From positions 63,555 through 118,754 of the forward strand of contig JANXEF010000001.1 in assembly GCA_025057895.1 (NCBI GenBank): DNA of 55,200 nt, written 5' to 3'. Position numbers and translations under genes: made by a program. This DNA comes from Archaeoglobaceae archaeon. GTDB taxonomy: Archaea; Halobacteriota; Archaeoglobi; Archaeoglobales; Archaeoglobaceae. Each line of letters opens with the position of its first letter. Within the stretch, counting starts at the first letter, position 1. Below, in pieces: positions 1 through 55,200 of the stretch. The notes below the pieces were generated by a model that was not told the DNA's origin, made no database searches, and saw nothing but the letters and a program-made list of their open reading frames with translations.

Positions 1-347
1 AGTTTAGAGAAATAATTGCAGCCCAAGGAGGTGATGAAAAAATTACTTCTGAGGACATCGAAGTTGGAGACAAAATTTATACTCTAAAATCTAATACAGA
101 AGGAGTCGTGATTGCAGTGAACAACAAGACGATAATGAGACTTGCAAGATCTGCTGGTGCTCCTAAGGATAAGGGGGCTGGAGTCTATGTTCACAAGAAA
201 AGGGGGGAAGTTGTAAAAGTTGGAGAGCCTTTGTTGACAATCTATGCTGAGAAAGAATGGAAACTCGACAATGCAATCGAGATTGCAAGAATTGAAAAGC
301 CAATAGTTGTTTCGGGTATGATTCTTGAAGTTTTTGGGAGGGGTTGA
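1..347 (+). CDS. deoA: AMP phosphorylase / thymidine phosphorylase family, C-terminal part (5' end outside window)
   Basis: An open frame enters from the left edge and ends at TGA 345-347. The visible ~114 residues match the C-terminal pyrimidine-nucleoside phosphorylase domain: a stretch with AAQGGDEK, then an alternating hydrophobic segment (GVVIAVNNK), then GAPKDKGAGVYVHKKRGE, which is the family signature loop. Archaeal members phosphorolyse AMP and feed ribose-1,5-bisphosphate to the type III RuBisCO route. Choosing AMP rather than thymidine as substrate rests on what is known of archaeal members, because the catalytic N-terminal part is not in the window. The gene is followed after 1 nt by citrate synthase, so the two are probably co-transcribed. 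Confidence 0.8.
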   Translation, partial: FREIIAAQGGDEKITSEDIEVGDKIYTLKSNTEGVVIAVNNKTIMRLARSAGAPKDKGAGVYVHKKRGEVVKVGEPLLTIYAEKEWKLDNAIEIARIEKPIVVSGMILEVFGRG

Positions 348-348
348 A

Positions 349-1476
349 ATGATTGAAGTTTTGGATGGTTTAAAGGATGTTATTGCTTGTGAAACCAAAA
401 TTTCAAGAATAGAGCTTGTAGATGGAAAGGCAATTCTGGAATATAGAGGGTACGACATAAGAGATCTCGCAAAAAATTCGTGCTATGAAGAAGTAGCATA
501 TCTACTACTTTATGGAGAGCTACCGAAAAAATATGAGCTACAAGATTTTAGGATTGAACTTGCAGAGAGGAGAGAATTACCTCCGCAAATTATAGGACTA
601 CTCACTCATCTTCCACAATATACTCATCCAATGGTTGTTTTGAGAACTTCCATAAGCTATTTAGGTTCACTTGATAGATTGAAAGACTTAAAGACGAGAG
701 AGGAGAATTTAGAGAAGTCAAAAAATTTAATTGCAAAGATTCCAACGATAATAGCGTATTATCATCGAATAAGAATAGGTAAAAACCTGATTCCACCGAC
801 TCTTGAGTTAAGTCATTCAGCCAATTTTCTATACATGTTAAATGGTTTGGAGCCATCAAGAATTGCTGAAAAAGCCCTTGATGCTGATTTGATCTTGCAT
901 GCAGAGCATGAATTGAATGCTTCAACATTTGCTGCAAGAATTGCAGCTTCTACTTTAGCAGACATGTATGCATGTGTTGTTGCTGCCACAGGAACTTTGA
1001 TGGGTCCATTGCATGGAGGGGCAGCTCAAGAAGTAATGAAGATGTTGAGAGAGGTTGCTACACCAAGGAGAGCAGAAGAATACGTTAAGAAAAAGCTTGA
1101 AAAAGGAGAAAAGTTGATGGGTTTCGGACACAGGATTTACAAGAGTATTATCGATCCAAGGTCAGAAATTCTGAGAGATTTGGCAATAGAACTTGCTAAG
1201 AAAGGAAATCCAATATGGTTTGAAATCAGTGAAGCGATTGCAGAGAATGCCTACAAATACAAGAAATTATTGCCAAATGTTGATTTCTATTCAGCAAGCG
1301 TTTATGCAAATCTTGGAATACCAGATGATCTTTTCGTTAACATGTTTGCGATGGGGCGCATATCAGGATGGCTTGCCCACATCATAGAACAATATGAGTC
1401 AAACAAACTGATAAGACCAAGAGCAAAATACGTCGGCGAAACAGAAAGAGTTTATGTTCCAATTGAAAATAGATGA
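349..1476 (+). CDS. gltA: Citrate synthase
   Basis: 375-residue citrate synthase, condensing acetyl-CoA and oxaloacetate. Conserved blocks are visible: YRGYDIRDLA near the N-terminus, LILHAEHELNAST in the middle (first catalytic His), GPLHGGA (second), MGFGHRIYK (substrate-binding Arg/His loop) and the C-terminal NMFAMGRISGWLAHIIEQ. Length is normal for the short thermophilic/archaeal type. The ATG at 349 is preferred over an in-frame ATG at 325 because it lies right after the deoA stop and behind a purine-rich GGGAGGGG stretch. In this lineage it supplies citrate for glutamate synthesis or an incomplete citric acid cycle. Confidence 0.95.
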   Translation: MIEVLDGLKDVIACETKISRIELVDGKAILEYRGYDIRDLAKNSCYEEVAYLLLYGELPKKYELQDFRIELAERRELPPQIIGLLTHLPQYTHPMVVLRTSISYLGSLDRLKDLKTREENLEKSKNLIAKIPTIIAYYHRIRIGKNLIPPTLELSHSANFLYMLNGLEPSRIAEKALDADLILHAEHELNASTFAARIAASTLADMYACVVAATGTLMGPLHGGAAQEVMKMLREVATPRRAEEYVKKKLEKGEKLMGFGHRIYKSIIDPRSEILRDLAIELAKKGNPIWFEISEAIAENAYKYKKLLPNVDFYSASVYANLGIPDDLFVNMFAMGRISGWLAHIIEQYESNKLIRPRAKYVGETERVYVPIENR

Positions 1477-1496
1477 TCTCCTTTTAACGATTCATA

Positions 1497-1505
1497 CTTT
1501 TTTTA
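1497..1505 (+). terminator. Candidate T-run terminator after citrate synthase
   Basis: A run of seven or eight T residues lies about 20 nt after the citrate synthase stop, ahead of the SRP RNA promoter. Archaeal intrinsic termination uses such T-runs without needing a hairpin. The call rests on sequence only. Confidence 0.35.
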
Positions 1506-1521
1506 ACTTCAAGAGAAAGAC

Positions 1522-1530
1522 TTATTAAGA
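1522..1530 (+). promoter_or_regulatory. TATA box (box A) of the SRP RNA gene
   Basis: TTATTAAGA lies 17-25 nt before the inferred 5' end of the SRP RNA at about 1547, close to the spacing expected for archaeal TBP-dependent promoters. An A-rich stretch follows. Confidence 0.5.
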
Positions 1531-1546
1531 AAGAAAACCACTATTC

Positions 1547-1860
1547 TTGGTGGGCTAGGCTGGGGGATTCGGCGTCCCCTGTAACCCGAAACCGTCGATA
1601 TGCGGGAGCCGAAGCCGATGGGAGGCCCGAATGTCTGTGGAAAGTGGGTAAATGAACTCCGTCGAATCCTCGTCCTGAAGGATCGACGGTTACTGCGGGC
1701 TTTCCGGAGGGAAGGTTTGCAGTATTTGTCGGGGGAACCGGCTGAGGCCCGGAAGGGAGCAAGCCTACCTCGAACGATCGATGCTTTCAGGGGTACGGGG
1801 AGGAGGAGTTCATTACCCTCACTGCAGAAACAGCGGGTCGACCTGAGGCGTGCCCACCAA
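1547..1860 (+). ncRNA. ffs: Archaeal signal recognition particle RNA (7S RNA)
   Basis: About 314 nt, strongly GC-rich against an AT-rich background. The two ends pair (5' TTGGTGGGC with 3' GCCCACCAA), forming the long closed archaeal 7S rod. The Alu-domain motif CTGTAACCCG is at about 1578. The conserved S-domain helix 8 loop GGAAGGGAGCAAGCC is at 1751-1765. Length and both signature loops fit archaeal SRP RNA, which binds SRP19 and SRP54 and targets membrane proteins. The several apparent reading frames within 1509-1872 are by-products of this stable RNA and are not genes. Confidence 0.95.
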
Positions 1861-1864
1861 ATTT

Positions 1865-3217
1865 TCATCTAACTTTTCCTCTTGCTAGAGAAACAAAGAT
1901 TCCAAAAAAACAAAGGATTGCTGAAATTGTAAAAGCCATTCTCATTGCAATCATGAATTCTGGAATCGAATCTTTAATCCTTGCAGTTCCTATTGCGACA
2001 GCGAAGATCAACATCACTATACCCATGCTTAAAGCTTGTCCGATAACCCGCATAGTTGCCAAAGTTGCCGACGCTAGACCGTAGAACTTTTTTTCAACAG
2101 AACTCATTACAGCATTTGTGTTTGGTGAAGTAAAAAGTCCAAAACCAGAGCCAATGAGCAGAAGATATATTAACAATACCATAATTGGGGTCTCTATTTC
2201 GAGAGAAGAGAATAAAAAAAGAGAAAAAGAAGTAAATGCCATTCCTATAGAAGCTACAACTTTCGGTTCAAATCTATCGGATATCCAACCAGATATAGGA
2301 GAAAGAATAGCCATCACTACAGGTTGAGTTAAGAGAATTAGCCCAGCCTCTTGAGGAGTAAGACCTTTTACGAACTGAAGATACAAACTGATGAGAAAAG
2401 CTACTGCAAAAGTTGCGGAGTAATTTAGCAGAGCTGCAAGATTCGACATAGTAAAAAGAATATTCTTTCTAAAAAGATTCATGTTTAACACCGGTTCCGG
2501 TATTCTACTCTCGATGAGGGTGAAGATTATTAGCAAGATTATGCCTAATGAGACAAGGAAGAAACCAAGAGTTTCAGGAATACTTGAAAATCCATAAATC
2601 AGCATAAAAAGAGAAATGGAGAACATAATAGATCCTATAGCATCGAAAGTTTCCTCTTTTACAGCATTTTCTTCTTTAAATTTTAAAGCTAGATAGATTG
2701 GAACCAAAGCTAAAAATAAGGGTAATGAGAAAAGAGCTCTCCATCCAAAATTTTGAGTTATTATCCCACCCAATAAAGGCCCTGTGGAAAGACCAATGTA
2801 AACAGCAGAAGTGTTTATCCCTAGAACTTTACCTCTCTCTCTTTGTGGAAACGCTGAACTTAGCATCGCCATTGCAGTTCCACCAACCATTGCAGATCCA
2901 AAACCCTGAAAGAATCTAAAGATAACAAGCATTTCTCCAGAAAGAGAAATAGAACAAAGAAATGAGGAGATTACAAAAATAAAAAGACCAAGAACAAATA
3001 TTTTTTTCCTACCTTTTATATCTCCAAGTTTTCCCATCGGAACGAGGAACATTGCAGTGGAAAGTAAGAAAGCGGTTGAAATCCAAGCAATGAAAATAGC
3101 ATTCAACTCAAATTCTTCCTCTATAGCTGGAATTGCAACGTTAACAGCTGATGCCATGAAAGGTGTGAAAAAAGAAGCAATCGTCGAAGCGATTAGGATA
3201 ACGTATTTTTGGTCCAT
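1865..3217 (-). CDS. MFS transporter, drug:H+ antiporter type (DHA2/EmrB-like)
   Basis: 450 residues, hydrophobic throughout, with about 12-14 predicted membrane helices. The loop between helices 2 and 3 carries the MFS signature GKLGDIKGRKKIF (residues ~62-74). A motif C-like segment (GLSTGPLLGGIITQNFGWR) is in helix 5, typical of drug/H+ antiporters. The start MDQKYVILIAS places helix 1 directly at the N-terminus. It probably exports small amphiphiles, but the substrate cannot be read from sequence. It lies 55 nt downstream of the ATP-grasp gene on the same strand and may be read with it. Its 3' end is only 4 nt from the SRP RNA on the other strand. Confidence 0.85.
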   Translation of the reverse strand: MDQKYVILIASTIASFFTPFMASAVNVAIPAIEEEFELNAIFIAWISTAFLLSTAMFLVPMGKLGDIKGRKKIFVLGLFIFVISSFLCSISLSGEMLVIFRFFQGFGSAMVGGTAMAMLSSAFPQRERGKVLGINTSAVYIGLSTGPLLGGIITQNFGWRALFSLPLFLALVPIYLALKFKEENAVKEETFDAIGSIMFSISLFMLIYGFSSIPETLGFFLVSLGIILLIIFTLIESRIPEPVLNMNLFRKNILFTMSNLAALLNYSATFAVAFLISLYLQFVKGLTPQEAGLILLTQPVVMAILSPISGWISDRFEPKVVASIGMAFTSFSLFLFSSLEIETPIMVLLIYLLLIGSGFGLFTSPNTNAVMSSVEKKFYGLASATLATMRVIGQALSMGIVMLIFAVAIGTARIKDSIPEFMIAMRMAFTISAILCFFGIFVSLARGKVR

Positions 3218-3272
3218 AAAAAATTGTGAAATTTCAGACTTAAAAGAGTTATCTTTCCATTACGATTTTATT

Positions 3273-4184
3273 TTAAAAATCGGAAATTCTCAGTGTATAA
3301 TTTCCAACTTTTGCGAAGAAGTCGTTGAATTGCCCTTTTTCTAACTTTTGCCTCTTGAAACTACTTCCAATTTGATAACCTTTGAGCATGTCTACGACGT
3401 TAATACCATAAGCCCTTTCAAAGGCAATAATCGGTGTAGTAATCCTTGCATTCAGTTCTATGACATAAGGTTGTTCTGCATATACGATATCAACACCTAC
3501 ATAACCTTTAAGTCCTTTAATCGATTCTACGGCTTCAATCGCGATTTTACAAACTTCTAAAGCTTTTTCTTCTTCAATTCTAGCTGGAACAATTGCACCT
3601 TTATATTTGAAATCTTCAATTATCTGCTCGTTTATGCTTACGACGCGAATATCATCTCTTAAGATTAGACTTGCACTTAGATTTTCTCCCTTTATATATT
3701 CCTGTGCTATATAATTCTCAGGTATAGATCTTGAGAATTTTATACCCTCTCCTCCACAAGATACCCTTGGTTTTACGATGAAATCTCCTTCAAGCTCTTT
3801 TTTCGAAGTTTTTGGCATTAGTACTTTTCTTCTTAGCCTTTTGTATAACTTCCATTTGTCAGAAGTTATTGCAATTGCTCTACTTGAAGATCCCAAATTT
3901 TCACAGTACTTTTCACCGATCTCTGTAAGCTTAAGGAGTTTATAGTCATCTTCCGGGGCAACTATTAAAAATGCATCACTCTTTTCCAACCAGTTTTCTA
4001 TCTCATCGATTTTTCCTGGAGGAAGTTTTAATTCATCGCTAAACTGCCTTCTAACGAAAGAGAGGACGTTGTAATATCTTAAAAAACCTTTAAAAAGAGT
4101 TTTAAACATTGCAAGTCCTTCAACAGCAATATGTTCGGGTATTTCATCTCCACAAGTTGCGAATTCAAAAAGAAAAAGTTTCAT
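3273..4184 (-). CDS. mfnD: ATP-grasp ligase, probably tyramine-L-glutamate ligase of methanofuran synthesis
   Basis: 303 residues with an ATP-grasp fold. A central segment, DFIVKPRVSCGGEGIKF (about 154-170), is the glycine-rich ATP-binding loop with its Lys. YIAQEYIKGENLSASL is the next block, and GYVGVDIVYAEQPYVIELNARITT carries the Mg-binding Asp, Glu and Asn. The N-terminus (FLFEFATCG...) resembles the COG1821 group, which includes MfnD, the enzyme joining glutamate to tyramine in methanofuran. Archaeoglobi use methanofuran, so the role fits, but substrate assignment is by family resemblance only. It overlaps the upstream NYN-domain gene by 4 nt (ATGA). Confidence 0.65.
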   Translation of the reverse strand: MKLFLFEFATCGDEIPEHIAVEGLAMFKTLFKGFLRYYNVLSFVRRQFSDELKLPPGKIDEIENWLEKSDAFLIVAPEDDYKLLKLTEIGEKYCENLGSSSRAIAITSDKWKLYKRLRRKVLMPKTSKKELEGDFIVKPRVSCGGEGIKFSRSIPENYIAQEYIKGENLSASLILRDDIRVVSINEQIIEDFKYKGAIVPARIEEEKALEVCKIAIEAVESIKGLKGYVGVDIVYAEQPYVIELNARITTPIIAFERAYGINVVDMLKGYQIGSSFKRQKLEKGQFNDFFAKVGNYTLRISDF

Positions 4185-4687
4185 ACTTCTAATATTTCTT
4201 CTCTCTCTCCTGCTTCCTCTTCATTCAGAACAATTGCAATGTCTGCAGAGTTTTTAAGAGCGGTTGAAAAACCTGGTTCTGCACCAACAATTATCGTCTC
4301 TTTACCAATTTCCATGGCTTTCATTAGAACTGCTTTAAAATCCGCATCTCTTGTGACAAGTGCAAGAACATCTATAGATTCGTTGTAAATCAATTCCATA
4401 GCTTCTACAGCCATTCTAACATCAACGTCACCAGAAGTAACTATTGGCTCAAATCCTTGGTTTTCTATTGCTTCTACAAGCTTATCAGTTGCATATTGAT
4501 TTAAAAAAACCTTAGCAATCTTTATATCACCATATTCAGTCAAAATATCTCTTATCTCTTTCAAGTTCGTATTAAACTCTTTTCTGAGCATATTAGGACC
4601 ATCCACTAAAACACCTATTCTCTTTCTTTGAGTAGATTTTCTCTTTGAAAGATAGTCTTTTATTTTTTGAATTCTCGAAGTTTTCAT
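4181..4687 (-). CDS. NYN/LabA-like domain protein (PIN-fold putative RNase)
   Basis: 168 residues. After a basic N-terminus (residues 1-23) comes IGVLVDGPNMLRKEF, the NYN-domain opening with its first acidic residue. SGDVDVRMAVEAM and LVTRDADFKAVLMKAM, the other acidic clusters, follow, then an alternating GKETIIVGAEPG strand. This acidic layout is that of PIN-like metal-dependent RNases (DUF88/LabA, archaeal TIGR00288-type). RNA cleavage is inferred from family; the cellular target is unknown. It is the first gene of a minus-strand set with the ATP-grasp ligase, sharing an ATGA overlap. Confidence 0.75.
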   Translation of the reverse strand: MKTSRIQKIKDYLSKRKSTQRKRIGVLVDGPNMLRKEFNTNLKEIRDILTEYGDIKIAKVFLNQYATDKLVEAIENQGFEPIVTSGDVDVRMAVEAMELIYNESIDVLALVTRDADFKAVLMKAMEIGKETIIVGAEPGFSTALKNSADIAIVLNEEEAGEREEILEV

Positions 4688-4812
4688 TTGCGACTATTTC
4701 TTTTGAGAATTTAAAAATTTTTTGACGCAAAGTTATAATAAATTAAGTTTTTGAAAAATTTCGAAATGAGTAAAAACTCATGGTTTTAGATAAATAACAG
4801 AATGCAAAAAAA

Positions 4813-4833
4813 TTTATATACTTATTAGTATAT
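4813..4833 (+). promoter_or_regulatory. TATA box with overlapping palindrome (candidate autoregulatory operator)
   Basis: TTTATATA at 4813-4820 is a TATA box for the HTH gene starting at 4858. It overlaps a perfect inverted repeat, ATATAC at 4816-4821 and GTATAT at 4828-4833, with a 6-nt spacer. A dimeric winged-helix protein bound here would block TBP. Confidence 0.5.
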
Positions 4834-4857
4834 CTAACATCTATCTGAGGTGATAGT

Positions 4858-5220
4858 ATGGTCGAAGAACTATCCGAAAACGATGAGAAGATCGTAAATT
4901 TAGTAACGGAAGCAGGGTTGAACAGAAACATTGCGAGGGTGATAGTTTTTCTATCAAAAACAGGAGAAGCAGTTTCAAGGGACATTGAGAGGGCTACAAA
5001 TCTCAGACAACCAGAGGTCAGTCTTGCTATGAAAGAGTTAAAAGATTGGGGTTGGGTCAAAGAGAGAGAGTTGAAAAAAAAGGGCAAGGGAAGACCATTG
5101 AAGAGCTATAAGATGACAAAGGAACTCAGGGAAATAGTTACAGAACTTGTTCAGAAAAAAAGAGAAGAAATAAAGAAAATTGAAAGAGATCTCAACGAAC
5201 TCGAATCTATAGTTAAATGA
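4858..5220 (+). CDS. Winged-helix transcriptional regulator (archaeal MarR/TrmB-like)
   Basis: 120 residues. Residues about 15-90 form a winged HTH: NRNIARVIVFLSKTGEAVS, then the recognition region IERATNLRQPEVSLAMKEL, then the wing KERELKKKGKGRPLKSYKM. The C-terminal 30 residues (EIVTELVQKKREEIKKIERD...) are a charged coiled coil, probably for dimerisation. A clear GAGGTGAT ribosome-binding site lies 6 nt before the ATG. Its stop codon overlaps the start of the hydrolase gene by 4 nt. A palindrome sits over its own TATA box, suggesting self-repression. This small regulator type is widespread in euryarchaea; its ligand or target is not known. Confidence 0.8.
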   Translation: MVEELSENDEKIVNLVTEAGLNRNIARVIVFLSKTGEAVSRDIERATNLRQPEVSLAMKELKDWGWVKERELKKKGKGRPLKSYKMTKELREIVTELVQKKREEIKKIERDLNELESIVK

Positions 5221-5921
5221 TCGTCGAAACAGCTATTGGAAACAATTTTGCAAGATTTCACGTTTCAAAAACAATATTGATATGCCACGGGTTTCCTTAT
5301 GAGGGGGGTTCAGTAATCGAGAAGAGTTATAGCGATCTTGCAAACTTCTTTTCAAATATTTCTCCCACTCTTATCTTCGACTTTTCTGGTTGTGGAAACA
5401 GTAGGGGTTACTTCAGCTTTAAAAACTGTGTTAGAGATTTGAAAAGGATTGCTAATAAATTTAAAAATGTAAGTATTATTGGTTACAGTATGGGTGCTCT
5501 AGTTGCTATGAAAGCAGTAGCAGAGATTGAAAACGTCGAGAGACTCGCTCTAATTTCACCCCCTTTACCTGAGATTTTTAGCGAAGATAGGCTAAAGATG
5601 ATGTATTATCACGCACTTTCGATAATTAGAATAAAAAGATTTGAAGATTTTCGTTCTGAGATGATAGAATTGGAGAGAGGAGATTTATTAGACTATCTTT
5701 GCAAGTCTTCGATACCTAAACTCGTTGTTCATGGTACTAAAGATGAAGTGGTGCCCTTCGAATGTGGGGAGAAAATTTACAGAGCAATAAGTGAACCAAA
5801 GTATTTTATGAAAATTATAAATGGTGATCATTTTCTAAGAAAGAATCAAAAAGTTATGCAAAAAGTTCGAGATTGGTTTGAGGATAAATTAAGAGATAAA
5901 GAAATCGAAATCAACGTTTGA
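5217..5921 (+). CDS. Alpha/beta hydrolase
   Basis: 234 residues of the alpha/beta-hydrolase fold. The oxyanion region is ICHGFPYEGG (22-31), the nucleophile elbow GYSMGA with Ser91, the acid Asp177 in HGTKDEVVP, and His206 in NGDHFLR. All three catalytic residues are present in order. Short members like this act on small esters or as acyl-transfer enzymes; the substrate cannot be told. It starts with ATG overlapping the stop of the HTH regulator (ATGA), so the pair is translationally coupled. Its 3' end overlaps the convergent adenylate kinase gene by 11 nt. Confidence 0.85.
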   Translation: MIVETAIGNNFARFHVSKTILICHGFPYEGGSVIEKSYSDLANFFSNISPTLIFDFSGCGNSRGYFSFKNCVRDLKRIANKFKNVSIIGYSMGALVAMKAVAEIENVERLALISPPLPEIFSEDRLKMMYYHALSIIRIKRFEDFRSEMIELERGDLLDYLCKSSIPKLVVHGTKDEVVPFECGEKIYRAISEPKYFMKIINGDHFLRKNQKVMQKVRDWFEDKLRDKEIEINV

Positions 5922-6585
5922 TTTTCTCTAAAATATTCAATACTTCCCTTTTAACCCCTTCGACATCCTTTGTACCATCTACATCGAAGAAAATTCTCCT
6001 CTTCTTGTAATAATCTATTAATGGTTCTGTGTTCTTTCTATAAACTCTAAATCTTTCTTTTACAGTTTCTTCTCTATCATCTTCTCTTTGATAGAGTTCA
6101 CCGCCACACTTATCACAAGTACTCTCTTTTTTGGGAGGATTGTATAGAAGATGATATATAGCACCACATTTCTTGCAAGTTCTTCTGTAAACGATCCTTT
6201 TTATCACCTCCTCTTCAGGAACGTTTACGTTTATAACAGCATTTATCTTCTTACCCATCTTCTCTAGTATTCTATCTAAAGCCTCTGCTTGGGCAATTGT
6301 CCTTGGAAAACCGTCAAGAATAAAACCTTTTTCGCAATCTTTTTGAGATAACCTTTCCCTAACGATTTCAACAACTATTTCATCTGGAACGAGTTTTCCT
6401 TGATTCATGTATTCTCTTGCTTTTTTTCCAAGTTCAGTCCCCTTTGTAACGGCTTCTCTAAGCATGTCTCCCGTCGATATTTGTGGAATTCCATATTTCT
6501 CCATTATTATCTTCGCTTGAGTTCCTTTTCCTGCTCCAGGAGCACCAAGCAAAACTAGATTCATGAAAGTCTTTTGCACTTTCAT
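5911..6585 (-). CDS. adk: Adenylate kinase, zinc-LID type
   Basis: 224 residues; 2 ADP to ATP + AMP. P-loop GAPGAGKGT near residue 14, then STGDMLREAV (AMP site), GFPRTIAQAEAL, and a long LID with CKKCG and CDKCG, a four-cysteine zinc site common in thermophilic and Gram-positive enzymes. The C-terminus IEGVKREVLNILEK-type helix is complete. Two starts are possible: the ATG at 6585, which lies about 20-28 nt from a TATAGATA element and would be leaderless, and an ATG at 6564 giving the more typical N-terminus MNLVLLGAPG. The first is listed; the second is equally likely. Confidence 0.93.
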   Translation of the reverse strand: MKVQKTFMNLVLLGAPGAGKGTQAKIIMEKYGIPQISTGDMLREAVTKGTELGKKAREYMNQGKLVPDEIVVEIVRERLSQKDCEKGFILDGFPRTIAQAEALDRILEKMGKKINAVINVNVPEEEVIKRIVYRRTCKKCGAIYHLLYNPPKKESTCDKCGGELYQREDDREETVKERFRVYRKNTEPLIDYYKKRRIFFDVDGTKDVEGVKREVLNILEKIKR

Positions 6586-6674
6586 CTTAAAACTTTTCTA
6601 TTTTTATCTATAGAGGGCAGAGATAAAATTGTGATGACAGAAAATTTTAAATAAATTAATTTAAAATTAACGAT

Positions 6675-7994
6675 ATGAACATCGCAATAATCGGCGGTGG
6701 AGCTGCAGGAATGACTGCTGCATCGAGAGTAAAAGCCCTTAGACCAGAATGGAACGTTATGGTTTTTGAAAAAACGAATTTTGTTAGTCATGCTCCATGC
6801 GGTATACCTTTCTACGTTTCTGGGATTGTAGAGTATTTTGAGGAACTCTGCACGTACGATGTATCATATTTTAGAATGGAGAGAGGAATAGATGTACATA
6901 CAAACTCAAAGGTTATTGAAGTTGGAGAAGGTTATCTGGTTGCAGAAGAAGATGGTAAGGAGAGAAGATATGAATGGGATAAGCTTCTCTTTACCACTGG
7001 TTCTAGGGCAAAAAATTTAGACGTAAAAAGAGAAGAACTTGAAGGAGTTCTATACCTGAACCACATAACAAGTGCTGAAAAAGTAAAGAATTTAGCCTTA
7101 AAAGCTGAAAACGTAGTTGTAATAGGTTCGGGATATATAGGCGTCGAAATGGCCGAAGCTATTACAAGACTAGGGAAAAAGGTCACAATAATAGAGATGG
7201 CAGAGAGACCTCTTCCAGAATACGATGCCGAAATAGCTGCAATAATAAAATCTGAGATGGAAAAGTTTGTAAACCTCAGACTAGGAGAGAAAGTTGTTGC
7301 TTTTGAAGGTAAAGACAGAGTAGAGAAAGTAATAACAAACAAAGGAGATTACAAGTGTGAATTGGTAATAGTTGCTGTAGGGTCGCATCCGAACACGGAA
7401 ATCGCAAAAAAAATCGTTGAACTCGGGAAAAGTGGTGCTATTAAAACTAATAGTAGGATGGAGACGAGTAGAGGAGGAGTTTATGCAGCAGGAGACTGTG
7501 CGGAATCTTTAAACATTATAACAGGAAAACCTGATTGGATCCCTCTTGCAACTCCTGCCAACAAGATGGGCTACGTAGCCGGAGTAAACATAGCAGGATA
7601 TGAACTTCACTACCCTGGTTCACTGAAAAGTCAGATCACGAGCTTCTACAATACAGAAATTGGTAAAGTTGGACTTAGCGAGTATGAAGCGATGAGAGAG
7701 GGATATGAAATTATATCTTCCTTTATAACCACTAAGTCTACTGCAAGGTATTTCATGGATGGACTCATTCACCTCAAAGTCGTTGCAGATAGAAATGGAA
7801 AACTTCTGGGAATACAGGCTGTCGGAAAAGGAGTTGCAATGCGAATTTATGCGGTTTCAGCTCTTCTTTATCGTGGTGCAAACATTAGAGATCTTTTCTT
7901 CACTGATTTTCCATATTATCCTCCAGTCTCGAGAGTTTGGGATCCATTGGTAGTTGCAGCAAGGAATCTATTCAGAAAACTAGGAATTCCATAG
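6675..7994 (+). CDS. CoA-disulfide reductase / NADH oxidase family flavoprotein
   Basis: 439 residues. FAD-binding GGGAAGMTAASRV at the N-terminus, followed by SHAPCGIPFYVSG with redox-active Cys42, the hallmark of the single-cysteine NADH oxidase/NADH peroxidase/CoA-disulfide reductase group. The NAD-binding motif VVIGSGYIGVEMAEA and the second FAD motif GVYAAGDCAES follow. A C-terminal dimerisation domain ends the protein. Thermophilic members reduce CoA disulfide, polysulfide or oxygen, protecting anaerobes; which of these applies here is not evident. Transcribed divergently from adk across 89 nt. Confidence 0.85.
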   Translation: MNIAIIGGGAAGMTAASRVKALRPEWNVMVFEKTNFVSHAPCGIPFYVSGIVEYFEELCTYDVSYFRMERGIDVHTNSKVIEVGEGYLVAEEDGKERRYEWDKLLFTTGSRAKNLDVKREELEGVLYLNHITSAEKVKNLALKAENVVVIGSGYIGVEMAEAITRLGKKVTIIEMAERPLPEYDAEIAAIIKSEMEKFVNLRLGEKVVAFEGKDRVEKVITNKGDYKCELVIVAVGSHPNTEIAKKIVELGKSGAIKTNSRMETSRGGVYAAGDCAESLNIITGKPDWIPLATPANKMGYVAGVNIAGYELHYPGSLKSQITSFYNTEIGKVGLSEYEAMREGYEIISSFITTKSTARYFMDGLIHLKVVADRNGKLLGIQAVGKGVAMRIYAVSALLYRGANIRDLFFTDFPYYPPVSRVWDPLVVAARNLFRKLGIP

Positions 7995-8151
7995 ATTTGG
8001 AATTATCTGGTCCTTAAAGTTATTTAAAAATTTTCTACCCTATTAAGCAAAAATTCATTCTTATTATTTTACCTTGAATGTGGAAATTGAAAAGAGCAAT
8101 ATGAGAAAAAATTTTTAAAAATTAAAGGATTTCAGAAAAACTCTTCTAATA

Positions 8152-8838
8152 TCAAGGTTCATATTCATAGCTCTCTCCCGGCTTCAGGATTATAACTTTG
8201 CATAAATTCTCAGCTTCTCTCTTAAACTCTTCAGGATCTTTTTCTATGAGAGGAAAAGTGTTGTAGTGCATCGGAATTGCAATTTTTGGTTTTACAAATT
8301 CTACTGCTTTTACAGCTTCTTTTATTCCCATAGTATAAAGATTCCCAATTGGCACAAGCATTATGTCGGGTTCATAGAGTTCTCCAATTAGTTTCATGTC
8401 AGAAAAAAGTCCTGTATCACCAGCATGATAAACCCTGATACCATCCATTTCAACAACAAAACCAACAGGAGAACCAGAACTCAGTATTTCTCCCTTTTCA
8501 TCTTCAAAATCTGCTGAGTGTAAAGCTGGAACCATTGTTATCTTTACACCCATTGGATAAACACTTCCCCCAATGTTCATACCCAAGACTTCGACATCCT
8601 TTTTTACGAGAATTCTCGAAAGTTCGTGTATACAGATTACCAAAGCATTGTTTTTCTTTGCAATTTCAACCGTGTCTCCCAGATGGTCACCATGTCCATG
8701 GGTTACTAAGACAATATCAGTTCTAATTTCTTCTGCCTTTTTCGGAGCAAGTGGGTTACCAGTGATGAAGGGGTCGATCAAAATTCTTCTGCTACCTTCG
8801 AGCAAAAAACAAGCATGGCCAAACCAAATTATTCTCAT
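8152..8838 (-). CDS. UPF0173-type metallo-beta-lactamase-fold hydrolase
   Basis: 228 residues. N-terminal GHACFLLEG and LIDPFITGNP are typical of the UPF0173 group (COG2220), followed by the metal motif THGHGDHLGD, then HSADFED, YHAGDTGLFSDM and a late PMHYNTFPL. All five metal-ligand motifs of the family are present. Function in the cell is unknown; related proteins act on acyl, phosphodiester or lactone substrates. It stands alone, 157 nt from the preceding gene and divergent from S17e. Confidence 0.85.
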   Translation of the reverse strand: MRIIWFGHACFLLEGSRRILIDPFITGNPLAPKKAEEIRTDIVLVTHGHGDHLGDTVEIAKKNNALVICIHELSRILVKKDVEVLGMNIGGSVYPMGVKITMVPALHSADFEDEKGEILSSGSPVGFVVEMDGIRVYHAGDTGLFSDMKLIGELYEPDIMLVPIGNLYTMGIKEAVKAVEFVKPKIAIPMHYNTFPLIEKDPEEFKREAENLCKVIILKPGESYEYEP

Positions 8839-8894
8839 GATTCAGATTTCAAGTTGGTGAAAATATGCATTTCGGTTAGCTACTGAGGTAAAAG

Positions 8895-8902
8895 TTTAAA
8901 TA
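8895..8902 (+). promoter_or_regulatory. TATA box of the S17e-dapA unit
   Basis: TTTAAATA lies 21-28 nt before the S17e ATG at 8923, the distance from TATA to transcription start in archaea. The mRNA is therefore probably leaderless, in agreement with the absence of a GGTG-type ribosome-binding site. Confidence 0.55.
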
Positions 8903-8922
8903 CAACCTCCCGATTTCAGTCT

Positions 8923-9117
8923 ATGGGAACTGTGAAACCTGCTTATATAAAAGTGATAGCTACAGAACTCATGAAAAAGTATCCAGAAACTTTTACTTCA
9001 AATTTTGACGAAAATAAGAAACTTGTTTCTCAGCTAACAAACATAAAAAGCAAAACGATTCGTAACAGAGTTGCAGGTTACATCACTAGAAAAGTCAATA
9101 AAGGATTAAAGGGATAA
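8923..9117 (+). CDS. rps17e: 30S ribosomal protein S17e
   Basis: 64 residues, full length for archaeal eS17. The opening MGTVKPAYIKVIATELM and the centre SNFDENKKLVSQLTNIKSK are the conserved family blocks. It ends only 2 nt before dapA, and the pair shares one promoter; linkage of S17e to dapA is a recurrent euryarchaeal arrangement. Confidence 0.95.
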   Translation: MGTVKPAYIKVIATELMKKYPETFTSNFDENKKLVSQLTNIKSKTIRNRVAGYITRKVNKGLKG

Positions 9118-9119
9118 TA

Positions 9120-9986
9120 ATGTTCAAAGGCGTAATTCCAGCTCTGGTTACACCGTTCAAAGACTTCAATATTGACTACGAGGGATTAACAAGAAACATA
9201 GAATACATGGAAAAATATGTTGATGCCTTTGTGCCTTGTGGAACAACAGGAGAAGCATCTACTCTCGGATACGAGGAACATATAGATGTTGTTAGATTTG
9301 TGGTTGAAACCTCTAAGCTTCCAGTTATCGCCGGTTCAGGTTCAAATTCTACTAAAGAAGCGATATGGTTGACAAAAGAAGTTGAAAAAGCAGGTGCAGA
9401 TGCAGCAATGCTCGTAACTCCTTATTACAATAAACCAAACGATGTAGGCTTATTCGAACACTACAAAGCCATCGCAAAAGAGGTATCGATACCAATGATA
9501 GTCTATAACATTCCATCGAGAACCGGAATAAATGTTTCTCCACATTTGATGCTAAAGCTCTCCGAAATAGAAAATATAGTAGGTATTAAAGAAGCAAGTG
9601 GTGATTTAAAGCAAATTTCAGATATAATAAGACTTGTGAAAAAAAAGAATTTTACAATTCTTTCTGGTGACGATTTCCTTACCCTCCCAATTCTAGCCAT
9701 AGGTGGGAAAGGTGTGATAAGCGTTGCCGCAAATGTCGTACCACATCTGATGAAAGAACTTTACAACTCCTTTATCAATGGAAACATTGAAAAAGCTATT
9801 GAGATGCATCACAAACTTTCTCCTCTATTCAGTGCCTTATCTATCGATACAAATCCAATTCCTGTTAAGAAAGTGATGGAACTAATCGGTCTTGCTGGAG
9901 GAAAACCAAGATTACCTTTAGTAGAATTAAGTGTTGAGAAAACAGAAAAAATTAAAGCAGTTCTGAAAGATCTAGAACTAATTTAA
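9120..9986 (+). CDS. dapA: 4-hydroxy-tetrahydrodipicolinate synthase
   Basis: 288 residues, a TIM-barrel lyase of lysine biosynthesis condensing pyruvate and aspartate semialdehyde. PCGTTGE (about 39-45) binds pyruvate, Tyr129 is in IVYNIPSRTG, and Schiff-base Lys157 is in VGIKEASGDL. The GDD segment after ILS and the GGKGVISVAANV block are also present. Length and residues match authentic DapA rather than the aldolase-like paralogues. It follows S17e by 2 nt. Confidence 0.92.
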   Translation: MFKGVIPALVTPFKDFNIDYEGLTRNIEYMEKYVDAFVPCGTTGEASTLGYEEHIDVVRFVVETSKLPVIAGSGSNSTKEAIWLTKEVEKAGADAAMLVTPYYNKPNDVGLFEHYKAIAKEVSIPMIVYNIPSRTGINVSPHLMLKLSEIENIVGIKEASGDLKQISDIIRLVKKKNFTILSGDDFLTLPILAIGGKGVISVAANVVPHLMKELYNSFINGNIEKAIEMHHKLSPLFSALSIDTNPIPVKKVMELIGLAGGKPRLPLVELSVEKTEKIKAVLKDLELI

Positions 9987-10044
9987 CCTTGATATAAAAA
10001 AGATGAAACTTGGATGTTAAGAAACTAAGTATTTGTAAATTACC

Positions 10045-10830
10045 CTAGACTTCGATTTCATCTCCAACCCCTGCTGCCCTGTAATTCTCTCCCATTATTT
10101 TTTCTATGATCATCTCAGCTTTCAAACCTGTGCAGTGCATTGGAACTATTAAATCGATTTTTAAGCTTTTCAGAATTTCTATGATCTTTTTCTCGTCGTA
10201 TGAGATCAGATGTGTTCCGCCAATTATCTCTTTTACCTCATCTCCAACAACTTCTTCAGCCCATTTCAAAGTATTTCTTAGTCCTGAATGACAACAGCCA
10301 AGGATCAACGTAATTCCCCTCTCAGTTTTGATTGCGATCGCTTGATCATCTTTTACTTCGTCAATCTCTTTTTTACCTTCACGGATTAAGAAGGAATCCT
10401 TTAAAAACGCAGTCTCATAAACCCTTGGAATTTCCCCAAGAACCCAAACATTCTTTTTAATCTCAACTGGTTCTCTTTGTTCAAATATTTCAACAGAAGT
10501 CGAAATGAATTCTTTCTGGTAAGGAATTCCAACAAATCTACCTTCAAAAAATCTAGGTAAAAAGGTATCAGGATGTGTATATAGTTTAATTTTTCTCTGT
10601 AGAAAATGTCTTATCCCACTTGTGTGATCGTAGTGTCCATGGCTCAACACGATGACGGATGGCATCGGTTTTTGCATTGAAGCAAAATTTTCAAACACAA
10701 CTCCACTGCCAGTGTCAAATAAAATTGTTTCTTTACCTTCTATTAGCACAGAGAAACCCCATTCTGCTTTGTAGCCTCTTGGGACTAGTATCTTGTTATC
10801 GGAAAGAATTGTAACCTTCATATATTCCAA
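10045..10830 (-). CDS. Metallo-beta-lactamase-fold protein, COG1237 (MJ0301-like, possibly methanopterin synthesis)
   Basis: 261 residues. WGFSVLIEGKETILFDTGSG, LSHGHYDHTSG (metal motif), GCCHSGLRN and VPMHCTG form the ordered metal-binding set of COG1237. The family includes a methanogen protein annotated as the enzyme joining the pterin and ribofuranosylaminobenzene halves of methanopterin; that assignment is not secure, so it is given here as a possibility. The first ATG gives MEYMKVTILSDN; the inner ATG at 10821 gives the more family-like MKVTIL start. Alone on its strand, divergent from the nitroreductase. Confidence 0.75.
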   Translation of the reverse strand: MEYMKVTILSDNKILVPRGYKAEWGFSVLIEGKETILFDTGSGVVFENFASMQKPMPSVIVLSHGHYDHTSGIRHFLQRKIKLYTHPDTFLPRFFEGRFVGIPYQKEFISTSVEIFEQREPVEIKKNVWVLGEIPRVYETAFLKDSFLIREGKKEIDEVKDDQAIAIKTERGITLILGCCHSGLRNTLKWAEEVVGDEVKEIIGGTHLISYDEKKIIEILKSLKIDLIVPMHCTGLKAEMIIEKIMGENYRAAGVGDEIEV

Positions 10831-10898
10831 TTGCTCATCAAAACTTAAGCTTTTTTGCTATCTCAGAAAGAATTTTAAGCTAAATCAACACGTGCTCT

Positions 10899-11423
10899 AT
10901 GAACTCGAAAGAACTCGAACTGATATTCAGAAGAGTTTCAATAAGGAGATTTCAGTCAAAAGAGATAGATGAAAAAACTTTAAAACTCATACTCGAAGCT
11001 GGAAATTTTGCACCCTCTGCAGGAAACTTACAAGCAAGAGATTTTGTTGTCGTTAGAGATCCAAAAACTAAATTAGAAATAGCAAAAGCTTCGCTTAGAC
11101 AGATGTTTATAGCTCAAGCCCCAGTTGTGATCATAGTCTGTGCAAATTACCCTAGAAGTATGAGAGTGTATGGTGAGAGGGGGAAACTGTATGCAGAGCA
11201 GGATGCAACAGCCGCAATTGAAAACATCTTGTTAGCAGTAACCGCATTAAACCTTGGTGCATGCTGGATTGGGGCTTTTGATGAAACCAGAGTTGCAGAA
11301 ATACTCAATCTTCCCGATTATGTTCGACCTATGGCAATAATTCCAATCGGTTATCCTGCAGAACAACCTTCGAAGAGGAGCAGATACCCGATAGATGAGC
11401 TGACCCATTACGAAAGATGGTGA
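10899..11423 (+). CDS. Nitroreductase family FMN-dependent oxidoreductase
   Basis: 174 residues. [15 protein letters not shown] and [16 protein letters not shown] are the FMN-binding start of the family, [24 protein letters not shown] is the central helix and flavin loop, and PIGYPAE is the usual closing motif. The short length puts it with the NfsA/FRP-like compact archaeal members. The physiological substrate is unknown; these enzymes reduce quinones, nitro compounds or flavins using NAD(P)H. Confidence 0.85.
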
Positions 11424-11452
11424 ATTTGAGATACTTCAGAAAAATAAAAGAG

Positions 11453-12394
11453 TTAGCGTCTCGATCTCTCTAGTATTTCATTGTATACTCCTCTAGGCAT
11501 GATTATTGCAACTGCAATTAAAATTACATATAAAACGAGTTCCTCGTTTATCATTCCCCATCTCAAAGCTGTAAGCCACCAATTTTTTGCTAAGTAAACT
11601 ACTATACCCATTAAAAGTGGCCCTATAAGAGATCCAAGACCTCCAATAACTGCAGAGAGAATTACTAGTAACATCAGTGGTATATCGTACAGATCAGGAG
11701 AAACTGTGAGACGATAATTCACAAAAACAGCTCCCGCTATACCTGCAAAGAAAGAGCTCATGAAGAATGCGAGTATCTTGTATAATGTTGTATTTATACC
11801 GAGAGATTCAGAGAGCTCCTCACTATCTCTTATAGCTTTGAATCTGAGTCCAATTTTACTCCTAACTATGTAAAGCATGATTAGCATTGAGATGAACATA
11901 AAAAAGGTGGCAAAATAGTATTTTTCGATTGTAGTAGCAAAAACTATCTTTTCCGCTGGTATGGAAAAACCTTCTTCTCCTCCAAAAACCTCTCTCCAGA
12001 TAAAGACCTTTTGCATGAATACAAGCGGAAGAATTGCTGTAACAAGTGAAAAATAGTATCCTTTAAGCCTAAGAGTAACAATACCAATCCCAAGACCTAC
12101 AAGAGCTGAAAATAAACCTGAAAACAGAATTGCAATCATTGGATGAATTTCCCAGAAAAAGCCAATTCTCAATGGAAGTTGTAGAATTGCACTGACATAT
12201 GCCCCAATTCCAACAAAAGCTGTATGTCCAAGGTTTACCTGTCCTGTGTAACCTACCATGAGATCCCAACTGACAACGATGACTGCAAAGATGAGTGAAA
12301 GCCCTATGAGGTATAGATAAGCCGAAGGTGTGAACGTAGGAAGCAATATAAGAACAAAAAAAAGAATTAAAAGTATTAGGATTTGATTCTTCAC
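11453..12394 (-). CDS. livM: Branched-chain amino-acid ABC transporter permease LivM
   Basis: 313 residues with about nine or ten membrane helices. The sequence SWDLMVGYTGQVNLGHTAFVGIGAYVSA contains the LivM/LivH signature with the conserved Gly-His of the first core repeat, and GGLGSLIGPLLMGIVVY is the second. A charged cytoplasmic loop (RSKIGLRFKAIRDSEELSESLG) is the EAA-like site contacting the ATPase. Its ATG overlaps the livH stop by 4 nt, so the two permeases are made in step. Confidence 0.92.
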   Translation of the reverse strand: MKNQILILLILFFVLILLPTFTPSAYLYLIGLSLIFAVIVVSWDLMVGYTGQVNLGHTAFVGIGAYVSAILQLPLRIGFFWEIHPMIAILFSGLFSALVGLGIGIVTLRLKGYYFSLVTAILPLVFMQKVFIWREVFGGEEGFSIPAEKIVFATTIEKYYFATFFMFISMLIMLYIVRSKIGLRFKAIRDSEELSESLGINTTLYKILAFFMSSFFAGIAGAVFVNYRLTVSPDLYDIPLMLLVILSAVIGGLGSLIGPLLMGIVVYLAKNWWLTALRWGMINEELVLYVILIAVAIIMPRGVYNEILERSRR

Positions 12395-13248
12395 TCTTTC
12401 ACCCCGAAAAAGCCTGTAGGTTTTACTATCAGAATTCCAACTATTGCAAGAAGCATAACGAACTCAGACCATTGTGCTCCGAGTGTTTTCATCGTTGTAA
12501 CAAAAATATAGCCTATGATGAAAGAGGCTAGAATACTTCCTTGAAAGCTCCCCAAACCTCCCAAGATGACAACTGCAAATGCATATATCAAAACTCTTAA
12601 AATTATTGCTGGGTAAATGTTAAAGATCTGTGCATAAAGAATACCTGCAATTCCTGCAAGAGCTGAAGAGATTCCGATTGTTACTATCAATACCTTCTCT
12701 ACATCGATTCCAATCAACATTGACGCTTCAGAATCTTGGGAAACCGCTTTAATGCGTTTACCGATTAGTGATCTGTTTATGAATATCTCGAGTAATATCA
12801 GAACCAGAATTGCTATGAAAATCGCAAGTATTCTTATTCTTGCAATTCTAAGATTATCATAAATCACTTGAATACCTTCAACAAAAGGTTTTAGAGTTAA
12901 TCCACGGTTTCCAAAGCTCAAAAGTAAAATTTGTTCAATGAGCAAAGCGAATGCAAGTGTTACTATTATAACCATTACTATGTTGTTTCTGATCGGTTTA
13001 GTGAGAAAATAAACGATGATTCCGGTTAGGATAGAAAATATTATTCCAACCAAAGAAGCTGAATAGACATCAATAGCCATCTCTTTAACAAGAAAAATCG
13101 CTATATAGGCTGAGATTGCAAAGCAAACACCATGAGCAAAGTTCAAAACTCTTGAAACTCCAAAAATAAGAGAAAAACCTGAAGCGAGCAGAGCAAAGAT
13201 TCCCCCCATTGCTGTTCCAAAGACAAAGATTTCAATTGCATCCATCAT
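12391..13248 (-). CDS. livH: Branched-chain amino-acid ABC transporter permease LivH
   Basis: 285 residues, about eight membrane helices. The N-terminal GGIFALLASGFSLIFGVSRVLNFAHG contains the LivH signature, SLIGKRIKAVSQDSEASMLIGID is the ATPase-contact loop, and GGLGSFQGSILASFIIGY the second conserved repeat. It starts 4 nt after the livK stop. ATG codons at 13248 and 13245 are adjacent; either may be used. Confidence 0.92.
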   Translation of the reverse strand: MMDAIEIFVFGTAMGGIFALLASGFSLIFGVSRVLNFAHGVCFAISAYIAIFLVKEMAIDVYSASLVGIIFSILTGIIVYFLTKPIRNNIVMVIIVTLAFALLIEQILLLSFGNRGLTLKPFVEGIQVIYDNLRIARIRILAIFIAILVLILLEIFINRSLIGKRIKAVSQDSEASMLIGIDVEKVLIVTIGISSALAGIAGILYAQIFNIYPAIILRVLIYAFAVVILGGLGSFQGSILASFIIGYIFVTTMKTLGAQWSEFVMLLAIVGILIVKPTGFFGVKE

Positions 13249-13252
13249 AAGC

Positions 13253-14497
13253 TTAGATCCATGGTGGAAGCTTTAGCTTTCCATTAGCTACGAATTGTGG
13301 ATAAATTATCACTTGTTTTCCATCTTGCCATTGAGAGATCCAGTTTCTTATAAGCTTATCTCCCCAAGCAAGATCGTGGTTCTTTGTGAAGGCAATTGGC
13401 CTAGTTAAAATTACCGGATTCGATTCGTTGAACTTTTCCAGGTACTTTACGAGCACTTCAGGATTGAAAGGATCTTTCTCTCCTTTTCTATAAGCGTCTT
13501 CAACAACCATTTTGTACAGATAAACAGCATCATAAGCCCCATAAGCTTGATGCGACTCGGGATAATGTCCGTACTTCGCTCTATATCTTTCAACAAAGTT
13601 CTTACACATCTCTGTAATTGGTGCTGTTACAAGTGCACCACCATCTGCAATGAATATGACATAATTAGCAGCTCCAGCTGTCTTGTTGTAAAAGCCATAA
13701 TCGATCGCAGCCAGATCATGACCAGCGATGAGAAGTTTAGGTTTTAGATTAGCCCACTGTTTAACAAGTATGTCCCCCGTACCAGTTAAAGCTAAAATTG
13801 GGATTATTAGGTTCGCATTCATCTTTTCTGCTTCAAGTATTAGAGATTCATATTCAGCATAGTTCCTTGGAATCTTAACATCTTTTACGATTTCAACCCC
13901 AAGCGAGATAAGCAAAGGTCTAAGTTCTCTCATCACATCTTCAGCCCAGATATGTTCATCTCTTATTATGTAAACCCTTTTTACTTCATAATCATTCTCT
14001 CTTAACATTTTGACCATGTCAGCAATGTCATAAGCGAAGGTTGTTGCATTGTTTTGAGTTATCCTAAACCAATACTTGTATTTCTCGTAGTTCTCCGCAA
14101 CTTTTGCTGAATGTGATGGTGAAGAGGCATCTGCGAGGAATAAAGTCTTTGTTTCAGCCATTACTTCCATCTTTGCAAGCATGACCCCGCTAGAGAATCC
14201 GCCTATTATTACATCCGCCTTTTCAACAGTCGCAAGCCGTCTAAACTCAGCTGATCCAACGCTTGGATCGAGTTTATCGTCACCGACCACAACTTCAACT
14301 TTGTAACCTAGAATACCACCTTTAGCATTTATTTCTTCAACTGCAAGTTTTACAGCCTTTTCTTCTGACATACCCTCAGGAAGAGAAAGGGGACCTATGA
14401 CACCTATGACGACTTTATCTCTCTTCTGTTGTACTTGCCCTGGCGAAGCGCAAAGAGCTATGAGTAATGCCAACACAATTAATACCATCCAACGCAT
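13253..14497 (-). CDS. livK: Branched-chain amino-acid-type ABC transporter substrate-binding protein
   Basis: 414 residues. A hydrophobic N-terminus (residues 4-15) ends at Cys16, a probable lipid-anchor site, though the Leu just before the Cys is atypical of the lipobox. DKVVIGVIGPLSLPEG begins the type I periplasmic-binding fold, followed by ADVIIGGFSSGVMLAKM (ligand pocket), WFRITQNNATTFAYD and PESHQAYGAYDAVYLYK. Homologues bind branched-chain amino acids, amides, urea or aromatic acids; the ligand cannot be read here. First gene of the minus-strand arm of the liv locus. Confidence 0.88.
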   Translation of the reverse strand: MRWMVLIVLALLIALCASPGQVQQKRDKVVIGVIGPLSLPEGMSEEKAVKLAVEEINAKGGILGYKVEVVVGDDKLDPSVGSAEFRRLATVEKADVIIGGFSSGVMLAKMEVMAETKTLFLADASSPSHSAKVAENYEKYKYWFRITQNNATTFAYDIADMVKMLRENDYEVKRVYIIRDEHIWAEDVMRELRPLLISLGVEIVKDVKIPRNYAEYESLILEAEKMNANLIIPILALTGTGDILVKQWANLKPKLLIAGHDLAAIDYGFYNKTAGAANYVIFIADGGALVTAPITEMCKNFVERYRAKYGHYPESHQAYGAYDAVYLYKMVVEDAYRKGEKDPFNPEVLVKYLEKFNESNPVILTRPIAFTKNHDLAWGDKLIRNWISQWQDGKQVIIYPQFVANGKLKLPPWI

Positions 14498-14517
14498 GCT
14501 GAAAAGTTAAGGAAAAG

Positions 14518-14526
14518 TATTTAAAA
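14518..14526. promoter_or_regulatory. Shared bidirectional TATA element between livK and livG
   Basis: TATTTAAAA in a 50-nt gap. Its palindromic core TTTAAA (14520-14525) is centred exactly midway between the first bases of the livK ATG (14497) and the livG ATG (14548). It can be read as TATA on both strands at 22-27 nt from each start codon, predicting two leaderless transcripts from one element. Confidence 0.55.
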
Positions 14527-14547
14527 CTTTGCATCTCAGATACACAC

Positions 14548-15228
14548 ATGCTAAGGCTAATTGATATTTCAAAGAACTTTGGTGGACTCAAAGTTCTCGA
14601 TAGAATTTCTTTAGAAATGAAAAAAGAGAAACTTGGAATCATTGGGCCAAATGGAGCTGGAAAGACAACCTTATTCAATATAATCTCCGGATTTTTGAAG
14701 CCAGATTCAGGAAAGATTTTTTTCATGAACGAGAACATTATTGGAAAAAAACCAAGTGATCTGGCAAAACTCGGAATAATAAGAACTTTCCAAATAGTTA
14801 AGGTTTTCGAAAACTTGACAGTTGAAGAGAACATACTCACAATCGTCGATGATTTAAGTATTCTTAAAGATTTTGATTTGGAAGAGAAAAGAAAAGAAAA
14901 GGCTAAAAATCTCTCTCAGGGAGAGATAAGGAGATTAAGTATCGCTCTTGCTCTTGTTAGGAGACCAAAAATACTTCTTCTTGACGAACCTTTTTCAGGG
15001 TTGAGTAAAAAAGAAGCGGAGAAGATTTTGACTATAATCAATGAAATTGGTGGGAATGGGACTTCAATTGCAATCGTCGAACACAGAATGAGAGAAATGT
15101 TCGATGCAGTAGATAGAGTCGTTGTTCTAAACGGAGGAAAATTGATATTCGATGGTTATCCCGAAGATGCCCTAGAGAACAAGTCTGTAAGAGAGGCCTA
15201 TTTTGGGAGCAAATATGTTAAAGGTTGA
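14548..15228 (+). CDS. livG: Branched-chain amino-acid ABC transporter ATP-binding protein LivG
   Basis: 226 residues. Walker A GPNGAGKTT (about 35-43), Q-loop region IRTFQIVKVFENLTVEENIL, signature LSQGEIRRLSIALAL, Walker B ILLLDEPFSGL and the switch His in IAIVEHRM. It is about 25 residues shorter than usual LivG proteins because the helical subdomain between the Q-loop and signature is cut down; all catalytic motifs remain. It overlaps livF by 14 nt. Confidence 0.9.
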   Translation: MLRLIDISKNFGGLKVLDRISLEMKKEKLGIIGPNGAGKTTLFNIISGFLKPDSGKIFFMNENIIGKKPSDLAKLGIIRTFQIVKVFENLTVEENILTIVDDLSILKDFDLEEKRKEKAKNLSQGEIRRLSIALALVRRPKILLLDEPFSGLSKKEAEKILTIINEIGGNGTSIAIVEHRMREMFDAVDRVVVLNGGKLIFDGYPEDALENKSVREAYFGSKYVKG

Positions 15229-15877
15229 GAACCTATACGCCTCCTATGGCAGAGAAGATATTTTAAGAGACGTAAATTTAGAAGTTCTGGAAAAAGAAAC
15301 TGTTGCAATTCTGGGTCCTAATGGTGCTGGTAAGACAACTTTGTTGAAAGCAATCTGTGGTCTCTTGAAAACCAGAGGTAGAATTTTATTCGAAGGAAAA
15401 GACATTTCAGGGCTTAAGACACACAAAAGAATTGCTCTTGGAATTGCAATAAGTCCTGAAGGAAGGAGAATTTTCCCTAATATGAACGTCAGAGATAATC
15501 TTCTGATAACTGGTTTCAAGAATCTTGAAGAAGTCTACGAGATTTTTCCAAGACTTAAAGAGAGAAGAGATCAACTTGCAGGAACTTTGAGTGGAGGAGA
15601 GCAACAGATGCTCTCTATTGCGCGCGCACTCATGTTTAAGCCCAAGCTTTTACTTCTAGATGAACCAAGTTTTGGACTTGCCCCGGTTATTGTAGAGACA
15701 CTTTCTGAAACCATTCATAAAGTAAAAGATCTTGGAGTTTCAATACTACTCGTTGAACAGAATCTCTCTCTAGTTGCAGAGATTTCAGACAGAATTTACG
15801 TACTCTCAGGTGGAGAAATAGTTGATGAGGGTACAAGAAGAGATATCGAAAGAATTGAAAAAAGCTATTTCACCTGA
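15215..15877 (+). CDS. livF: Branched-chain amino-acid ABC transporter ATP-binding protein LivF
   Basis: 220 residues. GPNGAGKTTLLKAICGL (Walker A), then SPEGRRIFPNMNVRDNL, typical of LivF, then LSGGEQQMLSIARALM (signature), LLLDEPSFGLAPV (Walker B) and VEQNLS (switch region). The start at 15215 is chosen over 15203 because it gives the family N-terminus MLKVENLYASYG and follows a GGGAG ribosome-binding site inside livG. The 3' end overlaps the convergent thymidylate synthase-like gene by 13 nt. Confidence 0.92.
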   Translation: MLKVENLYASYGREDILRDVNLEVLEKETVAILGPNGAGKTTLLKAICGLLKTRGRILFEGKDISGLKTHKRIALGIAISPEGRRIFPNMNVRDNLLITGFKNLEEVYEIFPRLKERRDQLAGTLSGGEQQMLSIARALMFKPKLLLLDEPSFGLAPVIVETLSETIHKVKDLGVSILLVEQNLSLVAEISDRIYVLSGGEIVDEGTRRDIERIEKSYFT

Positions 15878-17121
15878 AATCTTTTCATATCTGGATACAA
15901 AATTTCCTTTACTGCGTGGATAAAGCCTTCATAGATGTGAGCATCTACTACGAAATGTGCATAATCGTATTCCTTAAAGCCTACTATTTCAGCAACATAT
16001 TTTGTTAAAAGAGCGAAAGCAAACATATTTGCATGCATCGCTCCGTAAACATCATTTGAGCGCATATAAAAAATTCCACTCAATTTTTTTCCCTTCTTGA
16101 CAAACTGGTAACCACGAAGACATGGGGGGTCGCTACTTTTGAGATCCCAGTACCTAGAAATTCCGACATAACAGTCTCTTCTACATTTATCTATTTTTAG
16201 CTTTTCAATGACCTCGTAAAGTTGATCAACTTTAATATCGTCTTTTTCGCAGTATCTTGCCCTTTCCGCATATGTGTATTCTTCTCCATCTCTTAGAATT
16301 GATTTTAAAGTTCTATTAAGAAGATCATGATGGATAACATAACTGTGTGCATAATCGATGCAGTATCTCTCAGTAAATGGGGCTTTATCGTGAATTTTGT
16401 TCTCTTCTGGGTTCTTAACCTCTATGAAGAGTCTATGAACGAATTTACTTCTTTTCTGTCCTTCAAACATTTCCCATTCTGTTTCCTTGATTTTTCCATA
16501 GTTATAAATTAGTTCCATTGCTGAATGCCATGCCGAAGAAATGTAATCCTCCACGAGATGTGTACCCAAATCAGTATAACCATAAATTTCTTCGCAGTTT
16601 TCTGAATAAATCTCTGCTCTACTCACATCTCTTTCGTAAATATGTGGTATTGAAACGAGGAGTGCGATGCTACCAGTATCGAGTTCAGCCTTCTGGGAAA
16701 CTTCTTCTAGAGAATTGGAAAGGAAGTGAAAGTTAACGTCAAAGTAATTAAGACACTCAAGAGAGCGAATATAAGCAGTCAAATGAAGTTTTCCATCAAA
16801 AAGAAAAGAGATTTCAGTTATTGCAACCGGATTTTTTGAAAGATGATCTTTTGGAGTCCAGAGAGGTATTGAGATTCTTCTAGTATATGGCCTCTCTCTA
16901 AGCTTTCCAACTACAATCCCCAGCATCTTTTTCAGCGTTTCACAATACTTCTCAATGAAAAGATCTGGAACTATCTGAGAAAATTCTGGTTTTTCGATCA
17001 CTAAGAAAGTTGGTGTCGCATTTAGACTGTTTCCAAACCTAGATTTACAGAGCTCTCCATTCCTTATTATTTTTCCAAGTATTTTGGCTTTTGCATTTTC
17101 GAAATCTTTTTCGAAGATCAT
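15865..17121 (-). CDS. Double-length thymidylate synthase-like protein (two fused ThyA domains, one lacking the catalytic Cys)
   Basis: 418 residues, about twice the ~200 of the short archaeal ThyA family. The C-terminal half (about 285-405) has the full ThyA set: DPPCLRGYQF with nucleophile Cys334, YMRSNDVYG (phosphate-binding Arg354-Ser355), Asn365 and VDAHIYE (His395, Tyr397). The N-terminal half (about 75-165) aligns with it block for block: SKNPVAITEISFL, AYIRSLECL, DVNFHFLSN and IPHIYERD. The position equivalent to Cys334 is Ala100, preceded by NPV, so this half is probably catalytically dead but keeps the Arg-Ser, Asn130 and His160-Tyr162. A substrate other than dUMP, for example a hydroxymethylase-type reaction, is possible. 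Confidence 0.75.
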   Translation of the reverse strand: MIFEKDFENAKAKILGKIIRNGELCKSRFGNSLNATPTFLVIEKPEFSQIVPDLFIEKYCETLKKMLGIVVGKLRERPYTRRISIPLWTPKDHLSKNPVAITEISFLFDGKLHLTAYIRSLECLNYFDVNFHFLSNSLEEVSQKAELDTGSIALLVSIPHIYERDVSRAEIYSENCEEIYGYTDLGTHLVEDYISSAWHSAMELIYNYGKIKETEWEMFEGQKRSKFVHRLFIEVKNPEENKIHDKAPFTERYCIDYAHSYVIHHDLLNRTLKSILRDGEEYTYAERARYCEKDDIKVDQLYEVIEKLKIDKCRRDCYVGISRYWDLKSSDPPCLRGYQFVKKGKKLSGIFYMRSNDVYGAMHANMFAFALLTKYVAEIVGFKEYDYAHFVVDAHIYEGFIHAVKEILYPDMKRFQVK

Positions 17122-17156
17122 CGAAAAAAGAAAAATTTATTGTTTAAAATCTTTGA

Positions 17157-17894
17157 CTATTCTAATCTCTTCCACTGACACCTGTTGTATACACACTTGC
17201 ATCCCATGTTATATTTCAAATAATCATAGCATTCCCTATATTCACAGGTAGTCACTATCTCCTCTCCAACACCCATGCAGAAATTTCCAGAACATCCACC
17301 GATTTTACAGTCATCATCTTTTTCACAGTATGCAAAAGTAGATTTTCCACAGAATAGATCCTCTTTTTCAAGTATTTTAGAATTTCCAGATAGATCTATG
17401 AATTCAACAGCAATTTCACCAATGTTAAAGAATTCAACTTCCCTCTTACAAAGACAGCGGAAGATTATACCATCGTAATCCTTTTCTACTATTCTCAACA
17501 TATCATCATTTTCAACTACTATTTCATCGCTTCCGCAGTTAACAGTCACCAAAGCTGTTAGCGTTCTCGATTCAATATCGTATCGGTAATAGTTCCCATA
17601 ATTACCAAAATAAGAGCAGTTTGATATTCTATACGAAATATTTATCCATTTTTGACCACATTTACCGTTGAAGAATTCCCATTCCTCACATTTTGTTCCA
17701 TCAGGAAAAATGCATAATCCAATTTGCTTGTTATCTGACCTCTCAACTCTGTAAACATGACCCATATCGATGCAGAACTTAGCAGCAGGATTTAAAATGC
17801 TATTTGAAATGATCCTTTCTTTCTGCATATCAACAGCTATTGAGATGATCATTACAAAAGCAATCAAGGAAAAGAAAGCGACTAGCTTTTTCAT
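17157..17894 (-). CDS. Secreted cysteine-rich protein with DUF333 and eight-cysteine cluster
   Basis: 245 residues. A hydrophobic segment at residues 4-21 is a signal peptide or anchor. NPAAKFCIDMGHVYRVE followed by GLCIFPDGTKCEEWEFFNGKC is the DUF333 domain found in exported proteins. The C-terminal part (about 195-245) has the spacing of an eight-cysteine cluster: FAYCEKDDDC, GGCSGNFC, TTCEYREC, MGCKC and NRCQW. The many cysteines probably form extracytoplasmic disulfides. Function unknown. Alone on its strand, 35 nt upstream of the thymidylate synthase-like gene. Confidence 0.75.
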   Translation of the reverse strand: MKKLVAFFSLIAFVMIISIAVDMQKERIISNSILNPAAKFCIDMGHVYRVERSDNKQIGLCIFPDGTKCEEWEFFNGKCGQKWINISYRISNCSYFGNYGNYYRYDIESRTLTALVTVNCGSDEIVVENDDMLRIVEKDYDGIIFRCLCKREVEFFNIGEIAVEFIDLSGNSKILEKEDLFCGKSTFAYCEKDDDCKIGGCSGNFCMGVGEEIVTTCEYRECYDYLKYNMGCKCVYNRCQWKRLE

Positions 17895-18004
17895 GAAAAG
17901 AGGTTTCTTTGAAGTATTTATACTTAATTTATCTAAACTATTTAATTTAAATTGATTATTTTAATTTGATCACTTTTTTATTCTGCGAAAAACTAATCGT
18001 CTTC

Positions 18005-18247
18005 ATGATAGCCGATGTTCACATCGAACTTAAAGAAGGAGTTGCAGATCCAGAGGGGGAATCTACTTTAAAAGCTCTTAGATTGCTAGGATACAAAAGA
18101 GTAAAAAAAGTTTCTTCAGTTAGAGTTTTTAGAATTGAAATAGATACAAAGAGCAAAGAGGAGGCAGAAAAAGAGATAAAAGAGATTTGTGAACGACTTC
18201 TTGCTAACCCAGTTATTCACAGATATAGAATAAACTGGATTGGGTGA
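18005..18247 (+). CDS. purS: Phosphoribosylformylglycinamidine synthase subunit PurS
   Basis: 80 residues, the usual PurS length. [18 protein letters not shown] is the family opening, followed by [18 protein letters not shown] and [15 protein letters not shown]. PurS bridges PurL and the glutaminase PurQ in the fourth step of purine synthesis. The ATG at 18005 is preferred over an upstream TTG at 17966 because it gives the family N-terminus. It lies 4 nt upstream of purL; purQ is not in this window. Confidence 0.92.
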
Positions 18248-18251
18248 TAGA

Positions 18252-20546
18252 ATGTTCAAAAGAGCTGGAGTTCCTTTTGAACTCTATGAAGTCGATCTTA
18301 TAAAATCTAGTGATGAACAACTCTTGGAGATAAGCGAAAAAATGGGTCTTGGTCTTAATCTGCATGAGATGAAATTGATAAGGGAATATTTCAAAACAAA
18401 GGGAAGAAATCCATTTGACATCGAACTCCAATCTCTAGGACAAGCTTGGAGCGAGCACTGTTGTTACAAGAGCTCAAAGTATTTCTTGAAGAGATTCTTG
18501 ATCGACGACTTCTCTCGATATCCTCATGTTATCTCTGCGATTAAAGAAGATGCTGGAGTAGTCGAATTCGACGATAAATACGCTTATGTCATAAAGATAG
18601 AAAGTCATAATCATCCATCTGCTATTGAGCCATATGGTGGAGCTGCAACAGGAATAGGCGGAATAATCAGAGACATTCTCTGCATGGGTGCAAAGCCAAT
18701 CGCTTTGATAGATCCACTTTTCTTTGCCGAGCTTGATATAAAATACGAAGATTTACCAAAAGGGACAAAACATCCAAACTATCTTCTTTCTGGAGTTGTA
18801 GCAGGAATAAGAGATTATGGAAACAGGGTTGGAATTCCAACAGTATCTGGTTGTGTTTTCTTCGATCGCTCCTATATCACGAACTGTATCGTGAATGTAG
18901 GCTGCATTGGGGTCGTGAAAAAGGACAAGGTTGTTCCAAGTAGAGCCGGAAACGTTGGAGATCTCTTCGTTCTCGTAGGTGGAAAAACTGGAAGAGATGG
19001 GATCCATGGAGTAACTTTTGCATCAGCCGAGCTCAGCGAAAAAAGTGAGGAAGAAAGAGGAGCTGTTCAACTTGGTAATCCGATAATGAAGGAACCACTC
19101 ATTCACGCATGTCTTGAAGTCGTTGAAATGGGGCTGATAACAGGGATGAAGGATCTTGGTGGTGGAGGGTTAAGTTGTGTCGTAGGAGAAATGGCTTTTT
19201 CAGCTGGGTTTGGTGCTGAAATCTATCTCGACAAGGTTCCTTTAAAAGAGAAGGGAATGGTTCCGTGGGAAATTTGGGTTTCTGAAAGTCAAGAAAGGAT
19301 GATGTTAACAGTAAAACCCGAGAAGGTTGATGAAGTGCTCTACATTTTCCAGAAGTGGGACATTCCAGCAAGCGTAGTTGGAAAGACAACGAATGACAAG
19401 GTTTTGAGAATCTACTACAATGGATACAAGATCTACGAAATTGACATTGAGTTCATAGTTGGAGCTGTCGAATATTGTAGAAACTACATCGAAAAGCCTA
19501 AAAAACCTGTTGAACCTGAAATTCCGGTTCCGAAAAACTATCTAGAAGTTTTCATTAAAATGATCTCACATCCCAACGTTGCAAGCAAAGAATGGGTCAT
19601 AAGACAGTATGATCACGAAGTAAAAGCCTCAACTGTGCTCAGACCTTTACAAGGAAAAATAAATTATGAAACTCATGGAGATGCAGCAGTTATAAAGCCT
19701 ACGGTTTCCAATCGAGGACTTGCAATTACAACAGCAATAAATCCATGGCTAACAAAAGCAGATCCATATTGGGGAACCGCAAGTGCTTTTGATGAAATGA
19801 TCAGAAACCTTGTCGCCGTCAATTCAAGACCACACTCTTTTGTCGATTGCCTTAATTTTGGAAACCCAGAAAAACCAGATAGAATGTGGGAATTCGTTGA
19901 AAGCGTGAAAGCTCTCGGATGGATGGCAAAGGGGTTCGGTATACCATGTGTAAGTGGGAACGTGAGTTTTTACAATGAGACAAAGTACTCAGCAATAGCT
20001 CCAACTCCAACTCTATTTGGTGTTGGGATAGTTGAAGATATAACAAATGTGAATGACAGCTTTTTCAAAGGCGGTACTGTTTTAGTCGTTGGAGAAACTA
20101 AAAAGGAGTTTGGAGGAAGTCTATACTCTAAAGTCATGGGATTTGAGAGTTATGAAGTTCCCAAGACTTCACCTGAAAAACTAAAGCTTTACACCGAAGG
20201 TTTGCTCGAGTCGTTTGAAAAGTTCAAGGTAAATGCTTGTCACGATATCTCAGAAGGTGGTATAGCAGTAGCAATTGCAGAGATGTGTTTTGGTCTAGGC
20301 GTCGGATTCAAAGCACTGGGTCTTTTTGACTTTGTAGAACTTTTCTCCGAATCGAACACTAGATGGATTGTAGAAGTTAAAGAAAAGATTGCAGACAGGT
20401 ATGTAGATTTTATAAATAAAAAAGGTCTCAAATGCAAAATAATCGGTTACAGCGAAGGGGAAAAAATAGATTTCAAGACTTTTAGATGTGATGTGATCGA
20501 AGCTGAGAATGCGTGGCGTGGAGGCATGAGCAAATATCTATTTTAA
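18252..20546 (+). CDS. purL: Phosphoribosylformylglycinamidine synthase subunit PurL (small form)
   Basis: 764 residues, the small three-subunit form without a glutaminase domain. [17 protein letters not shown] is the N-terminal ATP-binding signature, followed by [32 protein letters not shown] and, in the second half, the [17 protein letters not shown] block. The ATG at 18252 follows GGGTGATAG, a good ribosome-binding site, and lies 4 nt after the purS stop. It converts FGAR and ammonia to FGAM with ATP. Confidence 0.95.
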
Positions 20547-20570
20547 AATTTTCTTTTTCTTTTTCTAATA
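20541..20570 (+). terminator. T-rich terminator after purL
   Basis: Just after the purL stop there is a long pyrimidine tract with runs of four to five T residues interrupted by single C residues. This is a plausible archaeal T-run terminator. Confidence 0.4.
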
Positions 20571-20705
20571 GTTATACTTTATTTCTGAAGCCCTATTTCT
20601 CGATTTATTAAGACTATAAGTTTTTTTCTGATTTCCTCAATTTTAACTTCATTATCATCATAGCTCGATGGAAGATTTTCGAAACTATCATTGGTCCCCA
20701 AAATG

Positions 20706-20713
20706 CTTTTAAC
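20706..20713 (+). promoter_or_regulatory. TATA box of the tRNA-Ala gene
   Basis: CTTTTAAC lies 22-29 nt before the tRNA 5' end, the archaeal TATA position. Confidence 0.45.
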
Positions 20714-20734
20714 CCCATGTAAGAATTCTGATTA

Positions 20735-20807
20735 GGGCCGGTAGCTCAGCTGGTAGAGCGCTGTCTTGGCATGGCAGAGGCCTGGGGTTCAAATCCCCAC
20801 CGGTCCA
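20735..20807 (+). tRNA. tRNA-Ala (anticodon GGC)
   Basis: Full cloverleaf. The acceptor GGGCCGG pairs with CCGGTCC (20800-20806, one G-U), followed by discriminator A20807. D-arm GCTC/GAGC, anticodon stem CTGTC/GGCAG with loop TTGGCAT (anticodon GGC), T-arm TGGGG/CCCCA with TTCAAAT. No intron; the 3' CCA is not encoded. Confidence 0.95.
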
Positions 20808-20857
20808 CTAAGTATCTAAAACATTTTCTAAACAATAAAAAATCTATATCCCAAAAC

Positions 20858-21232
20858 CTATAAATTCTGTCTCTCAAAAAGATATCTTTTTATCACTTCG
20901 ATCAAACCCTTTCGGTTAAATGGTTTTCTTACTATCTCCTTTGCTCCTGCTTTTAGCAACTCATCTCCTCTCTGTGATGCGAAAGCAGTAACTCCGATTA
21001 CAACAGCTCTTGGATCAGTTTTTAAAATTTCTTTTGTTGCTTCGACACCATCCATTGTTGGCATGGAAATATCCATTAGTATGATATCAGGTTTGAAAGA
21101 TTTGAATAACTTAATAGCTTCTTCACCATTTCTTGCAGTCATAAGTTCAAAATCTCGAAGAAAAACTCGATAAATTTCAAGTAAAATTTCATCATCGTCA
21201 ACGACGAGAATTTTTGCTTTTCTTGGATTCAT
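20858..21232 (-). CDS. Single-domain response regulator (CheY-like receiver)
   Basis: 124 residues, only a receiver domain. Acidic VVDDDE (11-15), phospho-acceptor Asp54 in LMDISMP, Thr82 in GVTAF and Lys103 in VRKPF complete the active site. There is no output domain and no histidine kinase or chemotaxis gene nearby, so the partner is unknown. It lies convergent to tRNA-Ala and divergent from trxB. Confidence 0.9.
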   Translation of the reverse strand: MNPRKAKILVVDDDEILLEIYRVFLRDFELMTARNGEEAIKLFKSFKPDIILMDISMPTMDGVEATKEILKTDPRAVVIGVTAFASQRGDELLKAGAKEIVRKPFNRKGLIEVIKRYLFERQNL

Positions 21233-21335
21233 AAATTCAACTCATTCATTTATATTTAAACATTTTCTTCCACTTTTGAATTAATCCAAGTGAAAGCTTG
21301 TGTAAAACATATTTATTCCAAAATGAACTTCAAAC

Positions 21336-22238
21336 ATGTTCGACGTAGCAATAGTTGGTGGTGGTCCAGCTGGACTGAGCTCTGCTATATACTGTGCGAG
21401 ATACGGATTAAAAACCGTTTTCTTCGAAACTTTCAATCCTGTTTCTCAACTTTCCATGGCTTCAAAGATTGAAAATTATCCAGGTTTTGAAGGAAGTGGG
21501 ATTGAATTGCTCGAGAAAATGAGAGAACAAGCTTTGAAAGTAGGAGCTGAAAACAAAGTTGAAAGGATAAATAAAATAATGAAAAGAGATGATTACTTTG
21601 TTATAGTAGGTGAGAAAGAATACAAAGCAAAAGCTGTAATAATTGCAACAGGAGGGAAACACAAGAATGCTGGAATTGAAGGGGAAGAGAATTTCGTTGG
21701 AAAAGGTTTGAGCTACTGTGCCACATGCGATGGTAGTCTTTATAGAGGGAAAAAAGTGGTAGTATACGGAAGCGGGAGAGAGGCTTTAAGCGATGCAGTT
21801 CATCTCCATGATATAGGTTGCAAAGTAGAGATAGTCTCTAAATCTTCTATAAAGGCTGAAAAAGCTCTCATAGATGAAGTAGAGAAGAGAAGAATTGGGA
21901 TAATAATGAACGCTAATTTGATAAGGATTGAAGGAAAAGAAAGGGTTGAAAAGATCATATTTTTCTTGAGAGATAAAAAAGAGGAAATTTCCATCCAATG
22001 TGATGCTCTTTTCATTGCTCTCGGAATGAGACCAGCTACTGACATAGTAGCAGAGCTTGGAGTTGAAAGAGACTCGATGGGTTATATAAAAGTGGATAAA
22101 GAACAAAAAACAAATATTTCAGGAATCTTTGCAGCTGGGGATTGTTGCAACAATCCTCTAAAACAAGTCGTTACAGCTTGTGGAGATGGTGCTATAGCTG
22201 CGTTCTCAGTTTACAAGTTTCTCAAGGAAAGAACCTAA
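21336..22238 (+). CDS. trxB: Thioredoxin reductase
   Basis: 300 residues. FAD motif IVGGGPAGLSSAIYCARYG, redox pair Cys128/Cys131 in SYCATCDG, NAD(P) motif VVYGSGREALSDA (the second Gly-x-Ala of typical enzymes is replaced by Arg-Glu-Ala), and FAD motif GIFAAGDCCNNP near the end. It reduces thioredoxin or a glutaredoxin-like protein; whether it uses NADPH or NADH is not clear from the motif. Its last 33 nt overlap the convergent cobQ gene. Confidence 0.92.
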   Translation: MFDVAIVGGGPAGLSSAIYCARYGLKTVFFETFNPVSQLSMASKIENYPGFEGSGIELLEKMREQALKVGAENKVERINKIMKRDDYFVIVGEKEYKAKAVIIATGGKHKNAGIEGEENFVGKGLSYCATCDGSLYRGKKVVVYGSGREALSDAVHLHDIGCKVEIVSKSSIKAEKALIDEVEKRRIGIIMNANLIRIEGKERVEKIIFFLRDKKEEISIQCDALFIALGMRPATDIVAELGVERDSMGYIKVDKEQKTNISGIFAAGDCCNNPLKQVVTACGDGAIAAFSVYKFLKERT

Positions 22239-23597
22239 TCTTTTCTCTATCTCCTTTATGAGAACTTCAAAACCGTCTATATGTTCGATTCTAACTCCCA
22301 AATAATTTTCAACTGCATTAACGACATTTGAGTTCCAAAAAAGTCCATGAAGATAAGTACCCCAGCACATACCATCCTCGCTCTCGCAACCATCATCTTC
22401 GAAAACTGGTTTTTCAGAAATTGTAATTCCTTTATGTATTTCGTATCCCCATACAATTTCACCTTTTATCTTTCTCACAATTTCAGCATCTCCTGTTACT
22501 TTTTTCGATACTTGTTGTGTTTTCTTTTTATAATTCTCGAATTTTGTTTCCGCATTTAAAAGTCCAAGTCCCTTTAAGGTTATGAAATCATGTTCCACCC
22601 CATAATCCTGTATTTTTCTACCGAGCATCTGATAACCACCACAGATTCCTATTATGAGCTTCTTTCCAGCCATTTTCTTAATCTCTTCCATCATTGGTGA
22701 TTCTTTAAGTGATTTCAGATCTGCGATCGTATCCTTGCTTCCAGGAATTATTAGAATTTCACATTCGGGTTTTGATTTCAAGTCCAAGAAACTTGCAACA
22801 CTACGTAAGGGTTCAAAATCTGTGAAGTTAGAGATCCTCGGAAGACGAACAATTCCTATCAAACCCTCCCCCTTCCACTCTTCTATGTTCAAAGAATCTT
22901 CAGAAGGAAAAGCAAAATCCATATAAGGGATTACAGCAGCTACTGGCAATTTACATAAATTTTCAAGCTTTTTTATACCCTCGACGAGAAAATCCTCTCT
23001 TCCACGAAGTCTGTTTATAATGAATCCACAGATCATGGTTCTCACATCTTCAGGAAGTAAGGAATATGTTCCATAGAGAGAGGCAAAAACACCACCACGG
23101 TCTATGTCTCCTACTAAGATTATTTTTGGCTTTGCAAGCTTTGCAGTGAAAATGTTCGGTAGATCTCTTTCATAGAGATTTATCTCAGCCATTCCACCAG
23201 CACCTTCAATGACTACAATTTCGTATTCCTCCGAAAGACTTCTATAGGCTTCCTCAACAACTTTCCTGAGTTCAGAAATTTTTTTATAATAATCTAACGA
23301 ATCTATGTCTCCAATTGCCTCTCCAAGGATTATTAACTGAGAAACAAAATTCCCTTTGGGTTTAAGTAGTATTGGATTCATTCTCTCATCTGGTTCAATT
23401 CCGGCAGCAAAAGCCTGCATTGCTTGCGCAATTGCAATCTCTTTTCCTTTTTTTGTAACAAAAGAGTTTAAACTCATATTTTGCGCCTTGAATGGGGCCA
23501 CATCGTAACCTTTTTTAGCGAGGATTCTACAGATAGCCATCGAAATTAAGCTTTTCCCAGCACTACTTGTTGTTCCACCTACCATTATTGCTTTCAT
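22206..23597 (-). CDS. cobQ: Cobyric acid synthase
   Basis: 463 residues. The N-terminal dethiobiotin-synthetase-like ATPase opens with VGGTTSSAGKSLI, followed by PFKAQNMSLNSFVT and VEGAGGMAEINLYERD. The C-terminal class I glutaminase domain has GICGGYQMLG with its nucleophile Cys, and WGTYLHGLF with the His. It amidates four side chains of adenosylcobyrinic acid diamide. The ATG at 23597 is chosen because it overlaps the ubiX stop as ATGA and follows a GGAG site; an ATG at 23603 is also in frame. Cobalamin assembly genes recur at 39-41 kb. Confidence 0.93.
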   Translation of the reverse strand: MKAIMVGGTTSSAGKSLISMAICRILAKKGYDVAPFKAQNMSLNSFVTKKGKEIAIAQAMQAFAAGIEPDERMNPILLKPKGNFVSQLIILGEAIGDIDSLDYYKKISELRKVVEEAYRSLSEEYEIVVIEGAGGMAEINLYERDLPNIFTAKLAKPKIILVGDIDRGGVFASLYGTYSLLPEDVRTMICGFIINRLRGREDFLVEGIKKLENLCKLPVAAVIPYMDFAFPSEDSLNIEEWKGEGLIGIVRLPRISNFTDFEPLRSVASFLDLKSKPECEILIIPGSKDTIADLKSLKESPMMEEIKKMAGKKLIIGICGGYQMLGRKIQDYGVEHDFITLKGLGLLNAETKFENYKKKTQQVSKKVTGDAEIVRKIKGEIVWGYEIHKGITISEKPVFEDDGCESEDGMCWGTYLHGLFWNSNVVNAVENYLGVRIEHIDGFEVLIKEIEKRLGSFLEKLVN

Positions 23598-24142
23598 TCC
23601 CATCTCCTATAATCAACTTCAAGACCAAGATTCTCCATTATTCTTGAAACTGTAAAATCTACGAGCTCTTCGATATTCTTTGGTCTTGAATAGAAAGAGA
23701 GAACAAGAGGAAATACGATTGCCCCAAGTTTTGAAAGTCTTAATAAAGCTTCTAGATGTCCTGAATGAAGTGGAGCCTCACGAAAACCGATAATAAGTTT
23801 TCTCCCCTCTTTTATACTGACGTCCGCAGACCTGGTTACCAGATTTGAAGTTATTCCATAGGCTATACTAGAAGCTGTTTTCATCGAACATGGAACAATG
23901 GCCATTCCATCGTGTCTGAAACTACCACTCGAAGGGGGAGCGTGTATTTCATCCTCATCATAGTATTTTGTCGCGATCTCTCTGAGATGTGTCTCGTCGT
24001 ATTCGGTCTCGCTTTTCATCGTTATCTTTGCTGCTCTAGTAGCTATTACGATAACTTCAAACCCTCTATCAACGAGCTTTTCTATGAGGCTAATACCAAC
24101 TATTTGACCACTAGCTCCTGTCAAAGCTACGATAAATCTCAT
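23594..24142 (-). CDS. ubiX: Flavin prenyltransferase UbiX
   Basis: 182 residues. The opening VALTGASGQIVGISLIE binds FMN, PPSSGSFRHDGMAIVPCSMKT is the conserved FMN/phosphate region, and RKLIIGFREAPLHSGHLEALLRLS the helix typical of UbiX. It makes prenylated FMN, the cofactor of UbiD decarboxylases; no ubiD is in the window. Overlaps cetZ upstream and cobQ downstream by 4 nt each, so the three are one translationally coupled operon. Confidence 0.93.
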   Translation of the reverse strand: MRFIVALTGASGQIVGISLIEKLVDRGFEVIVIATRAAKITMKSETEYDETHLREIATKYYDEDEIHAPPSSGSFRHDGMAIVPCSMKTASSIAYGITSNLVTRSADVSIKEGRKLIIGFREAPLHSGHLEALLRLSKLGAIVFPLVLSFYSRPKNIEELVDFTVSRIMENLGLEVDYRRWE

Positions 24143-25299
24143 ATCAAGGGTTCTATATCTTCGTCAAAAAGTTGAAGAGCTTTTTCCATTCTTTCCTTTT
24201 CAACGCTTTCTATCTCCTCCTTTGCTTCAAGTGCGAATTGTTGCAACTCCCTAACTCTTGGGGCATCAGTCACATTTGCAAGCAAAACAAGAGCTGCGAC
24301 ATATTTTGTTCTTTTTGTTGGATAATCCCCGACTCTAACTTCAACACCAGCTATCTGCTCCTCAAGCCAGATCTTTGCCTTTTCAAGTCCTTTTCTATCA
24401 AGATGCTCAGGAGGACCGGCAACAAGAACTAAAGCTCTTTCGGCACTTGAAATGTTACACGGCAAGGTCAATCTTCCGAGTGCAGCTCTTCTAACAAGAG
24501 AAGCTATTTTCATAGTTTTATCTCCTTCAATGGTTTCTATTTTCTCTTTTTTTCTTTTAAAAAGAGAGAAACTCTTCTTATCCATTTCAGCCAGACTCGT
24601 AGCGTATCCTATTGAAGATATACCTCCTCCTCTGAGAGTGTTTATAACTTCACTGCTGTCCACAACCATCTCCCCAACAACATCATCAATTGGTTCTCCA
24701 GCTCTTGCGAGTAAGGCAATTCTACGAACTATTTCATCGTTTATCTTTGCAAAAGATTCTTTTAAACTTAGTCCTTCGAATTTCCAAGCACCATTGTCAA
24801 AAAGAATTAGATTGTCTACGTATTTCGTTAAGCTAATTATACTTCTTGCAGCGTTTAAAGAATAGAGTTTCCCCTCTTCTGGAGCTGGAAGTATTCCCAA
24901 AGCATAAACTGGTTCCGAATACATTTCATGAAGGTGTTTTGCGAGAACTGGAGCACCACCACTTCCAGTTCCACCTCCAAGTCCTGCAACAATTAGAAAG
25001 GCATCTAGATCATGTGTCCCGCGTTCATCGATCGCATTCAAAATTGTTCCAATTTCATCCTGTGCAATCTTTGTTCCAAGCTTGTTGTCAGTTCCAACTC
25101 CATGTCCTTTAACAACGGTTTGACCAATCAAAATTCTATCTTTTATTGGTACATGTCTAAGACCAATAAGATCTGTTCTTGCAGTATTTACAGCAAGCCA
25201 TCGCATTCTTCTTTCAGATCCTCTTTTCTTTTCATTCTCGATAAACATATCTAGTATCTTTCCACCTGCCTGACCGAAGCCGATGACGAAGAATCTCAT
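24139..25299 (-). CDS. CetZ-like tubulin/FtsZ-superfamily GTPase
   Basis: 386 residues. N-terminal VIGFGQAGGKILDMF (nucleotide-binding loop), the tubulin signature AGLGGGTGSGGAP, and LARAGEPIDDVVGEMVVDSSEV in the core. The T3-like loop AVNTARTDL and the segment HGVGTDNKLG, with no FtsZ-type GAGG, place it with the archaeal CetZ group rather than with FtsZ. Haloarchaeal CetZ proteins control cell shape; the role in this lineage is not established. First gene of the cetZ-ubiX-cobQ operon. Confidence 0.82.
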   Translation of the reverse strand: MRFFVIGFGQAGGKILDMFIENEKKRGSERRMRWLAVNTARTDLIGLRHVPIKDRILIGQTVVKGHGVGTDNKLGTKIAQDEIGTILNAIDERGTHDLDAFLIVAGLGGGTGSGGAPVLAKHLHEMYSEPVYALGILPAPEEGKLYSLNAARSIISLTKYVDNLILFDNGAWKFEGLSLKESFAKINDEIVRRIALLARAGEPIDDVVGEMVVDSSEVINTLRGGGISSIGYATSLAEMDKKSFSLFKRKKEKIETIEGDKTMKIASLVRRAALGRLTLPCNISSAERALVLVAGPPEHLDRKGLEKAKIWLEEQIAGVEVRVGDYPTKRTKYVAALVLLANVTDAPRVRELQQFALEAKEEIESVEKERMEKALQLFDEDIEPLI

Positions 25300-25356
25300 T
25301 CCTTCCCCTTCAAACCTTTATATCACATTTTATTTAAATGTTTTGCAGTCAAAGTA

Positions 25357-25644
25357 TTATCTCAATGCTGAAATCTTGCTTTCAATGCTCAATTCTTTGT
25401 CTCTCCTTTCATCGATTCTTATAATTGTATAAACTCTCATTGCTCCCATTTCAAAAACAGCTTCTCTAGCTTTTTGAATTGCTTCTAAAAGTTCTTTAAA
25501 ATCCTTTGCTTCTACTACAGTACTCATAGCTCCTATCTCTGTTCTCAGACCACTTTTTAACAGCTCTTCAACGGCTCTTCTTACAAACTTTGAAACACTC
25601 TCCCCAACACCTATCGGAATTATGCTCACATCTGCAACAATCAT
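25357..25644 (-). CDS. MTH1187/YkoF-like thiamine-binding family protein (UPF0045)
   Basis: 95 residues. MIVADVSIIPIGVGESVSKF and the centre LRTEIGAMSTVVEAKDFKE are the diagnostic blocks of the MTH1187 family, ferredoxin-like proteins thought to bind thiamine or related ligands. The ATG at 25644 follows GGGGGTGATC and is preferred over the upstream TTG at 25659. Function in the cell is unproven. Confidence 0.85.
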   Translation of the reverse strand: MIVADVSIIPIGVGESVSKFVRRAVEELLKSGLRTEIGAMSTVVEAKDFKELLEAIQKAREAVFEMGAMRVYTIIRIDERRDKELSIESKISALR

Positions 25645-25686
25645 GAAGATCACCCCCAACTCTCGAAAATGATCAATAAAATGCTT

Positions 25687-26019
25687 TCAACAGGTTAGAT
25701 GGAACGCGCCTACTTTTTTATTTGAAATTTCGTTAAAAATTCTGACAGCATCTTTTGTCGGAGCATATATGAGCTTTATTCCTATTTTCTCGAAAAATTT
25801 CTTTGTTTCCTCCGGAATATCCATTTTACCATAGTATCCCGTGCCAACAACGATAACTTCAGGTTTGAAATCAACGATTTCCCTCAAATCTTCAATGTTC
25901 AGTTTATGCCCCTCTCTTCGCCACCAATTTGTTTTTACTCTTTCAGGAAAAACTATCAAATCAGCTGTGTAAACTTTCCCTGCAATTTTCATTTTTCCGA
26001 ACTCATAACTCTCGATCAT
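25687..26019 (-). CDS. Mth938-like domain protein (DUF498)
   Basis: 110 residues. TNWWRREGHKLNIEDLREIV and PEVIVVGTGYYGKMDIPEET match the Mth938/NDUFAF3-like fold, a small Rossmann-like domain. Its biochemical role is unknown. It lies 42 nt upstream of the MTH1187-family gene on the same strand. Confidence 0.8.
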   Translation of the reverse strand: MIESYEFGKMKIAGKVYTADLIVFPERVKTNWWRREGHKLNIEDLREIVDFKPEVIVVGTGYYGKMDIPEETKKFFEKIGIKLIYAPTKDAVRIFNEISNKKVGAFHLTC

Positions 26020-26104
26020 GAAATCACTCTCTCGAAAATATTAAAATTTCTTTCGAGTTGAATCTCTTTACGTTTTATTTTAACTATCTTTCTCTACGCA
26101 AAAA

Positions 26105-26112
26105 TTTAAATT
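26105..26112 (+). promoter_or_regulatory. TATA box of the L18e-L13-S9-rpoN-rpoK-eno-S2 operon
   Basis: TTTAAATT lies 39-46 nt before the L18e ATG. The transcript would start near 26132-26138 with a short leader holding the GGGGTG ribosome-binding site at 26139-26144. Confidence 0.45.
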
Positions 26113-26150
26113 CAGCACGGTAACGGAATGATTACTTTGGGGTGCATAAT

Positions 26151-26525
26151 ATGGGAAAGATCAGAAAACTTCAGAAAAGAAAGACAAATCCAAGGCTTAT
26201 AAATCTCATAGATTTGCTTTTGAATGAAAGTGCTAAAAATAATGCAAAAATCTGGAAAATTTTAGCTGAAAAACTAGCTTCACCCGCTCGCAGTTGGGCT
26301 GAGGTGAATCTAACAAAAATCGAAAAATGCGCAAAAGAGGGTGAAACAATCGTTGTTCCAGGTAAAGTTCTTGGTGGAGATATTAATAAGCCAATAAAAG
26401 TTGCTGCTTTTAGCTTTTCTGAATCTGCAAAAGCGAAAATAGTTGAAGTAGGTGGCCAATGGATGAAAATCGAAGAGCTAATAAAGATAAATCCAAAGGG
26501 AATAGGTTTAAAAATACTCGTTTAA
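26151..26525 (+). CDS. rpl18e: 50S ribosomal protein L18e
   Basis: 124 residues. KTNPRLINLIDLL and SPARSWAEVNLTKIEKCAKEG are typical of archaeal eL18, as is VVPGKVLGGDI. The ATG at 26151 follows GGGGTG at good distance; a GTG at 26142 is the alternative. First gene of the conserved euryarchaeal L18e/L13 operon. Confidence 0.94.
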   Translation: MGKIRKLQKRKTNPRLINLIDLLLNESAKNNAKIWKILAEKLASPARSWAEVNLTKIEKCAKEGETIVVPGKVLGGDINKPIKVAAFSFSESAKAKIVEVGGQWMKIEELIKINPKGIGLKILV

Positions 26526-26534
26526 GGTGAGTTC

Positions 26535-26993
26535 ATGAACGTGAAAAGAATTCTGGAATCATTAGACGATTACGTTGTTATCAATGCCGAAGGGCATATT
26601 CTTGGTAGACTCTGTAGCGTAATTGCAAAAAGATTACTCAATGGAGAGAAAATAGTAGTTGTAAATGCGGAAAAGGTTTTGATCACAGGAAATAGGGCAA
26701 AAGTTTTCCAAAGATACAAAGAGAAATATAATAGGGGTAGTAAGGAGAAGGGGCCTTATTTCCCAAGACATCCAGAAAGAATCTTCAAGAGAACTGTAAG
26801 AGGAATGCTTCCTTGGAGTAGTATGAGGGGGAGAGAAGCTTACAAAAGACTTCGTGTCTTTATAGGGGTTCCAGAAGAGTTGAAAGATTCTAAGTTTGAA
26901 AAAGTAGAGTTAGCTTTGCTGGAGAAAGTTTCAAAAACTGAAAAATTCGTAAGATTAGCAGATGTTAGTAAACATCTGGGGTGGGCTAAGTGA
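26535..26993 (+). CDS. rpl13: 50S ribosomal protein L13
   Basis: 152 residues. INAEGHILGRLCSVIAKRLL is the uL13 opening, followed by GPYFPRHPERIFKRTVRGMLP and the KRLRVFIGVPEEL block. It overlaps the S9 start by 4 nt. Confidence 0.95.
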   Translation: MNVKRILESLDDYVVINAEGHILGRLCSVIAKRLLNGEKIVVVNAEKVLITGNRAKVFQRYKEKYNRGSKEKGPYFPRHPERIFKRTVRGMLPWSSMRGREAYKRLRVFIGVPEELKDSKFEKVELALLEKVSKTEKFVRLADVSKHLGWAK

Positions 26994-27388
26994 AAGTTGT
27001 GATTACTAGTGGAAAGAGAAAGACTGCTATAGCGAGAGCTGTAGCAAGAGAAGGAGTGGGGAGGGTTAGAGTGAACAAAATACCTATAGAAATATTCCCG
27101 ATGGAATGGCCAAGGAAGATTATGCTTGAACCATTGAAGATTGCTGGAGATCTAGCAAAAAGAGTTGACATAGAAGTAAAGGTTTCTGGTGGTGGCTTGA
27201 TGGGACAAGCAGAAGCGGCGAGAACAGCTATTGCGAGAGCATTGATAGAATTTTTTAGAGATGATGAATTAAAGAAGACTTTTCTCGAATATGACAGAAC
27301 TTTACTCGTGAACGATGTAAGAAGAAAAATTCCAAAATTACAAGGAGGAAGAGGGGCAAGAAAAAGAAGACAGACCTCATACAGGTGA
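26990..27388 (+). CDS. rps9: 30S ribosomal protein S9
   Basis: 132 residues, starting with GTG that overlaps the L13 stop. TSGKRKTAIARAVAREGVGR and KVSGGGLMGQAEAARTAIARAL are conserved uS9 blocks. The C-terminus KLQGGRGARKRRQTSYR is the ribosomal P-site tail ending in the invariant Arg. Confidence 0.96.
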   Translation: MKVVITSGKRKTAIARAVAREGVGRVRVNKIPIEIFPMEWPRKIMLEPLKIAGDLAKRVDIEVKVSGGGLMGQAEAARTAIARALIEFFRDDELKKTFLEYDRTLLVNDVRRKIPKLQGGRGARKRRQTSYR

Positions 27389-27393
27389 TCTAT

Positions 27394-27594
27394 TTGCATG
27401 AGATTAGCGACTTTCCAATTCGTTGCTTTTCCTGTGGTTCAGTAATAGGACATCTATACGCAAAATACCTCGAGATGTTGAAGAATGGAAAAACTCCAAA
27501 AGAGACTCTCGATTTACTTGGAATTCAGAGATACTGTTGCAGAAGAATGTTTATTACACACAAATCTTTAATTGGAGAAATAGCTAGATTTCAA

Positions 27595-27609
<15 letters not shown>
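27394..27609 (+). CDS. rpoN: RNA polymerase subunit N
   Basis: 71 residues from TTG 27394, which follows GGTGAT at proper spacing; a GTG at 27385 overlapping the S9 stop would add three residues. FPIRCFSCGSVIG and YCCRRMF carry the four zinc-binding cysteines, and the LLGIQRYCCR linker is typical. The protein ends RFQ plus GAVG. The last four codons and the TAG stop lie inside the tRNA-Pro gene beginning at 27595, a 15-nt overlap on the same strand. Confidence 0.93.
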
Positions 27610-27671
<62 letters not shown>

Positions 27672-27680
27672 TAGGAGGGG

Positions 27681-27905
27681 ATGGTCATTAAAGATTTCCC
27701 GTTCAAGTACACTAGATTTGAAAAAGCCCGGATAATAGGGGCGAGGGCATTACAAATAGCCATGGGGGCACCGGTTTTGATAAACTTAAACAAGACAGAT
27801 CCAATTGAAATTGCAATAGAAGAATTTGAAAAGGGAGTGATACCAATAACTGTAAAGAGGAGATCAAATCGTTTTATATGGCTTGAAAGATATGACATGT
27901 TTTGA
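27681..27905 (+). CDS. rpoK: RNA polymerase subunit K (omega/RPB6 homologue)
   Basis: 74 residues. [20 protein letters not shown] and the [11 protein letters not shown] block are the RPB6/omega core, with [18 protein letters not shown] ending the protein. A GGAGGGG ribosome-binding site lies right before the ATG, 11 nt after the tRNA-Pro gene. Confidence 0.94.
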
Positions 27906-27914
27906 GGTGATTTC

Positions 27915-29111
27915 TTGATAATAGAAGATGTCAGATACCGTATTGTTTTTGACAGCAGAGGAAAAGAAACAATCGAGTGTGAAGTGGAAGCTGAGGACTT
28001 CATTGCGATCGCTTCTGCTCCAAGCGGAGCATCAACTGGCAGCAAAGAAGTTTTAGCTGTAGAAACTAGAAGGTATAAAGAAATAGAAGAGAAAATCTCT
28101 AAAGCACTAATTGGAATGAGTGTTTTTGATCAGGAGGGAGTAGATGAAACTTTGAGAGAAATAGATGGGACTGAGAACTTTTCGAACATAGGGGGTAACT
28201 TCGCAGTCTCAGCGAGTATCGCTGTTGCTAAGTGTGCTTCATTAATCCTTGAGCAACCTCTATGTATCTATCTTGGTGGAGCATTTGCGAGAGAAATACC
28301 ATTTCCACTCGGAAATGTTATAGGTGGTGGAAAACACGCAGAGGGGTCAACGAGTATTCAAGAATTTCTTGTTATCCCTGTTGGAGCAAAGAGCTTTTTT
28401 GAAGCTCAAAAGATAAATTCTGAGGTTCACAAGGAGGTTGGAAATTTATTGAGAAAGAGGGGCATATTCACTGCGAAAGGAGACGAAGGGGCATGGGCTG
28501 CACAGATCAGCGATGATTTTGCTTTCGAAATCTTATCTGAGGTAGTTGATAGGGTTGAAAAAAATTTTGGAACTAAAATCCGCATTGGTATCGATTTTGC
28601 TGCAAGCGAGCTTTGGAATGGAGAGAAATATGTTTATGGAGATAAAAAATTGAATTCAGATGAACAGATAAATTTTGTTGCTGAACTGGTCGAAAAATTC
28701 GATCTATTTTATGTAGAAGATCCTCTACATGAAGAGGATTTTGAAGGTTTTTCAAAACTTACCAAAGAAGTAGATTGCATGATTTGTGGAGATGATATTT
28801 TTGTAACGAACTGGAAAAGAGTTGAAAAAGCTGTCAGAATGAAATCAGGTAATACACTACTTGTAAAACCTAACCAGATTGGAACACTTACAGAAACGAC
28901 CAAGGCTGTCAAGATAGCTAAAAGAGGTGGTTATGAAATCGTTGTTAGCCATAGAAGTGGGGAAACTGAGGATAACTATTTACCACATTTGGCGATTGCA
29001 TTCAACGCAAAGTTAATAAAGACCGGAGTTGTTGGCGGCGAAAGAATTGCAAAACTTAATGAAATGATCAGAATTGAGGAATTGCTCAGAGCAAAAATGG
29101 TGAGGATATGA
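27915..29111 (+). CDS. eno: Enolase
   Basis: 398 residues, starting with TTG after GAGGTGAT. The opening [14 protein letters not shown] is complete, [12 protein letters not shown] is the mobile active-site loop, [26 protein letters not shown] (Mg-binding Glu) and GDDIFVTN follow, then the catalytic Lys in [10 protein letters not shown] and [11 protein letters not shown]. About 20-30 residues shorter than bacterial enolase through trimmed loops but with all catalytic motifs. Overlaps the S2 start by 4 nt. Confidence 0.95.
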
Positions 29112-29701
29112 TGGAAATCGAGTATGAGTATCTCATCCCTCCTGAAGAGTATCTCGCAGCTGGAGTGCACATTGGAACTCAGGTTAAGACAGGAGAGATG
29201 AGAGAGTTCATCTTCAAAGTTCGCCAGGATGGACTTTACATCCTTGACATAAAGAAGTTGGATGAGAGAATCAGAGCGTGTGTTAAACTTCTTCTCAGGT
29301 ATGAACCTTCTAAAATCCTATTGGTTGCTGCAAGACAGTATGCACATAAACCAATAAAGAAATTCTCTGAGATCATCGGGACAAGCTACATAATAGATCG
29401 ATTCGTTCCTGGAACACTTACAAATCCAAATCTAAGAGAATACACAGAACCAGAAATAGTCTTCGTGAACGATCCAGCTATCGACAAACAAGCGATTTTA
29501 GAAGCTACTAAAGTTGGAATTCCAGTAATTGCACTTTGTGATACGAACAACACGACTGCTGATTTGGATTTGATTATACCGACAAACAATAAAGGTAGAA
29601 AAGCACTCGCACTTGTTTATTGGCTTATAGCAAGAGAAATGAAGAAGGCTAAGGGAGAAGAATTCCCATACACTGTAGAGGACTTTGAAGCAGAAATCTA
29701 A
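29108..29701 (+). CDS. rps2: 30S ribosomal protein S2
   Basis: 197 residues, archaeal length. [17 protein letters not shown] and [20 protein letters not shown] are uS2 blocks, and [19 protein letters not shown] is specific to the archaeal/eukaryotic SA form. Starts at ATG 29108 overlapping the enolase stop; a second ATG follows at 29111. Confidence 0.96.
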
Positions 29702-29851
29702 AAATTTTTACTTGAGTAAACTACGATAGTTTAAATTTTTCTCAATAAACGCCTAAATCTGAATTGGCTTGACTCATATACATACTTTTCGATGACAATT
29801 TTCATCAGTTTTACGAGATTTTAAATAAAAATTTTTTATTAAAATTTTATA

Positions 29852-32569
29852 TCAACAAATAAATATCGCTGGTTTTCCCGGTATTGCAGATCTTTTTCTT
29901 TCTAAAGGAATCTTTTCCGACTCCATTGAAACTTTTAAATGAGTTTCCTTTTCAATGAATTCAATGTTCTGCTCTATAAGCTCCTTCTCGTTAGGAATGA
30001 GTTCCATATTTTTGAACTTTTTTGCAAAAATCGATATCTCTGTCTTATCGATTCCCATTTTTGATAATTCCTTCAAAGCTTCACTTAGACCTTTATCAAT
30101 GGTAATTTTTAATGCGTTTACTTTCCAATCCTCTGCGGGATAAATGTATACAGTCTTAGGATTTTCCACAAACTTCTTAACCTCTTTTATGTCTTCCAGA
30201 AGCTTTGCTATATATTTCTCCGCTTTTTCAGCTTTCAAATCCAGCTTTTTTGAGTCAAATTCAGGATACTTCTCAAGACTCACAAAAGTCGTGTGTTTCA
30301 TATGCCACAGTTCTTCACATATATGTGGAATGAATGGTGCTAAAAGTTTTATCCAATCATCTAATATTAAAGACAAATTATTTCCTCCTCTGCGCAGATA
30401 CCATCTAACATCATCCATAATCTCAAAAAATGCTGAATTCACGGCTTTTCTTGTTTGAAGTTTATCCATCGCGTCTCTTACCTCTTTTACAGCTCTGTTG
30501 AATTTGCTAATCAACCATTTGTCAAGCAGCGTAATCTCTCCAGTTTCCCTCAAATAGTTCTCTTTTACGATGTTGAAAAATCTCTCAAGAGTAGTTACAA
30601 GCCCATCAATTTCTTTACTCCTCCAATCGGCGTCACTGTCGTATTCTGCAGAATGTAGGATGTATAACCTTGTAACGTCTGCACCATATGTTTCCAGAGC
30701 TTTTTTCATCGTAAGCAATGGTCCTTTGCTTTTACTCATTTTCTGTCCTTCAAGACTTACGTAACCATTAACTGCGATTGCTCTAGGTAAATAACGCTCT
30801 TCAAAAAGAGCTACATGATGGAAAAGATAAAAAAGTAAATGATTTGCAACGAGATCTTTTCCACTACTCCTTAAATCTACAGGATACCAATACTCGAACT
30901 CTTCTTTTATCTTTTTTATAACTTCATCGCTCAATCCAGAATTTTTTGTAGTTTCAAGATTCCCACGATTTAGAAATAGATAATCAAGTAGCTCTAAGGT
31001 TAGATTTTCAGGTTTTATGGTTCCATCATTTATATATTTAGATAATATATAATAACACATATATATAGTAGAGTCAGACAAACTCTCTATAAGCCATTCT
31101 TTGTCCCAAGGAATCCTTGTTCCTAAACCCTTTCTTCTTGCGCACGCCTTATCTTTTAGCCATTCGATCTTGTTTTTAAACTCCTCTTTGTAATAATCTG
31201 GGATAATAGTCATCTTCTCAAGAAGCTCGAGCACTTTTCTTTTCCATCTCTCATCAGAATACCTAAGGAACCATTGATCCTTCACGAGTCTAACCACACA
31301 TTTAGTCCCACATCTACAAATTACTGGTTTCTCACTAAACTCGTAGAAAATGTCAGCTAGTCCTAATTCAAAAAGTTCTTTTTCAACTTTTTCTTTTGCT
31401 TCTAGAACTCTCATACCTGCAAATTTGCCGGTGTTCTCAAGCATTATTCCAGTATGAAACTCTTTTTTGTAAAGAAACTTAGTCGCCTTTTCAAGATCTG
31501 GATCCCTTTGATCTTCAATTCCGAACTCTTCAACAACCTCCTTTGTTGGAACTCCTTTTCCATCTGTTCCAATGATAACTATTGGCTCAATATCTACTCC
31601 AAGATCTTTAAGTGCTACGTAATCATAAGGTGCGTGTGCGGGAACGCTCATCACAACACCAGTTGCGTTGTCTGTATCAACAAATTCTGCTGGTAGTATC
31701 GGCACTTTCCTATCAACGAGAGGTATAACTACTTTCTTTCCAAAAAAATCACTAGATTCAACTTCTTCTATGAATTTAGCTTTTTTATCCATGAATTCAA
31801 GCTTTTCAAAGGCTTCCTTGCTTATAATCCATTTCTCCCCCTCTACATTAGCAACTACATATCTTACCGGTTTTAACCAGATGTTTGTAACACCAAAGAT
31901 AGTTTCTGGACGGAGAGTTGCACAGGGAAATATGAGATCTGAATCTTCGAGTTTGAACTTTATAACTGTGAATTCTACAATGCTTGCTTCATCCCCAATT
32001 AGAAGATCGTGATCTTCGACTGGATTCTGATCATTTGGACAATAACGAACTGGATGACTTCCCTTCTCTATTAAACCCAAATCCTTTAACCTCCAAAATT
32101 GCCATTCTATGAATCTCCGATAAGCTTCATCAGTAGTTGTGAAAACTCTTCTCCAGTCGATCGAATAACCTATTTTCTTCAGAGCGTTCAATGCCTCTCT
32201 CGCAAAATATTCTACAATCTTTTGCGGATTTGTGAGCTGAAGTAGATCGTTCAGAGGGACATTATGAAATTCAGTGTAAACTCCGATAGTCCTTTGATCT
32301 TTCTTGGCTATGAGTTCTGCCAATCCTATTATTGGGGTTCCTGTTACATGAAATCCAAGTGGAAAAAGTACATTGTAACCTTTCATCCTCATATACCTTG
32401 CATATGCATCCCCAATTGTAAAAGTTCTCGTATGTCCTGCGTGTAAATTGCCATTGAGGTAAGGATAAGGTACAGTAATGAAGAATTTCTCTTTTTTATT
32501 TTTTTCAGCTTCAAAAACCTTTGCAATTTCCCAAGCTTTTTGCCACTTTTCTTCAATTTCGATGAACAT
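29852..32569 (-). CDS. leuS: Leucyl-tRNA synthetase, archaeal type
   Basis: 905 residues. PYPYLNGNLHAGHTRTF contains the HIGH motif (HAGH), ATLRPETIFGVTNIWL and NATGVVMSVPAHAPYD are editing-domain landmarks, and GQKMSKSKGP is the KMSKS loop. FKNKIEWLKDKACARRKGLGT and the C-terminal extension follow the archaeal pattern. It charges tRNA-Leu and edits mischarged tRNA. The gene follows ubiA on the same strand by 36 nt, and a T-rich region about 20-30 nt upstream of the ATG may serve as its own promoter. Confidence 0.95.
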   Translation of the reverse strand: MFIEIEEKWQKAWEIAKVFEAEKNKKEKFFITVPYPYLNGNLHAGHTRTFTIGDAYARYMRMKGYNVLFPLGFHVTGTPIIGLAELIAKKDQRTIGVYTEFHNVPLNDLLQLTNPQKIVEYFAREALNALKKIGYSIDWRRVFTTTDEAYRRFIEWQFWRLKDLGLIEKGSHPVRYCPNDQNPVEDHDLLIGDEASIVEFTVIKFKLEDSDLIFPCATLRPETIFGVTNIWLKPVRYVVANVEGEKWIISKEAFEKLEFMDKKAKFIEEVESSDFFGKKVVIPLVDRKVPILPAEFVDTDNATGVVMSVPAHAPYDYVALKDLGVDIEPIVIIGTDGKGVPTKEVVEEFGIEDQRDPDLEKATKFLYKKEFHTGIMLENTGKFAGMRVLEAKEKVEKELFELGLADIFYEFSEKPVICRCGTKCVVRLVKDQWFLRYSDERWKRKVLELLEKMTIIPDYYKEEFKNKIEWLKDKACARRKGLGTRIPWDKEWLIESLSDSTIYMCYYILSKYINDGTIKPENLTLELLDYLFLNRGNLETTKNSGLSDEVIKKIKEEFEYWYPVDLRSSGKDLVANHLLFYLFHHVALFEERYLPRAIAVNGYVSLEGQKMSKSKGPLLTMKKALETYGADVTRLYILHSAEYDSDADWRSKEIDGLVTTLERFFNIVKENYLRETGEITLLDKWLISKFNRAVKEVRDAMDKLQTRKAVNSAFFEIMDDVRWYLRRGGNNLSLILDDWIKLLAPFIPHICEELWHMKHTTFVSLEKYPEFDSKKLDLKAEKAEKYIAKLLEDIKEVKKFVENPKTVYIYPAEDWKVNALKITIDKGLSEALKELSKMGIDKTEISIFAKKFKNMELIPNEKELIEQNIEFIEKETHLKVSMESEKIPLERKRSAIPGKPAIFIC

Positions 32570-32605
32570 ATCGTTAATGGATATTCGATGGGTTAAAAAT
32601 TTAAC

Positions 32606-33448
32606 TCAAAAAGCCCCCCCAAGGAAGCCTAAGAGTCCAAAGAGTATCGCTACTAGTGTCAGCTTTCTGAACTTGGCAATATCTTTTGACTTCCGCAAGC
32701 TTTGAATAACTCTAAGAAGAATCAGATTCGTTACCAAAACTGGGACAATATACTTCAAGTCAAAAAATTCAGAAGTTAGGATTGGTGGAAAAAGACTTAG
32801 TATAATCGCAATTAGGAAAAAAATTGAACTCATTTTTGCTGCAAATTCAGCCCCATATAATCTTGCAATTGTTTTTACATTTCTGATCGCATCTCCTCTG
32901 ATATCTTCAATCCCCTTCATGATTTCTCTCCCAAGACCACAGAAGAAGGCTATCGATGAAAGTATCAAGACGTGATACGTCAGCCTTGAGATTATTCCTC
33001 CAAAAATGAATGGTGCTGACATCGTGAATGCAACATAAACATTTCCTAAAAAACCCAATTCTTTAAGCTTGTAATTATAGAAATGACCCAGAATTGAAAT
33101 TGTGAATGCAAAAAGGAATGCTTGGAGAGATATCATGAGTGAGGCCATACAACCCAGAGGGAAGAAGAGGATTGAGAGTATTAGCGCTGTTTTTTTACTG
33201 ATTTCTCCACGAACAAGTGGTCTATCAAATCTTTTGTTGGCAAAATCAGCTTCATAGTCAATATAATCGTTCATAGCAAATGTTGAAGCTTGAAAAAAAA
33301 TTGCAGTTAAAAATCCAAGTATGAATAATTCCAAACTTGTTCCATCTCCTAAAAAGATTCCTATAGCCACACCAATACCATACATTATACCATGTTCAAA
33401 TCTCAAAAGTTGCCAAAAAGATCTAAGGAATCGTTTCAAGGAAGGCAT
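32606..33448 (-). CDS. UbiA-family prenyltransferase, probable digeranylgeranylglyceryl phosphate synthase
   Basis: 280 residues with about eight or nine membrane helices. [19 protein letters not shown] is the first Asp-rich site and [15 protein letters not shown] the second, binding the prenyl diphosphate through Mg. It would add the second geranylgeranyl chain to GGGP to make DGGGP in archaeal lipid synthesis. The assignment rests on coupling to GGGP synthase: the genes overlap by 26 nt, and these are consecutive steps. Confidence 0.85.
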
Positions 33449-34112
33449 TCACTCCTTTTTCGTATATAACGTTTCCAACTACTATTGTGTCCGCATATTT
33501 TAGCATTTCCAATGCTTTATCTCTACAATCTATTCCTCCACCGTAGAAAAGTCTTGAACTCTTCAGAACTCTTTTAACCTCTTCAACAATCTCTGGATTA
33601 CCATATGTTCCACTGTATTCGATATATATTATAGGGAGCTTCATCATTCTCTCCCCAACAAAAGCATAAGATGCAGTGAACTCCTTATCCAATGAACACT
33701 TCGATTTGGTGACTTTTGCTACTGCAGAATTGGGATTGAGGACTATGTATCCTTCAAAGACAACCTCGTCAAATATCTTTTCGAAATCTTCAAGTTTTTC
33801 ATAATTCTTTCTAACCCATTCTGCATGTTTTCCTGCAATCCACTCTCCATTCTCAGAGTTTAGGACTATAGGGATAAAAAGATAATCCGCATCATAAACA
33901 ACATTATCAGGAGAAGAGGGTTCGAGAACTGTTGGAAGAGAATATTCCTTTACTTTTATGAAAAGATTTTTAACTTTTTCGAGAGTTACATTTTGAGTCC
34001 CAGAGATCATCACAGCATTTGTTCCACTTTCTGCAACAACTTCAAGAATTTCTTTGCTGTTTTTTCTGTCAGGGTCAAGCTTTGTTATGTGTCTCCATTT
34101 TTTCCAGTTCAT
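33423..34112 (-). CDS. pcrB: Geranylgeranylglyceryl phosphate synthase
   Basis: 229 residues. [50 protein letters not shown] and [12 protein letters not shown] closely follow the group I GGGP synthase known from Archaeoglobus. [14 protein letters not shown] is the phosphate-binding loop of this TIM barrel. It makes the first ether bond of archaeal lipids, from sn-glycerol-1-phosphate and GGPP. The ATG at 34112 follows GGTGG at ideal spacing and gives the family N-terminus; an in-frame TTG at 34124 is rejected. Confidence 0.93.
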
Positions 34113-34147
34113 CAAAACCACCAAAACTATTTGAGATATAAGTCTTT

Positions 34148-34321
34148 TTAAAATTTCAATCTTGGATCTTTCTTCGCAGCTTCTCTGACGCAGAAGTACT
34201 CTTTACCGATTCTTCGTAGATATGGGCATTTTTTTCCAGTATATCCTATTATACATAATTCACAATCCTCTTTATAGACTCTTTTTGCCCCAAGTCTCTC
34301 TACGATTAGCCTTACATCCAT
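34148..34321 (-). CDS. Small four-cysteine protein upstream of GGGP synthase
   Basis: 57 residues, ATG at 34321, stop TAA at 34148-34150. The N-terminal part is [19 protein letters not shown]. Cys20 and Cys23 form a CxxC, with Cys32 (KKCPY) and Cys41 (FCVRE) further on, a plausible zinc or iron-sulfur site. It lies 35 nt upstream of pcrB on the same strand. A TATA-like ATTATAAA lies about 20-28 nt before its ATG, so it may head the lipid operon. No family recognised. Composition and codon use look coding (many Lys, Arg, Glu and a coherent Cys pattern). Confidence 0.6.
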
Positions 34322-34399
34322 GAAAAAGACTCTATCTTCATTTTATAATACTTGCGAGAAAAATCTAAAACTTTATTTAATAATAAAGAAGAATTAAAT

Positions 34400-35260
34400 T
34401 TATCGGCTATCTTTTAGAATCTCCAGAAACTCTTCCACAACATTTTTAGATGGGAAAGCTCTCGCTCCAATTCTCTCTACATTGTATGCTCCACAATAGT
34501 TTCCAAGTCTTAAGCATAGTTTCATCGGCAATCCATTAATAAAACCATAGAGGAAACCTGCAGCAAAAGCATCTCCTGCACCAGTTGTATCCACAACTTT
34601 TGCTTTGTAAGCTTTTTCAGAAATTTTTTCCTTTTTTGTATAACAAATCGCTCCATTCTCACCCAGGGTTATTATCAAATAGTCTACATATTTGATCAAA
34701 TCTACTGGGGAGCACTTGAGCATCTCGAATTCTGAAGAAGACATTATAAGCATATCTGTAAACTCAAGAAGTTCTACTAATCTTTCTAAACCCATACTCA
34801 CGTATATATATCCAGGATTCAATGTTACAAATCCATCAAAGTTTTTCATGACTTCTTTTTGTATTTCAAAGCTCATTTCAGATGGAAAAGGGTCGATGTA
34901 TAAGAAGTCTCCAAACTTTACCTTAACAAAAGGTTTTCCTGCGGAATTTGGTTGAACGAAAAACGTTCTTTCTCCTCTTTTGTCAACAAAAACCAGAACT
35001 TTTCCAGTTAATTCGTCTGTAATTTCAGAAAATATTTTTGCTTTTGTATTCTCGACAAAAAATCTAGCATCTTCATCCTTTCCCAGAGTTGTGAAAAGCA
35101 TGGTTTCAACACCGAGAGTTGCGAGATTGTGAACAACATTGGCCCCAGCACCACCTGGAAATTTCGAATTTAAAAGAATCCTTGCATGTCCTCCAGAATG
35201 TGGGAAAATGTCAACGATGTAGACATAGTCAACAAGTGCTGGTGCATGCGCAGAGATCAT
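34400..35260 (-). CDS. PfkB-family carbohydrate/nucleoside kinase
   Basis: 286 residues of the ribokinase fold. The N-terminal GGAGANVVHNLATLGVET is PfkB signature 1 and VDTTGAGDAFAAGFLYG is signature 2 with the catalytic Asp. FVQPNSAGKP and FYIDPFPSE-like segments form the lid. Substrate not determinable; archaeal members phosphorylate sugars, nucleosides or ADP-dependent substrates. It stands alone, divergent from cdrS-ftsZ. Confidence 0.85.
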   Translation of the reverse strand: MISAHAPALVDYVYIVDIFPHSGGHARILLNSKFPGGAGANVVHNLATLGVETMLFTTLGKDEDARFFVENTKAKIFSEITDELTGKVLVFVDKRGERTFFVQPNSAGKPFVKVKFGDFLYIDPFPSEMSFEIQKEVMKNFDGFVTLNPGYIYVSMGLERLVELLEFTDMLIMSSSEFEMLKCSPVDLIKYVDYLIITLGENGAICYTKKEKISEKAYKAKVVDTTGAGDAFAAGFLYGFINGLPMKLCLRLGNYCGAYNVERIGARAFPSKNVVEEFLEILKDSR

Positions 35261-35383
35261 GAAACTAATATCAATTTAAAATTTTTTCTCTTCAGATTTT
35301 GTCTTTTTATTTAGAGTTTTTAATAATTTGAAATTTTAAATATATCATCTCAGTAATCTTATTCTTTTGATTTAATCATAATC

Positions 35384-35398
35384 AAAACCGAAAAATTT
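35384..35398 (+). promoter_or_regulatory. BRE/TATA promoter of the cdrS-ftsZ operon
   Basis: An A-rich BRE-like stretch (CCGAAAAA) runs into TTTAAATA, then TTATAAT. Transcription would start near 35420, giving a leader of about 90 nt before the cdrS ATG at 35511. Such a long leader is unlike the many leaderless genes around it. Confidence 0.5.
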
Positions 35399-35442
35399 AA
35401 ATATTATAATGTCGGACAATAGACACCAAAAATAAGATAAAT

Positions 35443-35481
35443 GGCGTACAAAAGGTGGACAAAAAAACACCTTTGTACGCC
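35443..35481 (+). promoter_or_regulatory. Leader inverted repeat (hairpin or operator) before cdrS-ftsZ
   Basis: GGCGTACAAAAGGTG at 35443-35457 is complementary to CACCTTTGTACGCC at 35468-35481, apart from one bulged A, with a loop of about 10 nt that is mostly A. In RNA it makes a strong 14-bp stem in the leader. In DNA it is a dyad a dimeric ribbon-helix-helix protein could bind. An in-frame ATG at 35484 directly follows it, but the ribosome-binding site (GGTGG, 35502-35506) serves the ATG at 35511. Confidence 0.6.
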
Positions 35482-35510
35482 TGATGAGCACCAATGCTTC
35501 TGGTGGAAAT

Positions 35511-35693
35511 ATGCCAACAACGAGAAAGATAAGCATAAGACTCACAGAAGCACAATATCAGAAATTAGAACTATTAGTTGAGATCGGAGAGTACACATCA
35601 GTCAGTGAGGCAATTAGAGCAGCGATAAAAAAGTTCATAGAGGAACACAGAGAAGTGATAGAGAAAGCCTCTAAAATGGGAGAATTTAGTTGA
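35511..35693 (+). CDS. cdrS: CdrS-like ribbon-helix-helix regulator
   Basis: 60 residues. [40 protein letters not shown] is a CopG-type ribbon-helix-helix domain: the strand, helix A, and the G-x-y-x-S-x-S-E-A-I-R turn with helix B. A small RHH gene right upstream of ftsZ is the arrangement described for CdrS, the cell-division regulator of haloarchaea. The start at 35511 is supported by GGTGG 4 nt upstream; ATG 35484 would add nine residues but has no such site. It lies 10 nt before ftsZ, so the two form one operon. Confidence 0.8.
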
Positions 35694-35703
35694 GGTGGTT
35701 TGA

Positions 35704-36837
35704 ATGAAGAGTTTGGTGAGTAAAGCCCAACAATATTTGGAACAGGATAGAGTTAGAAGAGAGGAGAAGATTAAGGAAGTTAAAGACTTTTTTGAAAAAC
35801 CAAAAATTTGTGTAGTGGGTTGTGGTGGTTGTGGAAACAATACAATAAATAGACTTTCACACATGGAGCTAGATGCCACTACAATTGCCATAAACACCGA
35901 CAAACAGCATCTTTTGATGACAAAAGCGGACAAAAGAATACTGATCGGAAGAAGCTTAACTCGTGGTCTTGGAGCAGGTGGATATCCAGAAATTGGTAGA
36001 AAAGCAGCAGAACTCGCAAGAGGTGTTCTTGAAGAGATACTAGCAGATGCAGATATGGTCTTTGTTTGTGCAGGAATGGGGGGCGGTACTGGAACTGGAT
36101 CAGCTCCAGTAGTTGCGGAGATTGCAAAAAGACAGGGTGCAATAGTTGTTGGTTTTGCTCAGATGCCATTTAAAGTAGAAAGAGCAAGAATTGGAAAAGC
36201 AATTCAGGGACTCAGAGAACTTAAAGATCACTGTGACACAGTGGTTGTTCTAGATAACAACAAACTCGTAGAGTATTATCCAAATCTTCCAATAGATGCA
36301 GCCTTCAGTGTCATGGATCAGCTGATCGCAGAAACGATAAAAGGATTAACAGATACAATTACTCGTCCTTCGCTTGTCAACATCGATTTTGCAGACCTCA
36401 AAGCAATAATGGGACATGGTGGTGTTGCAGTTATGCTCGTTGGTGAGGCAAAAGCACAAGATAAAGCTTCTACAGTTGTGAAGGATTGCTTATCCCATCC
36501 ACTTCTCGATGTTGATTACAGGGGTGCTACAGGGGCTTTGGTCCACATCTCCGGTGGAAACGACTTAACTTTGAAAGAGGCGGAAGAAGTGATAAGAAAT
36601 TTAACATTTGAACTCGACGACAATGCTAACGTTATCTGGGGAGCTAGGATTTCTAAGGAGTTTGAAGGATTTGTGAGGGTTGTTGCAATAATGACTGGTA
36701 TCAAGCACAAAGACATCGTTGGTTGTGCAGAGTATGAAAATTTAAGTGAAGACCCGAGAAAAACAGATTTGAAAGAGATCGAAGAGAAAAAAGTTGAAAA
36801 AAGGGTTGCGAAAAAATTCTCTATCGACACCCTTTAA
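35704..36837 (+). CDS. ftsZ: Cell division protein FtsZ (probably FtsZ2 type)
   Basis: 377 residues. An N-terminal charged extension (1-33) precedes [45 protein letters not shown], the tubulin signature [12 protein letters not shown] and [11 protein letters not shown] follow. The C-terminal tail after about residue 345 is charged and ends KKFSIDTL. The CdrS linkage points to the FtsZ2 type, which drives constriction in haloarchaea, but the subtype call is inference. GAGGTGG lies before the ATG. The T-rich 3' end runs into the convergent Rpp30 gene. Confidence 0.92.
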
Positions 36838-36851
36838 TTTTTTTATTTTTC
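36835..36851 (+). terminator. T-rich terminator after ftsZ
   Basis: The ftsZ stop is followed by a run of seven T residues and then five T residues. The tract overlaps the last codons of the convergent Rpp30 gene. Confidence 0.4.
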
Positions 36852-37418
36852 TATCAAGAATCCATTCATCACATAGTTTTCATCATAATATCTACTGACA
36901 ATTCTCTCCGCAAAAAATCTCCCTTTCTGGGCATCAAGACCAAAATAAGAAAAGAAGTTCTCGATTTGCCTTCTTGATCTTAGTTGATATAGATTTTCTG
37001 CTGAAGATGTAATCAGAAAAGGTGTACCAAATTTCCTAACAACTCTGATTTCTTCTTTAAGTCTTGAAAAAAGAGAAGACCTCTTTATACCTTTAGTTAT
37101 TAGAAATTTCGATAAACCAAACTCAATTGCAACATCTTTTTCCTTAGCAAGTTTTATTGTAGAAAAATCTAACTTTCTATTTTCACTATCGAGTAAAATG
37201 TCAACTTTTTTCCTCATCACAGCCTCTTTCCAATCTGGACAATCGACCGCTACGATTGCATTTTCTACTTTTTTCAGTTTCTCTCTCAAATCTTTTGCGT
37301 TTGCAGCTCTTATTATGTGACCATAATAACCTTCCTTCACTGGATTCTCACTGAGTACAACAAAACCCTTGAAACCTAGATTTAATTTTGGAGGTATAAA
37401 TCTCACGAAGTCGAACAT
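36843..37418 (-). CDS. rnp3: Ribonuclease P protein component 3 (Rpp30)
   Basis: 191 residues. The core NRKLDFSTIKLAKEKDVAIEFGLS is the Rpp30 strand-helix pattern, FLITKGIKRSSLFSRLKEEI and PFLITSSAENLYQLRSRRQI follow. It pairs with Pop5 and assists tRNA 5' maturation. It overlaps the COG1325 gene by 16 nt. The set S3Ae-L15e-COG1325-Rpp30 is a recurrent archaeal cluster joining ribosome and RNase P genes. Confidence 0.9.
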   Translation of the reverse strand: MFDFVRFIPPKLNLGFKGFVVLSENPVKEGYYGHIIRAANAKDLREKLKKVENAIVAVDCPDWKEAVMRKKVDILLDSENRKLDFSTIKLAKEKDVAIEFGLSKFLITKGIKRSSLFSRLKEEIRVVRKFGTPFLITSSAENLYQLRSRRQIENFFSYFGLDAQKGRFFAERIVSRYYDENYVMNGFLIEK

Positions 37419-37837
37419 AATTCCCTTGCAAACTCAATAGCTTTCTCTCTTTTTGCAGGGTAAACGACGAGTTTCACCTTTATAGCAATTGGATCAACGT
37501 TTGAGAACTTGAAAGTCTTAAGAAAAGCCTTTTGCTTATCTATTCTTATATGTAGGATATTCTGAACGTCTATTCTTTCCTCAAGAGTTCTTTTCAGGAT
37601 TTCGAGTTCATTTCTCAAAAGCTCTAGTAAGTTCTTCCAAAAAATCTTGATCTCTGAACTATTTTCTATTTCTACTTCTAAATATTCTATAGGATTTCCA
37701 AAATGACCTTTTGCACTACTAACTTTTATTTCAAAATCGAATGGAAAAAGATTTGCAATCGCTTCAGAAACCTTTTCTCTACTCTCTGTAGAATGGACAA
37801 CGGCTGAGACTTTTATCCACTCGATTTTACCTCTCAT
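37403..37837 (-). CDS. COG1325-type RNA-binding protein
   Basis: 144 residues from the ATG at 37837 ([19 protein letters not shown]). [19 protein letters not shown] and [26 protein letters not shown] fit the archaeal COG1325 family, predicted exosome or RNase P-linked RNA-binding proteins. An in-frame upstream start at 37882 would lie inside L15e and is less likely. Exact function unproven. Confidence 0.82.
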
Positions 37838-38399
37838 TTCTGAATTTTGCCCTATAACTTGGTCTAATCTTCTCCGATCCAAAGCCTTTTCTTCTCAATC
37901 CTCTTGCCTTTCTACCAGCTGGTGTTAAACCACGATAAACTCTCCCCTTTTGCCTCTTTATCCAATTGAGATTTTTGTCCGCATTTATGTCTGGACAATT
38001 TCTGTCTACGAGCAAAACTTCGAACCATTTGTATTTTCCATCCTCGCTAACCCAATAGGAGCCGATAACTTCCATGTTTGGATATTTTCTGTTCGCTCTC
38101 TCTTCTGCTATCCACTGAAGTCCTTTTTTAGGTGTTAATCTACTAACCATTTGATTCTTTGTTTTCCTACCCCTCGATGGGCGTGTTGCTCTCCTCCCAC
38201 CTCTTCTCACTCTGACTCTGACAACTATTATCCCTTTTTTAGCTTTGTACCCCAAAGCTCTTGCCCTGTTCAACCTAGTTGGTCTTTCTATTCTAACAAT
38301 TGCTGGATCTCTCCGCCATTTTTGAAGTCTCTCCCACATCAAAACATCGATTGCATCGCTCTTCCACGTCTCTGCTATATATGCGTACATCGATTTCAC
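37827..38399 (-). CDS. rpl15e: 50S ribosomal protein L15e
   Basis: 190 residues. MYAYIAETW and [20 protein letters not shown] open the protein, then [34 protein letters not shown] and a basic C-terminal tail, as in archaeal eL15. It overlaps the S3Ae stop by 4 nt (ATGA). Confidence 0.96.
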
Positions 38400-39004
38400 C
38401 CTGCTACCACCCCAGTCTTTGGTTCGCTAAGGAGTTCAATTCTTCTAACTTCAACTCTTCTTATCGGATAAATCTTCTTAGTACCCTTGTAAATCTCAGA
38501 TGGAATTTTACCTAAAATACATTCCTGTAAAAACTGAACAAAGTTTAAAGATGACTTGCTCAGTATTACCTGTCTCGAAATAGCTCTTATAGCTCTTCTT
38601 TGTGATGTCTTGCATCTCTTAACCGTAAACACCACTGGTTTAACTCTTACCATATAACCATCTGCAGTCTTTATATCAACCACATCCTCGATCTTACTAG
38701 TCCTACGTCTAACAAGACTGTTTAAATATTCACGCATCAGCTCGAATCTATGAAACTTTGTATAAGCTTTCTCCCCAGCAACTTTGTGCACTTTGAAAAC
38801 CAATTTTTTATAAGGATTCTGGTTAGAAGTATCTCCAGTTAGATCTGCAAGCGTAGTTTCAACTGTTCTACCAACCACAATTTCTGGAGAATTAGCTGGA
38901 GTTTCACCAACTTCTGTCATTCCAAAGTATTCAGGAGCGATTAGTGTGAACCACTTCTTTGTTGTCCATTTATCCTTTACTCTCGCCACCTTTTTTCTCG
39001 CCAT
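38396..39004 (-). CDS. rps3ae: 30S ribosomal protein S3Ae (eS1)
   Basis: 202 residues. [19 protein letters not shown] and [18 protein letters not shown] are diagnostic of archaeal eS1, with the basic block [20 protein letters not shown] after. First gene of the minus-strand ribosome/RNase P cluster and divergent from cobY with only 43 nt between start codons. Confidence 0.95.
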
Positions 39005-39047
39005 GTCAATCGCAATCTTTAAGATCGGACTATTAATAAATGTTTTG

Positions 39048-39599
39048 ATGCTTTCATTGCTGATGTGCGGAGGCAGGGGGACGAGACTAAAAAGAGGGGA
39101 GAAACCACTTTTTGAAGTTTGTGGGATGAAACTAATCGATCATTCACTCAAAGCACTAAAAAAATGCGAAATAATCGCTGTAACTTCACCTTTCGTTCCA
39201 AAAACTGAAGAACATCTAAGAAATATAGGTGTACCGATTTTTAGAGCTAAGGGTATGGGTTTTGTTGAAGATTACCGTGAATGTAGTCTCTATCTTTCAT
39301 TAAAAGGACCTGTTTTAGTTACATCTGCTGACATAGTTTATCTGAGAGATGGAATAATAGACGAGGTTATCGAATTCTATAAAAAATGCGGAAAAATGGC
39401 ACTAAAGGTGATCAAAAATAGTGAAGCTGTTGGAATAAATGTTGTTATAGCAGACTTCGAGGGTGAACAGGAAGAAGAAGAATATATAGTGGAAGATATC
39501 ATAAATATCAATACACTCGAAGACGTAAAGAGGGCCGAATTGTTATGGAATTCGATGAAAAAAGATATAACCTTGCAAGAAGGCTTAAAGAGGAGTTGA
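39048..39599 (+). CDS. cobY: GTP:adenosylcobinamide-phosphate guanylyltransferase CobY
   Basis: 183 residues. [19 protein letters not shown] is the nucleotidyltransferase opening, with the signature Lys in the GEKP loop; [12 protein letters not shown] carries the metal-binding Asp; [12 protein letters not shown] and [16 protein letters not shown] close the fold. This is the archaeal replacement of CobU. The ATG at 39048 gives a CobY-like N-terminus; longer starts would run back across the S3Ae start. It overlaps pcm by 55 nt. Confidence 0.85.
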
Positions 39600-40195
39600 G
39601 TTTAAGCGAAAAAGTATATAATGCAATAAGAAAAGTCCCTAGACATCTCTTTGTTCCCGAACGTTATAAGAGTGAAGCCTACGTCGATACACCTCTGCCA
39701 ATCGGTTATGGACAAACCATTAGTGCCCCACACATGGTTGCTATTATGTGCGACCTTCTAGATTTGAATGAGGGTGAAAAAGTGCTTGAAATTGGAACTG
39801 GATGTGGTTATCATGCTGCAGTAACGGCAGAAATAATTGGTAAATCCGGTTTAGTAGTTTCAGTTGAGAGAATTCCGGAACTTGCTGAGATAGCGAAGAG
39901 AAATCTCTACGCACTTGGTTACGATAATGTTATCGTCATCGTTGGAGATGGAAGTTGTGGATACGCAGAGATGGCACCATATGATAAGATTTATGTAACA
40001 GCTTCTGCACCTGAAATTCCAAAACCCCTAATAGATCAGCTAAAGTCTGGCGGAAAAATGGTTATTCCAGTTGGAGACACTTATCAGATTCTATACGTGG
40101 TAGAAAAAGATGATGGAATGAAGAAGTGGAGTTGGGGAGCTGTTAGGTTTGTTCCACTATACGGTAAATATGGTTTTAGAGATTTTGAAGAGTAG
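39545..40195 (+). CDS. pcm: Protein-L-isoaspartate O-methyltransferase
   Basis: 216 residues. [31 protein letters not shown] is the substrate-recognition region (in parts), [16 protein letters not shown] the SAM-binding loop, [18 protein letters not shown] and [17 protein letters not shown] follow. It repairs damaged aspartyl residues in proteins. The start deep in cobY (55 nt) and the stop inside cobS lock it into the cobalamin operon, though no metabolic link is known. Confidence 0.93.
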
Positions 40196-40874
40196 CATAG
40201 CTTTTTTGACAACTTTACCTTTGAAAGGAGATACAGATGTTTTGAGAAGAAATCTCTGGATATTTCCATTTACTGGAATTTTTATTGGATTTATAATTTC
40301 AATTCCATCGTTTTTTTCTCTTTGGATCTTCTGTCTTCTCTTATACATAGCCATTGAAGGAATTAATCACATCGATGGACTTGCAGATTTTGGAGATTCT
40401 TTCTTTGCTCCTCAAGAGAAAAAGATTATTGCTCTAAAAGATGTCAACATAGGTGCAGGAGGTGCTTCTTTTTTGATATTTTATTTTATCATTCTCTATT
40501 ACGCTTTTCAAAGAGTTGACCCTTTCGAAATAATCTTCTCCCAGCTCATTGCAAAATTTTCAATGCTAATACTCCTAACAACTTCAAAACCAGCCTGGAA
40601 AGGCATGGGGGCTTATATGATGCAGTTTGCGAGAAAAAAAGATCTGGTAATAGGAACTTTATCATTCTCATTTTCTATAATTGAACCTTCTCTCCTAATC
40701 TCATTGATCTTAGTAATCCCTATCGTTCTTTCAATTCGAGAATACTCCGAGAGAAATTTTGGTGGCGTTAGTGGAGATATCATTGGAGCCTGCAACTGCA
40801 TTTCTTTTGCTACAACCTTGCTTTTCTGTTCTCTCTTCGAAATGGATATATTCAATATTCTCCTCTTCTATTAA
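40170..40874 (+). CDS. cobS: Adenosylcobinamide-GDP ribazoletransferase CobS
   Basis: 234 residues, integral membrane protein with about six helices. [12 protein letters not shown] is the CobS opening, [20 protein letters not shown] the catalytic Asp-rich motif, [12 protein letters not shown] and [21 protein letters not shown] complete the family pattern. It joins AdoCbi-GDP with alpha-ribazole (or its phosphate) at the membrane. ATG 40170 is used because it gives the conserved N-terminus; it overlaps pcm by 26 nt and abuts the next gene with no gap. Confidence 0.9.
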
Positions 40875-42002
40875 ATGATAAACGTAGTGTTAGAAAAAGA
40901 AGCTAGAAAAATAGTAAGAATCTATGCGAATTCAAAGTATCCTTGTGAGCAGAAAGGGAACATTATTTATGATTCCCAGATAATTCCAAATCTGGGTTTT
41001 GCTGAAGAAATGCCAAAGAAATTGGAATGTCTTTATGCTCTCGTAGCATTTCGACCTTCTCATATATTTTTATCTCGTGATGTTCTAGGAGGAAAACCAA
41101 TATACTATGATTCCATGGGTATTTCATCTTTCAAAAATCTTCTCGAAAAGCCTAGAGGTGTCCTACCAGGAGAGATAGTTAAGCTCGACTACTCAGGAGA
41201 GATTATAGAAAAAAGAAGATTTTTCCTTAGTGAAGTCATTAAAAAAGAAGATTTGAGCTATGAAGAGGCGAAAGAGAGAATATTGAAGAGTCTTAGTCGT
41301 ATCAGATTTAAGAATGCTTGTATAGCATTTTCTGGTGGTCTCGATTCATCCTTACTTGCATCTCTACATGACTTGCCCCTCATATCCGTCACAGCAAATA
41401 AAGAAGAAAAGAACTGGATACTCGAATCGGCTAAAAAGATATCTAGAGAAGTGGAAATTTTGAATATTGTTGAAAAAGAAATAATAAGTGTTACACCAAA
41501 TGTAGTAAAAATAATCGAGGATAATAATTTTTTGCAGCTTTCGGTAGCAGTTCCACTTTACCTCCTATTCGATTTTGCTAAGAAACTTGGATTCAGTGAA
41601 ATAATCCTTGGACAAGGGGCAGACGAACTTTTTGGTGGTTACAAAAGGTATGAGAAAATTGAGTATGAAGAGCTGGAAACTATTTTGCTTAAGGAACTCT
41701 CAGAAATAGGTGATAAAAACCTTGTGAGAGACTTTAAGCTATCATATGCTACTGAAATGAAACTAATTCTTCCATATCTTACCTGGGACGTGATAAGAGC
41801 TGCTATAAGCGTTCCTGCAAGAGAAAAGATCAAGGAAATCGACGGTTGTAAGGTGAGAAAATACTTTTTAAGAGATATTGCAAGTAACTTTCTTCCAGAG
41901 GAGATAGTATGGAGAGAGAAAAAAGCAATCCAGTATTCCACCGGAGTAGCAAAGATACTGAAAAAATGGTTTTCACAGACTACGAGGGTCCATGGGTTTT
42001 GA
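40875..42002 (+). CDS. Asparagine synthetase-like PP-loop ATPase with stripped glutaminase domain
   Basis: 375 residues. The synthetase domain has the PP-loop AFSGGLDSSLLAS (about 155-167), LGQGADELFGGYKRYE (Asn-synthetase motif) and RDIASNFLPEEIVWREKKAIQ. The N-terminal ~110 residues are a shrunken class II glutaminase: the catalytic Cys at position 2 is absent (MINVV), but SRDVLGGKPIYYDSMG, the segment joining the two domains in AsnB, remains. It therefore cannot use glutamine itself. Reaction unknown; a transfer of ammonia or another nucleophile to an adenylated carboxylate is likely. It abuts cobS and overlaps the HAD gene by 37 nt. Confidence 0.78.
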   Translation: MINVVLEKEARKIVRIYANSKYPCEQKGNIIYDSQIIPNLGFAEEMPKKLECLYALVAFRPSHIFLSRDVLGGKPIYYDSMGISSFKNLLEKPRGVLPGEIVKLDYSGEIIEKRRFFLSEVIKKEDLSYEEAKERILKSLSRIRFKNACIAFSGGLDSSLLASLHDLPLISVTANKEEKNWILESAKKISREVEILNIVEKEIISVTPNVVKIIEDNNFLQLSVAVPLYLLFDFAKKLGFSEIILGQGADELFGGYKRYEKIEYEELETILLKELSEIGDKNLVRDFKLSYATEMKLILPYLTWDVIRAAISVPAREKIKEIDGCKVRKYFLRDIASNFLPEEIVWREKKAIQYSTGVAKILKKWFSQTTRVHGF

Positions 42003-42844
42003 ACGACTTTGCTTATGAGCTCTGTATGGCTATATTCAACAACGATAGATTCTTCAGGAATATCAGCGAATACGACGACTATTTATACTATGTTGTCAGG
42101 AGAGAGGGATACGAAGCTGGATATACTTTGAAGCTCATAGTTCCATTTATCTACGCTTCAGGTCAGTGGATTGTTGCAGAAAAATTAGCTGAAAGAGTCA
42201 TTTTTGTTCCAGAAGCAAGATTAGCAGCAAGAAAAATACTTGAAAAATGTAGAGTTGTTATCATTTCAACAGCCTATCGTGATTTTGTTGAAAAAACAGC
42301 AAAATTGATTGGCTTTAGAGAAGTACATGCAAGCGACTTAGATTTTAAAATTGAACTCGATATGGCATTGAAAAAAGAGCTACTCAAAAATGTTGAAGTT
42401 ATCGCATCGCTTAGAGGTGAAGAACTTTTCAGAACTCTTGATGAAATCTTCTCTAAGCTATGGAATCTTGTAGAAAGAGTTAGAGTCATTGGTGCAAGAG
42501 AAAAGGCTGAAATTCTAGAAAGTTATGCCCCTTCGTTCCCAATAGCAGTTGGAGACAGCATAACAGATTGTAAAATGTTTGAAAAGGCTAGAGAACTTGG
42601 AGGTGTTGCAATTGCTTTTAACGGGAATAGATATGCACTCGAAAAAGCGGATATCGCAATAGTTAGCCAGACAGCATTAGCTCAAGCTGTTGTAATAGAT
42701 CAAATTCTAAATGGAAAAAAACCAAAAATCAGTCCAAAAATTGGAAAGGTTTTTGAAATTAAAAACTCTAACTTCGAAAAAATTGTAAATGAGTCAATGA
42801 AAATTCGCATCAAGCTTCGTGGTATTGTCGGGATTTTAGGATGA
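41966..42844 (+). CDS. HAD-superfamily phosphatase-like protein in the cobalamin operon
   Basis: 292 residues. Motif I is FTDYEGPW with nucleophile Asp5 and Glu7 where most HAD phosphatases have a second Asp. Motif II VVIISTAYRDF, and motif IV FPIAVGDSITDCKMFEKA with the Mg-binding Asp pair, are clear; a Lys-rich helix near 175 may supply motif III. A large helical cap (about 20-75) lies after motif I. The ATG at 41966 is used because motif I then falls at the N-terminus, as in the family. It may remove the phosphate of adenosylcobalamin-5'-phosphate, an inference from context alone. Confidence 0.72.
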   Translation: MVFTDYEGPWVLNDFAYELCMAIFNNDRFFRNISEYDDYLYYVVRREGYEAGYTLKLIVPFIYASGQWIVAEKLAERVIFVPEARLAARKILEKCRVVIISTAYRDFVEKTAKLIGFREVHASDLDFKIELDMALKKELLKNVEVIASLRGEELFRTLDEIFSKLWNLVERVRVIGAREKAEILESYAPSFPIAVGDSITDCKMFEKARELGGVAIAFNGNRYALEKADIAIVSQTALAQAVVIDQILNGKKPKISPKIGKVFEIKNSNFEKIVNESMKIRIKLRGIVGILG

Positions 42845-44089
42845 TCTAAGTGTCTGGAGTATCTCTTTCGCATAATCAACTCTTATTTTTCCATTTTTTA
42901 TCATTCTCTCAGCTAAAAGATCTATTTCTCTACCTTTTGCCCCTGCCATTACGGCGATGTTTCTTGCATGTAATTCCATGTGCCCACGCTGGATACCTTC
43001 TGTTGCCAGGGCTCTTAAGGCTGCGAAATTTTGTGCTAAACCAACTGCTGCTGAAACTCTTGCAAGTTCTTCACCACTTTTTACACCTAATATCTTTAGG
43101 CAAATCTTTGCAATTGGATTTGTCTGTGTTGCTCCACCAATAATTCCAGCTTGTATTGGAATTTCGATGAAACCTAATAGGTCCCCATTCTTGTTCACCT
43201 CGTATTTTGTCAAAGGTTTGTATCCATTTATTGCAGCATAGCCGTGAGCTCCTGCTTCTATAGCACGAAAATCGTTACCAGTTGCAATCATCAAAGCAGA
43301 TATACCATTCATGATTCCCTTGTTGTGCGTTGAACATCTGAATGGATCCACTTCAGCAAAAGCATAAGCTTTGATTATTCCATCAACGACTTCTTCACCA
43401 CCGATGATATCCTTTCTAAAAACTGCTCTAGCTCTTGCGAGTCTGTATACTGCTAGATTTGAAATTATCCTTAGATGAGCCTTAGCATCAGCAATTCTAG
43501 CCACAAATGGAGCTACTTTCTCGCACATAGTGTTCACAACATTTGCTCCCATTGCATCGCGGACGTCGACTATGAGATGTACAACGACCATTTTGCCAAT
43601 TCTTGATTCGAGAATTCTGACTTCAATATCTCTACATCCTCCCCCAACTTTCAAAAGTATTGGATCACATTCATTAGCTCGAGAAATTATCTCTTCCCTG
43701 TTCTTTAATATCTCGAACTTTGCAAAAAATGGATTGCCCACATCTACAAGCTGAATCTGACCTATCATCAATGGTGCTGTGAAGTCTGTAAGAAATCCTC
43801 CACCCTCTCTTGCCATTTTAGCAGCGTTGCTTGCTGCAGCAACAACGCTTGGTTCTTCGATTGCCATTGGAATGAGATAGTCTTTTCCATCTATAAAAAA
43901 ATTAGTAGCGATTGCTAGAGGAAGTTCAAAAGTTCCAATTACATTTTCTATCATTCTATTCGCAACCTCTATTGGTAACTTTGAGGTTGAATAAATCGCC
44001 TTAACTTCCTCCTCTGTAAGATTTGCAATCTCAGAAACCTTTTTTAACCTCTCTTCCACGCTGAGATTGTAAAAACCTGGTAACCGCAT
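42836..44089 (-). CDS. hmgA: HMG-CoA reductase, class II
   Basis: 417 residues. The opening LPGFYNLSVEERL, ENVIGTFELPLAIATNF (catalytic Glu), DVRDAMGANVVNTMCE, the CSTHNKGIMNGI block, EAGAHGYAAINGYKPL and AAVGLAQNFAALRALATEGIQRGHMELHARN follow the bacterial-type class II enzyme, not the class I archaeal/eukaryotic one. It makes mevalonate for isoprenoid lipids. ATG 44089 gives the family N-terminus MRLPGFY. Its 3' end overlaps the convergent HAD gene by 9 nt. Confidence 0.93.
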   Translation of the reverse strand: MRLPGFYNLSVEERLKKVSEIANLTEEEVKAIYSTSKLPIEVANRMIENVIGTFELPLAIATNFFIDGKDYLIPMAIEEPSVVAAASNAAKMAREGGGFLTDFTAPLMIGQIQLVDVGNPFFAKFEILKNREEIISRANECDPILLKVGGGCRDIEVRILESRIGKMVVVHLIVDVRDAMGANVVNTMCEKVAPFVARIADAKAHLRIISNLAVYRLARARAVFRKDIIGGEEVVDGIIKAYAFAEVDPFRCSTHNKGIMNGISALMIATGNDFRAIEAGAHGYAAINGYKPLTKYEVNKNGDLLGFIEIPIQAGIIGGATQTNPIAKICLKILGVKSGEELARVSAAVGLAQNFAALRALATEGIQRGHMELHARNIAVMAGAKGREIDLLAERMIKNGKIRVDYAKEILQTLRSS

Positions 44090-44204
44090 GCATTTAGATT
44101 TCAAGAAGAGCATAAATCATTTTGGGTCTAGTGATTCTTCGATTTATATTTATGATTTCAAAGATTAATCAAAAAACTTAAAATCTATCTCTACTAAAGA
44201 ATAA

Positions 44205-44756
44205 ATGGTGAAGAACATGCACACGGATTTACCAGTGAAAGAAATCATGACAACAAAAGTCTGTAAAGCGAATGCTGACGAAAATGTTCAAGAAGTAGCG
44301 AAAAAAATGGTATCTTTTGGTGTTGGAAGTGCAGTAATAATGAGAGACGACAAACCCATAGGCATAGTCACAGAAAAAGATCTAATAGCAAAAATCGTTG
44401 CCAAAAACAGAACACCAGCATCGGTCAAAGTGTCGGAGGTTATGAGTTCTCCACTAATAACTATTAAACCTACAACAAGTGTAAGAGAAGCTGCAAATTT
44501 GATGATGAAAAAGGGAATAAGGAGATTACCTATAGTGAACAGTTCTGGAAACCTAATTGGAATAATAACCGACAACGATATTCTAGAAATTTCGCTCGAT
44601 CTTGGAGAATTTGCTTCACTTGTAAGAGAACACTCAGTTGGCTATCCCGAAGAGACAAGTGGTATATGCGACAAGTGTGGTAAACACGCTGATGTTCTTA
44701 GAGAAGTTGATGGATTACACATCTGCGAAGATTGTGCAGGAGAGGGGGAGAAATGA
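44205..44756 (+). CDS. CBS-pair protein with C-terminal zinc ribbon
   Basis: 183 residues. Two CBS motifs: VKEIMTTKVCKANADENVQE to IGIVTEKDLIAKI (about 10-66), and VSEVMSSPLITIKPTTSV to IGIITDNDILEIS (about 76-130). The C-terminus has GICDKCGKH and ICEDCAGE, a four-cysteine zinc ribbon. CBS pairs commonly bind adenine nucleotides, so it may sense energy state. Overlaps the next CBS gene by 4 nt. Confidence 0.88.
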   Translation: MVKNMHTDLPVKEIMTTKVCKANADENVQEVAKKMVSFGVGSAVIMRDDKPIGIVTEKDLIAKIVAKNRTPASVKVSEVMSSPLITIKPTTSVREAANLMMKKGIRRLPIVNSSGNLIGIITDNDILEISLDLGEFASLVREHSVGYPEETSGICDKCGKHADVLREVDGLHICEDCAGEGEK

Positions 44757-45631
44757 TGCTTGATCTGAGTTCTAGCGTGATGGAGATAGCAACAATTAAT
44801 GTACAAACACTTCCCCAGACGGCTACGATAATGAATGCCACGAAATTCATGTTGAGCAAGAATTTTCGTAGGTTTCCAATTACAGATGCAGGAACCAAAA
44901 GACTTAGAGGGGTTGTAACAGCAACGGACTTTGTTAACTTCTTTGGTGGGGGTAGTAAGCACGGAATAGTTAGAAACAGATACAATGGAAATCTAGCAGT
45001 AGCAGTCAACGCGGAGGTAAAGGAGATCATGGAGAGAGATGTTGTTTATATCGAAAAAGATGCAAGTATAGAAGATCTTGTTGAATTGATGTTTGAAAAA
45101 AAAGTTGGTGGATGTCCGGTTGTTGATGAAGATGGAGTCGTGATTGGAATTGTAACGGAGAGAGATATATTAAAATTACTTGCTAAGAGAAGAAAAATAG
45201 ATGGAATTACATCCGATTTCATGACCAAAAACGTTGTGACAATTGGTGCAAAGGATACGATTGAAACCGCGATGAAAACGATGATAAAAAAGAAATTCAG
45301 AAGATTACCTGTTATCGAAGATGGAATACTACTAGGATTGATAACATCCAGAGAGATTTTGGCATATTTTGGAAGGGGAGAGGCTTTTAAAATGCTCGAG
45401 TATGGCGATGTAGGAGAGGCTATAAGGAAGCCTGTTTCAACAATTCTTTGGAATTCCGAGATAAATATGCACCGTGATGTCTTGATATTGCCCAAAGACG
45501 TTTTGATTTCGCAAGTTGTTTCTTCAATGATAGAAAAAGGCCATGGAGTTGCTTTGATCGTAGAAAAAGGTAGACTTGAAGGGATCATAACCGAGAAAGA
45601 TTTAATAAAATTTCTTTATGAGAGTTCATGA
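44753..45631 (+). CDS. Four-CBS-motif protein
   Basis: 292 residues. Two CBS pairs in tandem: motifs near residues 10-55 (IATINVQTLPQTATI), 85-140 (VKEIMERDVVYIEKDASIED, IGIVTERDILKLL), 150-200 (ITSDFMTKNVVTIGAKDTIE, LGLITSREILAYF) and 235-290 (LPKDVLISQV, LEGIITEKDLIKFL). No catalytic domain, so it is a pure ligand-sensing or scaffold protein. ATG 44753 overlaps the stop of the preceding gene and follows GGGGGAG; the stop overlaps the RNA ligase start by 4 nt. Confidence 0.88.
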   Translation: MMLDLSSSVMEIATINVQTLPQTATIMNATKFMLSKNFRRFPITDAGTKRLRGVVTATDFVNFFGGGSKHGIVRNRYNGNLAVAVNAEVKEIMERDVVYIEKDASIEDLVELMFEKKVGGCPVVDEDGVVIGIVTERDILKLLAKRRKIDGITSDFMTKNVVTIGAKDTIETAMKTMIKKKFRRLPVIEDGILLGLITSREILAYFGRGEAFKMLEYGDVGEAIRKPVSTILWNSEINMHRDVLILPKDVLISQVVSSMIEKGHGVALIVEKGRLEGIITEKDLIKFLYESS

Positions 45632-46758
45632 GTTTTGTTGCAGAAGCTCTCAATCTCTCGAAGTTCTCGGCGGAACAGCTTAAGGAAAGAGGAATTTTAA
45701 AAAAAGCTTTTATAAAATCTAACCTTTTTGATGATATAGTAGAAGCTTACAGAATCGATAAGAAGTTTGGAATCTACGAAGAAGGAACAGTCGTAATCAG
45801 AGGTGTAGACGGTTTAAAAGTTGTTCGGGGTTTTCCAAAGATAAAGAGAATTCTTTTTCTCGAGAATGGGCTTATAAAACATTTTGGAAATAGAAAAATT
45901 GCCATAGAAGAGAAAATGAATGGTTACAACGTGAGAATAGTAAAGATTGGAAAAAAGCTGTATGCAATTACAAGAGGTGGTCTTATTTGTCCTTATACAA
46001 CCGAGAAAGTGAGAGAAAAGCTTGATGAAGGATTTTTCCATGAATATCCTGATTTTATGCTTTGCTGTGAAGCTGTAGGAAAGGCTTCTCCATATGTTAC
46101 AGATTACTATGGAATAGAGGGACTAGAATTCTTTCTATTCGACATAAGGGAGTGTAGGAGTAATGTTCCAATGAGTATAGAAAAAAAAGAGAAAATTGCA
46201 AAAAAATTCGGGTTGAAAACTGCTGAAATTCTTAAAAAATGTTTTTCTACTGAGATCGAGGAAATAAAAAATGTTATAAAGAACCTGGATGAGAGGGGAA
46301 GAGAGGGTGTCGTCTTTAAAGATATCGAGATGAAAATAGACCCCCTGAAATATACCACGAGTTTTGCAAACTGCAGCGATCTCGCATATGCTTTTAAGTA
46401 TTTTGAAGAGCATGCAAGGGATTTCATGCTTGCAAGAATAATGAGAGAGGCATTCCAAGCTTTTGAATTTGGGGATAGTGAAGATAGAGCATCTCGTTTG
46501 GGCAAAGCAATACTTCTTTCAGCTATGGAGAGTATAAAAAGGGTCAAAGAAGGGGAAGAGATCCTAGAGACGAGTAAGTTGAGTTTTTCAAATGAAGAAG
46601 TATATGAGACATTTAAGATGCATATGAAACTTCTCGGCATCAGTTTCAGAGAAATTGAAATCAAAAGAGATGAGAGGACTCTCGAAGTTGTCATTGCAAA
46701 GGTTATGAGGGCAACAACGGATAAGGTTAAAAGCCTCTTAGAGGGAAATCCATGGTAA
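45628..46758 (+). CDS. ATP-dependent archaeal RNA ligase (Rnl3 family, MTH1020-like)
   Basis: 376 residues. AIEEKMNGYNVRI holds the adenylated Lys96 in a KxNG motif I, with the preceding HFGNRK segment; YAITRGGLICPY, FMLCCEAVGKASPYV (motif III) and REGVVFKDIEMKIDPLKY (motifs IV and V) follow. The C-terminal all-helical domain with RLGKAILLSAMESIKRVKEG fits the homodimeric archaeal enzymes shown to circularise or join RNA 5'-phosphate ends. Tightly embedded: 4-nt overlap with the CBS gene upstream and 7-nt overlap with DUF1464 downstream. Confidence 0.88.
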   Translation: MSFVAEALNLSKFSAEQLKERGILKKAFIKSNLFDDIVEAYRIDKKFGIYEEGTVVIRGVDGLKVVRGFPKIKRILFLENGLIKHFGNRKIAIEEKMNGYNVRIVKIGKKLYAITRGGLICPYTTEKVREKLDEGFFHEYPDFMLCCEAVGKASPYVTDYYGIEGLEFFLFDIRECRSNVPMSIEKKEKIAKKFGLKTAEILKKCFSTEIEEIKNVIKNLDERGREGVVFKDIEMKIDPLKYTTSFANCSDLAYAFKYFEEHARDFMLARIMREAFQAFEFGDSEDRASRLGKAILLSAMESIKRVKEGEEILETSKLSFSNEEVYETFKMHMKLLGISFREIEIKRDERTLEVVIAKVMRATTDKVKSLLEGNPW

Positions 46759-47762
46759 TCTCTGTAGGTGTTGATGCAGGAACTAAAGATTACGAGATTG
46801 TTTTAATGAAAAAAGGGGAATTTGAAGTATATAATTTTAAGAGCGAAAAGATAAAAAATGATCCAAGCGAATTTCTAGACATTCTTCTAAGTTTTGAAGC
46901 AGATGCAATAGCTGGACTTTCAGGATATGGTTTACCTGTTAAACGATTTTCAGAGTTAAAAGAGAAAGAGTTATTCTTTTTAACACTTAATCTGGATCAA
47001 AAAACGAGCATTGGATTAAGATCAATAATAAAGAAAATAAAAGAGCAGAATATGAACTTCTATACGATACCTGGAGTTATCCATTTACCTTCAGTTCCTG
47101 AATGGAGAAAATTCAATCGTTTGGATCTTGGAACTTATGACAAAGTTTGCTCAACAGTTTTAGCAGTTCTAGAGTTCTCTGAAGAAGTTATACCAGAGAA
47201 ACAGAATTTTCTATTCGCAGAGATTGGATATGGATTCACATCGGTTATAGCTGTTAGAAGTGGAAAAATCGTCGATGGAGTTGGCGGGACATCAGGTTTC
47301 ATGGGCTATTCTTCAATAGGCTCAATGGATTCTGAATTAGCTTATCTTCTTGGAGAATTCCCCAAAGCTTTGATTTTCAGTGGAGGGGTAAAAGATTTTG
47401 TTTCTGAAAAAGGCGGAAATGAAATGGAAATACTTTCGGAGTTTGTTCTAAAGGGTTTGAAATCGATGGAAATCAGCGTTGGTAAAGTAAATCTTTGTTT
47501 TCTTTCAGGTAGATTTGCTAAAAAAGTTGAAGATAGAGTAGCAGAATTCTATGAAACACGAGTTTTGAGGGGTTTCTGTCACGGAAAGCAGTCCGCCCAA
47601 GGAGCAGCAATAATTGCGAATGCTATAGCTGGAGGTGAATTTAAAGAATTAGTAAAACATCTCGAAGTTTTCAATGCAAGAGGTAGCATTTTCGATTACC
47701 TATCGAAAGAAATTAAAGAGAGAATTCTAGAGAGGATAAGCAGAAGAATAGGAAAAGATTAA
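46752..47762 (+). CDS. DUF1464 protein, ASKHA-fold putative kinase
   Basis: 336 residues. VGVDAGTKDYEIVLM is a phosphate-1 motif of the actin-like ATPase/acetate-kinase fold. FAEIGYGFTSVIAVRSGKIVDG is phosphate 2, FSGGVKDFV the adenosine region, and GKQSAQGAAIIANAIAGG the C-terminal helix. The family is annotated in databases as a predicted butyrate-kinase-like archaeal protein; its true substrate is unknown. Last gene of the CBS-CBS-RNA ligase operon. It converges with leuD with a 4-nt overlap. Confidence 0.8.
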   Translation: MVISVGVDAGTKDYEIVLMKKGEFEVYNFKSEKIKNDPSEFLDILLSFEADAIAGLSGYGLPVKRFSELKEKELFFLTLNLDQKTSIGLRSIIKKIKEQNMNFYTIPGVIHLPSVPEWRKFNRLDLGTYDKVCSTVLAVLEFSEEVIPEKQNFLFAEIGYGFTSVIAVRSGKIVDGVGGTSGFMGYSSIGSMDSELAYLLGEFPKALIFSGGVKDFVSEKGGNEMEILSEFVLKGLKSMEISVGKVNLCFLSGRFAKKVEDRVAEFYETRVLRGFCHGKQSAQGAAIIANAIAGGEFKELVKHLEVFNARGSIFDYLSKEIKERILERISRRIGKD

Positions 47763-48250
47763 TGCCTCATTACTATATCTCCATACTTTTTAACGTAGTT
47801 TACAAGTCCTCCCTCTTTAAGAATTGATAGCATAAAACTAGGAAGGGGGTTTACCTTTATTTCCCCCTTCTTGGTGATGATCGAACCTTTTTCAATATTC
47901 ACTTCTATCTCTTCTCCATTCTCAATTTCCTCTGTATTTGCAATCAACAAGATTAGTCCAACATTTATCGCATTTCTGTAAAAAATCCTCGCAAAAGATT
48001 TTGCTATTACTGCACCCACTCCAGCTATTTTTAAGGCTAGAGGTGCATGTTCTCTACTGCTACCCATTCCAAAATTTTTTCCAGCAACTATGAAATCACC
48101 TGGTAAAAACTTTTTCATAAAATCTGGATCTGCATCTTCCATTATATGTTTTGCAAGTTCTGGCATATTGCTTCTAAGATGATAATATCTCCCAGGTACT
48201 ATGTGGTCCGTTGATATGTTGTCTCCGAATTTCCAAGCCTTTCCTTTCAT
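47759..48250 (-). CDS. leuD: 3-isopropylmalate dehydratase small subunit (LeuD family)
   Basis: 163 residues. DNISTDHIVPGRYYHLR is the swivel-domain opening, with a YYHLR substrate loop; GDFIVAGKNFGMGSSREHAPLAL is the conserved core. FARIFYRNAINVGLIL follows. The archaeal group covers isopropylmalate isomerase, homoaconitase-like and related hydro-lyases, and the loop does not settle the substrate. The large Fe-S subunit is not in the window. ATG 48250 follows GGTGA; an upstream in-frame start at 48262 is less likely. Confidence 0.87.
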   Translation of the reverse strand: MKGKAWKFGDNISTDHIVPGRYYHLRSNMPELAKHIMEDADPDFMKKFLPGDFIVAGKNFGMGSSREHAPLALKIAGVGAVIAKSFARIFYRNAINVGLILLIANTEEIENGEEIEVNIEKGSIITKKGEIKVNPLPSFMLSILKEGGLVNYVKKYGDIVMRH

Positions 48251-48370
48251 AAATATCACCAAACATTTGGAAGCCTACACTCTTGAGGATCTAATCATAT
48301 TTAATTCTTTTTGTTTTTTAAAATTTTGCCACCATAGCAAAAGTGAAATATAAGTTTAAAAATAATAAAA

Positions 48371-48443
48371 TAGCCCCGGCCGGATTCGAACCGGCGTCGC
48401 GGAATCCAGAGTCCCGCAGGATTGACCACTACCCCACGGGGCT
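48371..48443 (-). tRNA. tRNA-Gln (anticodon CTG)
   Basis: Read on the minus strand: acceptor AGCCCCG pairs with CGGGGCT, including the A1-U72 pair usual in archaeal tRNA-Gln; D-arm GGGT/ATCC; anticodon stem CGGGA/TTCCG with loop CTCTGGA (anticodon CTG); T-arm GCCGG/CCGGC with TTCGAAT. Discriminator A. No intron, no encoded CCA. In archaea it is charged with Glu and then amidated by GatDE. Confidence 0.92.
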
Positions 48444-48470
48444 TTAACTCACTTCTTATTCTAACCTAGG

Positions 48471-48477
48471 ATATAAA
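48471..48477 (-). promoter_or_regulatory. TATA box of tRNA-Gln
   Basis: On the minus strand TTTATAT lies 28-34 nt before the tRNA 5' end, with an AT-rich flank, at roughly the archaeal TATA distance. Confidence 0.45.
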
Positions 48478-48565
48478 TACCTAACTCAATAGAATCTATT
48501 AAATTTCTATCAGAGACTAATTAAATCACCGAAACCTTTTTTATCTCAACGGGATAAGAGTTGAT

Positions 48566-49570
48566 ATGTTCCTGATATTCGATCCGCTATACTGGGTTCT
48601 TGCCATATTTGGATACATGATAATGTTCTTGTTAGCTGGAATTGTTGCACCAAGAGTAGCTGGTAAAGTGGCAGGGAAGTTTTCGCTTTACACATCGATG
48701 GCATTGCTATTGATAATGATTCTTAGTATTTCTGCTGGGATAATATATGCGATTTTTAGTTTTGCAAAGATTACAATAGACTTCTATGCTCTACTAGTTT
48801 TCCTTTTAGCGATCAACTTTATCATCTACCTCATCTCACCTTACATGATAAACATTAGCTATGGTGCAAAACCCAGCGCAGAATTGCAGAGAGTTGTTGA
48901 TGAAGTTGCTTCTAGGCTTAGAGTGAAGTCACCGAAAGCAGTAGTTGTTCAAAGTCCACCAAATGCATTTGCATATGGGAATTTCATAACAGGAAAATTT
49001 GTTGCGGTTTCTGATTCTTTGATGAACATGCTCTCAAGAGATGAACTACAAGCAGTCGTAGGACATGAGATTGGACACCATAAACACAAAGATAATCTTT
49101 TCATGCTTCTTCTTGGGATATTACCTTCAGTTATATTCTATTTAGGCTATATGCTCATACATTCCTCAACTCGAAACGAGAACAGGGGGACCCAACTTGC
49201 TGTCCTTGGAATTGCAGCGGTGATAGTTTCTTTTGTTGTACAAGTTCTTGTTTTAGCATTTAGCAGACTAAGAGAATACTTTGCAGACATGGAAGGAGTT
49301 GTTACTTCAGGTAAAGAGGCTATGCAGAGAAGTCTTGCGAAGATTCACTATTTCTATCATAGGTATCCCTCTGTCATGGAAGAAGTTACTGATAGCAAGT
49401 TAAGAGCTCTTTTCATATATGCCATCATGAATGCAATTGCAAAGCCTTTTGTCACAAGAGCAGACATAGAGAGATTGAAAAAAGAAAGAGTTTCAGCTAT
49501 TCAAGAATTTCTCTCTACACATCCTCCCATTCCAAAAAGACTTGCATTCATAGACAATCTAAAGTTCTAG
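48566..49570 (+). CDS. htpX: M48 family membrane metalloprotease (HtpX-like)
   Basis: 334 residues. Helices at about 8-30, 42-66 and 73-92 anchor the protein; VVGHEIGHHKHKDN has the zinc site His167-Glu168-His171, followed by two more helices (about 176-195 and 210-235) and the third-ligand region RLREYFADMEG with its Glu. THPPIPKRLAFI is the typical HtpX C-terminus. It degrades damaged membrane proteins. An AT-rich element about 25 nt before the ATG suggests a leaderless start. Confidence 0.9.
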   Translation: MFLIFDPLYWVLAIFGYMIMFLLAGIVAPRVAGKVAGKFSLYTSMALLLIMILSISAGIIYAIFSFAKITIDFYALLVFLLAINFIIYLISPYMINISYGAKPSAELQRVVDEVASRLRVKSPKAVVVQSPPNAFAYGNFITGKFVAVSDSLMNMLSRDELQAVVGHEIGHHKHKDNLFMLLLGILPSVIFYLGYMLIHSSTRNENRGTQLAVLGIAAVIVSFVVQVLVLAFSRLREYFADMEGVVTSGKEAMQRSLAKIHYFYHRYPSVMEEVTDSKLRALFIYAIMNAIAKPFVTRADIERLKKERVSAIQEFLSTHPPIPKRLAFIDNLKF

Positions 49571-49649
49571 TTTTTGAAACATAATATCTAAATATTTTTT
49601 AGATTTTTGATTTTAAAAATTTTTAAAGAGAAAAAGTAGATAATTCGGA

Positions 49650-49850
49650 TCAACCAATCTTTTTGGGTTTACAGTTCTTACATATGGGCACGACTTCTAT
49701 GAACCTGTCATAAAGCCCCTCTCTCCAGATCCCTATATAGTGAAGATCATCAAAACAAACTGGTTTTTTGCAAAAATAACAACTTCTCCACTGTTTTCCC
49801 TCGTCACTAATCTTCATTTCCTTTCCACACGTTATACATTTTGTCTCCAT
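49650..49850 (-). CDS. Small zinc-finger protein downstream of a CBS gene
   Basis: 66 residues with four pairs of metal ligands: KCITCGKEM, SCYFCKKPVC (three Cys), and PICKNCKPK near the end, a likely two-zinc treble-clef-like module. No enzymatic motif. The ATG lies directly after the TAA of the CBS gene with no base between, so the two are surely coupled. Function unknown; protein or nucleic-acid binding are both possible. Confidence 0.75.
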   Translation of the reverse strand: METKCITCGKEMKISDEGKQWRSCYFCKKPVCFDDLHYIGIWREGLYDRFIEVVPICKNCKPKKIG

Positions 49851-50222
49851 TTATTTCACCCCTGCCATTACTCTTGCAAGATCTGCAGCTGTGAAAATTC
49901 CTTTGATCTCTCCTTTTTCCATGACAACAAGTCTTCTTATTTTAAGATCTGCCATGATCCTTGCAGATTCTTTTACCTCGTAGTCCGAAGAAACTACGAC
50001 TAGAGGAGAGGACATATATTTTCCTACCTCCTCATCGAGGCTGCCCTTTAACAAAACCTTTGAAAGTAGATCCCTTTCCGTAAAAATTCCCACAGGTTTT
50101 CCTTCTCTAGTTACAATCACACTCCCAATTCTCTTTTCACCCATTATCTTACAGGCATCTCTAACCTTGGTTGCATAATCTACCATGACAACGTTTTTTG
50201 TCATTACATCTCCTATCTTCAT
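49851..50222 (-). CDS. Single CBS-pair protein
   Basis: 123 residues, almost only a CBS pair. First motif IGDVMTKNVVMVDYATKVRD to VGIFTERDLLSKV, second VGKYMSSPLVVVSSDYEV to KGIFTAADLARVM. ATG 50222 starts the protein just before the first motif. A nucleotide or SAM sensor is the usual role; the ligand is not evident. Coupled to the zinc protein after it. Confidence 0.88.
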   Translation of the reverse strand: MKIGDVMTKNVVMVDYATKVRDACKIMGEKRIGSVIVTREGKPVGIFTERDLLSKVLLKGSLDEEVGKYMSSPLVVVSSDYEVKESARIMADLKIRRLVVMEKGEIKGIFTAADLARVMAGVK

Positions 50223-50336
50223 GAAGTAGCCTTTGCTAGAAACATATATCATCCTTTCGGTTTTTGAAGATCAAGAATTATATGAGATTCGTTTCAGTTA
50301 GTGTTATGAGCAAATATCAAAAAGAAAAGGGTTAAA

Positions 50337-50342
50337 TTTATA
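50337..50342 (+). promoter_or_regulatory. TATA box of the rpoE'-spt4-S24e-S27ae-kae1 operon
   Basis: TTTATA within TTAAATTTATATC lies 26-31 nt before the rpoE' ATG, so the transcript is probably leaderless or nearly so. Confidence 0.55.
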
Positions 50343-50367
50343 TCTCGTATAACAACAGGATTCCGTT

Positions 50368-50937
50368 ATGTATGCCAGAATAAAACTCCGAGACACCGTC
50401 AGAGTTTCTCCCTCAAAAATTGGAGAAGATTTGGAAAAAACGATTGAATCTCTTCTCTGGGAGCAGTTTGAAGGTAGATTGGATAAGGAATATGGGATGA
50501 TAATAGGAATAGAGAAAATTGAGGAGATAGGAGAAGGGAGGATAATAGAAGGAGATGGAGCGATATACTTCGATGTAACATTTAATGCAATTTGTTTCAA
50601 ACCCTCTTTGCAAGAAGTTGTGGAAGGAGAGATCGTTGAAGTTGTAGAATTTGGCTGTTTCGTATCCATCGGTCCGCTTGATGCTTTGCTACACATGAGC
50701 CAGATAGCAGATGATTATATGGTATTCGACGAGAAAAACAAGAGACTTTTAGGCAAAGAAACTAAGAAGGTACTTACAGAAGGTAATTTTGTTCGAGCAA
50801 GAATTGTTTCATTGAGTTTAAAGGAGAGAGAACCAGAAAAGAGTAGAATTGGTTTAACAATGCGTCAACCATGGCTTGGAGCTATTGATTGGATTGAAGA
50901 GGAGGTGAAAAAGTCTAGAGGTGAAGGAGTTGGCTGA
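50368..50937 (+). CDS. rpoE1: RNA polymerase subunit E' (Rpo7/RpoE1)
   Basis: 189 residues. MYARIKLRDTVRVSPSKIGED is the N-terminal RNP-like domain opening, and the second half is an S1 domain: VVEGEIVEVVEFGCFVSIGPLDALLHMSQ. It forms the stalk of archaeal RNA polymerase with RpoF. Overlaps spt4 by 17 nt. Confidence 0.95.
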   Translation: MYARIKLRDTVRVSPSKIGEDLEKTIESLLWEQFEGRLDKEYGMIIGIEKIEEIGEGRIIEGDGAIYFDVTFNAICFKPSLQEVVEGEIVEVVEFGCFVSIGPLDALLHMSQIADDYMVFDEKNKRLLGKETKKVLTEGNFVRARIVSLSLKEREPEKSRIGLTMRQPWLGAIDWIEEEVKKSRGEGVG

Positions 50938-51118
50938 TGTTGCCTGTAGGAGTTGTAAATTGATAAGCAGTGATGCAATTGTTTGTAGGAATTGTGGATC
51001 CTCAGATCTCACAAAGAATTGGTACGGATACGTTGTCGTTCTTGATCCAGAGAGGAGTGAGGTCGCAAAGAATCTAGGAATAAAAAATCCTGGGAAATAT
51101 GCTTTGAGGGTAGACTGA
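50921..51118 (+). CDS. spt4: Transcription elongation factor Spt4 (RpoE2)
   Basis: 65 residues, starting with GTG. ACRSCKLISSDAIVCRNCGSSDL carries the four zinc-binding cysteines, and WYGYVVVLDPERSEVAKNL is the Spt5-contact part. It partners Spt5 in processivity. GAGGAGGTG lies upstream within rpoE'. Confidence 0.93.
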   Translation: MKELADVACRSCKLISSDAIVCRNCGSSDLTKNWYGYVVVLDPERSEVAKNLGIKNPGKYALRVD

Positions 51119-51666
51119 TGCTTAAATTGCCAGAATCGCTTAGAAAAGAACTTTCAAGACCTCATGGGAGGGTTTACAAAAATGGAGAGAAAATTTTTGA
51201 AAGAATAGAAGAAATTAAAAAAAGCTTGATATTTGCCTGTGTCGGAGATTTTGTTAGCTATTGTGCTTTTTTAGCAAGTTTAAGACCAAATATTGTTGTT
51301 ATAGATGGAAAGACACTCAGAAAGAAAAACTTAAGATTTGAGGTTCCCAAAGATTATAAGAAGATAGAAACTAAGAATCCTCCTGGTTTTATAACTTCCG
51401 AACTGATACGTGTTTTAATGAGATCCGTCGAATTGAGCATGGCTGGTAACAGAGTAGCAGTAATAGTAGATGGTGAAGAGGATCTTGCAGTGATGCCTCT
51501 CGCATTATTGATGCCAGAGAATTCAGTAATATTCTATGGACAGCCGGGTGAAGGTGTCGTAGCCTTATACATAAATAAAGATATGAAAGACCAAATACTA
51601 AAATTTCTTAAGCAGATGGTAGTGGTTGAAGAGAGTGAAGAACTTAGAAATTTAGGGGTGATATAA
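51118..51666 (+). CDS. GTP-dependent dephospho-CoA kinase (DUF359)
   Basis: 182 residues. CVGDFVSYCAF, IDGKTLRKKNL, KNPPGFITSELI, VDGEEDLAVMPLALLMPE and YGQPGEGVVALYI follow the DUF359 family, shown in archaea to be the GTP-dependent last enzyme of CoA synthesis, unrelated to bacterial CoaE. Its ATG overlaps the spt4 stop by 1 nt and its stop overlaps S24e by 1 nt, so it lies fully inside the transcription/translation operon. Confidence 0.9.
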   Translation: MLKLPESLRKELSRPHGRVYKNGEKIFERIEEIKKSLIFACVGDFVSYCAFLASLRPNIVVIDGKTLRKKNLRFEVPKDYKKIETKNPPGFITSELIRVLMRSVELSMAGNRVAVIVDGEEDLAVMPLALLMPENSVIFYGQPGEGVVALYINKDMKDQILKFLKQMVVVEESEELRNLGVI

Positions 51667-51979
51667 TGGAAGTCCACATCGAGTCAGAAAGATATAATCC
51701 GATGCTTAAAAGGAGAGAAGTAAACTTCAGAATTCGCTTTAATGGAAAAACTCCAACAAGAAATGAAGTAAGAGAGAAGATAGCAGGACTCTTGACTTCA
51801 GAAATCGATAGAGTAGTTGTCGATTACATAAAAACAGAGTTTGGAAAGAGAGAAGCGAAATGTTATGCTAAGATATATGATACTGCAGAAGAACTTAAAA
51901 ATATAGAGGAAGAGCACATTCTCATTAGAAACTTTCCAGAACTAAAAAAGATGAAAGAGCTCAAAGAAGAGGTATCTAA

Positions 51980-51983
<4 letters not shown>
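51666..51983 (+). CDS. rps24e: 30S ribosomal protein S24e
   Basis: 105 residues. [22 protein letters not shown] and [22 protein letters not shown] are eS24 blocks. GGGGTGATATA before the ATG is the ribosome-binding site. The C-terminal Lys/Glu-rich tail overlaps the S27ae start by 4 nt. Confidence 0.95.
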
Positions 51984-53103
<1,120 letters not shown>

Positions 53104-53208
53104 GTTTCTACATCTCTACTCTTGTGCTCATTCTAAAAATTTTGATCAAAAAACCTCTATTCGAAAATTATTAGGCCCATAATCTCTAGTTATTTTAATC
53201 GGTAAAGA

Positions 53209-53216
53209 TTTAAATT
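53209..53216 (+). promoter_or_regulatory. TATA box of the radical SAM gene
   Basis: TTTAAATT lies 21-28 nt before the ATG at 53237, predicting a leaderless message. Confidence 0.5.
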
Positions 53217-53236
53217 TCTTCATTAAGACAAAACAT

Positions 53237-54172
53237 ATGAACTGTATTTTTTGTGGAAAAAAAGCACCTTCGAAGTTTCTTGGCCTCTGTGTTGATTGTG
53301 CTAAATCCGAGAGTGCTTTTCTCGTTGCTGAGAGATTACATCCTAAAAAAGGGGGATTTGTAAAAGCTTGTAAGCTCTGCGCAAACGAGTGTAAAGATTT
53401 AGCAGTTTGTGGAAAACCGATTTATGGGAATCTTAGTTATTATGAAGATCCTCTCCCAACTAATTGCTGCAATTCATGGTTTTGTGAAGGTAGCAAGTTG
53501 AGCGGTACAAACTTGGCAGTTTTTTACTATGGTTGTAACTTTGATTGCTTATTCTGTCAAAACTGGAGCCATAAGAATGTTAACAGAACTTTTACTCCTC
53601 TCGAAGAACTGCTAAAAGTTATTGAGAAAGATAGGATCAAGTGCATTTGCCACTTTGGTGGTTCTCCAGAACCCCAATTACCTTTTGCGTTGAGATTTAG
53701 CAGAGAAGCTCTAAAGAAAAGAAGAGATCTCATGATATGTTGGGAATGGAATGGTGCTGGAAACACTTCTTTGGCTTTAAAAGCAGCAGAATTAAGTTTT
53801 ATTTCAGGTGGAACTGTTAAATTCGATTTAAAAGCTTGGAGTGAACCTCTTCATGTTCTTTTAACTGGTAGAAATAGCGAAAGGGTTAGGAAGAATTTTG
53901 AAAAAATCGCAGAAAAATTTCCCGAAGTTCTGTCTGCAACAACACTCCTTGTACCATATTATGTTGATGAGGGTGAAATCGAAGGTATTGCAAGCTTCAT
54001 AGCATCTATAGAAGAGAACATACCTTATAGTCTTCTCGTATTTCATCCTGATTATCTTCTACGCGATCTTCCCATTACTCCAAGGGATCAGGTTTTCAAA
54101 TGCTATAGAACTGCTAAGAAATTTTTAAAAAGAGTTAACATCGGAAATTTACACCTCTTAGGGATTTTATGA
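53237..54172 (+). CDS. Radical SAM protein (PflA-like) with N-terminal cysteine clusters
   Basis: 311 residues. Cys3/Cys6 and Cys18/Cys21 form an N-terminal zinc ribbon, and a second group (Cys45, 48, 52, 58) follows. The radical SAM CxxxCxxC site is Cys100, Cys104 and Cys107 in YYGCNFDCLFCQNW. HFGGSPEPQ is the SAM-binding GGE-like segment, and VKFDLKAW the sixth-strand region. It resembles the COG1313/activating-enzyme type. The substrate is unknown; no glycyl-radical enzyme is in the window. The 3' end overlaps the convergent hemD by 38 nt. Confidence 0.8.
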   Translation: MNCIFCGKKAPSKFLGLCVDCAKSESAFLVAERLHPKKGGFVKACKLCANECKDLAVCGKPIYGNLSYYEDPLPTNCCNSWFCEGSKLSGTNLAVFYYGCNFDCLFCQNWSHKNVNRTFTPLEELLKVIEKDRIKCICHFGGSPEPQLPFALRFSREALKKRRDLMICWEWNGAGNTSLALKAAELSFISGGTVKFDLKAWSEPLHVLLTGRNSERVRKNFEKIAEKFPEVLSATTLLVPYYVDEGEIEGIASFIASIEENIPYSLLVFHPDYLLRDLPITPRDQVFKCYRTAKKFLKRVNIGNLHLLGIL

Positions 54173-54836
54173 GTTTTAAAATACCATCAAAGGTATATTC
54201 TTCAGGAGTAATTGAGTCATAGCCTTTTTCTTTTAGAAAATCTGCAGTTGGTTTTCCTATTGAAATTAGAGCAATATTTTTTAGTTTTTCTATGCAATTA
54301 ATATCGCAGCTCTCTAAAAAGCTCTCCGCAATCAATCTACTGGAGAAGACAATAACATCGTAGAAGCCGGAAACAACTCTTTCGAGTTCCCTTCTCTGCT
54401 CTTCACCTTTTATTTTAACAATATCATAAGCATATATCTCTCTATAATCAGCAATTTCAGCAATTTTTCTTAGAATGTCACTTCCACTGTTGCTACGTAT
54501 TGCAACAACTCTTTTTCCTCTCATCAAGTCTGCAAAATCAGCAACAATTGTTTCAGAATCAAATCTTCTTGGAATGAGGACATCATGGCCTCCTTTTCTC
54601 AAGACTTCTGCAGTCTTTTCCCCTATCGCTATGACTTTCTTGAGTTTTAAACCTTTATTCACGATCATTTTCGCAGAAATTTGACTCATGACTATTGCAA
54701 TGTCGTGATCTGGGATATCGAAATTCTTCTGTTCTATTTTGATAAATGCACATCCATAAGCTTCTATTCCCTCTTTTCTGAACTTTTCCAATGTCTCATC
54801 AAGAAGTTCTTTAGGACGTAAAATCAAGACTCTCAT
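54135..54836 (-). CDS. hemD: Uroporphyrinogen-III synthase
   Basis: 233 residues. Two alternating Rossmann-like lobes: VLILRPKELLDETLEKFRKEG at the start and KGLKLKKVIAIGEKTAEVLRKGGHDV in the middle, then DVIVFSSRLIAESFLESC and IALISIGKPTADFLKEKGYD, the family pattern near the C-terminus. It closes the tetrapyrrole ring used for cobalamin, siroheme and F430-type pigments. The protein overlaps the upstream nitrilase by 26 nt. Confidence 0.85.
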   Translation of the reverse strand: MRVLILRPKELLDETLEKFRKEGIEAYGCAFIKIEQKNFDIPDHDIAIVMSQISAKMIVNKGLKLKKVIAIGEKTAEVLRKGGHDVLIPRRFDSETIVADFADLMRGKRVVAIRSNSGSDILRKIAEIADYREIYAYDIVKIKGEEQRRELERVVSGFYDVIVFSSRLIAESFLESCDINCIEKLKNIALISIGKPTADFLKEKGYDSITPEEYTFDGILKLIKSLRGVNFRC

Positions 54837-55200
54837 AGTCTTTCAGAAAAGGATATTTTTCTCTAACGGCTTCAACCTCAGAGAGATCTATATCACTCAT
54901 CAAGATCTCCTGGTAAATTCCACCCTCAACGAGGACTTTTCCTTCCGGATCTACAAGCATAGAATTTCCCCCGTAACCAAGATCTCCTTCCACACAGTTT
55001 ACACCAGCAACAAAAACTTGATTTTCGATTGCTCTTGCCTTTAAAAGGGTTTTCCAGTGTTCTATCCTTTGTTTTGGAAATTCTGCTGGGATCGCAATCA
55101 ATTCAGCACCTTTTTTAACGAGTTTTCTTGCAAGTTCAGGAAACCTGATCTCATAGCAGATTAGAATGCCTATTTTTCCAACTGAGGTATCAAAAACTTC
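54811..55200 (-). CDS. Carbon-nitrogen hydrolase (nitrilase superfamily), N-terminus outside window
   Basis: The visible ~129 C-terminal residues begin EVFDTSVGKIGILICYEIRF. The catalytic Cys is in ICYEIRFPE, the nucleophile elbow of the superfamily. HWKTLLKARAIENQVFVAGVN and GYGGNSMLVDPEGKVL are the usual later blocks with the oxyanion Lys/Glu region. It hydrolyses an amide or carbamoyl bond; the Glu and Lys of the triad lie upstream, off the window. Substrate unknown (omega-amidase-like is common). Confidence 0.88.
   Translation of the reverse strand, partial: EVFDTSVGKIGILICYEIRFPELARKLVKKGAELIAIPAEFPKQRIEHWKTLLKARAIENQVFVAGVNCVEGDLGYGGNSMLVDPEGKVLVEGGIYQEILMSDIDLSEVEAVREKYPFLKDYESLDFTS

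Follow-up and report, generated by a model that had tools for sequence, protein, structure and literature searches.

In canonical homodimeric thymidylate synthases (TSs) of the ThyA type, residues such as R166, S167, H207 and Y209 (Escherichia coli numbering) bind the nucleotide of their own subunit, but the arginine residues of the neighbouring subunit are also needed, each site receiving R126 and R127 from its partner. The dCMP enzymes of this fold carry Asp at the position of the base-recognition residue Asn177. The literature presents TS as an obligate homodimer whose two subunits are identical and whose two sites are both competent; in crystals of the Enterococcus faecalis enzyme dUMP occupies only one of these sites, and the half-site reactivity of TS is debated (PMC6479881). 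Biochemical work on archaeal TSs is reportedly scarce (PMC9931769). Our search of the literature for tandem, duplicated, monomeric or pseudo-enzyme TSs yielded nothing relevant, and no assay or solved structure of a tandem TS came to light; subscription journals and UniProt lay outside that search, so an earlier note on such proteins may exist. In this work we analysed a gene of an Archaeoglobaceae archaeon that encodes two homologous TS halves in one chain, of which only the second carries the catalytic cysteine. The gene lies in a stretch of 55,200 nucleotides, hereafter called the window.

A TS gene with two homologous halves

The gene is an uninterrupted open reading frame that starts with an ATG at 17121 and ends with a TAG at 15865. 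The original prediction had located it correctly but had not given its strand, which is minus.

15865..17121, minus strand: tandem thymidylate synthase gene, 418 codons plus a TAG stop, with PF00303 in both halves
16576..17121, minus strand: N-terminal pseudo-enzyme half (N-half), residues 1–182, a shortened TS with a dead catalytic position, assigned by PF00303 and predicted fold
15868..16575, minus strand: C-terminal catalytic half (C-half), residues 183–418, archaeal-type ThyA, assigned by PF00303, best NCBIfam model TIGR03283

PF00303 was the sole Pfam family matched, and the protein had no match to PF02511 (ThyX). Compared with the curated PF00303 cut-off of 24.3 bits, the whole protein scored 95.9 bits, the C-half 72.1 bits (E = 5.2e-20) and residues 1–172 of the N-half, searched alone, 27.1 bits (E = 2.9e-6). 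Each half thus exceeds the cut-off in a separate HMM search, a similarity far above chance, which confirms the proposal of two homologous TS halves made in the original prediction. A profile scan of the whole genome of the window likewise gave two separate PF00303 matches, within one 423-codon frame. The best NCBIfam model for the protein is TIGR03283, with 134.4 bits against an equivalog cut-off of 174.55, which the tandem proteins of genomes G080, G023, G026 and G048 likewise fail to reach. The genes of this family are probably labelled simply thymidylate synthase in databases. When the N-half sequence was searched against the PDB, TS-fold chains were found, the best being phage AfhB (E = 3.5e-5).

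AlphaFold2, run on the alignment of 50 homologues described below, gave the whole chain a pLDDT of 93.7 and a pTM of 0.93, and the N-half alone a pLDDT of 91.3 and a pTM of 0.88. Because such a pTM was reached for two similarly sized domains, the relative placement of the halves is confidently predicted, and it would correspond to a TS-dimer-like geometry. The original prediction had named two outcomes that would count against it, an N-half with no similarity to TS and a packing of the halves as unrelated domains. Neither was observed: both the HMM search and the predicted fold identify the N-half as a TS, and the model presents the two halves as one confidently packed unit. According to the alignment, the N-half of Archaeoglobi has lost about 35 canonical residues between the N-terminal strand and the YTYGQR motif, and these residues belong to the canonical N-terminal/cofactor region.

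In Foldseek searches the whole model matched TS and MilA structures with E values of about 1e-11 to 1e-12 and a query TM-score (TMq) of about 0.4, a value expected because a single-domain chain spans one half only. The best match of the whole model was the CMP hydroxymethylase MilA (5jnh), while the N-half alone matched AfhB (9iqu) with a TMq of 0.82 and many TS structures with a TMq of about 0.70–0.77. That the best PDB matches are MilA for the whole model and a phage dCMP enzyme for the N-half model could mean that the protein is a dCMP/CMP hydroxymethylase or another base-modifying relative rather than a dTMP synthase. We consider this very unlikely, given that the base-recognition residue Asn365 of the C-half is Asn in 50/50 homologues and that the tandem gene is the only TS candidate in genomes devoid of ThyX and thymidine kinase.

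The gene neighbourhood was uninformative, being conserved among close relatives only. Immediately upstream of the TS gene, on the same strand and after a gap of 35 bases, lies the gene of a DUF333-domain protein (17157–17894, minus strand); only five close relatives have related open reading frames near their TS gene. On the other side lies a branched-chain-amino-acid-type ABC transporter (11453–15877), with two ATPase genes in the orientation opposite to that of the permease and binding-protein genes; the last transporter gene and the 3' end of the TS gene share 13 bases.

Active-site residues and proposed arginine lending

Residues were numbered by alignment to E. coli ThyA, and their conservation was scored in 50 full or near-full homologues (45 from Archaeoglobi and 5 from Syntropharchaeia).

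16120..16122, minus strand: Cys334, catalytic nucleophile of the C-half, PPC334 context, 50/50
16822..16824, minus strand: Ala100, N-half site of the TS nucleophile (E. coli Cys146), Ala in 45, Ser in 3, Thr in 2, Cys in 0/50
16762..16767, minus strand: Arg119-Ser120 of the N-half (E. coli R166-S167), dead-half phosphate site, 50/50
16636..16644, minus strand: His160-x-Tyr162 of the N-half (E. coli H207-Y209), ribose-binding positions, 50/50
16732..16734, minus strand: Asn130 of the N-half (E. coli N177, base recognition), Asn in 40, Asp in 9, Thr in 1
16057..16062, minus strand: Arg354-Ser355 of the C-half (E. coli R166-S167), 50/50
16027..16029, minus strand: Asn365 of the C-half (E. coli N177), a residue that favours dUMP over dCMP, 50/50
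15931..15939, minus strand: His395-x-Tyr397 of the C-half (E. coli H207-Y209), 50/50
16474..16476, minus strand: Trp216 of the C-half, in the loop that holds Arg21 in E. coli TS, Trp in 50/50

Cys334 in the C-half and Ala100, within the motif NPVA, in the N-half are exactly where the original prediction had placed them, and the Arg-Ser, Asn and His-x-Tyr positions that it had recognized are present in both halves alike. The C-half is invariant at the positions of E. coli Y94, R126, C146, R166, S167, D169, N177, H207 and Y209, and its dUMP-site set (R166, S167, D169, N177, H207 and Y209) is complete in all 50 homologues. The N-half has lost the cysteine in every homologue and is invariant at the positions of Y94, R126, R127, R166, S167, H207 and Y209; it has D or E at the D169 position in 47/50 and Asn at the N177 position in 40/50. 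Trp216, in the loop from which Arg21 is lost in the C-half, was considered as a special trait of the family and set aside, other archaeal single-domain TSs having Tyr, Asn or Asp.

The N-half diverges faster than the C-half, with a mean pairwise identity of 44% versus 62% across the 50 homologues. Twelve of its residues are invariant, and seven of these are dUMP-site positions. The invariance of 7 of the 10 N-half dUMP-site positions corresponds to a hypergeometric P of 7.5e-8, and that of 5 of the 8 own-site positions, leaving out the lent Arg pair, to a P of 9e-6, values that serve as a guide only since the tests treat sites as independent and ignore shared ancestry. Judging from these sequences, the N-half holds a catalytically dead site that probably still binds nucleotide.

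The two pairs of residues that correspond to the arginines exchanged between TS subunits differ in their conservation.

16876..16881, minus strand: Arg81-Arg82 of the N-half (E. coli R126-R127), expected to reach the catalytic C-half site, 50/50
16174..16179, minus strand: Arg315-Asp316 of the C-half (E. coli R126-R127), expected to reach the dead site, from the full alignment

In the C-half pair R315 is kept in 50/50, and the second position is Asp (D316) in 42 of the 45 Archaeoglobi and Arg in all five Syntropharchaeia, whereas single-domain TSs keep the second Arg in 48/50. Another arginine, R314, directly precedes R315 in 38/45 Archaeoglobi C-halves and might partly substitute for the Arg lost at D316. 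An N:C pseudo-dimer is favoured because R81-R82 is invariant while the reciprocal pair is Arg-Asp in Archaeoglobi: selection would preserve the residues lent to the live site and be relaxed on those lent to the dead one. This difference in conservation (Arg-Arg in 50/50 at R81-R82 versus Asp in 42/45 Archaeoglobi at position 316) supports the internal pseudo-heterodimer with lent arginines put forward in the original prediction. Instead, the C-halves of two chains might pair as a conventional homodimer, the N-halves being appended scaffolds; this would agree with the homodimeric state of solved TSs (PMC6479881) and with a C-half that is almost a complete archaeal TS. Such an arrangement, however, predicts the reverse pattern of conservation: in Archaeoglobi the homodimer would miss the Arg that nearly all single TSs keep, and it would leave the invariance of the N-half Arg pair without a reason; moreover, the AlphaFold2 model positions both halves of one chain with high confidence. 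We regard a C:C homodimer as improbable.

We thus favour, with good but not full confidence, a single-chain pseudo-heterodimeric TS composed of one catalytic C-half and of a dead N-half that lends arginines and holds a nucleotide pocket. In this enzyme the C-half would be the catalytic subunit, its Cys334 attacking dUMP, with methylene-tetrahydromethanopterin as the probable methylene donor. The N-half would pack on the C-half in the manner of a partner subunit in a TS dimer, would lend Arg81 and Arg82 to the dUMP phosphate in the live site, and would keep a second nucleotide-monophosphate pocket from which the nucleophile is gone.

Lending arginines and holding a nucleotide had been posed as alternatives in the original prediction; the conservation of the N-half suggests both roles. 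The presence of R119, S120, H160 and Y162, together with R315, which the dead site would receive, suggests that this site still binds nucleotide, or phosphate at least. Another role for the N-half would be that of a pure scaffold and arginine donor with an empty, non-functional pocket of its own, which would fit the loss of its Cys, of the second Arg supplied to its pocket and, in Archaeoglobi, of about 35 N-terminal/cofactor-region residues. It would not account for the invariance of R119, S120, H160 and Y162 in 50 sequences despite the fast divergence of this half, and we consider a pure scaffold rather unlikely. Going one step beyond nucleotide binding, we tentatively propose, as an idea with clearly less than an even chance, that the dead half is a nucleotide sensor derived from a TS subunit. 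It would take up dUMP, dTMP or a related nucleotide, carry out no chemistry on it, and tune the live site across the old dimer interface.

Distribution and origin of the tandem gene

Tandem homologues occur in nearly all surveyed Archaeoglobi genera and in Syntropharchaeia. A scan of GTDB species genomes found them in Archaeoglobus, Geoglobus, Ferroglobus and other Archaeoglobi, and also in Candidatus Syntrophoarchaeum and Candidatus Alkanophagales; in the phylum survey of 394 genomes the other matches listed span one TS domain. The tandem gene is present in 47 of 59 Archaeoglobi genomes, a few copies being contig-end fragments. The genome of the window is fragmented (40 contigs, 79% complete), which could point to an assembly or gene-calling artefact, or to a decaying local duplicate. 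We give this explanation practically no weight, as the genome survey already refutes it: the same two-half frame, with no internal stops, is found in 45 Archaeoglobi, complete single-contig genomes included, and in five Syntropharchaeia.

Whether ThyX or a normal ThyA is encoded elsewhere was a question raised by the original prediction. Among the 59 Archaeoglobi genomes, 39 have the tandem gene and no ThyX. Eight have both (six of one genus, one with 9% contamination and one other), nine have ThyX and no TS of the ThyA kind, one has single-domain TS-like genes only, and two (54% and 81% complete) have neither the tandem gene nor ThyX. ThyX is also absent from all five tandem-bearing Syntropharchaeia genomes. 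None was found in the window's own genome, whose 79% completeness makes the sole-TS argument rest on its relatives. None of the 11 genomes checked has a thymidine kinase (PF00265), so salvage of this type offers no alternative. DHFR (PF00186) was likewise found in none of these 11 genomes (G000, G001, G014, G020, G023, G026, G027, G048, G053, G055 and G080), and the methanopterin (H4MPT) enzyme Mch is present in all of these, which makes methylene-H4MPT the probable one-carbon donor. With ThyX, any other ThyA, thymidine kinase and DHFR missing, the genomes indicate that the tandem ThyA is almost certainly the working dTMP synthase of these archaea.

Several observations stand beside this general picture. 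In the DHFR-free genomes the only TS is of the ThyA type, a chemistry that is expected to oxidise its pterin. One Archaeoglobaceae genus (G040–G045) is the only one to carry tandem ThyA and ThyX throughout (6/6 genomes), possibly as a replacement under way or a division of labour. Another member of the family (G016, 72% complete) has no tandem gene and three different single-domain TS-like genes (L048, L049 and L050), which possibly come from contamination or mobile elements. No tandem TS was found in the viral contigs searched or in the viral structure library. IMG/VR contigs L122–L128 and L130, several of them about 305–317 kb, encode viral TSs of about 410–490 amino acids, in which an insertion of roughly 45–75 residues interrupts the TS profile.

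In trees of the separated halves plus single-domain TSs, the N-halves form one clade (100/98), the C-halves form another (99/97), and the two jointly form one clade (95/95), which makes them sisters in the free tree. A constrained topology that separates the C-half from the N-half and places it with the single-domain archaeal TSs was not rejected (p-AU 0.295), which leaves the halves as likely sisters. The split between Archaeoglobi and Syntropharchaeia is recovered in each half-tree. Most simply, a single duplication-fusion and the loss of the first Cys would predate the separation of these two classes; the fused gene may also have been transferred. The tandem architecture is an ancient, lineage-wide family trait, which removes the reading as local decay. 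In ANME-1, thyA has reportedly been replaced by a virus-derived thyX (PMC9894754), and the Alkanophagales and Syntrophoarchaeum genomes studied, which come from relatives of ANME-1, retain the tandem form.

Comparison with described TSs and related enzymes

The closest single-domain relatives are the archaeal ThyA proteins of TIGR03283, of about 200 amino acids, with which the C-half shares the Cys, RS, Asn and His-x-Tyr positions and the archaeal YTY motif. The tandem protein differs from them in that each chain has two halves but a single catalytic site, and in that its C-half carries Trp216 in the Arg21 loop and, in Archaeoglobi, Arg-Asp at the lending position. By alignment, it has the fold and active-site residues of canonical ThyA (E. 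coli, Lactobacillus casei and human) in common with these enzymes, but one gene encodes two unlike halves with one nucleophile. The protist DHFR-TS fusions also hold TS inside a longer fused chain; there, however, a different enzyme is fused and the dimer has two complete TS sites, whereas here TS is fused to TS.

AfhB (9iqu, 9iqc) and MilA (5jnh) share the fold of the tandem halves, and both are single-domain nucleotide-modifying enzymes. The aligned AfhB sequence has Cys at the nucleophile position, in contrast with Ala100 of the N-half. The Asp-for-Asn177 trait of the dCMP/CMP hydroxymethylases (MilA, T4 gp42 and AfhB) is absent from the C-half and is found in 9/50 dead halves only. The PDB titles of 9iqu and 9iqc present AfhB as a dCMP hydroxylase and as a flavin-dependent monooxygenase with FAD, which is an unexpected chemistry for a TS fold.

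In conclusion, the tandem family, which appears to provide the sole dTMP synthase of a well-studied archaeal lineage, looks like a natural TS with exactly one chemical site and a nucleophile-less second site that keeps most of the nucleotide-binding residues. Because both sites lie in one chain, one-site catalysis and communication between sites could be addressed with simple mutants. The asymmetry of E. faecalis TS is conformational and arises between identical subunits, whereas that of the tandem ThyA is fixed in sequence. If the dead half is indeed a sensor, the negative cooperativity or half-site behaviour of homodimers would here have become a fixed regulatory architecture.
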